A stretch of 64,000 nucleotides of DNA from positions 434,001 to 498,000 of the forward strand of contig NZ_AJLF01000002.1 of assembly GCF_000258515.1 (NCBI RefSeq), written 5' to 3'. The translations under genes and the position numbers were made by a program. Source of the DNA: Thermococcus zilligii AN1. GTDB lineage: Archaea; Methanobacteriota_B; Thermococci; Thermococcales; Thermococcaceae. Below are positions 1 to 64,000 of this stretch, piece after piece (position 1 is the stretch's first letter; every line of letters begins with the position of its first letter). Under the pieces are notes generated by a model that made no database searches, had not been told where the DNA came from, and worked only from the letters and a program-made list of their open reading frames with translations.

Positions 1-104
1 GAGCCTTGGGAGAGGGAGTAGAGGCTGACCAGGATAATAAAAAGGAGAAGGAGGATGCCAATGAAAAACTTTCTGGCAACGTACTTCTCGTAGTCCATAG
101 CCAT
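1..104 (-). CDS. FecCD-type ABC transporter permease, N-terminal fragment
   Basis: Only the first 34 codons are inside the window. The reading starts [14 protein letters not shown] and runs into a hydrophobic stretch typical of the first membrane helix of FecCD-family permeases, which import iron chelates, cobalamin and other metal complexes. Its ATG (104-102) overlaps the TGA of the upstream binding-protein gene as TGATG, so the two are translationally coupled. The family call rests mainly on the binding-protein neighbour plus the N-terminal pattern. The substrate is unknown. Confidence 0.7.
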   Translation of the reverse strand, partial: MAMDYEKYVARKFFIGILLLLFIILVSLYSLSQG

Positions 105-1210
105 CACGGTGAGGAGTAGTTAACGGTTCCGTTCGCGAGGTTTATCTTCCCGAAGCCGCCGAACTGCCCGGCCATCCCCCTGTAAACTGGCTTCCCGACG
201 AGGAAAGTGTATATCTCGTCGGCCTTCCTCTCCGGATCAACGTCGCTGAAGCGCTCGGGATAGAGGACCTTCCCGATGTAGTAGGCATCCGCCAGCGCGG
301 TGTCTATGTTGGTGGCGTAGTGGTTGAAGGGGAGTAACCCGTAGACGTTGCCGTTCTTCACAGCATTGAGCGAGCTGTAAAAGTCGGGGTTCTTCCTGTA
401 GTCGTCGAGAACGAGGTTCAGCCCGCCCTCGTCGATGAAGATGTAGTCAGGCTGCCACTCGAGGAGCTTCTCCTTGTCTATGAAGTAGTGCCCTTCGCCG
501 AGTTCGCTGGCGACGTTGTGGGCCCTAACAGCTACGAAGGGAGGATACACCCCCTTGGTGCTCTCTATACCGTGGGAACCCCTGTAGCCTATCCCGCCGA
601 CGTAGGCCCTCTTTGGTTCCACTCCTTCAGTGCGCTTTGAAAGGTCGTCTCGGAGGGATTTGATGAAGTTTATGACTTCCTTCGCCCGCTTTTCCTTTCC
701 GAGTATCTTTCCAGCGAGCTCAAGGGACTTGAAGAGCTCCTCATCTTCGAAGGTTCCAAGGGCACCGTAGCTGAGAACAACCACCGGAATCCCGGTCTTC
801 TCCTGTATATCGTCCGCCGTCTTCACATCGACGTAGGTCATGAATATCACGTCGGGCTTGAGGTTTATCAGGGCCTCCTCGTTTGGAAGTTTCCCGGGCC
901 CGCCGGGGCCTATGCTGGGGAGATCCTTGAGTTCCGGATGGGCCATGATGTAGGGCCTGCCGTAGGAGGAGGACTTCTCGAGGTCTTCAACGCCACACAC
1001 CATATCGCTCGCGTTGAGGTAGACGATGAGCCTCAGCGCACCCGGGCCGGCGGCTACAACCTTAGTGACCTTCGCCGGCACCTCGACCGTTCTCCCCAGG
1101 GAGTCAGTGACGGTCACTGTTTCCTTACCGGGGTCCCCCGTGTTCGTGCTCCCTATGCAACCGCTGGCGAATACTGTCAGAATGAGGAAAAGGCAGAGTA
1201 ACTTTTTCAT
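104..1210 (-). CDS. ABC transporter substrate-binding lipoprotein (metal/cofactor type)
   Basis: 368 aa. The N-terminus is a lipoprotein signal with the lipobox Cys at about residue 18 (FASGCIG), so the protein should be anchored outside the membrane. The rest fits the Peripla_BP_2/TroA-like fold that binds chelated iron, cobalamin or related metal complexes: an early [17 protein letters not shown] strand and an [10 protein letters not shown] segment. A strong GGGAGGTGA ribosome site precedes ATG 1210, and the stop of the upstream FmdE-like gene lies inside that site. The gene is the middle member of fmdE-like / binding protein / permease. The substrate cannot be read from sequence; linkage to NikR and hyp genes makes nickel or a hydrogenase-related cofactor a reasonable guess. 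Confidence 0.82.
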
Positions 1211-1211
1211 T

Positions 1212-1901
1212 TCACCTCCCCCCGAGTTCGACTATTCCCCTGCCGACAACGCCGAGGTACTTTTCCCCGGCACAGCGGAGGCAGAAGGGCTTTCCGTCAA
1301 TGTAAACGGCCCTCGTCTCCATGACGAGTTCACCGCACTTCGAGCAGCGCACGCTGTTGAATATGGGCGCCTGCTCTATAGGCGGCACTTTAACGCGCTC
1401 GACCTTGAACTCCTCCCTTGGTAAGTGGAGCATTCTGTGCCCTATTTCCTCCCAGAGCTCCCTGAGCTTTGCCCTCTCCTCCGGGGTTCCCCTCCTTTCC
1501 CTGATAACTTTGTTGAAGAGCTCCCTCGCCCCCGGAGGATAGTATTTGGCCAGCTTTTCGGCGTCGGCGTAGACCCTCACCCCCTCCCAGGTAGAGCGCT
1601 TCACGAGCGTCAGGGCTGTCTTTCCGAGGTCAAAGTAAACCAGCGAGTTGTTCCCGAGGGTGCAGCCCGTGGTGACCTGCACGCCATCGGTGAAGCAGCT
1701 GTTAACTTCAACTATGGCCAGGATGCTCTCGTCAACGCTTCCCGAGTAGTCGAGCCTCCCGACGCCGAGTTCTTCCATCGCCAGGAGGGAGGCCCTCACC
1801 CCGAGCGCGAGGTAGGGGCAGACGTGCCCGTGGAACTCCCTCGCGTACTCGAGGATGCCCTCGAGGTCTCTTTCTTCGACGAGCCTGTTAAGGGTGGGCA
1901 T
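1212..1901 (-). CDS. FmdE-family protein with C-terminal zinc ribbon
   Basis: 229 aa from ATG 1901 (a GGTGATACC ribosome site decides this start over GTG 1916). It carries the FmdE/FwdE domain hallmarks: [11 protein letters not shown] at about residues 25-35 and a second conserved block [17 protein letters not shown] around residue 72-88. A zinc ribbon follows near the C-terminus (CSKCGE ... CLRC). FmdE was named from formylmethanofuran dehydrogenase operons, but homologues occur in non-methanogens such as Thermococcales and their biochemical role is not settled. It starts an operon with an ABC metal/cofactor importer, and a full SurR consensus lies upstream. I infer a role in metal handling or trafficking linked to hydrogen metabolism; this is not proven. 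Confidence 0.8.
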
Positions 1902-1963
1902 GGTATCACCGACCACAGAAAAAGTAGCACGATTTTTAACAATTTTCTAATCCTGGTGTTATT

Positions 1964-1980
1964 AACCGGAGGTTGCAAAC
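1964..1980 (-). promoter_or_regulatory. SurR-consensus operator upstream of the fmdE-like operon
   Basis: Read on the minus strand the bases are GTT TGC AAC CTCCG GTT, an exact fit to the SurR consensus GTTn3AACn5GTT described for Pyrococcus. It lies about 30 bp upstream of an AT-rich TATA-like stretch (around 1929-1950) and 63 bp before the fmdE-like ATG. This is the upstream placement expected for activation. SurR binding here is inferred from motif match only. Confidence 0.6.
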
Positions 1981-2015
1981 CTCTAAAGAACCCAAAAACA
2001 GAGTGCCCCTGGAGC

Positions 2016-2432
2016 CTAAACCAGCTCCTTCCCTGTTCCGGTCATGACGAGTTTCCCGTGCTTTACCCCCTTCAGGCTCAACAGCCTGTCGGCTATCTCC
2101 TTTATCCTGCCCGCCTTCCCCTTGACGATAACGACCTCAAGGCAGTTGTGCTCGTCCATGTGGACGTGGATGCTCGAGATTATCTCCTCGAGGTAGTCGT
2201 GCTGCAAATCGAGGAGCTCCCTCACAACGTCGGCCTCGTCATGGTTGTAGAGCATCGTTATAGTCCCGGCCACCTCAGCGTCGCCCTGCTCCCACTCGTG
2301 CCTGACTATGAAGTCGCGCATCATATCGCGTATGGCCTCGCTCCTGTTGACGTAGCCCTTCTCCCCGATGATCCTGTCGAACTTCTCAAGGAGCTCCTCG
2401 GGAACCGAAACGCCAAAGCGAACGACGCCCAT
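2016..2432 (-). CDS. nikR: Nickel-responsive transcriptional regulator NikR
   Basis: 138 aa, the usual NikR length, from ATG 2432 with a GGGGGTGATGTC ribosome site; longer in-frame extension is rejected because it removes the family N-terminus. Residues 1-45 form a ribbon-helix-helix DNA-binding domain ([17 protein letters not shown]). The rest is an ACT-like nickel-binding domain with the expected ligands: His78, His89, His91 (HVH) and Cys97. It should repress nickel uptake or hydrogenase-linked genes when nickel is sufficient. It is divergent from hypA with 70 bp between the starts, so it may control hypAB and itself. The downstream fmdE-like gene has its own promoter. Confidence 0.95.
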
Positions 2433-2448
2433 GACATCACCCCCATCA

Positions 2449-2474
2449 GTTCGGAACTTAACCTTTTTTAAGGT
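2449..2474. promoter_or_regulatory. nikR-hypA divergent promoter with SurR-like core and inverted repeat
   Basis: GTT CGG AAC (2449-2457) is the SurR core GTTn3AAC; the third element five bases later is CTT instead of GTT. Directly after it, ACCTT-TTTT-AAGGT (2461-2474) is a perfect 5-bp inverted repeat that overlaps the likely hypA TATA box (TTTTTTAA, about 26 bp before the ribosome site region). The repeat is a possible NikR or other repressor site. Both assignments are inference. Confidence 0.4.
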
Positions 2475-2502
2475 ATCACCTCCAATGCCCGGTGGTGATG
2501 GC

Positions 2503-2922
2503 ATGCACGAGTGGGCCTTGGCGGATGCCATAGTCAGGACTGTCCTCGATTACGCCAACAGGGAGGGGGCGGAGCGCGTTAAGGCTGTAAAGGTGGTCCT
2601 CGGCGAACTGCAGGACGTTGCGGAGGACATAGTGAAGTTCGCCATGGAACAGCTTTTTGCTGGAACAATAGCTGAAGGCGCGGAGATAATCTTTGAGGAG
2701 GAGGAAGCGGCTTTCAGGTGCAGGAACTGTGGCCATGAGTGGAAGCTCGGTGAAGTGAAGGACAAGTTTGACGAGCGCATCAGGGAGGACATCCACTTCA
2801 TCCCAGAGGTGGTGCACGCCTTTATGGCCTGTCCGAGGTGCGGGAGCCACGACTTTGAAGTTGTTCGGGGCAGGGGCGTTTACGTCGCTGGGATAAAGAT
2901 CGAGAAGGGGGGAAAAGCATGA
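2503..2922 (+). CDS. hypA: Hydrogenase nickel incorporation protein HypA
   Basis: 139 aa beginning MHEWALAD; the His at position 2 is the known nickel ligand of HypA, which fixes the start at ATG 2503 (GGTGGTGATGGC upstream). Two CxxC pairs (CRNC and CPRC) form the structural zinc site; between them is a longer insertion than in bacterial HypA, as in other Thermococcales. HypA delivers Ni to the large subunit of [NiFe]-hydrogenase together with HypB. The stop overlaps the hypB start (ATGA), indicating one transcript. Confidence 0.96.
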
Positions 2923-3644
2923 TTGACCCGCGCGGGATAGCCATAAGCGCGAGGCTTGAGAACGTCAGGAGGATCATCCCGGTCGTCAGCGGGAAGGGAG
3001 GCGTCGGAAAGTCGCTGGTTTCCACAACTCTGGCTTTAGCTTTGGCCGAAAAAGGCTATAAAGTCGGCCTCCTTGACTTGGATTTCCACGGGGCGAGCGA
3101 CCACGTCATCCTCGGCTTCGAGCCGGGGGAGTTTCCGGAGGAGGACAAGGGCGTTGTTCCGCACACGGTCCACGGAATCAAGTTCATGACGATAGCCTAC
3201 TACACCGAGGACAGGCCGACGCCGCTCCGCGGGAAGGAGATAAGCGATGCCCTGATCGAGCTCCTGACGATAACCCGCTGGGATGAACTCGACTACCTCG
3301 TCATTGACATGCCCCCGGGTTTGGGCGACCAGCTCCTCGATGTGCTCCGCTTCCTGAAGAGGGGTGAGTTCCTGATCGTGGCAACGCCCTCAAAGCTCTC
3401 CATCAGCGTCGTCAGAAAGCTCGTCCAGCTCCTCCTCGAGGAGGGGCACAGGGTCCTCGGAATGGTGGAAAACATGAAGCTTGACGAGGAAAAGGACGTC
3501 GAGGCCCTGGCAAAGGAGTTCGGAATTCCCTACCTGGCGGGGATACCCTTCTACCCGGACCTCGATGCCAAAATCGGAAACGCTGACAAACTCATGGAGA
3601 GCGAGTTCGCGGAGAGGATAAGGGAGGTAGCCGGAAAGCTCTGA
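2919..3644 (+). CDS. hypB: Mrp/MinD-type ATPase acting as archaeal HypB
   Basis: 241 aa. It has a deviant Walker A (SGKGGVGKS near residue 24-32) and the MinD/Mrp switch DLDFHGASDH and DMPPGLGD, so it is a SIMIBI ATPase and not the classical HypB GTPase with a His-rich tail. In Thermococcus kodakarensis a protein of this kind next to HypA has been characterised as the HypB functional partner, binding HypA and nucleotide during Ni insertion. The ATGA overlap with hypA matches that role. A general Fe-S carrier role (Mrp/NBP35) is the alternative, but the MxxC carrier motif at the C-terminus is absent. Confidence 0.92.
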   Translation: MIDPRGIAISARLENVRRIIPVVSGKGGVGKSLVSTTLALALAEKGYKVGLLDLDFHGASDHVILGFEPGEFPEEDKGVVPHTVHGIKFMTIAYYTEDRPTPLRGKEISDALIELLTITRWDELDYLVIDMPPGLGDQLLDVLRFLKRGEFLIVATPSKLSISVVRKLVQLLLEEGHRVLGMVENMKLDEEKDVEALAKEFGIPYLAGIPFYPDLDAKIGNADKLMESEFAERIREVAGKL

Positions 3645-3770
3645 GCGGAAGGGTTTTCTCCAGCTTTTCAAATTTGTTCGGGGGCCAAGAATGGTGGAAA
3701 ATTGCCGCTGAGGCTATAGAAACGGCAAAGAAAGTTCCGGTTTGCGCCGGATAAGGCCGGGGTGTTTCCA

Positions 3771-4256
3771 ATGAAGGCTCTCGAGGAAATCTTCGAAGGA
3801 AAAAAGCGGATAGTAATCTGCGGCATCGGCAACGAAGTCCGCGGGGATGACGCCTTTGGTGTTTTAGTCGCAGAGAAGCTTAAAGAGCTCCTCAAGGGCT
3901 TGAAAGTCCTCGTTCTGAACTGCGGCGAAGTGCCGGAGAGCTACATGGGAAAAATCATCTCCTTTAAGCCTGATTTAGTCGTCTTTGTGGACGCGGTTGA
4001 CTTTGGGGGGGAGCACGGGGAGCTGATAATCGCCGACCCCGAGGGAACGGTGGGGGAGGCGGTCTCGACTCACAGCCTGCCCCTGAGGTTGCTCGTGAAA
4101 TACCTGAAGGCGCAGACTAAGGCTGATTTCGTCTTAATTGGTTGCCAGCCGGCTTCAACTGGGCTCTTTGAGGAGCCGAGCGAGCTGATAAAAGAACGCG
4201 CTGAGGAGGTAGCAGAGGAGCTCGCGAGGATCCTGGGCGGTGGTGGGTATGATTGA
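3771..4256 (+). CDS. hycI: [NiFe]-hydrogenase maturation endopeptidase (HycI type)
   Basis: 161 aa from ATG 3771 (GGGGTG eight bases upstream; GTG 3762 is less likely). GIGNEVRGDDAFG near residue 17, VVFVDAVD and the STHSLPL block are the HycI/HyaD-type signatures; the Asp residues and the His bind Ni of the precursor large subunit. The enzyme removes the C-terminal peptide of the hydrogenase large subunit after Ni insertion, the last maturation step. It follows hypB after a 126-bp spacer with no clear promoter, so it is probably cotranscribed with hypAB. The substrate hydrogenase is not in this window. Confidence 0.92.
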   Translation: MKALEEIFEGKKRIVICGIGNEVRGDDAFGVLVAEKLKELLKGLKVLVLNCGEVPESYMGKIISFKPDLVVFVDAVDFGGEHGELIIADPEGTVGEAVSTHSLPLRLLVKYLKAQTKADFVLIGCQPASTGLFEEPSELIKERAEEVAEELARILGGGGYD

Positions 4257-4635
4257 ATACGTTTGGCTTGTGGCCGGTATCCTGGGCGTTGTCTTCGCCC
4301 TATTGGACCTGAAAGCCGGGGAGAGCAAGGGGGAGACGCTGAAAGACCTCTTCCTCGGCACGGGCTTCTTGCTGTGGTATCTCCGAAGGGACGTTCTCGG
4401 CTCCGTCTTCATGCTTGCGGCGGCGCTCTTTTACCTGCCCGGGTTCAGGAAGAAATGGATCACGGATGAGAGAACGCAAAAACCTGCAAAGCCCCGAGCG
4501 GAACTCGACGGACTGCTCCAAAGGGGTCACAGAACCCTTTCCCGGACGCCCCTGATTCTTTCCAGGTCCTTCCTCGTGTTCACGTTGAAGAAGCTCTCCC
4601 TCCAATCCGCCGGAAGGCTCTCGATTTCGATGTAG
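4249..4635 (+). CDS. Small membrane protein of unknown function
   Basis: 128 aa starting at ATG 4249, overlapping the hycI stop by 8 bases with a GGTGGTGGGT ribosome site. Residues 1-75 hold two to three hydrophobic segments ([39 protein letters not shown]). The C-terminal 50 residues are polar and run 109 bp antisense into the 3' end of mobA, so that tail looks accidental and the ancestral stop may have been near 4500. I recognise no family. Its position suggests it is translated with hycI. Confidence 0.5.
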
Positions 4636-5114
4636 CAGGCGTCGCTCCCCCTTATTGCCCGATTTAGGGAGTACTGCCCTGCTCTGATCTTCTCCTCCAA
4701 AAGCTCCCTGAACTCCGAAGAATAGGTCGCATGGAGCGGCTCAAGGTAGCCGTTGCCCCATCTCGGAACGCAGACGGGCTTTTTTTCCGAATAAAAGCGC
4801 TCAACTATGAAGTCAACGAACTCCGGAACGAGGAGGGGCATGTCCCCCGCCACGACGAAGGCGTCTCCCCGGGATAGGGCCGTGTAGAGGCCGCCGATGG
4901 GGCCGACGAGGAGCTCATCAACGACGACGTTGCCAAAGGGCCTGAGCTTCTCAGCGTTTTCGGGGGAGGCCACTATAACGATTTCATCTATTGAGTCAGC
5001 TTTTTCGAGCCTCCCAATTGTGTGGAGGATCAGGGGTTTGCCGCTTATCCTGAAGAGGAGCTTGTCCCCGCCGAAGCGCCTCCCAGAGCCCCCTGCCAGA
5101 ACCGCGGCGATCAT
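4527..5114 (-). CDS. mobA: Molybdenum cofactor guanylyltransferase (MobA family)
   Basis: 195 aa. The N-terminus has the nucleotidyltransferase loop [13 protein letters not shown] with the Lys that contacts GTP, followed by [11 protein letters not shown] and the metal-binding VVAGDMPLL. MobA transfers GMP to molybdopterin; in Thermococcales the metal is normally tungsten, so the product is probably a guanylated tungstopterin or the protein is a related MobA-like enzyme. It faces hycI and is divergent from hypC across a 98-bp promoter region that includes a SurR site. Its position amid hyp genes is notable, since hydrogenases do not need pterin. Confidence 0.85.
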
Positions 5115-5149
5115 GTCCCGGAGTTGGGTTCGGGGTTTTTAGGTTTGCG

Positions 5150-5180
5150 GTTTCAAACCGTAGGTTTAGAAAATTCTAAA
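5150..5180 (+). promoter_or_regulatory. SurR-consensus operator and palindromic TATA region of hypCD
   Basis: GTT TCA AAC CGTAG GTT (5150-5166) matches GTTn3AACn5GTT exactly. It abuts TTTAGAA-AA-TTCTAAA (5165-5180), a perfect 7-bp inverted repeat that includes the best TATA-like sequence, about 45 bp before the hypC ATG. The site is just upstream of or touching the TATA box, as at promoters SurR activates. Function is inferred. Confidence 0.62.
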
Positions 5181-5212
5181 AATGCCCGTGAGAACTGTCA
5201 GAGGTGAAAAAA

Positions 5213-5437
5213 ATGTGCTTAGCCGTCCCGGGAAGGATCATCGAGATCGAAGGAAAAACCGCCATCGTTGATTTCGGGGGCGTTAAGAGGGAGGTGAGGC
5301 TCGACCTCCTCCCTGAGGCCAAGGTTGGCGATTACGTGATAGTCCACACGGGCTTTGCCATAGAGAGGCTCGACGAAAAGAGGGCACTTGAGATACTCGA
5401 GGCCTGGGCAGAGGTCGAGAGGGCCCTGGGGGGCTGA
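5213..5437 (+). CDS. hypC: Hydrogenase assembly chaperone HypC
   Basis: 74 aa. The start at ATG 5213 is fixed by MCLAVPG: after Met removal Cys2 becomes the N-terminal residue that holds the Fe(CN)2CO precursor with HypD. AGAGGTGAAAA is the ribosome site; an ATG nine bases upstream is rejected. The family beta-barrel pattern DFGGVKREVRLDLLP and GDYVIVHTGFAIERLD is present. hypD begins two bases after the stop. Confidence 0.96.
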   Translation: MCLAVPGRIIEIEGKTAIVDFGGVKREVRLDLLPEAKVGDYVIVHTGFAIERLDEKRALEILEAWAEVERALGG

Positions 5438-5439
5438 CC

Positions 5440-6549
5440 ATGGAGCCGCTCGGTGCACTTAAGGACAGGGAATTCGCCCGGAGGGTCGTGAAGCAGATAC
5501 ACGGGGAGGCGAGGGGACTGGGAGAGGTTCGCTTCATGCACGTCTGTGGCACCCACGAGGACACGGTAACGCGCTCCGGGATACGCTCCCTTCTCCCTGA
5601 AAACGTCAAAATCGTCAGCGGGCCCGGCTGTCCGGTCTGCATAACCCCCGTGGAGGATATAGTCAAGATGCGCGAGATCATGAAGGAGGCCTACGCCGAA
5701 GGGGACAGGATGATCCTCACGACCTTTGGGGACATGTACAGGATCCCTACCCCCCTTGGAAGCTTCGCCGATCTGAAGGGCGAGGGCTACGACGTGAGGA
5801 TAGTTTACTCCATCTTCGACGCCTACAAAATAGCTAAGGAGAACCCGGACAGGACTGTTGTTCACTTCAGCCCCGGCTTCGAGACAACAGCCGCCCCGGC
5901 CGCCGGGATGCTCAACGCCGTCGTGGAAGAAAAACTGGAGAACTTCAGGATTTACTCGGTTCATCGCCTAACGCCGCCGGCGGTTGAGGCCCTTGTAAAG
6001 CAGGGCACCAGGTTCCACGGTCTCATAGATCCTGGCCACGTCTCGACGATAATCGGCGTTAAGGGCTGGGAGTACCTCACCACGGACTACGGCATACCTC
6101 AGGTCATAGCGGGTTTCGAGCCCGTTGACGTTCTGATTGGAATCCTCATGCTCATCAGGATGGTCAAAAGCGGGGAGGTAAAGATACTCAACGAGTACAC
6201 GCGTGCCGTTAAGTACGAGGGCAACGTTACAGCCCAGAGGCTCATGGAGAAGTTCTTCGAGGTCAGAGATGCGAAGTGGCGCGCCCTCGGGGTTATTCCG
6301 GAGAGCGGGCTTGAGCTGAAGGGGGAGTGGAGGGAGCTCGAGATAAGAACCTACTATAACCCAGAAGTCCCCAGGCTCCCGGACCTTGAAAAGGGCTGTC
6401 TCTGCGGGGCGGTGCTGAGGGGTTTAGCGATGCCGACGGACTGCCCGCACTTCGGAAAGGCCTGCACGCCGAGGAGCCCCGTTGGCCCGTGCATGGTGTC
6501 CTACGAGGGGACATGTCAGATATTCTACAAGTACGGCGTCTTGTTCTGA
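5440..6549 (+). CDS. hypD: Hydrogenase formation protein HypD
   Basis: 369 aa, full length. It contains the HypD signatures in order: HVCGTHE, SGPGCPVCITP, FGDMYRIP, FSPGFETTAAP and RFHGLIDPGHVSTI. The C-terminal cysteine cluster (CLCG ... DCPHF ... CTP ... GPCMVSYEGTCQI) should bind the [4Fe-4S] cluster. HypD with HypC is the scaffold on which iron receives CN from HypE/HypF and CO. It is cotranscribed with hypC and predicted to be under the SurR site at 5150. Confidence 0.97.
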   Translation: MEPLGALKDREFARRVVKQIHGEARGLGEVRFMHVCGTHEDTVTRSGIRSLLPENVKIVSGPGCPVCITPVEDIVKMREIMKEAYAEGDRMILTTFGDMYRIPTPLGSFADLKGEGYDVRIVYSIFDAYKIAKENPDRTVVHFSPGFETTAAPAAGMLNAVVEEKLENFRIYSVHRLTPPAVEALVKQGTRFHGLIDPGHVSTIIGVKGWEYLTTDYGIPQVIAGFEPVDVLIGILMLIRMVKSGEVKILNEYTRAVKYEGNVTAQRLMEKFFEVRDAKWRALGVIPESGLELKGEWRELEIRTYYNPEVPRLPDLEKGCLCGAVLRGLAMPTDCPHFGKACTPRSPVGPCMVSYEGTCQIFYKYGVLF

Positions 6550-6575
6550 CACCGGAGGTTAAAAACTCCCCAATC

Positions 6576-6592
6576 GTTTTCAACTTTTGGTT
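6576..6592 (+). promoter_or_regulatory. SurR-consensus operator upstream of hypF
   Basis: GTT TTC AAC TTTTG GTT is an exact GTTn3AACn5GTT. It lies directly upstream of a BRE/TATA candidate (GGAAACCTATAAAG, 6595-6608) and 49 bp before the hypF ATG. That is the order expected for SurR-dependent activation of hydrogenase-related genes when sulfur is absent. Binding is inferred from the match and from the published link of SurR to hydrogenase genes. Confidence 0.65.
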
Positions 6593-6640
6593 TTGGAAAC
6601 CTATAAAGCCTTCGATTGCAAAGGAAGGACTGGTGGGAGG

Positions 6641-8959
6641 ATGAAGGCGTATCACCTTCACGTTCAGGGAATAGTCCAGGCTGTTGGCTTTCGCCCCTTC
6701 GTCTACAGGATAGCCCACGAGCACAACCTCAAGGGCTACGTCAAGAACCTCGGCGACGCGGGCGTTGAGATAGTGGTTGAGGGCAGGGAGGAGGACATAG
6801 AGGCCTTTCTCAGGGATCTGCACCGCAAGAAGCCGCCGCTCGCGAGGATTGATAAGGTTGAGAAGAGGGAAATCCCACCCCAGGGCTTTCCAGAGTTTTA
6901 CATCGAGAGAAGCTCGAAGGGGGAAAACGGCGGCGACTCCATAATCCCGCCGGATATAGCGATATGCGAAGACTGTTTAAGGGAGCTCTTTGACCCGACT
7001 AACAAGCGCTACATGTATCCTTTTATCGTCTGCACCAACTGCGGGCCGAGGTTCACGATAATTGAAGACCTCCCCTACGACCGCGAGAACACGACCATGA
7101 GGGAGTTCCCCATGTGCGACTTCTGCGAGAGCGAGTACAAAGACCCGCTCAACAGGCGCTATCACGCTGAACCGACGGCCTGTCCCGTCTGCGGGCCGAG
7201 CTACCGCCTGTACACAAACGACGGGAAAGAGCTAACAGGCGACCCTCTGAAGAAGGTGGCCGAGCTTATAGACAAGGGTTACATCGTGGCGATAAAGGGA
7301 ATCGGCGGAATCCATTTAGCCTGCGACGCGACCAACGAAGAGGCAGTTGCAGAACTCAGGAGGAGGGTCTCCAGGCCACAGAAGCCCTTCGCCATAATGG
7401 CGGACTCCCTTGAGACGGTTAAAAGCTTCGCCTACGTGAGCACGGAGGAGGAAGAAGAACTGACCAGTTACAGGAGGCCCATAGTAGCTCTCCGCAAGAA
7501 GGAGCCCTTCCCCCTGCCGGAAAATTTAGCCCCTGGCCTGCACACCATCGGGGTTATGCTCCCCTACTCGGGGACCCACCACATACTCTTCCACTGGAGC
7601 AGGAGCAGGGTCTACGTGATGACTTCAGCGAACTACCCGGGAATGCCGATGGTCAAGGACAACGAGAAGGCCTTCAAAGAGCTTAAGGAGATGGCCGACT
7701 ACCTCCTGCTCCACAACAGGAAAATACTCAACAGGGCCGATGACAGCGTTGTCCGCTTCGTCGACGGGAACAGGGCCGTTATAAGGCGCTCCCGCGGCTT
7801 CGTGCCGTTGCCGGTGGAAATCCCCTTCGACTACAGCGGTCTGGCCGTTGGGGCAGAGCTGATGAACGCATTTGGCGTTGCAAAGAACGGGAAGGTTTAC
7901 CCGAGCCAGTACATAGGCGACACCGGGAAGCTCGAAGTCCTTGAGTTCATGAGGGAAGCCATAGCGCACTTTAGAAAAATCCTCCGCGTTAAGGACTTCG
8001 ATTTAATCATCGCTGACCTCCACCCGGGCTACAACACTACAAAGCTGGCCATGGAGCTGGCCAACGAGCTGGACGTCGAGCTCCTCCAGGTTCAGCACCA
8101 CTACGCCCACATCGCGAGCGTTTTGGCCGAGAGGAACCTTGAATCTGCCGTTGGGATAGCCCTCGATGGCGTTGGCTACGGAACGGACGGGAACGTCTGG
8201 GGCGGGGAGGTCCTCTATCTGAGCTACGAGGACGTCGAGAGGCTGGCCCATATAGACTACTACCCGCTTCCGGGGGGAGATTTAGCGAGCTACTACCCGC
8301 TGAGGGCATTGATGGGGATTCTGAGCAAGGTCTACCCCGTCGAGGAGCTTGAGGGGATAATAAGGAGCTGCTGTCCCAGGGCCCTCGAGGGCCTCAGGTA
8401 TGGAAAGGTCGAGTTCAACGTTATCCTGAACCAGCTCGCCAAGGGCTTAAACACTGTCTACGCCTCCTCAACTGGAAGAGTCCTCGATTCGCTCGCCGTT
8501 CTGCTCAACGTTGCTTATGTAAGGCACTACGAGGGCGAACCGGCGATGAAGCTTGAGAGCTTTGCGATGAAGGGCAAGAACGACCTGAAGTTCGAAGTTC
8601 CCGTTGAAGGTGGGCGGATAAGGGTTGAAGAGCTCCTTGTTCAGGTGCTTGGGGCGAGGGAGAAAGCTTCCCCGGCTGACATAGCGTACTCAGCCCACCT
8701 GGCACTCGCGAGGGCCTTCGCCAACGTTGCCATGGAGAAAGCCAGGGAGTTCGGCGTGAAGGACGTCGCCATAAGCGGCGGCGTAGCCTACAACGAGCTC
8801 ATAGTGAAGACGATAAGGAAGGCCGTTGAGGCATCCGGACTGAGGTTCCATGCTACAGTGGAAGTTCCGCGCGGGGACAACGGAATAAACGTCGGCCAGG
8901 CCTTCCTCGGCGGCCTCTACCTTGAGGGCTACCTGAGCAGGGAGGACTTAATGATGTAA
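6641..8959 (+). CDS. hypF: Carbamoyltransferase HypF
   Basis: 772 aa from ATG 6641. Domains in order: acylphosphatase (about 1-90; VQAVGFRPFVYRIA), two C4 zinc fingers (CEDC/CTNC and CDFC/CPVC, about 105-190), a YrdC-like carbamoyladenylate domain (about 200-390) and a Kae1-like carbamoyltransferase domain (about 400-772; HHYAHIASVLAE, DGVGYGTDGNVWGGE, ISGGVAYNE). HypF makes carbamoyl-AMP from carbamoyl phosphate and transfers the carbamoyl group to the C-terminal Cys of HypE for cyanide synthesis. It heads a transcript that runs through the nucleotidyltransferase/HEPN pair into hypE. Confidence 0.97.
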   Translation: MKAYHLHVQGIVQAVGFRPFVYRIAHEHNLKGYVKNLGDAGVEIVVEGREEDIEAFLRDLHRKKPPLARIDKVEKREIPPQGFPEFYIERSSKGENGGDSIIPPDIAICEDCLRELFDPTNKRYMYPFIVCTNCGPRFTIIEDLPYDRENTTMREFPMCDFCESEYKDPLNRRYHAEPTACPVCGPSYRLYTNDGKELTGDPLKKVAELIDKGYIVAIKGIGGIHLACDATNEEAVAELRRRVSRPQKPFAIMADSLETVKSFAYVSTEEEEELTSYRRPIVALRKKEPFPLPENLAPGLHTIGVMLPYSGTHHILFHWSRSRVYVMTSANYPGMPMVKDNEKAFKELKEMADYLLLHNRKILNRADDSVVRFVDGNRAVIRRSRGFVPLPVEIPFDYSGLAVGAELMNAFGVAKNGKVYPSQYIGDTGKLEVLEFMREAIAHFRKILRVKDFDLIIADLHPGYNTTKLAMELANELDVELLQVQHHYAHIASVLAERNLESAVGIALDGVGYGTDGNVWGGEVLYLSYEDVERLAHIDYYPLPGGDLASYYPLRALMGILSKVYPVEELEGIIRSCCPRALEGLRYGKVEFNVILNQLAKGLNTVYASSTGRVLDSLAVLLNVAYVRHYEGEPAMKLESFAMKGKNDLKFEVPVEGGRIRVEELLVQVLGAREKASPADIAYSAHLALARAFANVAMEKAREFGVKDVAISGGVAYNELIVKTIRKAVEASGLRFHATVEVPRGDNGINVGQAFLGGLYLEGYLSREDLMM

Positions 8960-9001
8960 GGTTTAAGTTTAGAACGCCGAACTTTCACCGGGGGAGGAAA
9001 C

Positions 9002-9325
9002 ATGCCCGTCATACCGAGGGACGAACTCCTCGGAATCCTGCGGGAGGTCAAGGGAAAGCTGAAGGAGCTGCTCGGCGATGACCTGGTTGAGGTCATCCTC
9101 TTCGGCTCTTACGCGAGGGGGGAGGCCAGGGAAGGGAGCGACGTTGATGTGCTTGTCATTACACGCAGAAGGCTCACTCCGGAGGAGGACTGGGGGCTTG
9201 GAGAGCTGATGACCGATCTCGTTCTCAAGTATGGGGTCGTGGTTTCACTCGTAGTGTATCCCAGGAGGGAGGAACCTAAGGACCCGTTCTTCCTCACCGC
9301 GATGGAGGAGGGTATAAAAGTATGA
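9002..9325 (+). CDS. MNT-type nucleotidyltransferase (putative antitoxin)
   Basis: 107 aa, ATG 9002 with GGGGGAGGAAAC upstream. The pol-beta nucleotidyltransferase signature GSYARGEAREGSDVDVLV is intact (GS and DxD metal ligands), around residues 36-53. Small MNT proteins paired with HEPN proteins form type VII toxin-antitoxin systems in which the MNT AMPylates the HEPN RNase. Here the stop overlaps the HEPN start by ATGA. A partial SurR-like core (GTT TAG AAC, 8967-8975) precedes it, but cotranscription with hypF 42 bp upstream is more likely. Confidence 0.87.
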   Translation: MPVIPRDELLGILREVKGKLKELLGDDLVEVILFGSYARGEAREGSDVDVLVITRRRLTPEEDWGLGELMTDLVLKYGVVVSLVVYPRREEPKDPFFLTAMEEGIKV

Positions 9326-9717
9326 GCGAGGAGTACCAGAGGATAATCCAGAAGGCTGAGAGGAGCCTGCACGCAGCGGAAGAACTTCTGAGGAAGGGCA
9401 TGCCAGAGTTCGCCGCGTCGAGGGCTTATTATGCCATTTTCTATTGTGTAGAAGCGTTTCTGAGGACGAGGGGGATAGAAGTTTCAAAGCACGCCTCCGC
9501 AATTGCCCTTTTCGGGAGGGAGTTCGTTAAAAACGGCGAAGTTCCGAGGAGATACCTGACCTATGTGAACCTTGCGTTCAAGACCAGACAGGTTGCGGAC
9601 GACTCCTTTGAAATCCAGGTGACGGAAGAGGAAGCTCAAGCCGAGATAGAGCGTGCCCGTGAGTTTTTAGGCTTCACCGTTGATTACCCCCGCAAAAAAG
9701 GCCTTCTGGGGGGTTGA
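9322..9717 (+). CDS. HEPN-domain protein (putative toxin) with altered catalytic motif
   Basis: 131 aa, overlapping the MNT gene. The HEPN pattern is clear: ASRAYYAIFYCVEAFLRTRG near residues 32-51 and a KHASAIALFGREFV helix. In many MNT-linked HEPN toxins the RNase motif is RxYYAxFH, that is R-x6-H; here the last position is Tyr (RAYYAIFY), so the catalytic His is missing from its usual place. The protein may be an inactive or repurposed HEPN. Its stop is two bases before the hypE start, so toxin activity would be unexpected in a housekeeping maturation operon. Confidence 0.85.
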   Translation: MSEEYQRIIQKAERSLHAAEELLRKGMPEFAASRAYYAIFYCVEAFLRTRGIEVSKHASAIALFGREFVKNGEVPRRYLTYVNLAFKTRQVADDSFEIQVTEEEAQAEIERAREFLGFTVDYPRKKGLLGG

Positions 9718-9719
9718 AG

Positions 9720-10736
9720 ATGGGAGAAAAGATAAGGCTCGAACACGGGGCCGGCGGAGAGATAATGGAGGAGCTTTTGAGGGACGTGATACTCAAAACG
9801 CTGACCCTCAAGAGCGCCGGTGGAATAGGGCTGGATGCACTGGACGACGGGGCAACTATACCGCTTGGTGATAAACACATCGTCTTCACGATAGACGGCC
9901 ACACGGTAAAGCCGCTCTTCTTCCCGGGCGGGGACATCGGAAGACTGGCGGTCAGCGGGACGGTGAACGATTTGGCCGTCATGGGCGCCAGACCTTTAGC
10001 TCTGGCGAATTCCATGATACTCAGCGAGGGGTTAGACATGGACGTCCTCAGGAGGGTTCTCCGCTCAATGGACGACACAGCTAAGGAAGTGCCGGTTCCA
10101 ATAATCACGGGCGATACCAAGGTGGTTGAGGAGCCGATAGGGATGTTCGTCATCACGGCCGGAATAGGCATAGCCGAGAGGCCGATAAGCGATGCCGGGG
10201 CCAAAGTTGGAGACGCTGTTCTGGTCAGCGGGACGATAGGGGACCACGGAATAGCGCTGATGAGCCACCGCGAGGGGATAGCCTTTGAGACCGAGCTGAA
10301 GAGCGACGTTGCGCCGATATGGGACGTTGTTAAAGCTGTTGCCGATGCCATAGGTTGGGAGAACATCCACGCCATGAAGGACCCGACGAGGGCCGGTCTG
10401 AGCAATGCGCTCAACGAGATAGCGAGAAAGAGCAACGTCGGAATCCTCGTGAGGGAGGCCGATATTCCGGTAAGGCCTGAAGTTAGGGCCGCCAGCGATA
10501 TGCTCGGCATAAGCCCCTACGACGTTGCCAACGAGGGCAAGGCCGTGATGGTTGTGGCTAAAGAATACGCCGGGGAGGCCCTTGAGGCGATGAGAAAAAC
10601 CGAGAAGGGCAGGGACGCCGCGATAATCGGCGAGGTAATGGGGCAATACCGCGGGAAGGTTATCCTCGAGACTGGAATCGGGGGAAGGCGCTTTATGGAG
10701 CCTCCCGAAGGCGACCCGGTCCCGAGGATATGCTGA
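9720..10736 (+). CDS. hypE: Hydrogenase maturation protein HypE
   Basis: 338 aa from ATG 9720, with CTGGGGGGTTGAAG as ribosome site. It is an AIR-synthase/PurM-like ATPase (LEHGAGGEIMEELL, DDGATIPLG, SGTVNDLAVMGARP) and ends PRIC, the C-terminal Cys that is carbamoylated by HypF and dehydrated to thiocyanate. This completes the hyp set in the window (A, B, C, D, E, F and the protease). It is convergent with the porDAB operon. Confidence 0.97.
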   Translation: MGEKIRLEHGAGGEIMEELLRDVILKTLTLKSAGGIGLDALDDGATIPLGDKHIVFTIDGHTVKPLFFPGGDIGRLAVSGTVNDLAVMGARPLALANSMILSEGLDMDVLRRVLRSMDDTAKEVPVPIITGDTKVVEEPIGMFVITAGIGIAERPISDAGAKVGDAVLVSGTIGDHGIALMSHREGIAFETELKSDVAPIWDVVKAVADAIGWENIHAMKDPTRAGLSNALNEIARKSNVGILVREADIPVRPEVRAASDMLGISPYDVANEGKAVMVVAKEYAGEALEAMRKTEKGRDAAIIGEVMGQYRGKVILETGIGGRRFMEPPEGDPVPRIC

Positions 10737-10743
10737 CCTTTCC

Positions 10744-10770
10744 CTTTTCTTTGAACCGCGGTGAGAAAAG
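10744..10770. terminator. Possible bidirectional terminator between hypE and porB
   Basis: CTTTTCT (10744-10750) and AGAAAAG (10764-10770) form a 7-bp inverted repeat in the 47-bp gap between the convergent hypE and porB stops, flanked by pyrimidine-rich and purine-rich runs. Archaeal termination depends mostly on T-rich tracts, so the role of the repeat is uncertain. Confidence 0.35.
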
Positions 10771-10783
10771 ATAAAGGGAAAAA

Positions 10784-11779
10784 TCACTCCCCTGGCTTGG
10801 GGAGGGTTACATCAACACCGAGAACCTTCCACATGGCCTTTATCTGCTCCCTGAGCTGGTCTATTGCCTCGGGCTGCTTGAAGAGGTGCTTGAACCTGCC
10901 CTGCAGCTGGAGGTACTCCTCAATGGGCTTCTTGAACTCGATGGCGACTATCCTGTCTCCCTCGCGCTTGACCTTGGCGCCTCCTCCTGGCGGCTGTATC
11001 CTGATGTTGAAGAAGTTGCCGTTCTCGATCTCGAAGAGCGGCCAGATGCCGGTCTCGATGGCGAGGCGGGCTATCTCAATGCCCTTCTCGAGCGGGCTCT
11101 TCCATCCCGTGGGGCAGGTGCAGTGGACCTGCACGAACGCCGGGCCATCAACCTTCGCTGCGGTCTTCATCTTCTTGACGAAGTCGAAGGGGTTGCCTAT
11201 GCTCGCGGTGGCGACGTAGGGTATCTGGTGGGCTGCAGCTATAAGCGCGACCCACTTCTTGGGCTTGTCCTCGCCGATGGAGTACTTGCCCGGCGGTGAG
11301 GTCGTGGTCCAGGCACCGTAAGGCGTTGAACTTGAGCGCTGAATTCCGGTGTTCATGTAGGCCTCGTTGTCGTACATGAGGTAGACCACGTTGTGCCAGC
11401 GCTCGAGCATACCGCTGAGGGCCTGTATACCTATGTCTGCCGTACCGCCGTCACCGCCTATGGCCAGGACCTTGCCCTTCCTGCCGAGCTTCTTCCAGGC
11501 GGCTTCAACGCCGCTGGCAACCGCCGCCGCGTTCTCGAAGGCGACGTGGATCCACGGGGCCTTCCAGGCGGTGTAGGGGAATACGGCTGAAACCACTTCC
11601 ATACATCCGGTGGCCTGGGCTATGGCGAAGGCGTTCGGGTCGCCGTACTTCTCCTCCATGGCCTCGCTGAAGGCCTTGGTGGCCAATTTGAGGGCGGTGG
11701 CACACGCACAGCCGGCACAGGCAGCGTGTCCGGGTGCCCAGTACTCGCGAGTTGTGATGGGGGGCTTCCTAACGGCCAT
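10784..11779 (-). CDS. porB: Pyruvate:ferredoxin oxidoreductase beta subunit
   Basis: 331 aa from ATG 11779 ([14 protein letters not shown]), last gene of the cluster. It holds the thiamine diphosphate site ([16 protein letters not shown] ... [11 protein letters not shown]) and an N-terminal CAGCAC plus further cysteines expected to ligate the proximal [4Fe-4S] cluster. With porA, porD and porG it oxidises pyruvate and CoA to acetyl-CoA and CO2, reducing ferredoxin, the main electron source for H2 production in Thermococcales. Sequence order and length agree with the Pyrococcus enzyme. Confidence 0.95.
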
Positions 11780-11789
11780 CTTCCTCACC

Positions 11790-12974
11790 TCACAGTATCT
11801 CCTTCCTCAGTCCAATCCAGTTAACTTCCTCAAACTTCTCTCCGGCGAGGGCCTTCCTGCTTATCTCGAGAACCTGGTCGAGTTCCCTGAAGGTGACGTC
11901 CCTGCCACCGAGGCCGAGGATGAAGTCCACGAGGATTGGCCTCTCCTCCTGGTTGATCAAAGCCCTGCTGAAGTCCTGGAAGAGGGCTCCACCGACGCTG
12001 AACGTGACGTTCTTCTCCAGCAGAGCCAGAACCTTGGCCTTCTTCGCAAGCTCCCTGACCTCCTCGGTCGGGAACGGCCTGTAAACGGTGAGCTTTGCCG
12101 CACCGGCCTTGATGCCCTTCTCGCGGAGGCTGTCCACGTACTCCTTGACGGTTCCGGCGAGGGAGCCCATGGTGACGAAGATTATCTCGGCGTCGTCAGT
12201 TCTGTACTCCTCTATCTTCCGGTACTTCCTGCCAAAGCGCTTCTCGAACTCGGCAAAGACCTCGTCGATGACCTTCTTGGCGTTCTCGTTGGCCTCCCAG
12301 AGGGTGTACCTGGCTTCCATGTAGTAGGCCGGGAAGGCGAGGGAACCCTGGGTTACCGGTTTGGCCGGGTCGAGGTAAGCGTGCTTTGGCTTATACTCGC
12401 CGAGGAACTCGTCAACGGCTTCCTGGTCGGGGATTTCAACCGGTTCAACTGTGTGGGTCAATATGAAGGCGTCGAAGCCGACCATAGCTGGAAGGAGAAC
12501 CCTCTCGTCCTCGGCGATCTTGAAGGCCATGAGTATGAGGTCGAGGGCTTCCTGGTTGTTCTCGGCGTAGAACTGGAGCCATCCGGAGTCGCGCTCGCTT
12601 ATGGTGTCCTGCCAGTCGTTCCAGATGTTGATTGGAGCGCTGAGTGCACGGTTTCCAATGGCCATGACTATCGGGAGGCGCATTCCCGCGGCAATGAAGA
12701 GTATCTCGTGCATTAGGGCCAGTCCCTGAGAGGCCGTTGCCGTGAAGGTTCTGACGCCGGCCGCCGAAGCACCGACACAGGCTGAAATCGCCGAGTGCTC
12801 GCTCTCCACCTTGATGAACTCTGCGTCGAGCTCCCCATCGGCGACGAACTCACTTATCTTCTCCGGGATAAGGGTCGAGGGCGTAATCGGGAACGCCGCT
12901 ATAACCTTCGGCCTTGCGAGCTTGGCCGCCCAGGCGGCCGCCTCGTTAGCCTTCATAACGGTCCTGATCGGCAT
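11790..12974 (-). CDS. porA: Pyruvate:ferredoxin oxidoreductase alpha subunit
   Basis: 394 aa from ATG 12974 ([15 protein letters not shown]). The N-terminal pyrimidine-binding part has [22 protein letters not shown] and [21 protein letters not shown]; the C-terminal part has [14 protein letters not shown] alpha carries most of the active-site cleft with beta. The POR assignment, as opposed to VOR, follows from gene order and the residues shared with the known Pyrococcus PorA. It overlaps porD by a few bases at its upstream ribosome site. Confidence 0.95.
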
Positions 12975-12985
12975 ATTCCACCACC

Positions 12986-13303
12986 TCACTTGGTCTCCCT
13001 AACCATGACTATGGCCTCGGCCGGGCACTCGTTTGCGCAGATTCCGCAACCCTTGCAGTAGTCATAGTCGAATACGGGATAGTTCTCCTCGTCCAGGTAG
13101 ATGGCCGGCTCGGGGCAGTAGACGTAGCAGAGGTAGCAGCGGACGCACTTTTCCCTGTGGAACTCGGGCATGAAAACCCTCCAGCTTCCCGTCTTGTTTA
13201 TGACGCTGCTCCCTGGGATGTATACAATTGCTCCAGGGGTCATTTTTTCGCTATACTCCCTCTGAACCCTCTCAATCTCGGCCTTAAACGGGCTCTCAGC
13301 CAT
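12986..13303 (-). CDS. porD: Pyruvate:ferredoxin oxidoreductase delta (ferredoxin) subunit
   Basis: 105 aa from ATG 13303 (MAESPFKAEI); a longer GTG start is rejected on family length and the GGGGGTGATACAT ribosome site. Two CxxCxxCxxxCP motifs (CVRCYLCYVYCPEP and CKGCGICANECP) bind two [4Fe-4S] clusters that pass electrons to ferredoxin. The 62-bp gap upstream of it contains an AT-rich TATA-like run (around 13340-13365), so porDAB may have its own promoter. Confidence 0.95.
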   Translation of the reverse strand: MAESPFKAEIERVQREYSEKMTPGAIVYIPGSSVINKTGSWRVFMPEFHREKCVRCYLCYVYCPEPAIYLDEENYPVFDYDYCKGCGICANECPAEAIVMVRETK

Positions 13304-13365
13304 ATGTATCACCCCCAGTGAGTTACCAGGTCAGCACTTAAACCTTTGGATTTAAAATTAAAAGC

Positions 13366-14301
13366 TCAGCCGAAGACCTCGGCGAGCTTCTTGAGCTTCT
13401 CCCACTCGTGGTTGACCCACTGCTGGAGTACCTCAACATCCTCCCTGGTCATGTACTTGAACCTGCCCTGGAACTTCAGGAACTCCTCGATGGGCTTCGG
13501 CTCATTCTTTGGATTGGGCATGTTTATCCTGTATTTCCCGTTCTCGTACTCGAAGAGCGGGAAGTAGGCCGTCTGAACCGCCAAGCGGGCCAGCTCGATG
13601 CTCTTATCTGTCGGGCTTCTCCAGCCGGTCGGGCACGGCGCGAAGAGCTGGATGAAGCTCGGGCCGGGCGTCTTCTGGGCCTTCTTGAGCTTCTTTATAA
13701 AGTCCTCAGGATAAGCAACGCTGGCGGTCGCCGCGTAGGGGATTTCGTGGGCTATGACGATGTCGATGACCTTCTTCTTGTGCCTCTTCTCGAGGAAGTG
13801 CTTCTTTCCTCCGGGCGTGTTGGTCGTCCAGGCACCGTAGGGGGTTGAGCTTGAGCGCTGAATTCCGGTGTTCATGTAGGCCTCGTTGTCGTACATGATG
13901 TAGACGGCATCGTGCCCCCTCTCGAGGAAACCGCTCAGGGCCTGAAGGCCTATATCGGCTGTACCGCCGTCGCCGGCCCAGCCGATTATCATGACGCCGT
14001 CTTCGCCCTTGACCTTGATGCCCCTGGCCTTGAGGGCGGCTTCGATGCCGCTTATCACGGCGCCGGTCGTCTCGAAAGCGGTGTGGAAGAGGTTGGCGTC
14101 GAGGGTGCTGTAGGGCCAGGCTCCGGTGATGATGGTTGAACAGCAGGCGGGAATTGCGAATATCGTCCTCTTACCATAGGCCTTCAGCACGTACCTCAGC
14201 CCGAGGGAGGCACCACAGCCCTGGCAGGCGGTGTGACCGGCGTAAAAGTGCTCTTCCGCCGGGATGCTAAGCCTCTTTTTAACGTTCTCGGGGATCTCCA
14301 T
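13366..14301 (-). CDS. vorB: 2-ketoisovalerate:ferredoxin oxidoreductase beta subunit
   Basis: 311 aa from ATG 14301 with GAGGTGA upstream. It has HTACQGCGASLGLRYV for the cluster ligands and [18 protein letters not shown] for thiamine diphosphate. VOR oxidises branched-chain 2-oxoacids from peptide fermentation to acyl-CoA. The VOR label rests on gene order (porG-vorDAB-porDAB, as in Pyrococcus) and close resemblance to the known VorB. Confidence 0.94.
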   Translation of the reverse strand: MEIPENVKKRLSIPAEEHFYAGHTACQGCGASLGLRYVLKAYGKRTIFAIPACCSTIITGAWPYSTLDANLFHTAFETTGAVISGIEAALKARGIKVKGEDGVMIIGWAGDGGTADIGLQALSGFLERGHDAVYIMYDNEAYMNTGIQRSSSTPYGAWTTNTPGGKKHFLEKRHKKKVIDIVIAHEIPYAATASVAYPEDFIKKLKKAQKTPGPSFIQLFAPCPTGWRSPTDKSIELARLAVQTAYFPLFEYENGKYRINMPNPKNEPKPIEEFLKFQGRFKYMTREDVEVLQQWVNHEWEKLKKLAEVFG

Positions 14302-14306
14302 CTCTC

Positions 14307-15494
14307 TCACCTCTTAAGGTGGTACCAGTCCACCTCTACGTCGAGCTCCCCCTTCTCGATGATGGCCTTCATGTTCTCTGCTATCTTTCTCACATCGCTG
14401 ACCGTGAAGTCCCTGCCGCCGAGGCCGACGATGTAGTTCTTCATCAGCGGCCTCGCTTTGGTGTTGTAGAGAACCCCCTTGGCCTCGTTGAAGAGTATGC
14501 CCTCCTGGCCGAAGGAGAAGTTCCTGTCGAGGACTGCTATGCCCTCAACGCCCTTCGCCAGCTCGTAGAGCTCCTCACCCGGGAAGGGCCTGAACCAGAG
14601 AACCTTTGCCGCTCCGACCCTGTATCCCTCTTCCCTGAGGAGATCAACCGCCTGCTTGACGGTCCCCATGAGCGAACCCATGCCCAAGAAGACGAAGTCG
14701 GCATCGTCGGTCCTGTAGGTCTCTATCATCCTGCTGTAGTCCCTTCCAAAGCGCTCGCCGAACTCCCTGCCGACCTCTCTGATGACCTTCTTCGCCTCCT
14801 CGTGGGCCTTGGCTAACTTGTAGCGGAACTCGTAGTAGTCAGCCGGGGTTGCCAGAGCGCCGACTGAGAAGGGCTTCTCGAAGTTCGCGAGGTCGTAGAG
14901 GGGCTCCCTCGGCGGTAGGAACTCATCCACGAGCTCCTGCGGGATCATCTCAACGACGTCATATGTGTGGCTCAGAATGAAGGCGCTCTCGATGACCATT
15001 GCCGGAACGTTAACGGTCTCCGCCACCTTAAAGGCCATCAGGACACCGTCGTAAACTTCCTGGTTGTTTTCCGCGTAAAACTGCATCCAGCCGGTGTCGC
15101 GCTGGGCTAAACTGTCAGTCTGATCATCCCAGACGCTCCACGGGGGAGCCATGGCGCGGTTAACGTCGACCATGACAATCGGAAGCCTCGCGCCGCTCGC
15201 CCAGTGGAGCATCTCGTGCATCAAAGCGAGACCCTGGGCTGAGGTGGCCGTGAAGGCCCTGGCTCCAGCCGCCGAGGCGCCTATACAGGCTGCCATGGCC
15301 GAGTGCTCGCTCTCCACCGGGACGTACTGGATGTTGGCCTCTCCGTCTGCTATGAACTCGGCTATCTTCTCGATGATGCTCGTCTGGGGTGTGATTGGGT
15401 AAGCCGCCACAACCTGAACCCTCGCGTCTTTTGCTGCGTAAGCGGCCGCGTAGTTGCCGCTCACAACCTTTTTAATTGGCTTATACTCGGCCAT
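14307..15494 (-). CDS. vorA: 2-ketoisovalerate:ferredoxin oxidoreductase alpha subunit
   Basis: 395 aa. It is paralogous to porA: AAYPITPQTSIIEKI, ESEHSAMAACIGASAAGAR, and a C-terminal LWFRPFPGEELYELA. MAPPWSVWDDQTDSLAQRD is the VOR-type version of the Por[12 protein letters not shown] segment and probably helps set substrate choice. It starts one base before the vorD stop and its end overlaps the vorB ribosome site. Confidence 0.94.
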   Translation of the reverse strand: MAEYKPIKKVVSGNYAAAYAAKDARVQVVAAYPITPQTSIIEKIAEFIADGEANIQYVPVESEHSAMAACIGASAAGARAFTATSAQGLALMHEMLHWASGARLPIVMVDVNRAMAPPWSVWDDQTDSLAQRDTGWMQFYAENNQEVYDGVLMAFKVAETVNVPAMVIESAFILSHTYDVVEMIPQELVDEFLPPREPLYDLANFEKPFSVGALATPADYYEFRYKLAKAHEEAKKVIREVGREFGERFGRDYSRMIETYRTDDADFVFLGMGSLMGTVKQAVDLLREEGYRVGAAKVLWFRPFPGEELYELAKGVEGIAVLDRNFSFGQEGILFNEAKGVLYNTKARPLMKNYIVGLGGRDFTVSDVRKIAENMKAIIEKGELDVEVDWYHLKR

Positions 15495-15495
15495 A

Positions 15496-15813
15496 TCACT
15501 TCTCCTCCTTCTCCATTGTTATCGCCTTGGCCGGGCACTCGTTCGCGCAAATACCACAGCCCTTGCAGTAGTCGTAGTCAACCGCGACGTAGCCGTCGGG
15601 CTTGATGTAGATTGCAGGCTCGGGGCAGAACTTCCAGCAGATGTAGCACTTGACGCACTTCTCCTCGTTGATTACAGGTATGAAAGTCCTCCAGTCGCCG
15701 GTGAAGTTGCTCAATGTGGTGTCCAGGCTTACAGGCGCCTCGGGGTACTGGTCAACGGAGGTGAATACCAGTTTTTTTGCCTCCGCCTTCTTTTCTCCAA
15801 ACAGCGTGTTCAA
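15496..15813 (-). CDS. vorD: 2-ketoisovalerate:ferredoxin oxidoreductase delta (ferredoxin) subunit
   Basis: 105 aa if translation begins at TTG 15813, just after a purine-rich GGAGGAGGGGAGGAGG run; this gives the length of known VorD proteins. A longer TTG start at 15855 overlapping porG would add 14 residues and is less likely. Two ferredoxin motifs (CVKCYICWKFCPEP, CKGCGICANECP) bind two [4Fe-4S] clusters. Confidence 0.93.
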   Translation of the reverse strand: MNTLFGEKKAEAKKLVFTSVDQYPEAPVSLDTTLSNFTGDWRTFIPVINEEKCVKCYICWKFCPEPAIYIKPDGYVAVDYDYCKGCGICANECPAKAITMEKEEK

Positions 15814-15851
15814 CCTCCTCCCCTCCTCCAAAGTAGGGAAAGCAGAGAAAA

Positions 15852-16409
15852 TCAAAGCTCGTAGATGACTGTCCTGTTGAAGGACTCTTCGGCGGCCCTG
15901 GCGTTCTTCTCGCCGAGCGCTCCCGAGAAGGTCTCCTGGATGGCTTCCTTGACGTGGTCGAGCCCGACTATCCCGGTGGCCTTGGCGACTGCACCGAGGA
16001 TTGCCGTGTTGGTAACGGGAACACCGAGGATTTCGAGGGCTATGCCGGTAGCGTCAACGAGGGCCAGCTTCCCCGGCTTCTTCTTGAGTTTTGTGAGAAC
16101 CTCTTCCTTGCTCTTCTCGGTGTTGACGATGACGGTTCCACCTTCCTTGAGACCGGCCGTAACGTCGACGGTGTCGAGGAGCGAGGGGTCGAGGACCACA
16201 ACGACGTCCGGCTCGTAGATCTGGGTCTTAATCCTTATCGGCTTGTCGTCGATCCTGGTAAAGGCTGTAACCGGTGCTCCACGCCTTTCAACCCCGAAGA
16301 ACGGGAACGCCTGGACGTATTTGCCTTCCCTAAAAGCGGCTGAGGCTAAAATGTTGGCGGCCGTAACCGCACCCTGTCCACCCCTACCGTGAAAACGAAT
16401 CTCGATCAT
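15852..16409 (-). CDS. porG: Gamma subunit shared by POR and VOR
   Basis: 185 aa. [16 protein letters not shown] at the N-terminus and the [12 protein letters not shown] block are typical of the gamma domain of 2-oxoacid:ferredoxin oxidoreductases. In Pyrococcus one gamma gene serves both POR and VOR; only one is present here and it heads the operon. The promoter is read on the minus strand as CCTAAATAAATGC (16463-16451), about 45 bp upstream. Confidence 0.95.
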
Positions 16410-16450
16410 TCTCCATGCCTCCTGGGTTTTTCAGTCTGGATTAGTCCGGA

Positions 16451-16485
16451 GCATTTATTTAGGTTTCGGTATTGACCTAAAACCT
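16451..16485 (-). promoter_or_regulatory. porG promoter with upstream inverted repeat
   Basis: The TATA-like CTAAATAAA lies at 16452-16463 (minus strand). Directly upstream, AGGTTT (16461-16466) and AAACCT (16480-16485) are a 6-bp inverted repeat with an inner GGT-ATTG-ACC, giving a near-symmetric 25-bp element. It does not match GTTn3AAC. It may be an operator for the whole por/vor cluster. Confidence 0.4.
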
Positions 16486-16486
16486 C

Positions 16487-16716
16487 CTCGGCAGACGTCT
16501 TTGGGCAAGAGTGAACATTACCGGGCGCTGGTGATGGTATCCTTGCAGGGAATGGAAGTATGCCGCCCGGTGAGGTATCCACGGCTCAGGCCATAGTTAG
16601 GGGTGCTGCCGGTGTTCTCGCCACGGGGCTCTCGCCACCCCTGAGGGACATGGCCTTTGCACACGGTGGGCGAGAAGATAACTGCTCCCTCGGTGAGCTC
16701 AAGTCAGGCTCACCCG
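16487..16716 (+). ncRNA. Candidate structured non-coding RNA
   Basis: This 300-bp gap between porG and hflX holds no convincing protein gene. It contains nested perfect inverted repeats: ACCGGGCG (16520-16527)/CGCCCGGT (16564-16571), AGGCCAT (16590s)/ATGGCCT (16650s), AGGGGTG/CACCCCT inside that pair, and GGTGAGC/GCTCACC at the right end overlapping the hflX stop. CTCGCCAC occurs twice and can pair with GTGGGCGAG, so alternative folds exist. An ACA triplet follows the second stem closely, as in H/ACA RNAs, but the geometry is not canonical. The strand is uncertain; purine-rich loops favour plus. It lacks RNase P and SRP RNA signatures. Confidence 0.4.
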
Positions 16717-18020
16717 CCGTTTTCCGGCTGTTCCGCTTCCCCGGGCTCGTTTAAATGCTCTATCCTGACGTTCATCTTTGTGAGCTCCTTTATCATTCCC
16801 GCCTGAAGGAGCGCGTGGACAACGGTGCTTTCCCCGTACTGGACGTTCAAAACCTCCCCGATTGCCTCAATTATTGAAATTATTCTCCCGGCGTCCTCGG
16901 TTGGCGGTATTACGACCTTAAACGCCCTGTATTTAGGCAGTTCTGGAATCGACTCCTCAAGTGCGCTATAAAGCTCCTCGAGGCGGCCTTCCTTTGCCGA
17001 GATTTTAACTATGGCCCTGACGTTGGGGGCAACTTCTTCAAGGAGATTTCCCAGCAGTCTCGCCTTCTCCCTGGCATCTTCCTCCTCCACGAGGTCTATC
17101 TTGTTCAAGGCAATTATCATGGGCTTGTCAAGGGCCCTAAGCTCCCTGAGAACCTTGAATGAGGCGAGGAACTTCCTCCTTATCTCCGCCCAGGGCTCAC
17201 TCACATCCAGAACGAGGACTATTACGTCAGCCCGGGTTATCTCCTCCAGAGTTGAATGGAAGGCTTCTACAATGAACGGCGGGAGGTTGTCGATGAAGCC
17301 GACCGTGTCCGTTACCAGGGCCCTTTTCTGTCCGAGTTTGAATCTCCTCGTGGTTGTGGCCAGGGTTGTGAACATCTGTTGCTTTACTTCGACTTCTTCG
17401 CCAGTTAGGGCATTAAGCAGGGTGGATTTGCCCGCGTTGGTGTAGCCGGCTAAGGCCACGAGAATAAACCCCATTTCCTCTCTTCTTTTTCTCTTGACTT
17501 CTCTGTCCGCCCTGACTTTTTCGAGTTCCTCCCTTATCTTCCCCATCCTGTAGCGTATGTGCTTCAGGTACTGCTGGGTCTGATACTCACCCATCCCCTT
17601 GAAGCCCGCCCTGTCGCCGAGCTTTATTCTTCTTATTGCCTCCTTCACGAGGGGCACCTCGTACTGGAGCGAGGCGAGCTCGACCTGGAGCTTGGCCTCC
17701 CTGGAGTGGGCCCTCTTCTCGAATATCTCAAGGACGAGCTGCCAGCGGTCGATGACCTCAACCCTGAGTTCCTTCCACAGGTTGTAGGCCTGGCTTGGCG
17801 TGAGCCTGTTCGCGAAGACCACCTTATCCGGCCTCAGCTCTTCAACGAGCCTTTTGAGCTCCTCGAGCTTTCCCCTGCCTATGTTGTACCTCGGATGCTC
17901 TTCCCTGTTCTGTTCAAGTATCCCCAGAACTTCGTAGCCAGCACTCTTCAAAAGCTCCTCAAATTCATCCCTGCTGAGCCTCTCGCGCCGCGAATTTCGT
18001 ATGACGCCTACTGCCCTCAT
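16710..18020 (-). CDS. hflX: GTPase HflX
   Basis: 436 aa from ATG 18020 (MRAVGVIRNS); upstream in-frame codons have no family match. The N-terminal HflX subdomain (about 1-180) and coiled coil precede a G domain with GYTNAGKS (G1), TLATTTRRF (G2), DTVGFI (G3) and NKID (G4). HflX binds the large ribosomal subunit and rescues or splits stalled ribosomes, notably under heat stress in bacteria; archaeal homologues also bind 50S. It is divergent from kae1 with overlapping promoters in 90 bp. Confidence 0.94.
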   Translation of the reverse strand: MRAVGVIRNSRRERLSRDEFEELLKSAGYEVLGILEQNREEHPRYNIGRGKLEELKRLVEELRPDKVVFANRLTPSQAYNLWKELRVEVIDRWQLVLEIFEKRAHSREAKLQVELASLQYEVPLVKEAIRRIKLGDRAGFKGMGEYQTQQYLKHIRYRMGKIREELEKVRADREVKRKRREEMGFILVALAGYTNAGKSTLLNALTGEEVEVKQQMFTTLATTTRRFKLGQKRALVTDTVGFIDNLPPFIVEAFHSTLEEITRADVIVLVLDVSEPWAEIRRKFLASFKVLRELRALDKPMIIALNKIDLVEEEDAREKARLLGNLLEEVAPNVRAIVKISAKEGRLEELYSALEESIPELPKYRAFKVVIPPTEDAGRIISIIEAIGEVLNVQYGESTVVHALLQAGMIKELTKMNVRIEHLNEPGEAEQPENGG

Positions 18021-18094
18021 ATTCCATCTGTAACCCCATTGGAGAAGGGCTTTAAAACGGCATCGGAACCCACAACCTTTTTGAACACTGCTAA

Positions 18095-19848
<1,754 letters not shown>

Positions 19849-19857
19849 GGGTTGCCC

Positions 19858-20334
19858 ATGGGAAAGAAACCCTACAGGAAAGTGGTTGTTGGGGGAACCT
19901 TCGACAGGCTCCACCTCGGCCATAAAGCCCTTCTGAGGAAGGCCTTCGAGGTGGGAGAATACGTATACGTCGGACTCACATCTGACGAGATGGTAAAGGA
20001 CAAGCCCTACGCCGAAATGATTCTTCCCTACGAGGCCCGCTTGAGGGATCTGCTCAAGTTCTTCGAGGTCAACGGCTATTCGAACTACCGCGTTATAAAA
20101 ATCCACACGGCAATAGGCTTTGCAGACAGGATGAAAAGCCTCGAAGCTATCGTTGTGAGCGAAGAAACCTACAAAGGCGCCCTGGTAGTTAACAGGGCAA
20201 GGGAAGAGAGGGGTTTGCCACCGCTTGATATAATAACCATCGGGCTCGTGAAGGGCAAGACGGGAGCCAAAATAAGCTCTTCCCTAATACGGGCCGGGCT
20301 TATAGACCCCTTCGGGAACCCGCTGAAAAAGTGA
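19858..20334 (+). CDS. coaD: Phosphopantetheine adenylyltransferase (archaeal CoaD)
   Basis: 158 aa from ATG 19858 (GTGAGGGTTGCCC upstream). The nucleotidyltransferase motif GGTFDRLHLGH and the late KISSSLIR block identify the archaeal/eukaryotic PPAT family. It makes dephospho-CoA from 4'-phosphopantetheine and ATP in CoA biosynthesis. It sits nine bases after the DUF835 gene on the same strand. Confidence 0.93.
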   Translation: MGKKPYRKVVVGGTFDRLHLGHKALLRKAFEVGEYVYVGLTSDEMVKDKPYAEMILPYEARLRDLLKFFEVNGYSNYRVIKIHTAIGFADRMKSLEAIVVSEETYKGALVVNRAREERGLPPLDIITIGLVKGKTGAKISSSLIRAGLIDPFGNPLKK

Positions 20335-20339
20335 AAGCC

Positions 20340-21092
20340 TCAAAGGCCCGTGGGCTCGTCTATGAAGAAAACTTCGAGGCCAAACTTCTCCCTTAAAAGC
20401 CCCATGAGGGCCTTTACTCCGAGCGTCTCGGTCTTGTAGTGGCCCGCAACGAGGACGCTCTGCGGAAGGTCCATCGCCATTAGATAATCCGCGTGCCCCA
20501 GCTCACCTGTTATGAGGAGGTCGACCCCCTTCCTCCAGGCCTCTTCTAAGGCGAACGCGCCAGCACCGCTTACCGCTCCAACCGTTTTAATCTCTCTCTT
20601 CCCGAACCCGTAGGTTTTAACCGCTGTATCGAGCCTCTCAGCTATCATCCCCGCGATCTTCTCAATTGACCGCGCCTCCTCAAATTCCCCCCAGAAGCCG
20701 ATTGAAAGGCCCCTGTACTCCCCGAAGGGGCCCCTGGGTTCAAGGCCGAGGAGCCTCAGAAGCCCGGCGTTGTTCCCCAGCTCCGGGTGAGCGTCGAGTG
20801 GTAAATGGGCGACGTAGAGGTTTATCCCGCTCTCGAGGAGGGCCCTGAGGCGTTTGTAGTGCACCCCAGTGATGTAGCTCAGCCCGCCCCATATCATGCC
20901 GTGGTGCACAACCAGCATGTCAGCCTTTGCCTTTGCGGCCTTCTCAATGGTTCTCAGCGTCGTGTCGACCGCAAAAGCGACCCTCCCAACTTCCTCCTTT
21001 CCCTCAACCTGGAGGCCGTTGCTCGACTTATCTGGGTAAGCAGAGACCTGGAGGTAGCCATCAAGGAAGGCAACCAGTTCATCCCTATCCAT
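20340..21092 (-). CDS. NIF3-family metal-binding protein
   Basis: 250 aa from ATG 21092 (AGGTGGGAAT upstream). Family features: DKSSNGLQVEG, VHHGMIWGG, YVAHLPLDAHPELGNN, ITGELGHADYLMA and VLVAGHYKTE. The His, Asp and Glu residues form the dinuclear metal site. NIF3/YbgI proteins are widespread and related to GTP cyclohydrolase I type 2, but their physiological reaction is unsettled. It is convergent with coaD (5 bp apart) and divergent from elp3. Confidence 0.88.
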   Translation of the reverse strand: MDRDELVAFLDGYLQVSAYPDKSSNGLQVEGKEEVGRVAFAVDTTLRTIEKAAKAKADMLVVHHGMIWGGLSYITGVHYKRLRALLESGINLYVAHLPLDAHPELGNNAGLLRLLGLEPRGPFGEYRGLSIGFWGEFEEARSIEKIAGMIAERLDTAVKTYGFGKREIKTVGAVSGAGAFALEEAWRKGVDLLITGELGHADYLMAMDLPQSVLVAGHYKTETLGVKALMGLLREKFGLEVFFIDEPTGL

Positions 21093-21169
21093 ATTCCCAC
21101 CTCTGTCGCGAATCGTTCCCTTTACCATCCTCAACCCTTTTAAAACCGCCCATCAATCTTGGCGGGAGG

Positions 21170-22951
21170 ATGGACATGGAAGGCGAGAGCTTTGAGAAGG
21201 CCGTCGATGAGATAGCGAGGGCCGTCTTGTCTGGCGAGATAAGGAACAGGGAAGAGCTCAACCGCTGGAAGATTATCGTATCCCGGAAGTATCACCTCTC
21301 CAAGATTCCCGGCAATTCAGACATACTCAGGGCTATTCCCGAAGAGGAGCGCGGGCGCTTTAGGGAGCTCCTCAGGAGGAAGCCGACCAGGACAATAAGC
21401 GGTGTGGCCGTTGTGGCCATGATGACGAAGCCCTTCCCCTGCCCCCACGGGCGTTGCCTCTATTGTCCCGGCGGGCCCGCCGTTGGTTCTCCGCAGAGTT
21501 ACACGGGGAAGGAGCCCTCCGCGCTGAGGGCGGTGCAGAGCGCTTACCATCCATACATCATCATGATGCGCAGGCTAAAGCAGCTTACCGACATAGGCCA
21601 CGACGTCGACAAGGTCGAGGTGATAATCCAGGGTGGAACCTTCCCGGCGGTTGACCTCGATTACCAGGAGTGGTACATCAAAGAGGCCTTCAAGGCGATG
21701 AACGACTTCCCTCACTTCAGGGACATCGAGAACCTCGAGGAGAAGCTCGTAAGGTTGATCGTCAGGAAAGACGAGTCCGTTTTTGAGGAGGACCCCAAGT
21801 TCAGGGAGGCCTGGGAGAGAACACACGGCAGGCCCTACTACTATCTCGAAGACGAGCAGAGGAAGAACGAGAGGGCCAGGGTCAGGATGGTTGGTTTAAC
21901 GATAGAAACGCGCCCGGACTGGGCCTTCGAGAGGCAGATAGACAGGATGCTCCGCTTCGGGGCAACCAGGGTTGAACTGGGCGTCCAAACGCTTTTCAAC
22001 TTCATCCACGAGAGAACGAAGAGGGGCCACGGCGTTGAGGAGATAATCAAGGCCACCCAGCTTTTGAGGGATGCGGGACTTAAAATCAACTACCACATAA
22101 TGCCCGGTTTGCCCGGAAGCAACTTCGAGAGGGATTTGTACACGTTTAAGGCCATCTTCGATGACCCGCGCTTCAGGCCAGACATGCTCAAGATTTACCC
22201 GACGCTGGTCACAGCAGATGCGCCCCTCTACTCGCTGTACAAAGCCGGAAAATACAGGCCCTACACCACCGAGGAGGCCGTTGAGCTCCTCGTCGAGGCC
22301 TACAGGCACTTCCCCAAGTGGGTCAGGGTAATGAGAATCCAGCGCGACATACCTGTTCAGTTAATCGTTGACGGCGTGAAACACTCGAACCTCGGCCAGC
22401 TCGTCTTCAATGAGCTCATCAAGCGCGGCGTAAGGCCGAGGGAGATACGCTTCAGGGAAGTCGGCCATCAGATGGAGAAGTTCGGAATCGAGCCCGAAAT
22501 CGAGCACATAAAGCTCCTCCGCGAGGATTATGATGCCGCTGGCGGGAAAGAGATCTTCCTCAGCTTTGAAGATACGAAGAACGACATCCTGATCGGCTTT
22601 CTCCGCCTGAGGATTCCGAGCGAAAAGGCCCACAGGAAGGAGATAAACTGCTGTCCCTCGGCCATAGTCAGGGAGCTCCACGTCTACGGCCCGCTGGTGC
22701 CCATAGGGGAGAAGCCAAAATACGAGTGGCAGCACCGCGGCTATGGCAGGGAACTGCTGGCTGAGGCGGAGAGGATAGCCAGGGAAGAGTTTGATATGAA
22801 GAAGATGCTCGTTATAAGCGGCGTTGGCGTGAGGGAGTACTACAGGAAGTTTGGCTACAGGAAGAACGGCCCCTACGTCGCCAAAAGGCTCGACAAAAGC
22901 TATGCAGACTACAAAAAGAGCGAGAACTTCGACGCCCACCTGAACACGTAG
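21170..22951 (+). CDS. elp3: tRNA uridine(34) acetyltransferase Elp3
   Basis: 593 aa from ATG 21170 with GGCGGGAGG directly upstream. A radical SAM domain has its cluster cysteines in CPHGRCLYC (Cys91, Cys96, Cys99), and a GNAT acetyltransferase domain occupies about 450-593 (HRGYGRELLAEAERIA, YYRKFGYRK). Archaeal Elp3 alone makes 5-carboxymethyl-type modification at U34 using SAM and acetyl-CoA. The longer upstream reading overlaps the NIF3 gene antisense and is rejected. Confidence 0.95.
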   Translation: MDMEGESFEKAVDEIARAVLSGEIRNREELNRWKIIVSRKYHLSKIPGNSDILRAIPEEERGRFRELLRRKPTRTISGVAVVAMMTKPFPCPHGRCLYCPGGPAVGSPQSYTGKEPSALRAVQSAYHPYIIMMRRLKQLTDIGHDVDKVEVIIQGGTFPAVDLDYQEWYIKEAFKAMNDFPHFRDIENLEEKLVRLIVRKDESVFEEDPKFREAWERTHGRPYYYLEDEQRKNERARVRMVGLTIETRPDWAFERQIDRMLRFGATRVELGVQTLFNFIHERTKRGHGVEEIIKATQLLRDAGLKINYHIMPGLPGSNFERDLYTFKAIFDDPRFRPDMLKIYPTLVTADAPLYSLYKAGKYRPYTTEEAVELLVEAYRHFPKWVRVMRIQRDIPVQLIVDGVKHSNLGQLVFNELIKRGVRPREIRFREVGHQMEKFGIEPEIEHIKLLREDYDAAGGKEIFLSFEDTKNDILIGFLRLRIPSEKAHRKEINCCPSAIVRELHVYGPLVPIGEKPKYEWQHRGYGRELLAEAERIAREEFDMKKMLVISGVGVREYYRKFGYRKNGPYVAKRLDKSYADYKKSENFDAHLNT

Positions 22952-23010
22952 TCCTGCGGCTCCCCTCGACCTACTTTTCATAAAGTCCTAACCTTTTCAT
23001 TTTCGTAAAA

Positions 23011-23018
23011 TTTTTAAG
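23011..23018 (+). promoter_or_regulatory. TATA box for the 23040 RNA / 23235 transcript
   Basis: TTTTTAAG preceded by an A/T-rich CGTAAAA run fits an archaeal BRE/TATA. The expected transcription start about 25 bp downstream is near 23040, exactly where a stable hairpin begins and almost 200 bp before the next coding start. This supports either an RNA gene or a long structured leader. Confidence 0.5.
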
Positions 23019-23039
23019 CAGGAATGGACAACTTCAAGC

Positions 23040-23221
23040 CAGGGAGTCATCAGCAACGCTCTCTTCCTCCGGGATGGTGTGCCGACCTCTGCACCCTGGA
23101 GGCTCCTGAGCGCTCTTCCACAGGAACGGCCCGGTTCAGAACCACGAGCTAGTGAACTCCACAGTGACCTGCGGAAAGAGAACCGGCCGTGGCGCTTTCA
23201 TGGTTGCAGGTAAAAGTTCCT
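23040..23221 (+). ncRNA. Candidate H/ACA-like structured RNA
   Basis: The 283-bp gap after elp3 lacks a coding signal but is structured. Left hairpin: GGGAG (23042-23046) pairs CTTCC (23115-23119), an open pocket follows, then CCTCCGGG pairs CCTGGAGG (to 23102); ACA comes immediately after the lower stem (23120-23122). That is the H/ACA guide layout, although the pocket-to-ACA distance is 17 nt against the usual 14-16. A right hairpin is closed by GGAAC/GTTCC (23216-23220) with an inner CCGGTTC/GAACCGG. The end of the RNA is not defined; it could be the leader of the next gene. Confidence 0.45.
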
Positions 23222-23234
23222 GAGGTGCTGGGAG

Positions 23235-23762
23235 ATGAAGATTTCCTACGAGACATCGTCCGGGCTTAAGGTGGTTGCCATAGCCCTTCTCTTTGGGCTG
23301 ACCCTCTTCTACTTAGTCTACTACTCCATAATCTCCTACAACCTCGTGCCGTATGGGGTGGCCTCTCCAAAGGGCCAGATACTACTCATGCAGAACATAA
23401 CTCTGGGTGGCTTCAGCTGGAATAATGCCGTGGACCTTCACAGCAACCTTGTCCTTAAAGGTAGCGAGGACTATGGCGATTATGTGGTCTTTAGACTCAT
23501 AACGCCGGGATGGTGCATGGACGTGGTGGTCTGGGATGAAAAGAGGTACACTAAAAAGGCAAGCTGCGTCCGCGAGGTCACTATATCGAAGTACACCTTC
23601 AACACGCTTCCTGGTTCCTACTGGTACCTCGATGGCTCCTATCATCTGATACTCTACAGGCCGGAGGGAATTCCCGAAAACTACGAGCTGGTGAACTTCA
23701 CGGTGACCTACGGGCCGAAATCTGACTGGGGCGCCTTCAAGGCCGCCTATCCGAAAAAATAA
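23235..23762 (+). CDS. Membrane-anchored hypothetical protein
   Basis: 175 aa with one N-terminal membrane segment (VVAIALLFGLTLFYLVYYSII, residues about 12-32) and an outward domain rich in aromatic and beta-strand-like residues (YDGY-type turns, WYLDGSYHLILYRP). Two cysteines (WCMD and SCVRE) could form an external disulfide. I recognise no family. A GGTGCTGGGAG ribosome site supports ATG 23235. The unusually long structured leader is the odd point. Confidence 0.6.
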   Translation: MKISYETSSGLKVVAIALLFGLTLFYLVYYSIISYNLVPYGVASPKGQILLMQNITLGGFSWNNAVDLHSNLVLKGSEDYGDYVVFRLITPGWCMDVVVWDEKRYTKKASCVREVTISKYTFNTLPGSYWYLDGSYHLILYRPEGIPENYELVNFTVTYGPKSDWGAFKAAYPKK

Positions 23763-23801
23763 AAAGAGCCGAGCTCCAAACTTAGGGCTAAAAATGGATT
23801 T

Positions 23802-23863
23802 AGCCTCCCAAGGGGTTACCTTTTCTCGAGGGCTTGCCCTTCAGGGGGGTAGGTCTGGAGGCT
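23802..23863. repeat. Long inverted repeat between 23235 gene and 23944 gene
   Basis: AGCCTCC (23802-23808) and GGAGGCT (23857-23863) form a perfect 7-bp stem around a loop that itself holds GAGGGC-TT-GCCCTTC. Together they make a branched hairpin of about 60 nt, 40 bp after the stop of the upstream gene. It could be a terminator-like or processed RNA structure; nothing identifies it further. Confidence 0.4.
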
Positions 23864-23943
23864 CCCGCGACGAAGATTTACTTTCCCAGACCAGTGCAAG
23901 AAATTGTTCGATGACTTTTTAACCCTGGGGTGGAATGGTTTCC

Positions 23944-24471
23944 ATGCGCTTCAAGCCCAGACCCTTCGCCGGGCCGGTGCCGTTCAAATGCCTCCACTGC
24001 CTCGACTGTTGCAGGGGGAGGCACGTCTATCTGACGCTGAAGGACATCGAGGGGATAGCAAGAAAAGGCCATGATCCCCAGGACTTCGTTACTTTCTCTA
24101 TTGAGGGAAATCAAATCCGCTTCGTCCTCACGGTGAGGGAGTGGGACCTCGGCTGCGTCTTCCACGACCTGGAGACGGGCAAATGCAGGATCCACGACGT
24201 CAATCCAATAATCTGCAGGATCTACCCGTTCATGGTCTCTAAGAAACCCCTCGGCATCCAGGGCGAGAAGCCCTTCGAGTACAAAGGTAAAAAGCTCTGG
24301 CTCTACTACGACGAGGGCTGTCCGGGGATAAAAGCCGAAGAGCCGGAAACTGTGATAAGCCCGGAAGAGATAGCTGAACTCGGCCTTGAATTCGAGAGGG
24401 AGCTTGAGGGGACGGACTTGGAGGGTCTTGCCGAGCTGATAGAGCGTCTTGAGGGGGATGGTTATGACTGA
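23944..24471 (+). CDS. YkgJ-family cysteine-cluster protein
   Basis: 175 aa from ATG 23944; ATG 23935 is in frame but too close to the GGGGTG site. The motif CLHCLDCC at about residues 17-24, then [26 protein letters not shown], matches the CxxCxxCC (YkgJ) family, whose cysteines are predicted to bind Zn or an Fe-S cluster. Function is unknown; members are sometimes near modification enzymes. It overlaps the next gene by 8 bases. Confidence 0.85.
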
Positions 24472-24967
24472 GGTCCTCCGCTACCGCCGCGCCTCTGCCT
24501 GGGAGTACGATCTGATCCTCCGCGAGGCCGAGAAGTACGGCGAGCTTAAACACCGCACGTTCGCGGTGGTTGAGGGCAAGTTCAGGGACGTCTACGCGGT
24601 GAACGGGAGGGTCTGGCGGGAAGTGGAGAACCTCAGGATAAACCCCTACGCCTACGGCACCTTCGTTGGTACAATAAAAGTGGACAACCTCGTGGAGAAG
24701 TTCTACCCCAACGTCGAGTTCTTTTACTTCGTTGATGTTAAGAAGAACTACGCGGTCTTAACCCCCAGGGCGGGCTTCCTCTTCACGACCGGGAAGGACG
24801 TGCCGAAGAGCGGCGTACGCTCTTACAACTGGCAGGGCACAAAGAAGCTCGTGATCTACGACGAGAACGGTGTAATCCTCGGCATAGGCCGGATAAACCC
24901 CGGGAGCAGGGAAAAGTTCATCCTGAACGTGACCGACGTTGGAGAGTTTCTGAGGAGGAACCGCTGA
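24464..24967 (+). CDS. PUA-domain-like RNA-binding protein
   Basis: 167 aa from ATG 24464, overlapping the preceding stop (ATGACTGA). The C-terminal half (about 90-165) resembles a PUA or RsmF-type RNA-binding module: a [18 protein letters not shown] segment and [12 protein letters not shown]. No catalytic domain is visible. With the YkgJ partner it may be a two-part RNA-related unit; this is inference. Confidence 0.55.
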
Positions 24968-24988
24968 CTTTTCTCACCGGACGTAACC

Positions 24989-25033
24989 TTTTTAAGAACC
25001 TCGAGTTAGAGTACAATGGTAACGAAAGGTAAC
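24989..25033 (+). promoter_or_regulatory. Promoter of the KaiC-type gene with GGTAAC direct repeats
   Basis: CTTTTTAAG (24989-24997) is the TATA box. Two direct repeats GGTAAC at 25018-25023 and 25028-25033, exactly 10 bp apart, sit at the expected transcription start; an inverse-like CGTAACC lies just upstream of the TATA box. The spacing of one helical turn suggests a dimeric regulator, possibly the HTH protein two genes down. Confidence 0.4.
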
Positions 25034-25050
25034 TAAAGGGGGTGACGCTC

Positions 25051-25797
25051 ATGATCAAGAGAGTGAAGACGGGAATTCCAGGGATGGACGAGATACTCCA
25101 CGGGGGAATCCCGGAGCGAAACGTCGTCCTGCTCAGCGGTGGGCCGGGAACGGGGAAGAGCATCTTTTCCCAGCAGTTCCTCTGGAACGGCCTCCAGATG
25201 GGCGAGCCCGGGATCTACGTGGCCCTTGAAGAGCACCCGGTTCAGGTAAGGCAGAACATGGCCCAGTTCGGCTGGGACGTCAGGAAGTACGAAGAGGAAG
25301 GGCTCTTCGCGATGGTCGACGCCTTCACAGCGGGAATCGGCAAGAGCAAGGAGTACGAAAAGTACCTGGTTCCTGATTTAACAGACCTCAGGGGGTTCAT
25401 AGACGTCCTCAGGACGGCCGTGAAAGACACCGGGGCGAAGAGACTTGTGGTTGACTCCGTCACGACCCTCTACATAAACAAGCCCGCAATGGCGAGGAGC
25501 ATAGTCATGCAGCTGAAGAGGGTTCTCGCGGGTTTGGGAGTTACGAGCATCCTCGTCAGCCAGATAAGCGTTGGAGAGAGGGGCTTCGGTGGGCCGGGAG
25601 TTGAGCACGGTGTTGATGGCATAATCCGCCTCGACCTCGACGAGATAGATGGCGAACTAAAGCGCTCGCTGATAGTCTGGAAGATGCGCGGGACGAGCCA
25701 CAGCATGAGGAGGCACCCCTTCGAGATAACCGACGGCGGGATAATCGTCCACCACGATAAGGTTCTGAAGAGAGGGGGAATTTTCGAAACCGAATGA
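25051..25797 (+). CDS. KaiC/RadA-like ATPase (UPF0273 type)
   Basis: 248 aa from ATG 25051 (GGGGGTGACGCTC upstream). A single KaiC domain: [16 protein letters not shown], Walker [22 protein letters not shown], Walker [11 protein letters not shown] and LVSQISVGE. It belongs to the single-domain archaeal KaiC-like proteins such as the Pyrococcus UPF0273 protein, whose role is unknown but may involve signalling or ATP-dependent complex switching. It overlaps the next reading frame; the neighbour is an HTH/coiled-coil protein. Confidence 0.88.
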
Positions 25798-25820
25798 AAA
25801 GCTGGAAGGAGGTGATGGGG

Positions 25821-26324
25821 ATGGAGGTTCCGCTGAACCCGGTCGGGAGGGAGGAGATCCACAGGCTTGAGAGCATACTCCTCTTCGCGACGCTCTTCAG
25901 GCCTGAAGTGATAGAGCTGATAAAGGATCCCGCGGAGAGGCTCACCTGGGTTGACAGCTTAGCTGTTGCCGCTGGAGCGATAGCCAGGGAGAAAGCCGGC
26001 ATGACCACAGGCGAAATAGCGGAGGAGCTCGGCAGGACTGAGGCGACCATCAGGAAGCACATCAAGGGCGAGACGAAAGCTGGCCAGCTCGTCAGAGAAA
26101 CTTACGAGCTCATAAAGCAGGGCAGGCTTGACGAGCTCGTCAGGAACGTCGAGGTATTAGCCGGAGGCGGAAAACTTGTTCCGGAGGAGGAGTGCAGGAA
26201 GCTCGAGGAGAGGGTCAGGGAGCTTGAGGAGGAGAACCGCGAGCTGAAGGTCAAGGTCGAGAACGTCAGAAAAATCCTCAGTGACACGCTCGAGAGGGTA
26301 AGGGAGATAGAAAAGCTGCTTTGA
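25821..26324 (+). CDS. HTH and coiled-coil predicted transcriptional regulator
   Basis: 167 aa from ATG 25821, chosen for the strong AAGGAGGTGATGGGG site; the in-frame start at 25794 inside the KaiC gene is less likely. An HTH lies at about 75-100 (MTTGEIAEELGRTEATIRKH), followed by a long coiled coil (ECRKLEERVRELEEENREL onward). It fits the predicted archaeal regulator group of KaiC-linked proteins. It probably binds DNA as a coiled-coil dimer and may control its own operon. Confidence 0.72.
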   Translation: MEVPLNPVGREEIHRLESILLFATLFRPEVIELIKDPAERLTWVDSLAVAAGAIAREKAGMTTGEIAEELGRTEATIRKHIKGETKAGQLVRETYELIKQGRLDELVRNVEVLAGGGKLVPEEECRKLEERVRELEEENRELKVKVENVRKILSDTLERVREIEKLL

Positions 26325-26326
26325 CT

Positions 26327-26755
26327 TCAGTGCCCGTTTCCGTTCTTTCTCAGGGCCTCTTCCCAGGTCATTATCATGTGGGTGAAGGTTCCGTCCTCTT
26401 CCGCGATTCCGCGCTTTATCTCTGAGACGTGGGCGTACTTGGCCCTGAACTGCTCAAGGATGTAGTCGACGGCCTTCTCCGGATTGGCCTTTGTGCCGCA
26501 GGTGTAAACGTCCAGAGCGGCGTAGCCTCTTTCCGGCCAGGTGTGGACTGAGATGTGGCTTTCGGCGACGATCACAACTCCACTCACTCCAGTCGGCGAG
26601 AACCTGAAGAAATAGCTCGATTTTACCTCCATGTTGCTTACCTTCGCCGCCTCGAGGAATATCTGTCTTACCCTGTCAGCGTTACCGATAACCTCGGGAT
26701 CGCAGCCGGCCGCCTCAACAACGTAGTGGAACCCGATCGTCTCTATCTCGCTCAT
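26327..26755 (-). CDS. speD: S-adenosylmethionine decarboxylase proenzyme
   Basis: 142 aa from ATG 26755 (GGTGAGGGCC upstream). AESHISVHTWPERGYAALD holds the self-cleavage site between Glu65 and Ser66; Ser66 becomes the pyruvoyl group. The downstream CGT block (DVYTCGTKANPEKA) holds the catalytic Cys. It supplies decarboxylated SAM for long-chain polyamines, abundant in hyperthermophiles. Convergent with the regulator gene, two bases between stops. Confidence 0.95.
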   Translation of the reverse strand: MSEIETIGFHYVVEAAGCDPEVIGNADRVRQIFLEAAKVSNMEVKSSYFFRFSPTGVSGVVIVAESHISVHTWPERGYAALDVYTCGTKANPEKAVDYILEQFRAKYAHVSEIKRGIAEEDGTFTHMIMTWEEALRKNGNGH

Positions 26756-26764
26756 GGCCCTCAC

Positions 26765-27076
26765 CCATCTTCTTACTGCGGGCTTCCCTTTTTAAATTTA
26801 AGCCTCAATCGAAGAGAAACTAACTGGCCGTTTCTGGTTTGAAAAGCTCCGAACGGACTTAAAATCCAACAAACGCGAAATTACTGGCCGTTTTCCGAAT
26901 TTGGAAAGCTTTACTGATAAACTACCTTTAGGGTTGGTTTTTGTTCTTTTGTCCGGCTCAGGGCCCATGTTTTTGGCTTCTTCCCGACCACTAATTTTAA
27001 AACCGTTCCGTCTATTATTGCGATAGTGGGCTATCCAAAGCCAGAGGTAGTGAAACAAAATCCGCGGGGTGTGGTT
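26765..27076. other. AT-rich intergenic region between speD and secF with paired repeats
   Basis: This 312-bp gap is richer in A/T than its surroundings and has no convincing gene. It holds the divergent promoters (CCTTTTTAAATTT near 26790 for speD; CTAATTTTAAAACC near 26992 for secF). ACTGGCCGTTT occurs at 26823-26833 and again at 26883-26893, exactly 60 bp apart and each followed about 10 bases later by AAAGCT. Confidence 0.5.
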
Positions 27077-28012
27077 ATGGCAGCTAAAAAACCAAAGGGG
27101 AAAGCTTCCTCCGACGGGGAGATTATGAATCAGAAGCAGAAAAGACTCTCATTCCTGGTCAGCATGGAGCCGAAGAAAATGATCCTCTATCCCTTTGTGG
27201 TGTTCGTTCTTGCGCTTCTCCTTTTGGCAGTACACCCTCCTGAGAGGGGCATAGACCTCAGGGGAGGAGTTGTCGTAACGGTTTACAATGTTGACGCTTC
27301 ACCCGATGAGCTCGCCTCCTATCTGACCGATAAGACGGGAACTGAACTCCACGCTGAAAGGTTCCACGACTCAATAAACGGAATAACCGGAATAAGGATA
27401 TACGCACCGGCCGATGCAAATCCGGATCTTATCTCGGATTTAATCAAGGCCAGATATCCCAATGCGGACATTACTCCAAGGGTTGTTGATCCAACCTTCG
27501 GTAAGATCGCGCAGAGGCAGGGCATAAAGGCGGTGGCATATGCTTTTATTGGCATGGCCATCGTGGTCTTCCTGTTCTTCAGGGACCCCATACCCTCGGG
27601 AACGATAATCTTTTCGGCGTTCTCTGATATGGTGATAGCGCTCGCTATCATGGGACTCCTCGGGATAAAGCTGACGACGGCAACGATAGCGGCACTGCTC
27701 ATGCTCATAGGTTACACCGTTGACAGCAACATTCTTCTAACGACCAGACTCCTGAGGAGGAAAGAGGACACGGTTGAAGACGCTTATCTCTCGGCTGTTT
27801 CCACAGGCTTCACGATGAGCACCACGACCCTCGGTGCTCTCATAGTGCTTTGGTTGGTTTCCACTTCGGACGTTATAGACAGCATAACGATAGTCCTCAT
27901 CTTCGGCCTTCTCGCGGACTTCATGAACACGTGGATATTCAACGCCGGCGTGCTGAGGTGGTACATAGTGAGTCCTTACAGGTTCTCGATAAAGCTCAGG
28001 AGGGGTAGCTGA
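27077..28012 (+). CDS. secF: Protein-export membrane protein SecF
   Basis: 311 aa from ATG 27077 (CGCGGGGTGTGGTT upstream). One helix near residue 40 precedes an external domain (RGIDLRGGVVVTV), then five helices including YTVDSNILLTTRLL and the conserved FGLLADFMNTW. SecDF uses ion gradient to help complete Sec-dependent export. Archaeal order secF-secD is kept, joined by a TGATG overlap. Confidence 0.95.
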   Translation: MAAKKPKGKASSDGEIMNQKQKRLSFLVSMEPKKMILYPFVVFVLALLLLAVHPPERGIDLRGGVVVTVYNVDASPDELASYLTDKTGTELHAERFHDSINGITGIRIYAPADANPDLISDLIKARYPNADITPRVVDPTFGKIAQRQGIKAVAYAFIGMAIVVFLFFRDPIPSGTIIFSAFSDMVIALAIMGLLGIKLTTATIAALLMLIGYTVDSNILLTTRLLRRKEDTVEDAYLSAVSTGFTMSTTTLGALIVLWLVSTSDVIDSITIVLIFGLLADFMNTWIFNAGVLRWYIVSPYRFSIKLRRGS

Positions 28013-29586
28013 TGGCCAGAAAAAGGGGTATCAAAGCCCTCCTGCTCAACTGGAGGGTTCTTCTGCTCATACTCTCCCTGATCGGCTCAATAGCGGCAAT
28101 AGCCGTGAACGGTCTCACGTATGGAATAGACATTGGAGGTGGCGTTGCCCTAATTGCCAAGCCCGATAGGCCTCTCAGCGGGGAGGAAGTCGATGGAATA
28201 GCTTCATCTCTCCAGAACAGACTCAACACCTTCGGCGTTAAGGACATAACCATCGAATCCCAGCGCGATCCTGAGACTGGAGAAACTCTCTTCGTTGTTA
28301 AGGTGGCCAACGTCACCCTTGACGAGGCCAAGCAGATAAAGAACCTCATAGAAAGCCAGGGTGTCCTTTACATGGAGCTGGACGGCGTTGTTTTTGCAAG
28401 GGGGAGCGACGTTACAGTTTACTCAAGCAACTATGGTCTCGATCTGCAGAGATGCCCGACCTGCTGGTACGTTGGCTTCACCCTATCCGGGGACTCCCTG
28501 AAAAAGTTCAACGAGCTGAAGAAGGGAAAGGCCGGCTGGCCTGTTGATATTTTCCTGGATCCTCCCGTCAACTCTCTGATCGTTGTTTCCGACAGGGTTT
28601 ACAGCACGATGCAGGGCTTTTTAGGCGAGCCGGTATCAGGAACCCCCAAGCCCCTTGTCCAGAGGATCAGCGAGGCCTTCAACATTACCGTAGTCAAATA
28701 CCAAAATCAGAGCGCTGGAGAGCTTGTAAAAAACGCCACGTCCTTGGGCAAGGATACGATAATCGTGGTGGATCTCCCGGAGGAGTTATACACCAAGGTT
28801 AAGAACGAACTTCTCCAGTCCAACCTGGGAGTGCGTGTTTCGTATTACTCCCCACAGCAGGGTGAGGACCCGAAGAGCTTTGTCGCCAGGATATTGCACT
28901 TGTACGGGCCATACGTCCTGAGTGCTGAGGTAGTGGAGGGGGACAGCAACAGCTTCCAGCTCACCGGAAGCGCCGCAACCAAGGAGGAGGCCCTCCAGGA
29001 AGCTAAGAGAATATACAGCGTCCTGAGGAGCGGTTCGCTTCCGACCAAGCTCGGGGTTATAAGCGAGGAGTACATATCACCCACCCTTGGATCCAGCTTT
29101 AAGAAGCAGGCCCTCATGGCGGGACTTGGGGCTTTAATAGCGGTTCTCCTGGCGATATACTTCCACTACAGGAGATGGAAGCTGGCCATCCCAATCGCCA
29201 GCACGAGCCTCTTTGAGGTCATCATAATCCTTGGCATGGCGTCCCTTATCCGCTGGAACCTGGATCTTCCAAGTATAGCGGGCATCATAGCGGCAATAGG
29301 TACGGGCGTTGATCAGCAGATAGTCATAACCGATGAGCTCCTCGGCGGGTCGAGCGCTGAAGGGGTGAGCAGGAGAATGGGCCTCCTGAGGAGAATGGCC
29401 AGGGCCTTCTTTGTAATACTGGCCTCGGCGACAACCACAATAGTTGCAATGAGTTTTCTCCTGTTTTACTTCGTCGGAACCCTGAAGGGATTCGCCGTTA
29501 CTACGATACTGGGAGTCCTCATAGGTATCCTCATAACAAGACCAGCCTACGCTGAGATAGCCAAGTACCTGCTCTCGCTCGAGTGA
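28012..29586 (+). CDS. secD: Protein-export membrane protein SecD
   Basis: 524 aa. The family motif GIDIGGGVALIA is at about residues 38-49, a large external domain follows, and six membrane helices are clustered after residue 370 (GTGVDQQIVITDELLG, ILVGILITRP-like end). It partners SecF in the membrane. The ATG overlaps the secF stop and its own stop is 35 bp before trkA. Confidence 0.95.
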   Translation: MARKRGIKALLLNWRVLLLILSLIGSIAAIAVNGLTYGIDIGGGVALIAKPDRPLSGEEVDGIASSLQNRLNTFGVKDITIESQRDPETGETLFVVKVANVTLDEAKQIKNLIESQGVLYMELDGVVFARGSDVTVYSSNYGLDLQRCPTCWYVGFTLSGDSLKKFNELKKGKAGWPVDIFLDPPVNSLIVVSDRVYSTMQGFLGEPVSGTPKPLVQRISEAFNITVVKYQNQSAGELVKNATSLGKDTIIVVDLPEELYTKVKNELLQSNLGVRVSYYSPQQGEDPKSFVARILHLYGPYVLSAEVVEGDSNSFQLTGSAATKEEALQEAKRIYSVLRSGSLPTKLGVISEEYISPTLGSSFKKQALMAGLGALIAVLLAIYFHYRRWKLAIPIASTSLFEVIIILGMASLIRWNLDLPSIAGIIAAIGTGVDQQIVITDELLGGSSAEGVSRRMGLLRRMARAFFVILASATTTIVAMSFLLFYFVGTLKGFAVTTILGVLIGILITRPAYAEIAKYLLSLE

Positions 29587-29621
29587 TTTTTTCTTTTTAC
29601 ACTACTCGATGGGTGGTAGGG

Positions 29622-30308
29622 ATGTTTGTGGTCATAATGGGCGCCGGCAGGGTTGGGTATCTGGTTGCCAAGCTACTGGAGAGTGAGGGACACGATGTTA
29701 CCGTGATAGAGCAGAACAGCGAGAGGGCTCAGGAGCTTTCCCTCCTTATAAACGGCCTCGTCATTGAAGGAGACGCCACAGACCCAAAAATCCTTGAAGA
29801 TGCGAACATAAAGCAGGCGGATGCCTTCGCGGCCTTGACTGGAAAGGACGATGCAAACATCCTGGCCTGCATCTTGGCAAAGAACCTGAACCCTGAGATA
29901 TACACCGCGCTCAGGATCAGCAACCCGAAGAACAAGAAGATATTCGAGCAGCTTCAGGATCTGAAGAAGTACTTCAACTTTATAATCTCCCCGGAGGAGA
30001 TAGCGGCTGAGTACATCTCCAGGAGCATAACAAGCCCCGGCTTTGACAGGGTGCTCTTCCCGAAGGAGGGGGCCGAGATAGTCAGGTTTGAGGTAACTCC
30101 GGAGAGCTGGGTCGCTGGAAAGTCCGTTAAGGAACTAAACCTTCCGAAGGACTCTCTGATAGTCGCCATATACGACAAAAAGGGCACCCTGATAATCCCC
30201 TCCGGTGACACCAGGCTCCCGGAAAGGGGTTCGCTCATAATCTTCGCCAAGACCGGGGTCCTTGACAGCATCAAAGAGATATTCGAAAGGAAAAAATCAT
30301 CGGAGTGA
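29622..30308 (+). CDS. trkA: TrkA-family K+ channel/transporter regulatory subunit
   Basis: 228 aa from ATG 29622 (GGGTGGTAGGG upstream). Residues 1-130 are an RCK_N domain with the nucleotide-binding GAGRVGYLVAKLLESEG and the acidic end of strand 2; residues 140-228 are RCK_C. It gates a Trk/Ktr membrane partner, absent here, in response to NAD(H) or ATP. Its last 12 bases overlap the convergent ACD gene. Confidence 0.9.
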   Translation: MFVVIMGAGRVGYLVAKLLESEGHDVTVIEQNSERAQELSLLINGLVIEGDATDPKILEDANIKQADAFAALTGKDDANILACILAKNLNPEIYTALRISNPKNKKIFEQLQDLKKYFNFIISPEEIAAEYISRSITSPGFDRVLFPKEGAEIVRFEVTPESWVAGKSVKELNLPKDSLIVAIYDKKGTLIIPSGDTRLPERGSLIIFAKTGVLDSIKEIFERKKSSE

Positions 30309-31622
30309 GAGCCATTTCAGGGCCTTTGCCGCCCTTTCTGGCGTTGGGAAGTTCTTTATTCCTTTTTCCTCAAGCAGCTTAACCCCATCCCTGACGAGCT
30401 CCCCCGCCATGAAGTTCACTATCAAAGGCTTGTTGCACTCAGCGTCGATTACTGCCTTAGCTATCTCCTCGCTCGGGATGAATATCGGCGGCACGCATAT
30501 CACGAGGAGAGAGTCAACGTTTTCATCCCTGCAAACGGTCTCAATTGTTCTCCGGTACCTTTCGTAGTCTGCATCTGCTATGAGGTCAATGGGGTTCTTG
30601 ATGGAGCACTGGGGAGGGAGGAAGGAGCGGAGCTTTTGCACCGTTTCCTCGCTCAACTCAGCCATCTCAAGGCCGAGCTTTTCCAGCTTGTCCGTTGCTA
30701 AAACACCCGGCCCGCCGGAGTTGGTTATCACTGCCACCCTCTTCCCCGTTTTTGGATACATCTCAAAGGCCTTGGCAGCGTCAAAGAGCTCCTCCATCTC
30801 CTCGACCTCTATGGCGCCGGCCTGTCTGAATACCGCGCGGTAAATCTCATAGCTTCCCGCGAGGGAACCGGTATGGGAAGCCGCAGCTTTGGCGCCGCTC
30901 GCGCTCTTTCCGGCCTTGAGTACTATGACCGGCTTTTTGCTTGCCGCGTAGCTGAGCGCTTTCATGAAGCGCTTCCCCTCCTTAACCCCCTCTATGTAGA
31001 GGGCTATTACTTTGGTATTCTCGTCGTCGGCGAAGTATTCGAGAAAGTCGCTCTCGTTGAGGTCAGCCGCGTTTCCATAGCTTACGAAGGCCGAGAAGCC
31101 CACTCCCTCCTCGTTGCCCATCGCCAAGGCCGCCCCTCCAAAGGCCCCGCTCTGGCTGATCAGGGCCAAACCGCCTGGCCTTACGCGGACCTCAAAGGAG
31201 CCGAAGAACTTCCCGTGGACACCGAAGATTCCGGCGCAGTTGGGGCCTATGATTCTAACACCGTGCTTTTTCGCCTTTTCAACCAGCTCGCGCTCCAGCT
31301 CAATGTTTCCAGCCTCAGAAAAGCCCGCGCTTATGACGATGGCACCCCTGATGAGCGGGCCAATCTCGTCTATCAGAGCGGGAACGATGTTAGCTGGGAC
31401 AGCTATTATTGCAACATCAACTGGCTCATCAAGCCTTTCCCGGATTTCGAAGGTCTTTCCAGCGACTTCAACGGTTCCACCCTTCAGGCTGACCGGAATG
31501 ATTCTCCCCTCAAAGCCGCCCTCCACAATATTCCTGAGGATCTCGTAGGCTATGGCACCTCTTTTAAACGATCCAAAAACGGCAACGCTTTTTGGATAGA
31601 AGAAGAAAGACAGTCCGGCCAT
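30297..31622 (-). CDS. ADP-forming acyl-CoA synthetase alpha subunit
   Basis: 441 aa from ATG 31622 with AAAAGGAGGTGAAAGT upstream. It has a CoA-binding domain (YPKSVAVFGSFKRG), a ligase domain with ISQSGAFGGA, and the phosphohistidine loop ASHTGSLAGS. These enzymes convert acyl-CoA, ADP and Pi to acid, CoA and ATP, the ATP-yielding last step of sugar and peptide fermentation fed by POR and VOR. Thermococcales have several alpha paralogues with different acid preferences; which one this is cannot be told. The beta subunit is not adjacent. Confidence 0.9.
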   Translation of the reverse strand: MAGLSFFFYPKSVAVFGSFKRGAIAYEILRNIVEGGFEGRIIPVSLKGGTVEVAGKTFEIRERLDEPVDVAIIAVPANIVPALIDEIGPLIRGAIVISAGFSEAGNIELERELVEKAKKHGVRIIGPNCAGIFGVHGKFFGSFEVRVRPGGLALISQSGAFGGAALAMGNEEGVGFSAFVSYGNAADLNESDFLEYFADDENTKVIALYIEGVKEGKRFMKALSYAASKKPVIVLKAGKSASGAKAAASHTGSLAGSYEIYRAVFRQAGAIEVEEMEELFDAAKAFEMYPKTGKRVAVITNSGGPGVLATDKLEKLGLEMAELSEETVQKLRSFLPPQCSIKNPIDLIADADYERYRRTIETVCRDENVDSLLVICVPPIFIPSEEIAKAVIDAECNKPLIVNFMAGELVRDGVKLLEEKGIKNFPTPERAAKALKWLSLR

Positions 31623-31734
31623 ACTTTCACCTCCTTTTGGGATGGGTATTTCCCGATGGCTTGTTTGAATTTTCGTTCTAACTGCTTCCAAAAGCCTTAA
31701 AGATGTTTGGGACAACTTCCTCTAAGGGGGTTCC

Positions 31735-32571
31735 ATGAAGTTCGGGGTAGTCGCCCGCAGGGACAAAGAGGAGGCCCTAAAACTCGCCTACAGGGTGTAC
31801 GACTTCCTCAGGATTAGCGGTTACGATGTGGTAGTTGATTCAGAAACGTACCAGAACCTTCCCCAGTTTGACCCGGGGAGGGTTCTTCCGCTCGAGGAGT
31901 TCGACGTGGATGTAATAATCGTGATAGGCGGAGACGGTACGATACTCAGAGTGGAGCACAAGACAAAGAGGGATTTTCCGATACTCAGCATCAACATGGG
32001 TACCCTGGGTTTTCTTACGGAGGTTGAGCCCCACGAGACCTTTTTTGCCCTCAGCAGGTTTCTTGGGGGAGAATACTACATCGATGAGAGGATGAAGCTG
32101 AGAACCTACATAAACGGGGAAAACGTTATCCCGGATGCTCTCAACGAGAACGCCATACTTACGGGAATTCCGGGCAAGATAGTGCACTTAAAATACTATG
32201 TTGATGGTGGTCTGGCGGATGAGTTCCGGGCGGATGGGATCATAATAGCGACCCCCACTGGATCGACGGGTTATTCCCTCTCCGCCGGTGGGCCCTTCGT
32301 TGATCCCCGGCTGGAGCTTTTTGTGATAACCCCTCTGAACCCGATAGCCCTGGGTTCCAGGCCAATGGTCGTCCCCTCCACGAGCGAAATTGAGGTAATT
32401 TCTCTTCCGCCGGAGAGGGAGCTTATTCTCGCAGTGGATGGACAGTTCTACACGAGGCTTGAGCCGGGAGCCGACATAAAAATAAGGAAATCCCCCAGAA
32501 AGACGAAGTTCATCCGTTTTTCCCACGAGATTTATCCGAGGTATCCTCTCCGCCTAAAGAGGCGGTTTTAG
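31735..32571 (+). CDS. nadK: NAD kinase
   Basis: 278 aa. The GGDGT motif ([10 protein letters not shown]), [10 protein letters not shown], and [14 protein letters not shown] are diagnostic of the polyphosphate/ATP-dependent NAD kinase family. It makes NADP. It starts at ATG 31735 after a TAAGGGGG site and its 3' end overlaps the convergent membrane protein gene by 62 bp, an unusually long overlap. Confidence 0.95.
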
Positions 32572-33565
32572 GCTTTAAACCAAACTTTGCAACGAAGATA
32601 ATTCCCGCTACCAATGGAAGCCAGAACGAGATTATTCTGTCCAGAATGCTTGCAGTTACCGCCATTTCCCTTGTTATCCCCAGCAGGACAAAGGATCCCG
32701 CGGTGACCGCTTCTATCAACCCAGCGCCTCCTGGAATAATGCTTATCAGTCCGACCGCAGTCCCTATCATCTGGACTACCATCACATCGGTGAAACTCAC
32801 CCGGTGGCTCAGGCTTATGAAGATGAAGTAGCTCCTGAGGAGTACAAAGAACCACGTGAGGAACGAGTATCCCAGGGCCACTGTGAACGTTTTTCTGTCC
32901 CGTGATATTGTTCTCAGGCCGTTCGCGAAGTGAGGTATGTTAGTTTCAACGAGCTGGCCAAATTTTTCCTCGTACTTTAACACCCTCGAGGGCATTATCC
33001 TTGCCAGTAACCTGAAAAGCCCGAACAAAATCTTTCTCATTCTGCTCTCGCTGGCTATTATGACGGTTGCAAGCCCTGTGAGGGAAATGATGATAACATT
33101 GAGGAGAAGGAGCAGGGTGAAGAGGGAGTAGACCCCCCTCCAGTAGGCATAGAACATTGAGAAGAGCATCATAACCATGACCGGGATTAGATCCAGGATT
33201 CTGTCCGCTGTGATACTCGCGAGTATTCTTCCGTATGATGGCCCTGTCCTCCCTGCAAGGTAGTAGGCTCTGATGGCTTCCCCTCCGCCTCTGGCGCCCG
33301 GGGTTATGTTGTTGAAGAGTATTCCAACAAACAGCGCCGCAAGAGTGTCCCTGAACCTTGCTTTAACCCCGACTCCCTCGAGCAGAACATGCCACCTAAG
33401 GGCCCAGGTTATTATACCCCCCAGATAGGCAAGCAGAGCCGCTCCAAGCCATGTTAGGCTGGCTCCGCTGAGTATTGTGAGCACCTCCTCGGTTCCAGCC
33501 CACCAGACGAGGGCCAATATTACCGCAAGGCCCGCGAGGAAGGGTAGCGCTTTTTTCCACTCCAT
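32510..33565 (-). CDS. Flippase-like integral membrane protein (UPF0104/AglD2 family)
   Basis: 351 aa with about eight hydrophobic helices. The signatures [19 protein letters not shown] and [11 protein letters not shown] belong to the lysylphosphatidylglycerol synthetase TM-region/UPF0104 family, which in archaea is linked to lipid-carrier glycosylation or flipping. A short charged tail ends the protein. It is four bases downstream of the RNA methyltransferase gene. Confidence 0.85.
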
Positions 33566-33568
33566 CCC

Positions 33569-34720
33569 TTACACCTTCCTTAGCTTGGCTATGAAGAAGC
33601 CCTGCGTCATATGCCTGTTGGGGTAGAACCTCTGGACTCCTTCGATTCCAATCCCCGGGGAGGCTATGAATAGCGGTTGCTCCTCGAGCTTTAGGCCTTT
33701 TTCGAGCATGAACTTCACGTTTGCTTCGTTCTCCTCGTAGCTTATCGTGCAGGTGGAGTAAACGAGAACGCCATCCCTCTTGAGGGACTTTATGGCCGCC
33801 CAGATGAAGGCCCTTTGATACCTGGCCGTGGCCTCTATGTCCTTCGGCGTTCTGCTCTCCCAGAGCTTTGGCCTTATTCCCAGGGCCGTGCACGGCGCAT
33901 CGAGGAGGATCTTATCGGCCTTTATCCCCAGCTCGGGAAGCTTTCTGGAGTCCATGTGGAGCAGCTTAACGTTCTTAACGCCCAGCCTGTTCAGCTCTTC
34001 CTCCATCTTTTTGAGCCTGTTCCTGGATTTGTCTATGGCGATTATCTCTCCCCTGTTCCCCATGAGCTGGGCTATGTGGCCGGTCTTTCCGCCGGGGGCG
34101 GCGGCCATGTCTATGACCAGGTCTTCCTCGCCCGGCTCAAGAACCCTCGCGGTTACCATCGAAGGCAGGCTTTGGGCGTAGAACAGGCCCTCCCTGAAGG
34201 ACTCCAGCTCGCTCAGGCTTGGAAGTTTGAACTTGGGGAGGGTCACCTCGACCGCCAATCCCCTCGTTGAGGTTTCCATTTCCTTCGCGCTCATCCTCGC
34301 TATCCCAACTCCGACCAAAAGGCCCTTCGGGTCTCTTATCTCCACTTCGTCACCGGGTTTTATGTCTCCATCCGCCTTCAGAACCCCCGGTGCGTAGAGC
34401 ATGGCCCCCTGGTAAACGCTCTCCGCCGCAAACTTATTGGCGACGACTTTTTTAAGGCCCGGGTTGTAATCGTCGTCAAAGTTTGGCCCTTCCCTCTCGA
34501 AGTATATACCCTCCTTGAGGTAGGGGCTCCTCTTCGGTTTCAGGCCCTCCTTTTTCAGTACCTCCATAAGCTTCGAGCGGCTCGTTTTGAGTGTGTTCAC
34601 CCTTATGTAGTACTTCTCCACCGGAGTTCTGAGGGAGGCCATTATCTCATCCGCTTCGCTCCCGAAGAGCCCCCGATAGTATTCCCTCAGCTCACCTGGA
34701 AAGGCCTCCTCGTAACCCAT
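33569..34720 (-). CDS. RNA (cytosine-C5) methyltransferase with PUA domain
   Basis: 383 aa. A PUA domain (about 90-165) sits within the N-terminal part, and the NSUN/RsmB catalytic domain follows with MAAAPGGKTGHIAQLM (SAM site), LDAPCTALG and STCTISYEENE, the two catalytic cysteines. It methylates cytosine in tRNA or rRNA; the exact site is not readable from sequence. Closely related Pyrococcus proteins modify tRNA. Confidence 0.92.
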   Translation of the reverse strand: MGYEEAFPGELREYYRGLFGSEADEIMASLRTPVEKYYIRVNTLKTSRSKLMEVLKKEGLKPKRSPYLKEGIYFEREGPNFDDDYNPGLKKVVANKFAAESVYQGAMLYAPGVLKADGDIKPGDEVEIRDPKGLLVGVGIARMSAKEMETSTRGLAVEVTLPKFKLPSLSELESFREGLFYAQSLPSMVTARVLEPGEEDLVIDMAAAPGGKTGHIAQLMGNRGEIIAIDKSRNRLKKMEEELNRLGVKNVKLLHMDSRKLPELGIKADKILLDAPCTALGIRPKLWESRTPKDIEATARYQRAFIWAAIKSLKRDGVLVYSTCTISYEENEANVKFMLEKGLKLEEQPLFIASPGIGIEGVQRFYPNRHMTQGFFIAKLRKV

Positions 34721-34729
34721 AGCGACACC

Positions 34730-35257
34730 TCACAGGTCGAAGATCCCAAAGCGCTTGCCCAAGTCTATGAGTTTGTAAATGCCCTCCTTTAGCTCTTCGG
34801 CGCTTTCAAAGTTGGCCTCGAACTGGAAGACCCTCTCCTCGCTATTGGATATCTTCTCAAGTATTTCACCCGGCGAGACTCCCCCGTCGCGCCTCCAGTT
34901 GTAGACGTCGTTCAGGAAGTCCTCCGCACCATATATGAAGCTCCTGCGGAAGGTTTCGGTGAACGGTCCGATGAAGTTCTCGCTCACCTTTTCCTTCGGA
35001 ACGGCAACGACGAAGTAGTAACTTTCCGGTGTGGCACCGACTTCAATCTGGGGCTTTATCTCGAAGGCAGGGTGGGGGTATTTCATCTCCTCCCACTCGC
35101 CGTCCAGAAAGATGTAAGCCCCGAATACCTCCTCAACGTCCTCCACCTTGAAACCCTCGCTCGGGAGCTCGGCCTTGAGTTCCTCGTTGAGGGTGAAAAT
35201 GTCTTCCCAGATCCTGTTGAGAAGCGAATGGATCTCCCTAACCATACCTTTTTTCAT
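34730..35257 (-). CDS. DUF3201 family protein
   Basis: 175 aa from ATG 35257 (GGTGGGGCAC upstream). The sequence resembles the Thermococcales family typified by Pyrococcus PH1010, a structural-genomics target of unknown function. It is acidic, soluble, with a YYFVVAVPKEKV strand and FQFEANFESAEEL near the end. It lies nine bases upstream of the RNA methyltransferase, suggesting cotranscription. Confidence 0.75.
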   Translation of the reverse strand: MKKGMVREIHSLLNRIWEDIFTLNEELKAELPSEGFKVEDVEEVFGAYIFLDGEWEEMKYPHPAFEIKPQIEVGATPESYYFVVAVPKEKVSENFIGPFTETFRRSFIYGAEDFLNDVYNWRRDGGVSPGEILEKISNSEERVFQFEANFESAEELKEGIYKLIDLGKRFGIFDL

Positions 35258-35291
35258 GTGCCCCACCAAAAATGGAAAAGGGGGTGTGCTT

Positions 35292-36218
35292 TTAAGTGTT
35301 GGGCCCGGGAAGACTGGAGTTTATCTGACCCATGATGTCGGTTTTGACGGTCTTTTCAATGGTGGTTAGCTCAACGTCTTCGGTTCTCGCTCCGACCAGG
35401 GGTATATCCAGCCGGATTCTGAGGTAGAGTTTGGCCTTTATGGTGCTCTCTTCCCCATTTTCGACGTGCAGGGCCCATACCCTTGGTAGTGAAGAGACGT
35501 TTACGTACGTCTTAACCGGCACTTCGACGGTTCCCCCAGCTGGAATAACAACGTTCCCCTCGCCTTCACCGAGGGCAACTTCTATGCCGTTGACCCACAC
35601 CCTGTAGGAGGTTTCTGCCAGTAAAATCGGGTAAGGGTTTGGGTTATACAGTACCAGAACCGTGCTGAAGACCGCTTTGTCCTCTTCTCTCCCGTCGTAC
35701 CTCACTATGGTGTCCCTGAGCTCTGGCGTTTTAGCCCCTGGAATGCCAGCGGTCTCGTAACTCTCCGCAGTCAGGTGGATGCTCTCCAGTATCTTTTCCT
35801 CAACCGGGACTGGAACTTCAATTTTGGTTGAAAGGATTCCAAAGAGGGCCGGGACTATCTTTACCACCATCTCCCCGCTTTCGTTGTTTTCCAGGTATTT
35901 GAGAATCGCGTCCACCATTTTCCCGTTGAATATCGTTATTTCGCCGTTGAATTCGGGTGAGGTGGGGGAGTATCCAATTCTGCTCAGCTTTGCCACAGTC
36001 TCGTTCATGAAAATAACCTCTGCATCTTTCAGTGATACGGGGGCGTAGAGCGGCCTTTTAAAAGAGCCGTTTATCTCTATAGAAGTTCTCTCCTCGCTGA
36101 CGGGGCCCCACTGAACATGTAAGCCCGAAATGCCCTGGCTAACGGAGTAGCCCACATACCCCAGCCAGAGAACAAATAGCAAAAACACAATCCCAAAAAG
36201 CTTGGCGATTTTTCCCAT
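35292..36218 (-). CDS. LEA14/WHy-like membrane-anchored protein
   Basis: 308 aa. An N-terminal helix (FGIVFLLFVLWLGYVGYSV) anchors an outward region with two similar beta-sandwich halves; VLVLYNPNPYPILLAE is the clearest water-stress (LEA_2) signature, at about 190-205. Such proteins are thought to act at the cell surface or in stress protection; the actual role is unknown. Confidence 0.68.
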   Translation of the reverse strand: MGKIAKLFGIVFLLFVLWLGYVGYSVSQGISGLHVQWGPVSEERTSIEINGSFKRPLYAPVSLKDAEVIFMNETVAKLSRIGYSPTSPEFNGEITIFNGKMVDAILKYLENNESGEMVVKIVPALFGILSTKIEVPVPVEEKILESIHLTAESYETAGIPGAKTPELRDTIVRYDGREEDKAVFSTVLVLYNPNPYPILLAETSYRVWVNGIEVALGEGEGNVVIPAGGTVEVPVKTYVNVSSLPRVWALHVENGEESTIKAKLYLRIRLDIPLVGARTEDVELTTIEKTVKTDIMGQINSSLPGPNT

Positions 36219-36259
36219 GCTGAGTCACTCAAAAAATATTGGCAAAAGGGGTTAAAAAA

Positions 36260-37723
36260 TTAACTGAGGTTTTCAATGGCCTCCCTCCAGTTCCCGGGCT
36301 TTCTGAAGTCCTTCTCGGTGTACAGGCCTTCCTTCTTGAGTATTCCCCTCGCAGCCAGGAGGCCGGTCGCGGCGGCGTTAACTATGTCCCTGCTAAGCCC
36401 GGCGCCATCCCCGGCCGCAAAGATGCCCTCAATGCTCGTCTCGAGGTTCTCATCTACGTCAACCTTCATCGCGTAGTACTTTATCTCGGGGGCATACAGA
36501 AGGGTGTGGTCGCTCGCAACCCCCGGAAGAACCCTTTCAAGCTTCTCAAGGCCCTCTATGATGTTGGTAACGACCCTGTGGGGCAGGGCCATAGCTATAT
36601 CCCCCGGTGTCACGTGCTTCAGGGTTGGCTCGACGTCGCTCCTCTTTATCCTCGCCCACGTGCTCCTCCTTCCTCTTCTCAGGTCGCCGAGTCTCTGGAG
36701 TATCGGCCTCCCCCCGCCTATGGTCGTTGCCAGCTGGGCTATGCTCCTCCCGTAGGCGGTCGTATCTTCAACTGGCTCGGTCAGCTCTATCCTGCTCAGG
36801 AAGGCGAAGTTGGTGTTGTTGCTCTTCTTCCCATGCATGGAGTGGCCATTTACCCCGACGTAGCCGTCGTAGCGCTCCTCAACAACGAAACCGTACGGGT
36901 TGGTGCAGAAGGTTCTTACGAAGTCGTCGTAGGTGTCGGTGTATATGTGGAACTTGGGGTCGTGGTTTATGCTCGTTATGGGCTCCATCACTATTGCCGG
37001 AACCTCGACGCGGACGCCGACGTCGATGGGCCCGTGTCTGGCTTTCATGCCTATCCTCTGGGCGACGTCGTGGAACCACTCCGCCCCACCCCTTCCGGGT
37101 GCGACGATTATGTAGCGAGCCTTTATCTCAAAGATGTCCTTTCCGCGCTTGACTTTGACCCATCCCTGGCCGAACTCCAAAGCCTTGGCCCAGAGGAGGA
37201 ACTCAACGTCTTTGCTTTCGAGGTGCCTCTTTATGTCACCTATTACTTCAGGCGTCCTGTCCGAGCCGATGTGCCGCTGGATTATGGGGATGAACTTCAC
37301 CCCAGCTTGAGCAGCCCTCCGCTCCCAGTAGCGAACCTGCTCGGGGTCTCCCTTGAAGAGGTTCCCTGGTGCTTTATGCTTCAGAAAAATCTGGTCCACT
37401 TCCCAGACGAGTTGCCAGGCGTAGTTCTCGTCGTTGGTGAACTCCCTTAAATCGCCCCCGATGTCCGGGCGGAGGTTTATCGTCCCGTCGCTCAGCCCGC
37501 CAGCTCCTCCCACGCCGCTCATTATGTGGCAGGGCTGGCAACCTATGCAGTGGCCGAGCTCGTACATCGGGCACTTCCTCTGGTCGACGTCTCCGCCCTC
37601 GTCGATGACTAAAATTCTGAAATCGCTCCTTTCTGTTAGTTCATAGGCCGCGAAAAGCCCCGCCGGGCCGGCTCCGATAATCACAACGTCGTAGACCTTT
37701 CCACTTCCGTCCCCGGAAACCAT
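36260..37723 (-). CDS. FAD-dependent dehydrogenase (COG2509-like)
   Basis: 487 aa. The dinucleotide-binding GAGPAGLFAAYELTE is near residue 17-31; a Cys-rich insertion CPMYELGHCIGCQPCHIMSG follows at about 51-70, and the FAD-contact EGIFAAGDGAG lies at about 437-447. The Cys segment suggests a redox or Fe-S centre. The family occurs widely in archaea and anaerobes, without an agreed substrate. TATA-like CCTTTTTAAGGC (about 37753-37764) is upstream. Confidence 0.85.
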   Translation of the reverse strand: MVSGDGSGKVYDVVIIGAGPAGLFAAYELTERSDFRILVIDEGGDVDQRKCPMYELGHCIGCQPCHIMSGVGGAGGLSDGTINLRPDIGGDLREFTNDENYAWQLVWEVDQIFLKHKAPGNLFKGDPEQVRYWERRAAQAGVKFIPIIQRHIGSDRTPEVIGDIKRHLESKDVEFLLWAKALEFGQGWVKVKRGKDIFEIKARYIIVAPGRGGAEWFHDVAQRIGMKARHGPIDVGVRVEVPAIVMEPITSINHDPKFHIYTDTYDDFVRTFCTNPYGFVVEERYDGYVGVNGHSMHGKKSNNTNFAFLSRIELTEPVEDTTAYGRSIAQLATTIGGGRPILQRLGDLRRGRRSTWARIKRSDVEPTLKHVTPGDIAMALPHRVVTNIIEGLEKLERVLPGVASDHTLLYAPEIKYYAMKVDVDENLETSIEGIFAAGDGAGLSRDIVNAAATGLLAARGILKKEGLYTEKDFRKPGNWREAIENLS

Positions 37724-37917
37724 ATTTCCCTTTTCGTGTTTATTGCCGTTGCCTTAAAAAGGTTTTTTGACTTGGAAATGTGTAACAACGGCGCTTACCC
37801 TCAGGTATGCTCAGGGGTGACCGTTGATTGCCCGGGCTTTGACACGTGGGAGCCTATTTTCCCGGCAGGAGGGATAAGATTTAAATAAATGTTTTCCTAT
37901 AACTTGTGGTGGTCTCA

Positions 37918-39187
37918 ATGTCCTGGAGAAAGTTGCTACCGTTGTTCTTAATTGTTCTAATGGCCGGCCCAGCCCTTGCGATCAACACCATCGGAAAGGG
38001 GGGCTACGTCTCCGTTGCCACCGACGGCTACGACGACGGCTATTACCTGGTGGTGTGGAGCAACTCCAGTGGCGTCTTTGGTAGGCTCTACTACGTGAGG
38101 ACCAACACCCCCGCAGGAGATGCGATCCAGATATATAATAGCAGTGCCTTTAACACTGCGGTGGCGTCCTCAAAGGTAGACAACAGTCAGGCCGGTGATA
38201 ACGTTTACCTCGTCGTCTGGAGGGGAGGGGACAACTATCCCTACGCCAGGCTGCTGGGATACGATGGTTCATTCATAACGAACGTTACACAACTAAACAC
38301 CCAAAACAAGACCGACTGGGTCGCGGCGGCATACGGGAACCGCTACTTCGTAGCAGTTTATGAGGGCGGTTCAACCGGCATCTATCAGAACCTCTACTAC
38401 ACGGTCTTCGACACCGCTGGAAACGTGAAGGACAGCGGTCTTCTGTACAGCTTTTCCGGTACCATTCACTACACCAGTATAGCTTATGACCCGGTAACTG
38501 GCTACTTCGGGGTTTTCCTCAGGAACAGAAGGGGCACGCCCTACGATGCCTCCTTCCTCGCCTTCAGGCTTAACGGGGATGGGACACTTGATAGGGGAAG
38601 TATTCGCGTGGGGACAGTTCTTAGCAATCAACAGATTTACGGGGCGGCCATAGCGTCACCTGGTAACGGCTTCGTGATAGGATATGAGACTGGTTACAGG
38701 TGGTACACAAGGAAGGTTACAATCGATGGGAGCAGTGGCTCTATATCTGTGAGCCAGAACATCAGTCTACCTATCAGGCAGGGTTATACCGCCCCCGGTG
38801 GTGGGGCAATGGACTTCGTCAATAACGGTACAGAGGGCTACATAGTCCTCGCAATATGACGTCAACAATACTGCCAGTAACTATAAGATTGTTGTCCAGC
38901 TCCTCGACAGGGATGGAAAACCGTTCAACTCCGATTGGGACTACGTTATAGGCGAAAACGAAAGCCCAACAAACTTCAGATATCCGGCAGTGGCGGCGAA
39001 GCCCGCCCGCTCGCCCGAGGCATATATAATCGCCTGGAGAGACAATACAAATGGGGTTGTCATGGGAACCGAGTACCTCCCGGACTTCACGGAGGTCAGC
39101 GAGGCCAACCAGGTCCCGTTCTTCAGCAACGTCGCGGTGGGTGTGGCCCTTGCCCTCGGTGCCCTCCTGTTCTTCAGGAGGCAGTGA
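37918..39187 (+). pseudogene. Surface protein gene interrupted by a frameshift
   Basis: ATG 37918 begins a signal peptide (LLPLFLIVLMAGPALA) and a repeat-rich outer domain (YVSVATDGYDDGYYLVVW). The frame ends at TGA 38857, but removing one base near 38854 joins it to a second frame (YDVNNTASNYKIVVQLLD onward) that reads to TGA 39185-39187 and ends in a membrane helix plus FFRRQ. The second part has the same repeat (YPAVAAKPARSPEAYIIAW), so both belong to one ancestral protein of about 422 aa. It is a disrupted gene, a phase-variable gene or a sequencing error. Confidence 0.8.
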
Positions 39188-39275
39188 TTTCCTCTATTTT
39201 AACTCCCTCTCCCTTATCTTTTGAGCCCCGAAACCTTTAAACGCCCCGGCGTTGGTATTTTCTCAGTGGGGGAAC

Positions 39276-39827
39276 ATGGCCGAGAAAACTTCCAGGGCCT
39301 CCTCGGCAAAGGCCAAAAAGATACACATAATCCACAGCAAGAGGCGGCTCATTCAGATGAAGAGGAAGGAGGAGCTCAGCCACAACATCCGCTACATCTC
39401 AAAGGTGCCAGTGGAGCTGGTGATGGACAGGGAATTCCTCACACTCCGCCCCGAGGACTCGCTCTCAAAGCTCGTGCAGAACCTTGAGGGGGAGGAGAGC
39501 TCGGCCGTTGTCGTTGACGATGAAGGAAGGCTCCTCGGCTTTATAACCATGAAGGACCTCCTCCACCTCTTTGAACCCCCGGGGAAGTACCCCATAGTCG
39601 GGATTAACCTGCTGAAAAAGTACTCCCTGAACCGGGCTTCGCGCGTGGAGGACATAATGGTTAAGAAACCAATTACCATTCACGTTGACGATGACCTCGG
39701 GAGGGCCGTAAAGCTGATGCTTGAAACCGGGAAGCACCACCTCCCCGTTGTTGACGATGAGAACCGCGTTCACGGCCTCCTGGAGGTCAAGGACATAATC
39801 CGTCTCATACGCATAGTTTCAACGTAG
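39276..39827 (+). CDS. CBS-domain pair protein
   Basis: 183 aa from ATG 39276 (GTGGGGGAAC upstream). A basic N-terminal tail (about 1-40, SKRRLIQMKRKEEL) precedes two CBS domains (about 50-110 and 118-183; SAVVVDDEGRLLGFITMKD and HLPVVDDENRVHGLLEVKD). CBS pairs sense adenine nucleotides or SAM. The basic tail could bind nucleic acid. The antiporter gene follows 31 bp later, so it may regulate that transporter. Confidence 0.88.
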   Translation: MAEKTSRASSAKAKKIHIIHSKRRLIQMKRKEELSHNIRYISKVPVELVMDREFLTLRPEDSLSKLVQNLEGEESSAVVVDDEGRLLGFITMKDLLHLFEPPGKYPIVGINLLKKYSLNRASRVEDIMVKKPITIHVDDDLGRAVKLMLETGKHHLPVVDDENRVHGLLEVKDIIRLIRIVST

Positions 39828-39858
39828 TCCCAAGAATAAGCCCACAGGGATGATAACC

Positions 39859-41001
39859 ATGGACGTGTTCCTTGAGCTCGCGCTGATACTCATAGTCGCT
39901 GAGCTGTTTGGCTACCTGAGCATTCGCATCGGCTTTCCAGCGGCCCTCGGCCAGATCCTCGGTGGAATCCTCATAGGGCCCTCAGTCCTCGGGCTGGTGG
40001 GCTACGACGAGGGAGTAAAACTCCTGGCGGAGCTGGGAGTCGTCATGCTCCTGTTTTTGGCGGGCCTTGAGACTGACGTTGAGGAGTTCAAGCACGTTGG
40101 CGTTCCCGCGTTTATAATAGCCTCCTTCGGCGTCCTCGTGCCCTTTATCTTCGGTTACCTCGGTGCCATTGCCTGGGGCTACTCAAGTGTCCAGGCCATG
40201 TTCTTCGGCGGCGTTCTCACCGCCACCAGCGTCGGTCTTACCACCAGCGTACTCATGGAGATGAAGAAGCTCCGCACGAGGGTAGGGACGACTATTCTAA
40301 CCTCTGCAGTCGTCGACGACGTGCTCGGTATAATCGTGCTGACGATACTGGTCGGCATAAACACCCGCGGGAGCATCTATGCAGAGGATCTAATAATCAT
40401 ACTCGGCGAGGTTGCTGTTTACTTTGCCCTGGGCCTCCTGGTGGGCCATCCTGCCGTTAAAGGGGCCCTCAAAGCCTCGGAAAAAATAACCCTCCCCGAA
40501 ACCGTCACTGCCTTCGCAATAGCGATAACGCTCATATTCGCCTATCTCGAGGAGCAGTTCCAGATAGCGGGCATAACAGGGGCATACCTCGCCGGAATCC
40601 TGGTTGCCAGCACGGAGGAGGCGAGGGAGATAAACACCAAGACAACGACGATAAGCTACTCCCTCTTCATTCCGATATTCCTCGTCAGCATCGGGATAGA
40701 GAGCGACGTCCACGCTCTGGCCTACGCTGGAACCTTTGCACTCGTCTACTCGCTCCTTGGAATTCTTGGGAAGGTTTTAGGATGCGGTCTGGGGGCGCTC
40801 GTCTCCCGCTTCAAGCCCAAGGAAGCCCTCCAGATCGGTGTCGGCATGATACCCCGCATGGAGGTCGGTCTGATAATGGCCAACATCGCCCTGCGTGAGG
40901 GGGTCTTTGACAGGGGGACTTTCGCCATAGCCGTGACCATGGTGGTGATAACGACCATTGTAACGCCCTTCCTGCTGAAGTGGGCGTTCTCAAAGGATTA
41001 G
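39859..41001 (+). CDS. CPA2-family cation:proton antiporter
   Basis: 380 aa from ATG 39859. About 12 hydrophobic helices; GQILGGILIGPSVLG, LLFLAGLETDVEEF and TSAVVDDVLGIIVL (with the DD pair expected to carry ions) are typical of KefB/NapA-type exchangers. It lacks the C-terminal TrkA domains of Kef channels, so Na+/H+ exchange is most likely. Confidence 0.92.
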   Translation: MDVFLELALILIVAELFGYLSIRIGFPAALGQILGGILIGPSVLGLVGYDEGVKLLAELGVVMLLFLAGLETDVEEFKHVGVPAFIIASFGVLVPFIFGYLGAIAWGYSSVQAMFFGGVLTATSVGLTTSVLMEMKKLRTRVGTTILTSAVVDDVLGIIVLTILVGINTRGSIYAEDLIIILGEVAVYFALGLLVGHPAVKGALKASEKITLPETVTAFAIAITLIFAYLEEQFQIAGITGAYLAGILVASTEEAREINTKTTTISYSLFIPIFLVSIGIESDVHALAYAGTFALVYSLLGILGKVLGCGLGALVSRFKPKEALQIGVGMIPRMEVGLIMANIALREGVFDRGTFAIAVTMVVITTIVTPFLLKWAFSKD

Positions 41002-41063
41002 GCGGAGATAGCTTATTGCCCCGACATCGGCGTTTTCGTGCCTGCTTCACGACGAGCATCACA

Positions 41064-41120
41064 GCAGCTCCGCCAACCGAGTGCTCATCACGCTTCAGCC
41101 AGTGCCGGTCTCGTCATCGC
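41064..41120 (-). ncRNA. Candidate C/D box sRNA (minus strand)
   Basis: On the minus strand: C-like ATGACGA (41117-41111), 12-nt guide, D' CTGA (41098-41095), 3-nt spacer, C' GTGATGA (41091-41085), 12-nt guide, and a D-like CGGA (41072-41069). The symmetric 12-3-12 spacing is the archaeal C/D sRNA plan, although the outer C and D boxes each deviate by one base. The TATA element at 41139-41148 lies about 26 bp upstream of the C box. GC bases flank the boxes and can close the terminal stem. Confidence 0.42.
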
Positions 41121-41168
41121 CTTCGAAAGTTGGCATAGCTTTTTAAAGGGGTTTCTGAAGGTTTAGCC

Positions 41169-41786
41169 ATGAGCGAGCTCTCCATAATACTAAGTTCCGC
41201 ACTGCTCATGCTCATCATGATTGACCCGAGCGACAAGATACTCCTGGTCGCCCTCCTGAGGGAGGACTTCGAGATAGAGGACATAAAAGCCCTCATTATC
41301 AGGGCGAACCTGATAGGGTTCATCCTTCTGCTGAGCTTTGCAGTTGCCGGTCAGATAATCCTGCAGGAGATATTCCACGTCGACATAAACGCCCTGAAGG
41401 TAGCCGGCGGCTTCGTCCTGTTTAAGATAGGTCTCGAAGCGCTTGAGAGCGGCGGGATGTTCACACTCAAGAGGGAGAAGGACATACTGGCCCTGGCGGC
41501 TGTTCCAGTCGCGATGCCTCTCATAGCGGGCCCGGCGGCCATAACAGCTGTTATAACCCTGACAGCTGAGTACGGCTATAAGGTATCCCTCTCCGCCACA
41601 GCTATAGCGATGGTGATAGTGGCCCTCTCGATGTTCATAGCGTTGTACGTAATGAAATCGGTGAACAAGACATTCCTGGGCGTGACCATAAGGATAATGG
41701 GCCTCTTCATAATGGCGATTGGCGCCCAGATGATGGTCGAGGGGGTCATCGGGATATCGGAGAGGCTGTTGAATGTATCCGGCTAA
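41169..41786 (+). CDS. MarC-family integral membrane protein
   Basis: 205 aa with six hydrophobic helices; [13 protein letters not shown] and [19 protein letters not shown] match the MarC/UPF0056 family. Members were once linked to multiple antibiotic resistance, but that is not upheld; transport of amino acids has been suggested for some. CTTTTTAAAG at 41139 is about 26 bp before ATG 41169, so the mRNA is probably leaderless. Confidence 0.9.
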
Positions 41787-41815
41787 CTTTCCTCTCCTTC
41801 CAGGGGGTGGAAGGG

Positions 41816-43123
41816 ATGAAGATTGAGCGCGTTAAGGGGACGAGGGACTTTTTGCCCGAGGAAATGGCGAAGAGAAGGTGGGTCTTCGAGAGGATCCGGG
41901 AGGTCTTCGAGCGCTACAACTTTCACGAGGTTCTCACGCCGACCTTTGAGTACACCGAGCTCTTCAGGCTGAGGAGCGGTGAGGAGGTCGTTAAACAGCT
42001 CTACGCCTTCCCAGACAAGGGAGGGAGGGACATCTCGCTCAGACCGGACATGACCTCGAGCGTCGCGAGGCTCTTTGTGAACTCCTTCCAGACGGCCCCA
42101 AAACCCATAAAGTGGTACTACGTGGCCAACATGTTCCGCTATGAGGAACCCCAGAGCGGTAGATACAGGGAGTTCTGGCAGGCCGGCGTTGAGCTCATAG
42201 GGAGCGACAGGGTTGAGGCCGATGCGGAGGTAATAGCGCTCTTCGTTGAGAGTTACTTAGCAACTGGCCTGGAAGACTTCACCGTCAACATCGGCGACAG
42301 GGTTTTACTCGACGAGTTCGCGAAGATGTTGGGCGTTAAGGATGATGTTGGCCTCATGAGGCTCATAGACAAAAAGGACAAGATGAGCGGGGACGAGTTC
42401 ATCGGAGCTCTCAGGGAGTTCGGTCTGAGCGGAGAGGGAGTTGAGAAGGTTCTGTCGCTGATCGAAATCAGGGGCCTCCCGGAGGAGGTTCTGCCCGGGG
42501 CCGAGGAGCTCTTCACGGGCGAGAAGGCCAGAGCCGAAATCGGCCGGCTCTACGAGCTCGTTGACCTGCTTAACGCCTACGGCGTCTCCAAGTGGATAAG
42601 GATAGACCTCGGAATTGCCCGCGGTTTTGACTACTACACGAGCGTCGTCTTCGAGGCGATAGCACCTAACGACCTCGGAATAGGCTCCGTCGGCGGCGGT
42701 GGGAGATACGATAACCTAATAGAGGTCTTCGGCGGAAAGCCGACGCCAGCTACAGGCTTCGCAATAGGTATAGAGCGTCTCATTCCCATCCTGGAGTGGA
42801 AGGGCCTTATACCGGAGCCAAAGCTGAGGCCGGACGTCTACGTGGTTCCGATTGGGGAGGAGGTAAAGAAGGCCGCGGTTGAAGTTGCTTCCGCCCTCAG
42901 GAGAGCCGGAGTCAGGGCAGACATCGAGCTAACCGGGAGACAGCTCAGGAAGGCCCTCGACCACGCTGGAAGGCTGGGCGCCCCCTACGTTATCCTGATT
43001 GGAAGCAAAGATTTAGCCGGGGGCAGGGTAACCATAAGGGACATGGACAGCGGCGAGCAGAAGGTTGTTGAGAAGGAAAAGGTTGTGGAGGAAACCCTGA
43101 AGCTTTTGGAGGCCTCGGTTTAG
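41816..43123 (+). CDS. hisS: Histidyl-tRNA synthetase
   Basis: 435 aa from ATG 41816 (GGGGGTGGAAGGG upstream). A class II core with motif 2 FRYEEPQSGRYREFWQ, the histidine-specific ARGFDYYTSVVFEA, and a C-terminal anticodon-binding domain (VYVVPIGEEVKKAAVE) at about 340-435. The presence of that last domain distinguishes it from the HisZ paralogue. It attaches His to tRNA-His. Confidence 0.96.
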   Translation: MKIERVKGTRDFLPEEMAKRRWVFERIREVFERYNFHEVLTPTFEYTELFRLRSGEEVVKQLYAFPDKGGRDISLRPDMTSSVARLFVNSFQTAPKPIKWYYVANMFRYEEPQSGRYREFWQAGVELIGSDRVEADAEVIALFVESYLATGLEDFTVNIGDRVLLDEFAKMLGVKDDVGLMRLIDKKDKMSGDEFIGALREFGLSGEGVEKVLSLIEIRGLPEEVLPGAEELFTGEKARAEIGRLYELVDLLNAYGVSKWIRIDLGIARGFDYYTSVVFEAIAPNDLGIGSVGGGGRYDNLIEVFGGKPTPATGFAIGIERLIPILEWKGLIPEPKLRPDVYVVPIGEEVKKAAVEVASALRRAGVRADIELTGRQLRKALDHAGRLGAPYVILIGSKDLAGGRVTIRDMDSGEQKVVEKEKVVEETLKLLEASV

Positions 43124-43239
43124 CCCCTTTCCACTCTGAACTCCCTCGCCTTTCTCTTCATCCTCCACTCCTCAAAGCGCCTCACGAAGGGGCATCTGGA
43201 GCGCCACCTCTGAAATGCCTTCCGAAGGAACCCAACCAT
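43120..43239 (-). CDS. Possible 39-residue basic small protein
   Basis: A minus-strand frame from ATG 43239 to TAA 43122-43120 overlaps the last bases of hisS. It encodes a strongly basic, aromatic-rich peptide (MVGFLRKAFQRWRSRCPFV at the start, many Arg/Lys after). GGGGGT five bases before ATG is a good ribosome site, and TATA-like TTATAAAG/GGTTTTAACC elements lie upstream. Composition could suit a small nucleic-acid-binding protein, but a chance frame is possible. Confidence 0.33.
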   Translation of the reverse strand: MVGFLRKAFQRWRSRCPFVRRFEEWRMKRKAREFRVERG

Positions 43240-43288
43240 AACGACCCCCAGCCTTTATAAGTGGCAACGGTTAAAACCCTTTGTGTCG

Positions 43289-43347
43289 CAGGGATGATGA
43301 GTCTGGAGCCCCCTGAGCGGTGAGGAGGTTTCGCGGGGCTGACCGAA
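43289..43347 (+). ncRNA. C/D box sRNA
   Basis: Box C ATGATGA (43294-43300), 12-nt guide, box D' CTGA (43313-43316), 3-nt spacer, box C' GTGAGGA (43320-43326), 12-nt guide, box D CTGA (43339-43342). GG before C and CC after D can close the kink-turn stem. This is the canonical archaeal 2'-O-methylation guide layout. The D' guide GTCTGGAGCCCC is complementary to GGGGCTCCAGAC, the anticodon stem-loop expected for tRNA-Trp (CCA), and predicts methylation of C32. The D guide target is unidentified. A CTTTATAAG TATA box at 43253 would start the RNA near 43283. It ends at the ATG of the next gene. Confidence 0.8.
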
Positions 43348-43626
43348 ATGATAAAGGAGCGCCTCTGCAGGGAATACATTGAGGAGATAGAGAGGCTCCA
43401 GCTCTCGGTCAGGGAGCTTGAGGAGGAGATAATCGAGCTCAGGATGCAGCTCAGGAAGAAGACCGAGGAGGTAACGAGCCTGAGCATAGAAAACACCAGC
43501 TTAAGGCACAGGGTGGAACTGATGGAGCGCAGGGAGAGGCAGATTCTTGAGCTCCTCAAGAAGCTGAAGGTGCCCTTAGTACTGGTGGACGAGGACGAGT
43601 TCGAGGACATAAACGTCGAAGACTGA
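43348..43626 (+). CDS. Small coiled-coil protein
   Basis: 92 aa, almost entirely a predicted coiled coil (EEIERLQLSVRELEEEIIEL, heptad leucines to about residue 75) with an acidic tail (VDEDEFEDINVED). No family is recognised. There is no good ribosome site because the sRNA D box lies five bases upstream, so translation may be weak or leader-dependent. alaS starts 58 bp later. Confidence 0.62.
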   Translation: MIKERLCREYIEEIERLQLSVRELEEEIIELRMQLRKKTEEVTSLSIENTSLRHRVELMERRERQILELLKKLKVPLVLVDEDEFEDINVED

Positions 43627-43684
43627 GGGAAACCTTAATTAATGTGTGGTTCTTCTTGGTGTAGCCCAAGGAGGGGTGGTTCTC

Positions 43685-46420
43685 ATGGACATGACAACAA
43701 GGATGTTCAGGGAAGAGGGATGGATAAGAAAAACCTGTAAGGTCTGTGGGAAGCCCTTCTGGACGCTGGACCCAGACAGAGAGACCTGCGGCGACCCGCC
43801 GTGCGACGAATACCGGTTCATAGGAAAGCCGGGAATTCCAAAGAGGTACACCCTCGACGAGATGCGCGAGAAGTTCCTGGGCTTCTTCGAAAAGCGCGGG
43901 CACGGGAGGATTAAGCGCTACCCAGTCCTCCCGCGCTGGAGGGACGACGTCCTCCTCGTTGGGGCAAGCATAATGGACTTCCAGCCCTGGGTAATAAGCG
44001 GTGAGGCAGAGCCCCCGGCCAACCCGCTCACGATAAGCCAGCCTTCAATAAGGTTCACCGACATAGACAACGTCGGGATAACCGGCAGGCACTTCACGGT
44101 ATTCGAGATGATGGCCCACCATGCCTTCAACTACCCAGGTAAGCCGGTCTACTGGATGGACGAGACGGTTGAGCTGGCCTTCGAGTTCTTCACCAAAGAG
44201 CTCGGCATGAAGGCTGAGGACATAACCTTCAAGGAGAACCCCTGGGCGGGCGGCGGGAACGCGGGGCCGGCCTTTGAAGTTCTCTACCGCGGTCTGGAGG
44301 TGGCCACCTTAGTTTTCATGCAGTACAAGAAGGCCCCCGAGAACGCTGACCCGGGCCAGGTTGTCGAGATAAAGGGCGACTTCTACGTGCCGATGGAGAC
44401 GAAGGTCGTTGACACCGGCTACGGCCTTGAGAGGCTCGTCTGGATGAGCCAGGGGACGCCAACGGCTTACGACGCCGTCTTGGGCTACGTCATAGAGCCC
44501 CTCAAGAAGCTCGCCGGGATAGAGAGGATAGACGAGCGCATCCTCATGGAGAACTCCCGCCTCGCCGGAATGTTCGACATAGAGGACAGGGGTGACCTTC
44601 GCTATCTGAGGGAGCAGGTGGCAAAGCGCGTCGGTATAAGCGCTGAAGAGCTCGAGAAGGCCGTGAGGCCCTACGAACTAATATACGCCATAGCAGACCA
44701 CACCAAGGCCTTAACATTCATGATAGCCGACGGGGTAATCCCCTCCAACATCAAGGCAGGCTATCTCGCGCGCCTGCTTATCAGGAAGAGCATAAGGCAC
44801 CTCCGCGAGCTCGGCCTTGAGGTACCGCTCGCTGAAATCGTCGCCATGCACATAAAGGAGCTCTCGCCAACCTTCCCTGAGTTCAGGGAGATGGAGGATG
44901 TTATCCTTGACGTAATCAACGTTGAAGAAAAGCGCTACCAGGAGACCCTGGAGAGGGGAAGCGACCTCGTGAAGCGCGAGATAGCCAGGCTCAAGAATGC
45001 AGGAAAGGGTGAGATACCGCTCGAGAGGCTCATACTCTTCTACGAGAGCCACGGCCTAACGCCCGAGATAGTCAAGGAGGTAGCGGAAAAGGAGGGCGTC
45101 AGGGTCGAGATACCTGACAACTTCTACACGCTGGTTGCAAAGCAGGCGGAGAAGGCCGGGAAGGCGGAGGCAGTGGAATACGTCGTGGACTTCGAGCTGG
45201 TCAAGGACTTACCTGACACGAGGACGCTCTATTACGAAGACCCCTTCATGAGGGAGTTCGACGCCGAAGTCCTCAGGGTAATCGACGACTGGGTGGTCCT
45301 CAACGCTACCTCCTTCTATCCGGAAGGCGGCGGCCAGCCCTACGACACTGGTGTTTTAGCTGTTGACGGTGAGGAAGTTAAGGTAACCAGCGTCCAGAAG
45401 GTCGGAAAGGTGATCCTCCACAGGGTCGAGAGGCCGGAGCTCTTCAGGGAAGGGGCCAGAGTCCACGGAAGGATCAACTGGGAGAGAAGGATACAGCACA
45501 TGCGCCACCACACCGGAACGCACGTCCTCATGGGCGCGCTTGTCCGCGTTTTAGGAAAGCACGTCTGGCAGGCCGGTTCACAGCTCAGCACGGACTGGGC
45601 CCGCCTGGACATATCCCACTACAAGCGCATAAGCGAGGAGGAGCTTAGGGAAATCGAGCGCCTCGCCAACAGGGTCGTGATGGAGAACAGGAAGGTCACC
45701 TGGGAGTGGTTGCCGAGGACGGAGGCGGAGCAAAAGTACGGCTTCAGGCTCTACCAGGGCGGAGTCGTCCCCGGAAGGGCTATCCGCGTGCTGAAAATAG
45801 AGGACTGGGACGTGCAAGCGTGCGGTGGGACGCATTTGCCTAACACTGGTCTAATAGGCCCGATAAAAATCCTGAGGACGGAGCGCATACAGGACGGCGT
45901 GGAGAGGATAATCTTCGCGGCCGGAGAAGCGGCTATAAACTGGATGCAGGAGACCGAGGGAATAATCAAGAAGACAGCGGAGATATTCCGCGTGCCGCCC
46001 GAGAAGGTGCCGGAGACTGCAGAAAGGTTCTTCAACGAGTGGAAGGAAGCGAGGAAAGAGGTCGAGAAGCTGAGGAAAGAGCTGGCGAAGCTCCTCGTCT
46101 ACGAGCTTGAGAGCGGAGTAGAGAAGGTCGGAGAAGTCGAGTTCATCGGCAGGGTAGTCGAAGGAACGATAGACGACCTCCGCGAAGCTGCTAACAAGCT
46201 CAGGAAGGACAAGCGCGTGGTAATCCTCATCACCGGGGAGGGGCACTTCGTCGTTGCCGTGGGGGATTCCTTAGACATCACAGCCGAGGAGCTGGCGAAG
46301 GTGATAACGGGCGTAGCAGGCGGTGGCGGTGGCGGAAGGAAAGAGCTTGCGCAAGGAAGGATAAAGAACCCCCTCAAGGCTGGGGAAGCCATTGAAGAAG
46401 TCAAGAAGAGGCTCGGTTGA
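43685..46420 (+). CDS. alaS: Alanyl-tRNA synthetase
   Basis: 911 aa from ATG 43685 (GAGGGGTGGTTCTC upstream). It is archaeal-type AlaRS: an N-terminal Cys cluster (CKVCGKPF ... CGDPPCDEY), class II core, tRNA-recognition region, editing domain with the zinc motif HHTGTH ... [10 protein letters not shown], and a C-terminal DHHA1-like domain ending [13 protein letters not shown]. It charges tRNA-Ala and hydrolyses Ser/Gly-tRNA-Ala. Full length, no disruption. Confidence 0.97.
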
Positions 46421-46478
46421 GCCTCCTTTACTCCTTTTCTGGCGCGGTTAGGAGAAACTGAAAGGATGGCAAGCTGAA

Positions 46479-46928
46479 TCAGCCGGACTTCCTCGGGGCC
46501 AAGGTTAGCGTGTAGTCGTCCCTCCAGAAGGGGGGCTTTTCGAGGGATATCCTTATCTCGGCCGTACCCTTCTCGTAGTAGAGGGAGTTAACTAAACTGC
46601 CTGGAACCCTGAAGTGGACGTACATGGTTCCCCCCTCGCTCACTGTTGTTTTGAACTCGCCGCTTCCCTTCCACTGTCCCCCGTTGTACTCGACCAGGTA
46701 CTCCGTCCCCTCGGGGAAGGTGATCCGCATCTCGAATCCCTTAACCTTCGGGGTTATGTCCATCTCAAAGAGGCCCCAGCCGTCCCTTTCAACGAACACG
46801 ACGCTCCGGTTGTCGAGATAAAAGACCTCGCGGTAGTCAACGCTTGCTGGCGGTATGTGGGCCGTTTTCACGGCATAGCCGAACAGCGCCAGCGTTATGA
46901 TAGCCATTATGAGCAGGGCCTTGTTCAT
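46479..46928 (-). CDS. Membrane-anchored hypothetical protein
   Basis: 149 aa from ATG 46928 (AGGGGGATGGAC upstream). One N-terminal helix (ALLIMAIITLALFGYAV) and an external beta-rich domain (FEMRITFPEGTEYLVEYNGG). Nothing identifies a family. Its stop faces the alaS stop across 58 bp. It is divergent from tpiA. Confidence 0.55.
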   Translation of the reverse strand: MNKALLIMAIITLALFGYAVKTAHIPPASVDYREVFYLDNRSVVFVERDGWGLFEMDITPKVKGFEMRITFPEGTEYLVEYNGGQWKGSGEFKTTVSEGGTMYVHFRVPGSLVNSLYYEKGTAEIRISLEKPPFWRDDYTLTLAPRKSG

Positions 46929-46979
46929 GTCCATCCCCCTGTTCATAACGGTCGGCTGATACTTAACTCTTTTGTGTAG

Positions 46980-47762
<783 letters not shown>

Positions 47763-47829
47763 TTCTTCTCTCCTTTGCTTTTCCGGAGAGCTTTTTTAAG
47801 GCGTTGCCCAAACGGTTAGGGTGGTCGAG

Positions 47830-48624
47830 ATGGCGCTCTACTTCATAGGCCTTGGCCTCTACGATGAGAAGGACATCACCCTCAAGGGTTTAGAAATAGC
47901 AAGGAGATGCGACGAGGTCTTTGCCGAGTTCTACACTTCCCTTCTCGCTGGGGCAACGATGGAGAAGATAGAAGGGCTCATAGGGAAGCCGATAAGGAGG
48001 CTCAGCAGGGAAGACGTTGAGCTGAACTTCGAGAGGATAGTCCTTCCCTTGGCGAAGGAGAGGGATGTGGCCTTCCTAACCGCCGGCGACCCGATGGTCG
48101 CAACGACGCACTCCGACCTCAGAATAAGGGCGAAAAAAGCTGGTGTGGAGAGCTACGTAGTCCACGCCCCGAGCATATACTCGGCGGTGGCAATAACGGG
48201 GTTGCACATTTACAAGTTCGGGAAGAGCGCAACCGTTGCCTATCCGGAGAAGAACTGGTTCCCGACGAGCCACTACGATGTGATACGTGAAAACAGGGAG
48301 AGAAACCTCCACACGCTTCTGTTCCTGGACATAAAAGCCGACCAGGGCCGCTACATGACGGCCAACGAGGCAATGGAGATCCTCCTCAGGGTGGAAGAGA
48401 TGAAGAAAGGGGGAGTTTTTACTCCAGAGACCCTCGTGGTTGTTCTCGCAAGGGCCGGTTCGCTGAACCCAACGCTCAGGGCAGGCTACGTTGGGGAGCT
48501 CATCAACGAGGACTTTGGCGGACAGCCGCACGTTTTGATCGTCCCGGGCAGGCTCCACATAGTGGAGGCGGAGTACCTGGTCGAGTTCGCGGGAGCCCCC
48601 GGGGAAATCCTCGAGGAAGTTTAG
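47830..48624 (+). CDS. dphB: Diphthine synthase
   Basis: 264 aa from ATG 47830 (GGGTGGTCGAG upstream). ALYFIGLGLYDEKDITLKG and FLTAGDPMVATTHSDL are the SAM-binding tetrapyrrole-methylase-like fold of Dph5. It trimethylates the amino-carboxypropyl His of elongation factor 2 in diphthamide synthesis. Followed after 40 bp by tRNA-Val. Confidence 0.95.
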   Translation: MALYFIGLGLYDEKDITLKGLEIARRCDEVFAEFYTSLLAGATMEKIEGLIGKPIRRLSREDVELNFERIVLPLAKERDVAFLTAGDPMVATTHSDLRIRAKKAGVESYVVHAPSIYSAVAITGLHIYKFGKSATVAYPEKNWFPTSHYDVIRENRERNLHTLLFLDIKADQGRYMTANEAMEILLRVEEMKKGGVFTPETLVVVLARAGSLNPTLRAGYVGELINEDFGGQPHVLIVPGRLHIVEAEYLVEFAGAPGEILEEV

Positions 48625-48664
48625 CGAAAGCTTTATATTCGCCTCCCGGTTTTTCAATTCGGGC

Positions 48665-48741
48665 GGGCCCGTGGTCTAGACGGTCATGACGCCACCCTTA
48701 CAAGGTGGAGGTCCGGGGTTCGAATCCCCGCGGGCCCACCA
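48665..48741 (+). tRNA. tRNA-Val (anticodon TAC)
   Basis: Acceptor GGGCCCG (48665-48671) pairs CGGGCCC (48731-48737); the anticodon loop CTTACAA gives TAC, reading GTA (and GTG by wobble) for Val. The T arm is CCGGGGTTCGAATCCCCG. Discriminator A and CCA (48739-48741) are encoded. TATA-like TTTATATTC lies about 30 bp upstream. Confidence 0.97.
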
Positions 48742-49015
48742 CAACAGCCCTTTGCTTCGCAAAGCGCTGGCGGAAAGTTTGAGGTCTTTGTTTAATGATG
48801 CCAAGTGGGAGTAATTTCCTGTTTATGGGCGGTCTAAGAGTAAATCCTGTCCCCACTATCCTGCCCCTTATGGGTGTGCCACTTCCCAGGTGCCTTCGGT
48901 CGGTGATGAAGTTGAAACCTTTTGAAAAAGGTTAGTCGGGGTTAAACCCCTAAAACGTGCCCCCTGGGCAGGCTTTTCCGGAGCTTCCTGTTTTGGGGCT
49001 CTCAATGAAATCCGC
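48742..49015. other. Non-coding gap between tRNA-Val and tRNA-Arg
   Basis: No credible gene is present in these 274 bases. After tRNA-Val a small hairpin CTTTGC-TTC-GCAAAG could end its transcript. Further on are two adjacent perfect hairpins, AACCTTTT-GA-AAAAGGTT (48916-48933) and GGGGTT-A-AACCCC (48938-48950). A lone C-box-like GTGATGA (48903-48909) has no good D box. Composition is lower in GC than the flanks. The location between two tRNA genes is a common integration site, so it may be a relic. Confidence 0.4.
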
Positions 49016-49091
49016 TGGCGGGCCCGGCGGGATTCGAACCCGCGGGTACCGGCTCCGAAGGCCGGCGCCATATCCCCTAGGCCACGGGCCC
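49016..49091 (-). tRNA. tRNA-Arg (anticodon TCG)
   Basis: Read on the minus strand, acceptor GGGCCCG/CGGGCCC closes the molecule; anticodon stem CCGGC/GCCGG holds loop CTTCGGA, so the anticodon is TCG (Arg, CGA). The T arm is CGCGGGTTCGAATCCCGC. Discriminator G and an encoded CCA (49018-49016) are present. No intron. Confidence 0.96.
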
Positions 49092-49138
49092 TCGGAAGTG
49101 TTTTAAGGCCCCGGCAAAATAAAGCTTGCGGTGGTGGA

Positions 49139-49609
49139 ATGATACTCCCGGACTGGAAAATCAGGAAGGAAGTCCTAATTGAGCCCTTCTCGGAGGATTC
49201 GCTACAGCCCGCGGGTTATGACCTGAGGGTAGGAAAGGAGGCCTATATAAACGGCAGGCTCATCGACGTCGAGCGGGAGGGCAGAATCGTAATACCTCCA
49301 AAAACCCATGCCCTCGTTCTAACCCTGGAGAGAGTGAAGCTCCCGGAGGATATCATGGGGGACATGAAGATCAGGAGCAGTCTGGCGAGGGAGGGAATCC
49401 TGGGCTCTTTTGCCTGGGTCGACCCGGGATGGGATGGGAACCTGACCCTCATGCTGTTCAACGCCTCTGACGAACCGGTTGAGCTCCGATACGGGGAGAG
49501 ATTCGTTCAGATAGCCTTTATCAGACTTGAAGAGCCCCCAAGAAGTCCATACCGGGGGAACTACCAGGGCAGCAGGGGGATAACGCTTTCCAAAAGAAGA
49601 CAAAAGTAA
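49139..49609 (+). CDS. dcd: dCTP deaminase / dUTPase family protein
   Basis: 156 aa. LQPAGYDLRVG, RSSLAREGI, WVDPGWDGNLTL and RFVQIAFIRL are motifs of the trimeric dCTP deaminase/dUTPase superfamily. Archaeal members of this size may deaminate dCTP, hydrolyse dUTP, or both; the short length and strand order favour dcd. Keeps dUTP low and supplies dUMP. Starts at ATG 49139 after GGTGGTGGA. Confidence 0.87.
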   Translation: MILPDWKIRKEVLIEPFSEDSLQPAGYDLRVGKEAYINGRLIDVEREGRIVIPPKTHALVLTLERVKLPEDIMGDMKIRSSLAREGILGSFAWVDPGWDGNLTLMLFNASDEPVELRYGERFVQIAFIRLEEPPRSPYRGNYQGSRGITLSKRRQK

Positions 49610-49617
49610 AAAGGAGT

Positions 49618-49941
49618 TCAGCCGAAGAGGGCGCCGAGACCGGCGAGGGCCTCCTCTTCGTTGACCTCCTCTTTCTTTTCTTCCTCTTTCTTGGCGGCCT
49701 CAGCGGCGCCGCCCGAGGCAGCGGCCGGAGCGGCAGCGGCAACGGCAACCGGGGCAGCGACCGGCATGGCGGCCTTCTGGATGACCTCGTCGATGTTAAC
49801 TCCCTCGAGAGCTGCCACGAGGGCCTTTATCCTTGCCTCGTCCGGGGTAACACCGGCGGCCTCAAGGACTTTCCTGAGGTTCCCCTCGTTTATCTCCTTA
49901 CCAGCGGCGTGGAGCAGCAGAGCGGCATACACATACTCCAT
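49618..49941 (-). CDS. rpl12: Ribosomal protein P1 (archaeal L12)
   Basis: 107 aa from ATG 49941. N-terminal dimer domain ([19 protein letters not shown]), an Ala-rich hinge ([14 protein letters not shown]) and the acidic tail ending [13 protein letters not shown], the factor-binding C-terminus of the stalk. It sits last in the L11-L1-L10-L12 group but has its own TATA (GATATAAAAAG, minus strand near 49975-49985), which fits the need for six copies per ribosome. Confidence 0.97.
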
Positions 49942-50011
49942 TTTTCGCACCTCCAATCATCTTCATCCTTTTCTTTTTATATCATACGGTTAGGGATACG
50001 GGGAAAGGAAA

Positions 50012-51031
50012 TCAGCCGAAGAGCGCGCCCAGTCCAGCGAGCGCCTCCTCCTCGGAAGCTTCCTCCTTTTCCTCTTTCTCCTCAGCCTTCTCAACTTTCT
50101 CCTCTGCTGGCTGAGGAGCTGCAACGGCCACTTGTGCCTGAGCGTTTAAAAGCTCTTTGGTCTTCTCGTCAAGCAACTCCCCTGGCAGGTTCTGTGCTAT
50201 GAGCAGGGCTGCACGAAGGGCCCTGCCAAATATGTCCTCCACCGTCTCCTTGGTAACGTACCCAGCCTCGACTGCAACGTTCTTCGCTCCGAGGAATGCC
50301 TTCTGGATGATTGCCTCGATTGTCTGCTTGGTCGGGTAAGCCGTGTTGACGGACAGGTTGAAGGCATGCACGTAAGCCTGCTGGAGCATGTTGATGTACT
50401 CGCTCGGGTCTATTGCGAGGACTCCCGGCGTGTAGACTATGCCGTCTTCATACACTGCGAGGAGGTTGAGCCCAACCTCAAGCGGCTCGATACCGAGGGC
50501 GTTGAGGATCCTTGCGAGCTGTTCGGTTATGACTCCACCCGCCTTAAGGACGGGGTAGTCATTCTGTATGGTGACCTTACCCTTTTCGATTCTCGCCGGA
50601 ATCCCGAGGGCCTGCATCTCACCAACGAGAGGACCAGGTGCGATTGGAGTTGGCCCTCCAGGGATGACAACGTCTTTTGTAACGACGGCCCCCGGCTTGG
50701 CGGGTGCGGGGATTTTGCTCTCCTCAAGGAGCTTGTAAAGCTTGAATGGATTTATGTCGGTGGCGAGTATTGCGGCACCGCCCTGTATGTAGTCGGCGAG
50801 TTTTGCAAGCTCCGGCTTTCCGAGCTCCTGGGCGGCCCTCTTTATGGCGATCCCGATGAGGGTGTTCCTGCTCACGCGGATGATCGCTTTTCCGCGGAAC
50901 TTGTCACGCATCTTGCTGAGCGGGTAAGCTGGGACGCCGGCCACGTCAACGAGCGCTATCACTGGGTAGCTCTTGATGATCCTGGTGAGCTCTTCAACTT
51001 CCTTCCTCTTCCACTCGGCTACGTGGGCCAT
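50012..51031 (-). CDS. rplP0: Ribosomal protein P0 (L10)
   Basis: 339 aa from ATG 51031; the L1 stop lies in its ribosome site (GAGAGGTGAGTGAA). The N-terminal rRNA-binding domain is followed by helices that bind P1 dimers and by an acidic tail ending [12 protein letters not shown], identical in plan to rpl12. It anchors the stalk to 23S rRNA. Confidence 0.97.
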
Positions 51032-51036
51032 TTCAC

Positions 51037-51687
51037 TCACCTCTCCACTTTCACGGCCGGGCCCATTGTCGTTTTGACGTACACTGACTTTATCTGGCTC
51101 TCCCCGCGCTCCAGCCTGTTGATGATTGCGTTGAGGACTGCTTCGGCGTTTTCAGCCAGCTTCTCGTCTTCCATGTCCTCGGTTCCTATCGGGGCATGCA
51201 CAACCGGGTTGTCTTTGAGCTGTATCCTGACGGTCTTCTTGAGCTTCTCTACTATGGGCTCGAGGTTTGTCATCGTTGGTGGAACGACCTGTGGCATCTT
51301 GTTCCTTGGACCGAGGTACTTACCGAGGAGTTTACCGATCTTCGGCATCAAGGGAGCCGTCGCTATGAAGAAGTCGTACTCCTTCGCAATCTTTCTGGCC
51401 TTCCTTGGACTATTGGCGAGCTCCTCAAGTTGCTCCCCACTAAACACATCAAGCCCGAGCTTTTTAGCCGCCTCGGCAACGGCACCATCAGCGATGACCG
51501 CGATTTTTTGCTCCTTCCCACGACCGTGGGGCAGCACAACCTCAAGCTTGAACCTGTTCTCAGGCTTCTTCAGGTCTATATCCTTGAGGTTGACTGCCAT
51601 CTCGACGGTCTGTGTGAAGTTGCGCGGCTTAGCCCGGGCCTTCGCCTCCTTCACCGCTTCCACGAGTTTCTGCCTGTCGAAGGCCAC
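51037..51687 (-). CDS. rpl1: Ribosomal protein L1
   Basis: 216 aa from GTG 51687 (AGGAGGGCTGTAAA upstream). It contains the L1 pattern [53 protein letters not shown] and [16 protein letters not shown]. It binds 23S rRNA at the E-site stalk and in archaea can repress its own mRNA. An inverted repeat ATGGCT-TG-AGCCAT (51747-51760) sits between TATA and coding start. Confidence 0.97.
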
Positions 51688-51803
51688 TTTACAGCCCTCC
51701 TGTTTCTTTTCGTTCTCGATTTAAACCGTTAAACGAAGAACCAAAAATGGCTTGAGCCATGTATTTTTAAAGTTTTCCCCGAAATTATGTTGAAAAAGAG
51801 GCC

Positions 51804-52301
51804 TCACCCGGCCTCCCCAGCCTTGGCAAAGAGCTCATCGTAAACCCCTTCATCGATTTCCTTCTGAACTTCCCTTGGGTCCTTGCCCTCAACGGTAACG
51901 CCCATGCTCAGGGCAGTGCCTATGACTTCCTTGGCCGCGGCTTTGAGGCTTGCCGCGAGCATCTGTCCCCGCTTGGCCTTGGCTATCTTGATGACCTGCT
52001 CCATTGTGAGGTTTCCGACTGGACTGCGAACGGGCTCGCCTGAACCCTTTGGAATTCCCAGTTCCTTCTTTATGAGCTGGCTGACCGGCGGGACACCGAC
52101 TTCAATTCTGAAGGTCTTCTTCTGCGGATCTTCAACGATGATCTTTACGGGAACCTGCATCCCCTCGAATTCCTTGGTCGCCTTGTTGATCTCATCAACG
52201 ACCTGCTTAACGTTGAGTCCGAGCGGACCGATAGCGGGACCGAGCGGGGGTCCGGGGGATGCTTTCCCACCCTCAACAAGCACTTCAACGACCTGTGGCA
52301 T
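51804..52301 (-). CDS. rpl11: Ribosomal protein L11
   Basis: 165 aa from ATG 52301 (GAGGTGAGAAAA upstream). The Pro-rich N-terminal loop [18 protein letters not shown] and the C-terminal rRNA-binding domain ([21 protein letters not shown]) are intact. It forms the base of the stalk with 23S rRNA. It is separated from rpl1 by 116 bp that includes the rpl1 promoter. Confidence 0.97.
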
Positions 52302-52340
52302 TTTTCTCACCTCTTGCCGTTAAGTTGGTTATCATGTCCT

Positions 52341-52799
52341 TCAATCCTTTTGGTGTTTGCTTATAAGTCTAACGTATTCGCCCCTCACCGTGACCGGTAT
52401 GGGGACTATGGCACCTATGAGCTCAACTACAATCTCGTCTTTGGTTTCGTCAACCCTGACAACCTTGGCTTTCTCCCCCTTGAACGGGCCGGAGATGAGC
52501 TCAACTATGTCCCCTGGCTCAAAGCCACTGACGGCTGGCTTCTCTTCAAGGAAGTGCTCTATCTCGCTGAACTTGACCTCTCCGGGAAGGGTCCCTTTTG
52601 CGTGTCTTATCCCCTTTATGGCCTCGTCAACGGCGCTCTTGTTTGGCGCCTCGATGAATATGTACCCCTTAACCTTTGATGGAACCAGGATGGCGTAGAT
52701 GGGCAGGTTGTGCGTTTTTACCTTGCTGTATATGAGCTTTGCAGTGGTTTCCTCCTGGCCCACGGTGATACGCACTGTGTAGATCTTTCCATCACTCAT
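52341..52799 (-). CDS. spt5: Transcription elongation factor Spt5 (NusG)
   Basis: 152 aa from ATG 52799. An NGN domain ([32 protein letters not shown]) and one KOW domain ([21 protein letters not shown]). With Spt4 it clamps RNA polymerase and raises processivity; it also links to the ribosome. The secE-spt5-rpl11 order is conserved in archaea. Confidence 0.97.
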
Positions 52800-52811
52800 C
52801 CCTACCACCGA

Positions 52812-53009
52812 TCAGAGGCCTTCTCCGCCAAGGATTAGGTAGCCGATTATGGTTATTATCAGCCCGATGATTCCTATAAGGATCATCCCGACTCCGGTTA
52901 TCTTTGCCGCCATCTTGTACTCCTTCCAGCTTGGCTTTCTTGTGACCAGGAGGACCCTCTTTGACTCGGCCAGGAAGTTCTTAATCCTCTCAATGTACCC
53001 TTCGGCCAT
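52812..53009 (-). CDS. secE: Protein translocase subunit SecE (Sec61 gamma)
   Basis: 65 aa from ATG 53009 (GCGGGGTG upstream). An amphipathic N-terminal helix (YIERIKNFLAESKRVLL), the basic RKPSWKEY turn, and a single membrane helix (ILIGIIGLIITIIGYLI) are typical of SecE/Sec61 gamma. It stabilises the SecY channel. It is between ftsZ and spt5, as usual in archaea. Confidence 0.95.
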   Translation of the reverse strand: MAEGYIERIKNFLAESKRVLLVTRKPSWKEYKMAAKITGVGMILIGIIGLIITIIGYLILGGEGL

Positions 53010-53094
53010 AATGAACACCCCGCGTATGACCAAACAGCGGTTTTTTTACTGACTTAGCCTAAGCTTCAAAAAGCAAATAAAAAGATAACGGTCG

Positions 53095-54228
53095 TCAGAA
53101 CTCATCGACGCTCAGCTTTATGGCCCTTCTCTCTTCGCCCTCACGGATGGATGTGGATGGCTCTTCTTTTGAAACTGCGTACGGTGAGTTGACCCCGGTT
53201 ACAACGAGTAAAATCCTTATCATCTTACCCAGCTCTTCATCCAGCTGGATTCCCCAGATGACCTGGGCCTCGGGGTCGAGCTTGCTGGTAACGAGCTCTA
53301 TTATCTGCTGCGCCTCCTCAAGCCTGACGTCGCTCCCGCTGATGCTTATTAGGGCACCCTTGGCACCGCTGATGTCAACGTCAAGGAGCGGGCTGTTCAG
53401 GGCCTGCTGGGCGGCTTCAAGAGCGCGCTTTTCGCTGTCGCTCTCGCCGATACCGATCATGGCAACGCCGCCGTCCTTCATGACGGCCCTAACGTCGTTG
53501 AAGTCGAGGTTAACGAGACCTGGCTTGGTGATGAGCTCGGTGATGCCCTTGACGGCCTGAACGAGTATTTCGTCCGCCACTCTAAAGGCCATATGTATCG
53601 GCAGGTTTGGGGCAACCTCCATGAGCTTGTCGTTCGGGATGACTATGACGGTGTCGCTGGCCTTCCTGAGCCTCTCAAGGCCATACTCCGCGTTCTTTAT
53701 CCTCCTTATTCCCTCGACTGTGAACGGTAGCGTTACAACCGAAACCGTGAGGGCGCCCATCTTCTTGGCTATCTCAGCTATAACAGGGGCGGCACCGGTA
53801 CCGGTCCCACCGCCGAGACCGCAGGTGACAAACACCATGTCAGCCCCTTCAAGGGCCTCTCTGATGTCCCTCTCGCTTTCCTTGGCGGCCTCTTCACCCA
53901 CCTTTGGGTTGTTTCCCGCGCCGAGGCCCCTGGTGAGTTCCCTTCCAAGAAGAATTTTCTTGTGGGCCCGTATCTTGAGAAGGTCCTGGGCGTCGGTGTT
54001 AGCGGCTATTATCTTTGCCCCCTGAATGCCAACCTCCATCATTCTGTTTATGGTGTTACAGCCGGCGCCGCCGACGCCGATGACGTATATCTTTGCCTGA
54101 ATCTGCTCAAGAAGCTTTCTGAGTTCTTCGTCTATATCACTCTGCCCTGAAAACGAAGCCTCTGGAACTTTGGATCCCGCCGGACCCGAGGCGACTTTAT
54201 CCATGGCATTTTCAATCAGTTTCAACAT
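53095..54228 (-). CDS. ftsZ: Cell division protein FtsZ
   Basis: 377 aa. [14 protein letters not shown] and the tubulin signature [12 protein letters not shown] bind GTP; the T7 loop region ([13 protein letters not shown]) is intact. The N-terminal 40 residues form a variable extension ([15 protein letters not shown]). It polymerises at mid-cell. ATG 54228 follows GGAGGGTCGGAGG; TATA GTATATAAATG read as CATTTATATAC lies about 60 bp upstream. Confidence 0.97.
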
Positions 54229-54350
54229 CCTCCGACCCTCCGGGGCAATTTAACACCTTTCTCAAACTTGAGTTGGAAGTATATAAATGTTCGGATATTC
54301 AAAGCTGGGGTATATTGATGTGGAACTCTTTAAACCTTTCGTCGTGGCCT

Positions 54351-55175
54351 TTAATCCCTGATGAACTCGAGTCCCAGCTCAGTGGCAAGTTCCTTTGCAA
54401 TCCCTCTCGTGTCCCCGAGACTTCCCTTCCAGTCCACGTAGATTGCCTCAATCTTTCCGTGGTTTCGTTCGATTCCCTTCATTAAAACTTCTCTGCTCAC
54501 GGGCTGAGCGTACTTTGGCAGTATGTGGCCGAAAGCCAGATCACTTTCAAGAGCCCTCTTAGTTTGTTTGGGTGCGTAATGACCCCCTCCCATTCCAAAG
54601 GCAAGTTTGAACTTCTTTTCTGCTCTTTCCACGTTGTTGATGACATAGGTTATCGTCTCTGCCAGTATCTCACCTGCCCTGTCGTTTACCCATTCCTCCT
54701 CGCTTGAGCCTATCTCTATGAACAGGCCCGGAACCTGGAGCTCGCTTGGCCCGTGGTGGGTCGCCTCGTAGCACACCGTCCAGCCAAGGTCATTCAGCTC
54801 GTTGAGCTTGAGAAGGGCGAGCTTCATGGCAACTGGGTGGGCAATGGCGAGGCTTTCGTCTTTCCCCCCATACACGGCCTTTCCCCAGTTTCCGGTAGCG
54901 TGGGTTGTCAAAGCCGGCATCTTGGTCTGGCTTGAATGTCTCGAGGCAAAGACTATAAGCTCCGGCCTTTCACCGAGTTGCTCCTCTATGGACATATCGA
55001 GGTTATCGTAGTAGATCATCTCGCCGTTGGTGGTCAGGATAACGTCTTCCCCCCTTCTGAAGATGGGGTTGCCGTCGAAAACGCCGTCCGTCTCCTTAAA
55101 GCCGAAGTGCTGGATGAGCTTGTCTTTTATGTTCATTGAGGCAAGGTCGACTTTCGTGGTCATTATAACCCTCAT
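54351..55175 (-). CDS. dtdA: D-aminoacyl-tRNA deacylase DtdA (DTD2)
   Basis: 274 aa. [21 protein letters not shown] and [12 protein letters not shown] are the signatures of the DTD2/GEK1 family, whose fold resembles peptidyl-tRNA hydrolase plus phosphorylase. It removes D-amino acids (and aldehyde adducts in plants) from tRNA. ATG 55175 follows GGGATGAAAG. Confidence 0.94.
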
Positions 55176-55237
55176 CTTTCATCCCGGGCCCTGATCGGGG
55201 CCGATCTTATAACGTTTATCGGGAGAAAAACAGAAAG

Positions 55238-56152
55238 TCAGCTGATGGCCATGTTGATCACGGTCTCACCTATGTTCTCAAGGTACTCAAGGATCCTGCG
55301 GTAGCTCTCCCTTGCAGTTGACTTCTTAGAGTCCGTGCTTTGTATTATCTTCTTGAGCTCAAGCATAAGCCTGTCTATCGTCCTGAGGTCTCTGTCGTAG
55401 ATCCTCTCCATGAAAGCGGTAAAGAACTCCCCGAGCCTGGAGTAATCCAGGACTTCGGGTTTTTCAGATATGCGGACTATGTGGTCACCGATCCGCTCAA
55501 TGTTTCTGGCGATGAAGAGTATGCCTATGAGGTCAAAGTCCCTCCTGACGATGTCGCTATCCTCAGGGGATATCCCCCGGGACAGGAGCTTGTTGACGGT
55601 CCTTATCGTGAGGAAGTAAAACCTATCGAGCTCGTTTTCGAGGTCGTTTAGATCCCGCAGTATCTCAGATTCCCCGGGGTTGTTCGCAAGCAGTTCGAGG
55701 TCCTCTATCATGGAGAGGACAATTGAGCGTATCCTGATCAGTATCTCCCTGAGGTTGACCCCCTTTTCGTCCAGGAGACTCTTCGCTATTATCCTATGGG
55801 GCTCATCCAGGATTATCTCAATCCCGGGAAGGAGCTGAAGGACCTTCCTGATCTCAACCTTGTAGGAGGGCATCTCATCCAAAAACCGGATTTCCAGGGT
55901 GTTGTATCCCTGGATGTAGGCCGAGACGACGAGCCGAACGGCCATGTCCGGGGAGTACTCCTTCGATACCTCGAGCTCCTTTTTCTCACCCCCGCCTCGG
56001 GGCTCCTTGGGAAGTATAGTGATGCTCCCATCGGGGTTTATCACCAGTGGTACGATATCACCCTGCTTTAGATTGTTTTCCAGAACCCATTTTTTCGGCA
56101 GGGAAACTATGTACGAACTCCTGCCAGTAAATTGTATCCTGCGGAATTCCAT
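55238..56152 (-). CDS. AbrB-PhoU fusion regulator
   Basis: 304 aa from ATG 56152 (GGTGGTCAAAAT upstream). Residues 1-50 are an AbrB/SpoVT-type swapped-hairpin domain (RRIQFTGRSSYIVSLPKKWV), followed by two PhoU helical repeats (about 90-300; ERIGDHIVRIS and the metal-binding E/D pattern). Archaeal proteins of this type are predicted phosphate-response regulators that could both bind DNA and sense the Pst transporter. No pst genes are in the window. Confidence 0.88.
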   Translation of the reverse strand: MEFRRIQFTGRSSYIVSLPKKWVLENNLKQGDIVPLVINPDGSITILPKEPRGGGEKKELEVSKEYSPDMAVRLVVSAYIQGYNTLEIRFLDEMPSYKVEIRKVLQLLPGIEIILDEPHRIIAKSLLDEKGVNLREILIRIRSIVLSMIEDLELLANNPGESEILRDLNDLENELDRFYFLTIRTVNKLLSRGISPEDSDIVRRDFDLIGILFIARNIERIGDHIVRISEKPEVLDYSRLGEFFTAFMERIYDRDLRTIDRLMLELKKIIQSTDSKKSTARESYRRILEYLENIGETVINMAIS

Positions 56153-56219
56153 ATTTTGACCACCGCTATATAGAAGCGGCACGAGGTTAAATAGATTTCG
56201 GAAAATAAAGAGAACTATA

Positions 56220-57242
56220 TCAGCCGCTGGAACTTGAAACCGCGCAGGCTGTGGGGTTGAAGCCCAGGTTGAACTCCGCTGGATGCAGGAACTCGGCCAT
56301 CTCTTCAACCGCGAGGGCTATCCTCGGACTCGGCCTCTGGTAAACGTTTGCGTCCTTTGCGGTGTAGACCCTTCCCTCCTTAACCGCAGTGGTCTGGGCC
56401 AGGAATGTGTCGCAGAGCTGGGTGGCATCTATTCCGGAGGTTGGCAGTAGCACTATAACCTCGGGGTCCCTCGCCAGTATCTCCTCCCTGCCGGGCTTTC
56501 CCCATCCGCTGATGTCATCAAAGATGTTCTTTCCCCCGGCAAGCCTTATGACGTCGTCCACGAAGGTGTCTTTGCCCGCAGTCCAGTATTCCCCGTTGTA
56601 AGCGCTTAGAAGGAAGAAAACCCTTGGCCTTGTAAGGTTCTTTACTTTCTCGGTGACGCGTGATATGTTGGCCTTCATTTCCTCTATTACCCTCACAGCC
56701 TGCCCCTGTCTGTTGGTGATTTTTCCAAGAAGCTCAATCTGGTGATAGATGCCGTTTACGTCTTTCGGGTTCACCACCACTACCGGTGCTATCTTCTCAA
56801 GCTTCCCAAGTATGTCGAGCGAATAGGCATCCGCTATTATGAGGTCAGGTGAGAGGTTTGCAATGATCTCAACGTTGGCGTACTTTCCGTACCCTCCAAC
56901 CCGTGTTATGTTCTCCACGGCCGGGGGCCAGTCATCCCACTGGGTCACCCCAACGAGTTTGCCCCCTGCCCCTATATAGAACAGCGTCTCGGTTATGCTC
57001 GGGGCAAGTGACACTATTCTCTGCGGTTCTTTCGTGATCGTGACGGTCCTGTTCATATCGTCCTTAATTGTGAGTGGATAGGTCGTCTGGATTGCTGTCG
57101 TGGTAGTCGTGGTTGTTGTGGATGTCCCGCTCTGGCCTTGAGTGGTCTTGCCGGAATTTGGGGTGGTTCCCCCTATGCAACCCGCCGTAAAGACTGCTAT
57201 AACCAGGATGGCCACTACTAAACCACGAAACACCTTTCTCAT
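56220..57242 (-). CDS. ABC transporter substrate-binding lipoprotein (BtuF-like)
   Basis: 340 aa from ATG 57242 (GGGTGATGGGA upstream). Lipobox Cys at about residue 20 (VFTAGCIGG), a Thr/Ser-rich linker (run of eight Thr near residue 41), then a Peripla_BP_2 domain: RIVSLAPSITETLFYIGAG, LSPDLIIADAY and GWGKPGREEILARDPEVIV. It fits cobalamin or iron-chelate binding. Its ABC transporter genes are not adjacent, unlike the homologue at 104-1210. Confidence 0.87.
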   Translation of the reverse strand: MRKVFRGLVVAILVIAVFTAGCIGGTTPNSGKTTQGQSGTSTTTTTTTTAIQTTYPLTIKDDMNRTVTITKEPQRIVSLAPSITETLFYIGAGGKLVGVTQWDDWPPAVENITRVGGYGKYANVEIIANLSPDLIIADAYSLDILGKLEKIAPVVVVNPKDVNGIYHQIELLGKITNRQGQAVRVIEEMKANISRVTEKVKNLTRPRVFFLLSAYNGEYWTAGKDTFVDDVIRLAGGKNIFDDISGWGKPGREEILARDPEVIVLLPTSGIDATQLCDTFLAQTTAVKEGRVYTAKDANVYQRPSPRIALAVEEMAEFLHPAEFNLGFNPTACAVSSSSG

Positions 57243-57362
57243 TCCCATCACCCGATGGATTATTTGTCCAGCAGAAGGGTGGGTAGAAGGTATATAAGGC
57301 TTTTGGACAAAATCTCCAGCTACAGAAAACACTGGGTTGCTTTCGATCGAAGGAGAACAGGC

Positions 57363-57440
<78 letters not shown>

Positions 57441-57533
57441 AAATCCGTATAGCCCTCACGGGGCGGGCTTATAAATTTTGTGGTGGATGGTGAGCGGTGA
57501 AGGCAACTATCGATTTAAAACTGCAGAAATGAA

Positions 57534-57611
57534 TGGTGGACCGGGCGGGATTTGAACCCGCGGCCTCCGCCTTGCGAGGGCGGCGCTCATACCAGGCTGA
57601 GCTACCGGCCC
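57534..57611 (-). tRNA. tRNA-Ala (anticodon CGC)
   Basis: On the minus strand, GGGCCGG (57611-57605) pairs CCGGTCC with one G-U pair; anticodon stem CCGCC/GGCGG holds CTCGCAA, anticodon CGC (Ala, GCG). CCA is encoded (57536-57534). CTTTTTAAACC near 57640-57650 is the likely promoter. Confidence 0.96.
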
Positions 57612-57700
57612 GCACCCGGTATTAGTGAACCCTGTGGAGGTTTAAAAAGTTTTGGTATCCGCCGGCACCACCTAAAAATTGAGAGGGGGATGAAGTTTCC

Positions 57701-59323
57701 TCACGGCTCTACCTTGACGGGCTCGGGGGAGATCGTGCCGTTTGCCGCCATGTACATCCTGACATAGTGGTAGAAGCCCCCCTGGTCGGGCGGTGCGTAC
57801 AGCGGTGCTCCACCCCCGCCCGTTATGAGCATCTGGACGCCGTCCTCCTCTCCGTACCAGTAGAGGTGGATGTGGCTGAATACCCCGAAGGCGTTGTAGG
57901 CTTTCATCATCTCCAGGAGCCTTTTGCCGTCTTCGGGCCCCATGGTATGCTCCCCGTTGGGCCTCGGGTCAACCGGCGGGGCGTGGAGAACCAGGACAGG
58001 CCGCTCTCCCTTCTCAACTGCCAGCTTCATCTGCTCCTCCAGCCACTTGAAGGTCTCGTCGCTGAGGCCGTAGTTGTTCTCAACGTTGTTGACGATTATG
58101 TAGCGGTACTTTCCGAAGGAGAAGGCGTAGTTTTCTGGGCCAAAGAGCATGTGGAAGACGTTTATCCCCTCGCCACGGTACTCGTGGTTACCCGGGGCGA
58201 CAAAGATGGGTTTGTTCCACCTCCATTCCTTGAGAAGTTCTGCCCACTCGTCAACCCTTCCCGTGTAGACCAAATCGCCTCCGTCAATTATGAAGACTCC
58301 CTCGTCGTCGTTGATTTTATCGCGTATCCTGAGGAACACTTCAGGCGGCTTTGTTCCTCCATCGGGCCTGTGGTCGCCGAAGGCGATGATGCTGTAGTCG
58401 GTGACGTCCTTGGGGGCTATGTTGACCTCATCCGAGGAGCTTACGACCTTTATCTCGGTTTCACCCATCTCCACTGACCTGGCTTTTCCGGTTACCTCGA
58501 CGTAGCGGGGGTTGATGTTCTCGATGACATAGGTGAGCTCTTTGTTCTTCGGATTCTCCACTTTTATGCTCACGTTGAACCCGAGGGCGTGGATGTAGAC
58601 GGTTGAGCCGTTTACGAGCCTTATGAAGCCCCCGCTGACGGTAACGTTCTCCCCCTCCACAACCCTCCAGTAGTAGATGAAGGGCTCCAGGGCACTGAAA
58701 GAGGTGAGGTACCAGCTCTCGCCGTCATCCGGAATCCCGTCCCAGTCGTTGTCCCCTATGACCTTCAGCACAACTCCCTCAAACTCACCACTCCTTACGA
58801 CGTCGTCCACCTTGACCTTTTCGCCTTTTTTCAGCCCCATTGCGTACTCAAGGGCCGCTCCGGCTCCCGCTTTGCTCGTCCCGGTGAAGACGATGTGGGC
58901 TTTGCCGTTATCGTTGAAAACAGCCACAACGCCCTTGTCCGGCCCGACAAGCTTGAGCCCGAGCCTGTAGACAATGTAGCCGAAGTAGTCGTTGACGGTT
59001 ATAAGAATCGGCTTTCCCCTGAGGGCCGTTCTGGCGTCCTTCGGAGAGAGGATGGCTATTCCGCCGTCGTACTGGCTTGCGAAAAGGATTTGAGCATTCG
59101 GAAAGTAGTGTCTGGCTAAATCTTCGTAGCCCTCGCTGACGTAGACCTTTGAAGTATCAGCAAGCTTTGCCCAGTTCCCCAGAACCTGGCCCTTCCCGTA
59201 GGAAGCGAAGTTTATGTTCCCTGAAGGGGACTCGGATTCTGTTGGGCCCTTGTTGCCCCCGCCAATGCAACCGGCGGTGACAACGACTAAAACCCGGAGG
59301 AGTGCAACGGCTGCCCTTTTCAT
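57701..59323 (-). CDS. Lipoprotein calcineurin-like metallophosphoesterase
   Basis: 540 aa from ATG 59323. Lipobox Cys at about residue 19 (VVVTAGCIGG). Residues about 20-300 are an external region of unknown family with a DNDWDGIPDDGE calcium-like loop. The C-terminal 240 residues are a metallophosphoesterase: FGDHRPD, DGGDLVYTG, APGNHEYRGEG, VLHAPP and SHIHLYWYG. It probably acts on phosphate esters at the cell surface; the substrate is unknown. Confidence 0.87.
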   Translation of the reverse strand: MKRAAVALLRVLVVVTAGCIGGGNKGPTESESPSGNINFASYGKGQVLGNWAKLADTSKVYVSEGYEDLARHYFPNAQILFASQYDGGIAILSPKDARTALRGKPILITVNDYFGYIVYRLGLKLVGPDKGVVAVFNDNGKAHIVFTGTSKAGAGAALEYAMGLKKGEKVKVDDVVRSGEFEGVVLKVIGDNDWDGIPDDGESWYLTSFSALEPFIYYWRVVEGENVTVSGGFIRLVNGSTVYIHALGFNVSIKVENPKNKELTYVIENINPRYVEVTGKARSVEMGETEIKVVSSSDEVNIAPKDVTDYSIIAFGDHRPDGGTKPPEVFLRIRDKINDDEGVFIIDGGDLVYTGRVDEWAELLKEWRWNKPIFVAPGNHEYRGEGINVFHMLFGPENYAFSFGKYRYIIVNNVENNYGLSDETFKWLEEQMKLAVEKGERPVLVLHAPPVDPRPNGEHTMGPEDGKRLLEMMKAYNAFGVFSHIHLYWYGEEDGVQMLITGGGGAPLYAPPDQGGFYHYVRMYMAANGTISPEPVKVEP

Positions 59324-59457
59324 TGATGTTCCCCTGCCGGGATATTTCCGGGGGTTAAAGTACTTTTTGCGGGGCATTTGTGGGCGGATTTGAGTCTATT
59401 TTCTAATGAAAGCGGTGGATTTTTAACTAATGGACGACAAGAGAGGGCGGTGGTGGT

Positions 59458-60741
59458 ATGGACGCTAAGGCCTTTCACAGGGACAACTTTTGGCCCGGGA
59501 AAATCGAAGTCATTCCGAAGGTTCTCCTCACTGGGGAGACGCTTCCCTTGGCCTATACGCCGGGTGTGGCCGAGGTTTCGGTAGAGATAGCGGGGGAGCC
59601 AGAGAGGGTCTTTGACTACACCAACAGGGGTAACACAATAGCTGTAGTCAGCGACGGAAGCAGAGTCCTCGGCCTTGGTGACATAGGCCCCCTCGGAGCG
59701 CTCCCGGTCATGGAAGGAAAGGCGTTGCTCTTCAAGGCATTCGGTGGAGTTGATGCATTTCCCCTCGTCCTCGCTGAGAAGGATCCGGACAGGTTTGTGG
59801 AGGTTGTAAAAGCCGTTTCGCCCTCATTTGGTGGAATAAACCTCGAGGACATCGCCTCACCGAAGTGCTTTTACATCCTCGAGCGGCTTAGAAAAGAGCT
59901 TGAGATACCTGTTTTTCACGACGATCAGCAGGGGACGGCGAGCGTGGTTTTGGCCGGATTGCTCAACGCCCTTAAAGTTGTTGGAAAGCGGCTTGGTGAG
60001 GTAACGATTGCACTCTTCGGCGCAGGGGCTGCAGGGTTCGCCACGCTGAGGCTCCTCGTTGAGGCAGGTGTGAAGCCTGAGAACGTCCGCGTGGTGGAGC
60101 TCGTTGGAGGGAAACCCCGGGTCTTGACCCCGGATCTCCCGCTGGAGGAGCTGTTCCCCCACAGGGGGGAGCTTCTTTCAAGGACTAACGGCGAAGGGAT
60201 TGAAGGCGGCCCCGAGGAAGCCCTGAAGGGAGCGGATGTCCTCATATCCTTCACGAGGCCGGGGCCGGGAGTAATAAAACCGGAGTGGATAAAGGGAATG
60301 GCCGATGACCCCGTGGTCTTTCCGCTGGCCAACCCGGTTCCTGAGATACTTCCGGAGGAGGCCAAGAAAGCTGGAGCGAAGGTTGTTGCCACGGGCAGGA
60401 GCGATTATCCAAACCAGATAAACAACCTCCTCGGTTTCCCGGCCATATTCAGGGGAGCCCTTGACGTCAGGGCGAGCACGATAACCGATGGGATGATAAT
60501 AGCCGCCTCAAAGGCCATGGCTTCGGTGATAGAGCCGAGCGAGGACGAGATAATCCCCTCCCCCTTCCATCCCGACGTCCATCCGGTTGTGGCGAGGGCG
60601 GTGGCGGAGGCGGCAATTAATGAGGGCGTTGCAAGGGTTAGGGTGAAGCCTGAGGAGGTCGAGGAGAGGCTGAGGAGATGGAGGAGGTTCTACGAGGAGA
60701 ACGTTGTTCCTCTGAACGAAAAAAGGAAGCTCTACCTGTAG
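59458..60741 (+). CDS. Malic enzyme (malate dehydrogenase, oxaloacetate-decarboxylating)
   Basis: 427 aa. LAYTPGVAEV, GLGDIGPLGALPVMEGKA, DDQQGTASVVLAGLLNAL and the dinucleotide-binding FGAGAAGFATLRLL are typical of the short archaeal/bacterial malic enzyme; lysine and aspartate of the active site are within these blocks. It links malate and pyruvate with NADP(+). It converges on fumAB, which yields malate from fumarate, with a 10-bp overlap of the ends. Confidence 0.93.
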   Translation: MDAKAFHRDNFWPGKIEVIPKVLLTGETLPLAYTPGVAEVSVEIAGEPERVFDYTNRGNTIAVVSDGSRVLGLGDIGPLGALPVMEGKALLFKAFGGVDAFPLVLAEKDPDRFVEVVKAVSPSFGGINLEDIASPKCFYILERLRKELEIPVFHDDQQGTASVVLAGLLNALKVVGKRLGEVTIALFGAGAAGFATLRLLVEAGVKPENVRVVELVGGKPRVLTPDLPLEELFPHRGELLSRTNGEGIEGGPEEALKGADVLISFTRPGPGVIKPEWIKGMADDPVVFPLANPVPEILPEEAKKAGAKVVATGRSDYPNQINNLLGFPAIFRGALDVRASTITDGMIIAASKAMASVIEPSEDEIIPSPFHPDVHPVVARAVAEAAINEGVARVRVKPEEVEERLRRWRRFYEENVVPLNEKRKLYL

Positions 60742-61247
60742 AGGCTTTCGCCGTGCGCGTCTATTGCCACAACCAGCGGGAAATCCCTAACTTCGAGAAC
60801 CCATAGAGCTTCCGGAACGCCGAGGTCGAGCCAGTGAACGGCTTTAACTCTCTCTACGCTTTCCGCGGCCAGAGAGCCTGCGCCCCCGGTGAAGGCAAAA
60901 TAGACGGCCCTGCCTTTGAACGGCTCCGGGTTCATCCCGCCTTTTCCTATTATCCCCCTCACCCCGAGGCTCAGGATCCCGTCGAGGTAGCGGTTCATCC
61001 TTGAACTGGTAGTCGGGCCCGCTGAAACTATCTCCCAGCCATCCGGTTTTTTCCTCACTATTGGCCCGCAGTGGTAGATTACGGCTCCTTCCCTGTTGAA
61101 GGGCAGTTCTTCCCCCGGAAGACTAAGGATTCGCCTGTGGGCGGAGTCCCTGGCGGTTACTATCTCCCCCGAGAGATGAACTATATCACCAGCCCTCAGT
61201 CTGAGCACGTCCTCCCTGCTGAGAGGAGTCCTCAGCTTCACTGCCAT
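60732..61247 (-). CDS. fumB: Fumarate hydratase beta subunit (class I)
   Basis: 171 aa from ATG 61247 (GGAGGGTGGAGAT upstream, overlapping the fumA stop). RAGDIVHLSGEIVTARDSAHRR, HCGPIVR, SAGPTTSSRMN and GKGGM are the C-terminal domain signatures of class I fumarase. It completes the active site of the alpha subunit. Confidence 0.94.
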   Translation of the reverse strand: MAVKLRTPLSREDVLRLRAGDIVHLSGEIVTARDSAHRRILSLPGEELPFNREGAVIYHCGPIVRKKPDGWEIVSAGPTTSSRMNRYLDGILSLGVRGIIGKGGMNPEPFKGRAVYFAFTGGAGSLAAESVERVKAVHWLDLGVPEALWVLEVRDFPLVVAIDAHGESLYR

Positions 61248-62098
61248 ATCTCCACCCTCCCATTCGGCTTTAACCTTAGAAACGCCCTTCTGTTGGCCCA
61301 GCACTGGATCGCTAGACCCACTGGAAAGCTTGCCGGGTGCCGGTGGGCGACCTCTATTTTGACGTCCAGGGCCGTTGTTTTCCCGCCCATCCCCATGGGG
61401 CCTATCCCAAGGGCGTTTATCTCCTCTTGGAGTTCCTCCTCGATTTTTGCGATCTCCTTGTTAGGGTTTCTCTCGCCGATTTTTCTGAGCAGGGCCCCCT
61501 TGGCGAGCTTCAAGGAGTAGTCGGCACCACCACCCACACCGACCCCTATAATCACAGGCGGGCAGGGCTTTCCCCCGCAGGTTCTAACCTTCTCGACCAC
61601 GAACCTCTTGACCCCCTCCCAGCCTTCTCCCGGGGTGAGCATCGCTAAAGCGGAGCAGTTTTCACTTCCCCCGCCCTTTGGGAAGACGGCTATCTCGACT
61701 TCATCCCCCTTATCGACTTCCCAGTGGATTACAGGAACTCCTCTCCCGGTGTTGTCGCCGGAGTTTTTGCCATTCAAAACGTCCACCGCGTTCGGCCTGA
61801 GCGGGACTTCGAGGGTGGCCCTTCTGACGGCCTCAATTATGGCCCCTTCGAGTTCCTTTAGGAAGGGGCTTTCCACCCCAGCCCTGATGAAGAAGGTCAT
61901 CGTCCCCGTGTCCTGGCAGACGGGAATCGAGCGTTCTCTCCCAATCTCAATTGCCCTGAGGATGTTTTCGAGGTTGAAGCGTGCTATCCCGTTGTTTTCT
62001 TCTTCGTAAGCCTTTCTGAGGGTATCAACGGTATCCGCTGGAATCCTTGTGACTGCAAGTCTTATCGCCTCAACCAGTGCCCCAACGAGCAATAACAT
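61238..62098 (-). CDS. fumA: Fumarate hydratase alpha subunit (class I)
   Basis: 286 aa if ATG 62098 is used; a TTG six bases inside is better spaced from AGGTGA, so the start is uncertain by two residues. SIPVCQDTGTMTFFI, GGGSENCSALAML, KPCPPVIIGVGVGGGADY hold the cysteines for the catalytic [4Fe-4S] cluster. It hydrates fumarate to malate. Confidence 0.94.
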   Translation of the reverse strand: MLLLVGALVEAIRLAVTRIPADTVDTLRKAYEEENNGIARFNLENILRAIEIGRERSIPVCQDTGTMTFFIRAGVESPFLKELEGAIIEAVRRATLEVPLRPNAVDVLNGKNSGDNTGRGVPVIHWEVDKGDEVEIAVFPKGGGSENCSALAMLTPGEGWEGVKRFVVEKVRTCGGKPCPPVIIGVGVGGGADYSLKLAKGALLRKIGERNPNKEIAKIEEELQEEINALGIGPMGMGGKTTALDVKIEVAHRHPASFPVGLAIQCWANRRAFLRLKPNGRVEIWQ

Positions 62099-62149
62099 TC
62101 ACCTGTTAAAAGTTTGCCTCGGAATTAAAAAAGTTGACAAGACATCACG

Positions 62150-63211
62150 TCAGGGGATTTCCCGAAGTTTAGTGAGGATAACCTCCCCAAGCACGTGCAC
62201 ACTCTCGGGGGGTATTTTGTAGACCCAGGTTGCTGGAGAGGATGACCGTTTCCCAGTATGTCTTCGGTGAGGAAAGTAATCAATAATAAGAAGACCTTCG
62301 GATATCAGGGCTTTTCGAATCTCAATAAACTCCACATAACCTATGTTAAGTCCTGCCTCGTTGAGTTCTTCCTTTATTTTTTCTTCTTCCATATAGACTT
62401 CAATGTATTTAACGGTTCCACCCATCCACTTTAGAAATTCTAAAACTTTGACATCCTGCAATAAAGTTCCTACAGCAATCCTCTCAGGTTTCCAACTATA
62501 CCAACCGAACTTATCATGCTGATCCTTCAATGCCGAGAGGAAATCCAAAGCATATCCCGGGACAATATACCACCAATGGGAATACGCTCTGCTTTCATAG
62601 TAGTCTATATACATTAGTCCCAGCTTAACAAGTTCATCTGCGATTTTCACGTTGGTATCTCCGACGATAATACTGTATGTCCTGTTAATGCCCTCTGGAT
62701 AAACATGGTTTCTGTTCCCAAAGATGTCTCCCTGAACGAATTTTTCCAGAAGCCATACTCCAAGTTTCTGATTACTTGATGCTGAAGTAATACGCTTAGC
62801 GACTTCATTATATATTGGCTCTATAAACTCGGAGTTTTCAAAGAACTCTAGGAAAGCATCTCTGAGCCTGTGATCCATCTCTGGAAAACGCTTTTCCAGG
62901 TCACGTTCAATTTCTTCAAGAATGTTCTCTGAGTCATTTCCAAAAAGTAGATTCAAGGTTTTCAAGATATATCTCCTTTCAGAGCTATTGTGAGGGAATA
63001 TTGATAAATACACGTGGAGAGCCCATAATTTCTTAATGTCGCCCTCATAAGCCTCCAGAATCTCTAAAAACTTAGGAGAGGTTCCTTCAATTTTTTGAAG
63101 GTGCTGGTGAATGCATCTTCTAAGAATCTCAGACCAGTTTATCTCCGGATGTCCGTCCATCTCCTTTTTTAGATCCCAAGGAACTCTAACACTAATTCTT
63201 GGTTCTGTCAT
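62150..63211 (-). CDS. Ribbon-helix-helix protein of unknown target, AT-rich
   Basis: 353 aa. Residues 1-40 look like a ribbon-helix-helix DNA-binding domain (ISVRVPWDLKKEMDGHPEINW). The rest is a long, mostly helical region with aromatic patches (YSHWWYIVPGYALDF) and no recognised family. The gene is clearly AT-richer than its neighbours and uses more A/T-ending codons, so it was probably acquired from elsewhere, perhaps a plasmid or virus. TGTCATA repeats over its promoter suggest autoregulation. Confidence 0.65.
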   Translation of the reverse strand: MTEPRISVRVPWDLKKEMDGHPEINWSEILRRCIHQHLQKIEGTSPKFLEILEAYEGDIKKLWALHVYLSIFPHNSSERRYILKTLNLLFGNDSENILEEIERDLEKRFPEMDHRLRDAFLEFFENSEFIEPIYNEVAKRITSASSNQKLGVWLLEKFVQGDIFGNRNHVYPEGINRTYSIIVGDTNVKIADELVKLGLMYIDYYESRAYSHWWYIVPGYALDFLSALKDQHDKFGWYSWKPERIAVGTLLQDVKVLEFLKWMGGTVKYIEVYMEEEKIKEELNEAGLNIGYVEFIEIRKALISEGLLIIDYFPHRRHTGKRSSSPATWVYKIPPESVHVLGEVILTKLREIP

Positions 63212-63230
63212 AACATTCCCTCCAGAGATT

Positions 63231-63254
63231 TGTCATAAAAGTATGACACGTCAT
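63231..63254. promoter_or_regulatory. TGTCATA operator repeats upstream of the RHH gene
   Basis: TGTCATA-AAAG-TATGACA (63231-63248) is a perfect 7-bp inverted repeat; TATGAC-AC-GTCATG (63242-63254) is a second overlapping one, and another TGTCATA covers the start codon (63206-63212). The TATA-like ATATTTAAAG (63256-63265) is adjacent. The placement over the start of transcription fits repression by the RHH protein. Confidence 0.55.
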
Positions 63255-63333
63255 GATATTTAAAGGTTTCGGAGTTATGGCATAAGTCACTCCAAGAATC
63301 GTCAGAATTCTCTCTAAGGTATCCACTCAAAAT

Positions 63334-63625
63334 TTAAGAGTTTAAAAGCCATCTCCAGAGCGGGATCGCGTTGACTCTTAACCCGTTGAGCTCAACCTCT
63401 CCAGAGTAGTCCCAAGTTACCAGAGTCCCCTCTTTCAGGCCGAGGGACTCCATGGCCCTGAAGAGGTTTTTAACTTCTCTACTGGCTATTTCATCCATTC
63501 CTGAGGCGTAGGTAACCTGGATGAGTTCCGTCTCTTCTCCGTCCCTCACAACGAAGTCTACCTCGCTTTTCTCGTCCCTGTAATGTTCAACACCCGGCTT
63601 CCTGTAGTGGAAAGGGAAAAGAAAA
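63334..63625 (-). pseudogene. 5'-truncated archaeal ATPase (DUF4143-type C-terminus)
   Basis: The frame ending at 63334 reads back through VDFVVRDGEETELIQVTYAS and YRDEKSEVDFVV to about 63620, then runs into the serA 3' end without a start. EVDFVV...LIQVTY is the conserved end of archaeal AAA ATPases with a DUF4143 nuclease-like domain, normally about 400 aa or more. Only the last ~95 residues remain. It is a decayed remnant next to the AT-rich RHH gene. Confidence 0.7.
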
Positions 63626-63627
63626 GC

Positions 63628-64000
63628 TCACCCCTTGAGGGCCTTAACTACCTGTTCCGCAATCTGGATTCCGGCCCTCGTCTGGGCCTCCACGGTAGAG
63701 GCTCCAATGTGCGGGGTGAGAACCACGTTGTCGAGCTTCGTGAGCGGGTGGTCGGCCGGGAGCGGCTCCTCCTCAAAGACATCTAAGCCAGCACCGGCAA
63801 TCCAGCCTTCTTTAAGGGCTTTGACGAGGGCGTTTGTGTCAACCACCTCTCCCCTTGCCGCGTTGATGAGTATCGCCGTCGGCTTCATGAGCTTGAGCCT
63901 CTCCTCGTTTATTAGATGGTAGGTCGCATCGATCAGCGGCACGTGGAGTGTAACGACGTCGCTCTCCCTGAGGAGCGTCTCAAGGTCGACGAACTTCCCG
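63628..64000 (-). CDS. serA: D-3-phosphoglycerate dehydrogenase-type 2-hydroxyacid dehydrogenase, 3' part
   Basis: The C-terminal 123 residues lie in the window; the gene continues beyond 64000. [54 protein letters not shown] and [13 protein letters not shown] are the NAD-binding and catalytic (Arg, Glu, His) blocks of the D-2-hydroxyacid dehydrogenases. No ACT domain follows. SerA is most likely, with glyoxylate or other 2-oxoacid reductases as alternatives. Confidence 0.88.

Follow-up and report, generated by a model that had tools for sequence, protein, structure and literature searches.

The C/D box guide RNA sR23 of Thermococcus zilligii, predicted to target C32 of tRNA-Trp, lies directly before the start codon of a coiled-coil protein gene

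Introduction

Archaeal C/D box sRNAs are bound by L7Ae, Nop5 and fibrillarin, direct 2′-O-methylation and are often circular. For the anticodon loop of tRNA-Trp in Pyrococcus furiosus, snoRNAdb already predicts C32, C34 and C39 as C/D targets, according to Wolff et al. 2020 (PMC7668247). In Thermococcus kodakarensis KOD1, the sRNA Tko-sR50, one of the most-read units, was placed near the 5′ end of the transcript of TK1565 (Jager et al. 2014, PMC4247193). The same study counted 11 KOD1 sRNAs within 5′ leaders and another 12 within the 5′ part of coding regions, and regulation through K-turns was considered possible (PMC4247193). Under the name sR46, this sRNA has a circular junction at 1371729–1371790 and a start site at 1371720 (PMC9014305 Table 1). 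It yielded 176,232 small-RNA reads in KOD1, and 188 circular reads in the wild type versus 3 in the rnl ligase knockout (PMC9014305).

Here we describe the corresponding locus in a window of 64,000 nt from Thermococcus zilligii AN1 (contig NZ_AJLF01000002.1, positions 434,001–498,000 of the forward strand). The genome is 1.76 Mb in size and 99.9% complete. The family of this sRNA, the prediction for C32 and the position in a leader have all been published before. The present analysis adds the adjacency of sRNA and start codon in most loci of the family, and a mapping by which the published KOD1 ring probably includes the AUG.

Results

Identity of the sRNA

Rfam family RF01138 (sR23) matched the plus strand of the window at 43292–43344 with 74.8 bits (E 2.7e-16), above the gathering score of 45. 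The match ran end to end (1–54 of 54). The C, D′, C′ and D boxes follow each other in this order, with guides within the 10–12 nt characteristic of archaeal C/D box sRNAs. The features of the locus are:

43252..43260, plus strand: TATA-box-like CCTTTATAA, putative promoter of sRNA and mRNA, ~25 nt upstream of the equivalent of the KOD1 start site
43290..43351, plus strand: sR23 C/D box sRNA, extent drawn after the homologous 62-nt ring of KOD1 (sR46/Tko-sR50)
43294..43300, plus strand: C box, ATGATGA, from sequence
43301..43312, plus strand: D′ guide, GTCTGGAGCCCC, pairing with tRNA-Trp positions 29–39 through N+2 to N+12
43313..43316, plus strand: D′ box, CTGA, from sequence
43320..43326, plus strand: C′ box, GTGAGGA, differing from RTGATGA at one base
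43327..43338, plus strand: D guide, GGTTTCGCGGGG, without a convincing target
43339..43342, plus strand: D box, CTGA, from sequence, followed by the five bases CCGAA and the ATG at 43348
43348..43626, plus strand: gene of a 92-aa coiled-coil protein, orthologous to the gene at 1371787 in KOD1 (presumably TK1565)

The spacings between the boxes are canonical. A first reading, made from the sequence only, had described four canonical boxes with canonical spacings; all four are present where it placed them and the spacings hold, but the C′ box is one base off the consensus. In the genome taken to be that of KOD1, where C/D sRNAs fall at the published coordinates, the sR23 copy at 1371731–1371782 is sR46, alias Tko-sR50. 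We found sR23 in 90 of 94 Thermococcaceae genomes and in none of 14 control genomes. Considering the sR23 score and this distribution, the C/D box observation stands well above chance, and the window sRNA is very probably the Thermococcales guide RNA sR23, real and already known.

Genome G069 (50 contigs, 99% complete) has tRNA-Trp and TrmJ, and searches for sR23 and the coiled-coil gene found neither of them there. This could be due to a loss or to an assembly gap.

Pairing of the D′ guide with tRNA-Trp

The tRNA-Trp of the window genome was located by a gapped pattern at G000:C2:199503-199593. It carries a 62-nt intron, and after splicing its anticodon arm reads GCGGG-CTCCAGA-CCCGC. With this arm, the D′ guide forms 11 contiguous Watson-Crick pairs, from N+2 to N+12 (tRNA positions 29–39). 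C32 falls at N+5, where C/D guides place the methylated base, and N+1 faces C28, unpaired. The earlier reading had proposed GGGGCTCCAGAC as target, of which 11 of 12 bases match the tRNA-Trp arm; the first base, position 28, is C in the tRNA instead. Its placement of C32 opposite the fifth base from D′ is borne out by the 11-pair duplex. A guide that did not match the genome's own tRNA-Trp was to have spoken against the assignment, and the alignment gave a match. Apart from the antisense strand of sR23, no site in the genome carried the exact GGGGCTCCAGAC. One other site, at C3:84508 (CGGGCTCCAGAC), was considered as a target and rejected; it sits just downstream of tRNA-Gln.

Against 16S, 23S and 31 tRNAs, 4 of 300 shuffled guides (~1%) also reached 11 pairs. 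Taken alone, the predicted pairing with tRNA-Trp is therefore suggestive, and the target assignment rests largely on conservation. Among 87 sR23 sequences, 85 keep positions N+2 to N+11 of the D′ guide, and one of the other two has a register shift. The tRNA-Trp anticodon arm was identical in all 26 genomes read. Together, these comparisons give good support to a D′ guide aimed at C32 of tRNA-Trp, for which methylation is predicted. From what is known of C/D sRNAs, L7Ae, Nop5 and fibrillarin would assemble on sR23, and fibrillarin would 2′-O-methylate C32. A fibrillarin gene is present in the window genome. With the unspliced precursor the D′ guide forms 10 pairs, compared to 11 after splicing, so that sR23 could act on either form.

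The tRNA-Trp intron has C/D boxes of its own, with guides which, by sequence reading, fit the unspliced RNA at C39 and C34. It gave sub-threshold matches with Rfam sR3 and sR40. Near tRNA-Trp in the window genome, the minus strand of locus L057 (1812–1871) had a sub-threshold match with Rfam sR44 (30.3 bits versus 45), and is probably another C/D sRNA.

The D guide

The first reading had left the target of the D guide to be found. A scan against rRNA and tRNA was run and gave no convincing target. The best contiguous match was 16S G345, with 9 pairs from N+4 to N+12, a length which 49 of 300 shuffles equalled or exceeded. Position G2125 of the 23S rRNA matched at 13 of 14 positions and was rejected as a firm target: its mismatch is at N+4, which is G in 87 of 87 sequences. 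The D guide is probably an orphan, and orphan second guides have been described for tRNA-targeting sRNAs (PMC7994747). The end of the D guide and the start of the D box together read GGGGCT, which could pair with AGCCCC in the D′ guide. This complementarity may explain the conserved GGGG of the D guide.

Cm32 and the distribution of TrmJ

By mass spectrometry of P. furiosus, predicted positions such as C32 were undetected in the tRNAs analysed, and mature tRNA-Trp was obtained, as described in the sections of Wolff et al. 2020 (PMC7668247) used here. In the same sections, Cm34 is reported for tRNA-Trp of S. acidocaldarius and not for that of P. furiosus. Mature tRNA-Trp having been obtained, the undetected Cm32 counts mildly against the modification, but the Cm34 record in these sections leaves coverage of the tRNA-Trp loop uncertain.

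Archaeal TrmJ is listed as a Cm32 enzyme (PMC6313347), and we found a TrmJ/YjtD-family protein in 65 of 94 family genomes, including KOD1. Cm32, where present, might then be made by TrmJ, with the match between sR23 and tRNA-Trp redundant or vestigial. We consider this very unlikely: our search for SpoU/TrmJ in the window genome found none, and that for TrmJ/YjtD in nine g3 genomes gave 0 of 9, yet sR23 persists in all of these, and its D′ guide is nearly invariant with and without TrmJ. In TrmJ-less strains, sR23 is the only candidate writer of Cm32 on tRNA-Trp that we identified. A mutual exclusion of TrmJ and sR23 across genomes was also considered; their distributions did not uphold it.

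Position of sR23 in the leader of the coiled-coil gene

The KOD1 start site at 1371720 corresponds to ~43281 in the window. From a promoter just upstream, sR23 would be transcribed as almost the whole leader of the coiled-coil mRNA. The overlap of sRNA and leader noted by the sequence-only reading, with the D box five bases before the ATG, is confirmed: the D box ends at 43342, 5 nt before the ATG, and the arrangement is conserved. In 76 of 87 readable sR23 loci (74 recognized by script, L143 and L168 by eye) the coiled-coil gene starts directly after the D box, and in ~60 of them the distance is exactly 5 nt.

In the remaining 11 of 87 loci, sRNA and coiled-coil gene are apart and the sRNA is unharmed, so that guiding does not depend on the coupling. 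No coiled-coil gene was detectable in three of the genomes with such loci. Five genomes (G030, G042, G068, G070 and G076) had intervening sequence and kept the D′ guide; there, the leader of the coiled-coil gene had purine-rich, Shine-Dalgarno (SD)-like runs, for example GGCGGAGG or GGGGAGGAGG. The coiled-coil protein is under purifying selection, with a median dN/dS of 0.22 (441 pairs), and had no family over the cut-off in Pfam and NCBIfam.

In the window, sR23 and the coiled-coil gene lie between hisS-like and alaS-like genes (41807–46420). A 39-codon ORF on the minus strand (43239–43120; MVGFLRKAFQRWRSRCPFVRRFEEWRMKRKAREFRVERG) points away from the sRNA promoter and shares sequence with the end of hisS. 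It has 60–85% identity in many Thermococcus loci, and is probably a small unannotated gene. In one locus (L079, genome G076), sR23 at 1501–1552 runs into the middle of an alaS-like frame and not into the coiled-coil gene, pointing toward a rearrangement or a misassembly.

Release of the sRNA and translation of the mRNA

On the genome, the end of the KOD1 ring maps to one base after the AUG (1371787–1371789), ~9 nt beyond the D box, with the junction given only to within 5 nt. Other KOD1 rings with clear boxes mostly run 6–10 nt past the D box; the one exception has an ambiguous box. Despite the junction uncertainty, the extensions of these other rings indicate that the KOD1 ring probably includes at least the first base of the AUG.

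The published reads show that the KOD1 orthologue is abundant and partly circularised by Rnl. Excision of a ring that includes the AUG would remove the start codon. A transcript turned into sRNA would then probably be untranslatable from the coiled-coil AUG. That sRNA release and translation exclude each other, as first proposed from the sequence, is consistent with the KOD1 junction and plausible. A more far-reaching proposal is a family-wide either/or transcript, in which assembly of the guide particle would cut out and circularise the leader with its start codon, and the output of the coiled-coil protein would be set by the demand for the guide, or by how much L7Ae, Nop5 and fibrillarin is available. 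We put this forward tentatively, as a reading with rather low probability.

If excision occurred just before the AUG, it would leave a leaderless coiled-coil mRNA, and both products could come from one transcript. The start 5 nt after the D box in ~60 of 87 loci, the ~14% of KOD1 mRNAs which are leaderless, and a distance of 18 nt between the ATG and the closest upstream sequence resembling GGDGRD, the ribosome-binding consensus of KOD1, agree with such an mRNA. Against it, the end of the KOD1 ring lies beyond the AUG, and similar extensions past the D box are seen in most other rings with clear boxes. Overall, we find the leaderless mRNA unlikely.

The sRNA may also just be packed compactly, borrowing a promoter-proximal place, with the unprocessed transcript being translated and no regulation involved. 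Similar arrangements are common in KOD1, as the 11 leader and 12 coding-region sRNAs show, and the pair is separated in 11 of 87 loci, three genomes there lacking a detectable coiled-coil gene. The near-fixed 5-nt spacing over several genera speaks against it, as do the SD-like motifs upstream of the coiled-coil gene where the two are separated. We find this explanation somewhat improbable. Were the either/or transcript true, it would couple tRNA modification to the expression of an uncharacterised coiled-coil protein.

Discussion

The sR23 family and its C32 target being catalogued, our results are mainly a confirmation in one more genome. In addition, they provide a test case, a guide RNA that in ~76 loci family-wide directly abuts one and the same gene at its start codon. 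Natural separated cases come with it, as well as strains lacking TrmJ, where we found no Cm32 candidate for tRNA-Trp other than sR23.

Several described systems resemble this locus. Archaeal mRNAs under L7Ae/K-turn control (PMC5539422; PMC4247193) have a K-turn-forming RNA in their leader, as at sR23, through which bound L7Ae might influence translation or processing. In contrast to those leaders, the sR23 leader is a complete guide sRNA, which, going by KOD1, is also cut out and circularised, and the control is hypothetical here. The Pyrococcus tRNA-Trp intron guide sR50 (Cm34, Um39 or Cm39) is, like sR23, a C/D guide for this anticodon loop. It differs in being part of the tRNA intron, with C34 and position 39 as targets; sR23 is a separate gene, with C32 as its predicted target.

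The closest relatives are the family itself and its KOD1 member. Compared to RF01138, the window sRNA has the same boxes and the same D′ guide; a one-base deletion and a few substitutions are found in the stretch from C′ to D guide, and otherwise there is no difference. Compared to the KOD1 locus, the spacer and the downstream bases are slightly different in the window, and TrmJ is found in KOD1 and not in the window genome. Tko-sR50/sR46 and TK1565 nevertheless offer the nearest parallel, an orthologous sRNA in the orthologous place, the 5′ region of the transcript of the same coiled-coil gene, and in the published data it is expressed and circular (PMC4247193, PMC9014305).
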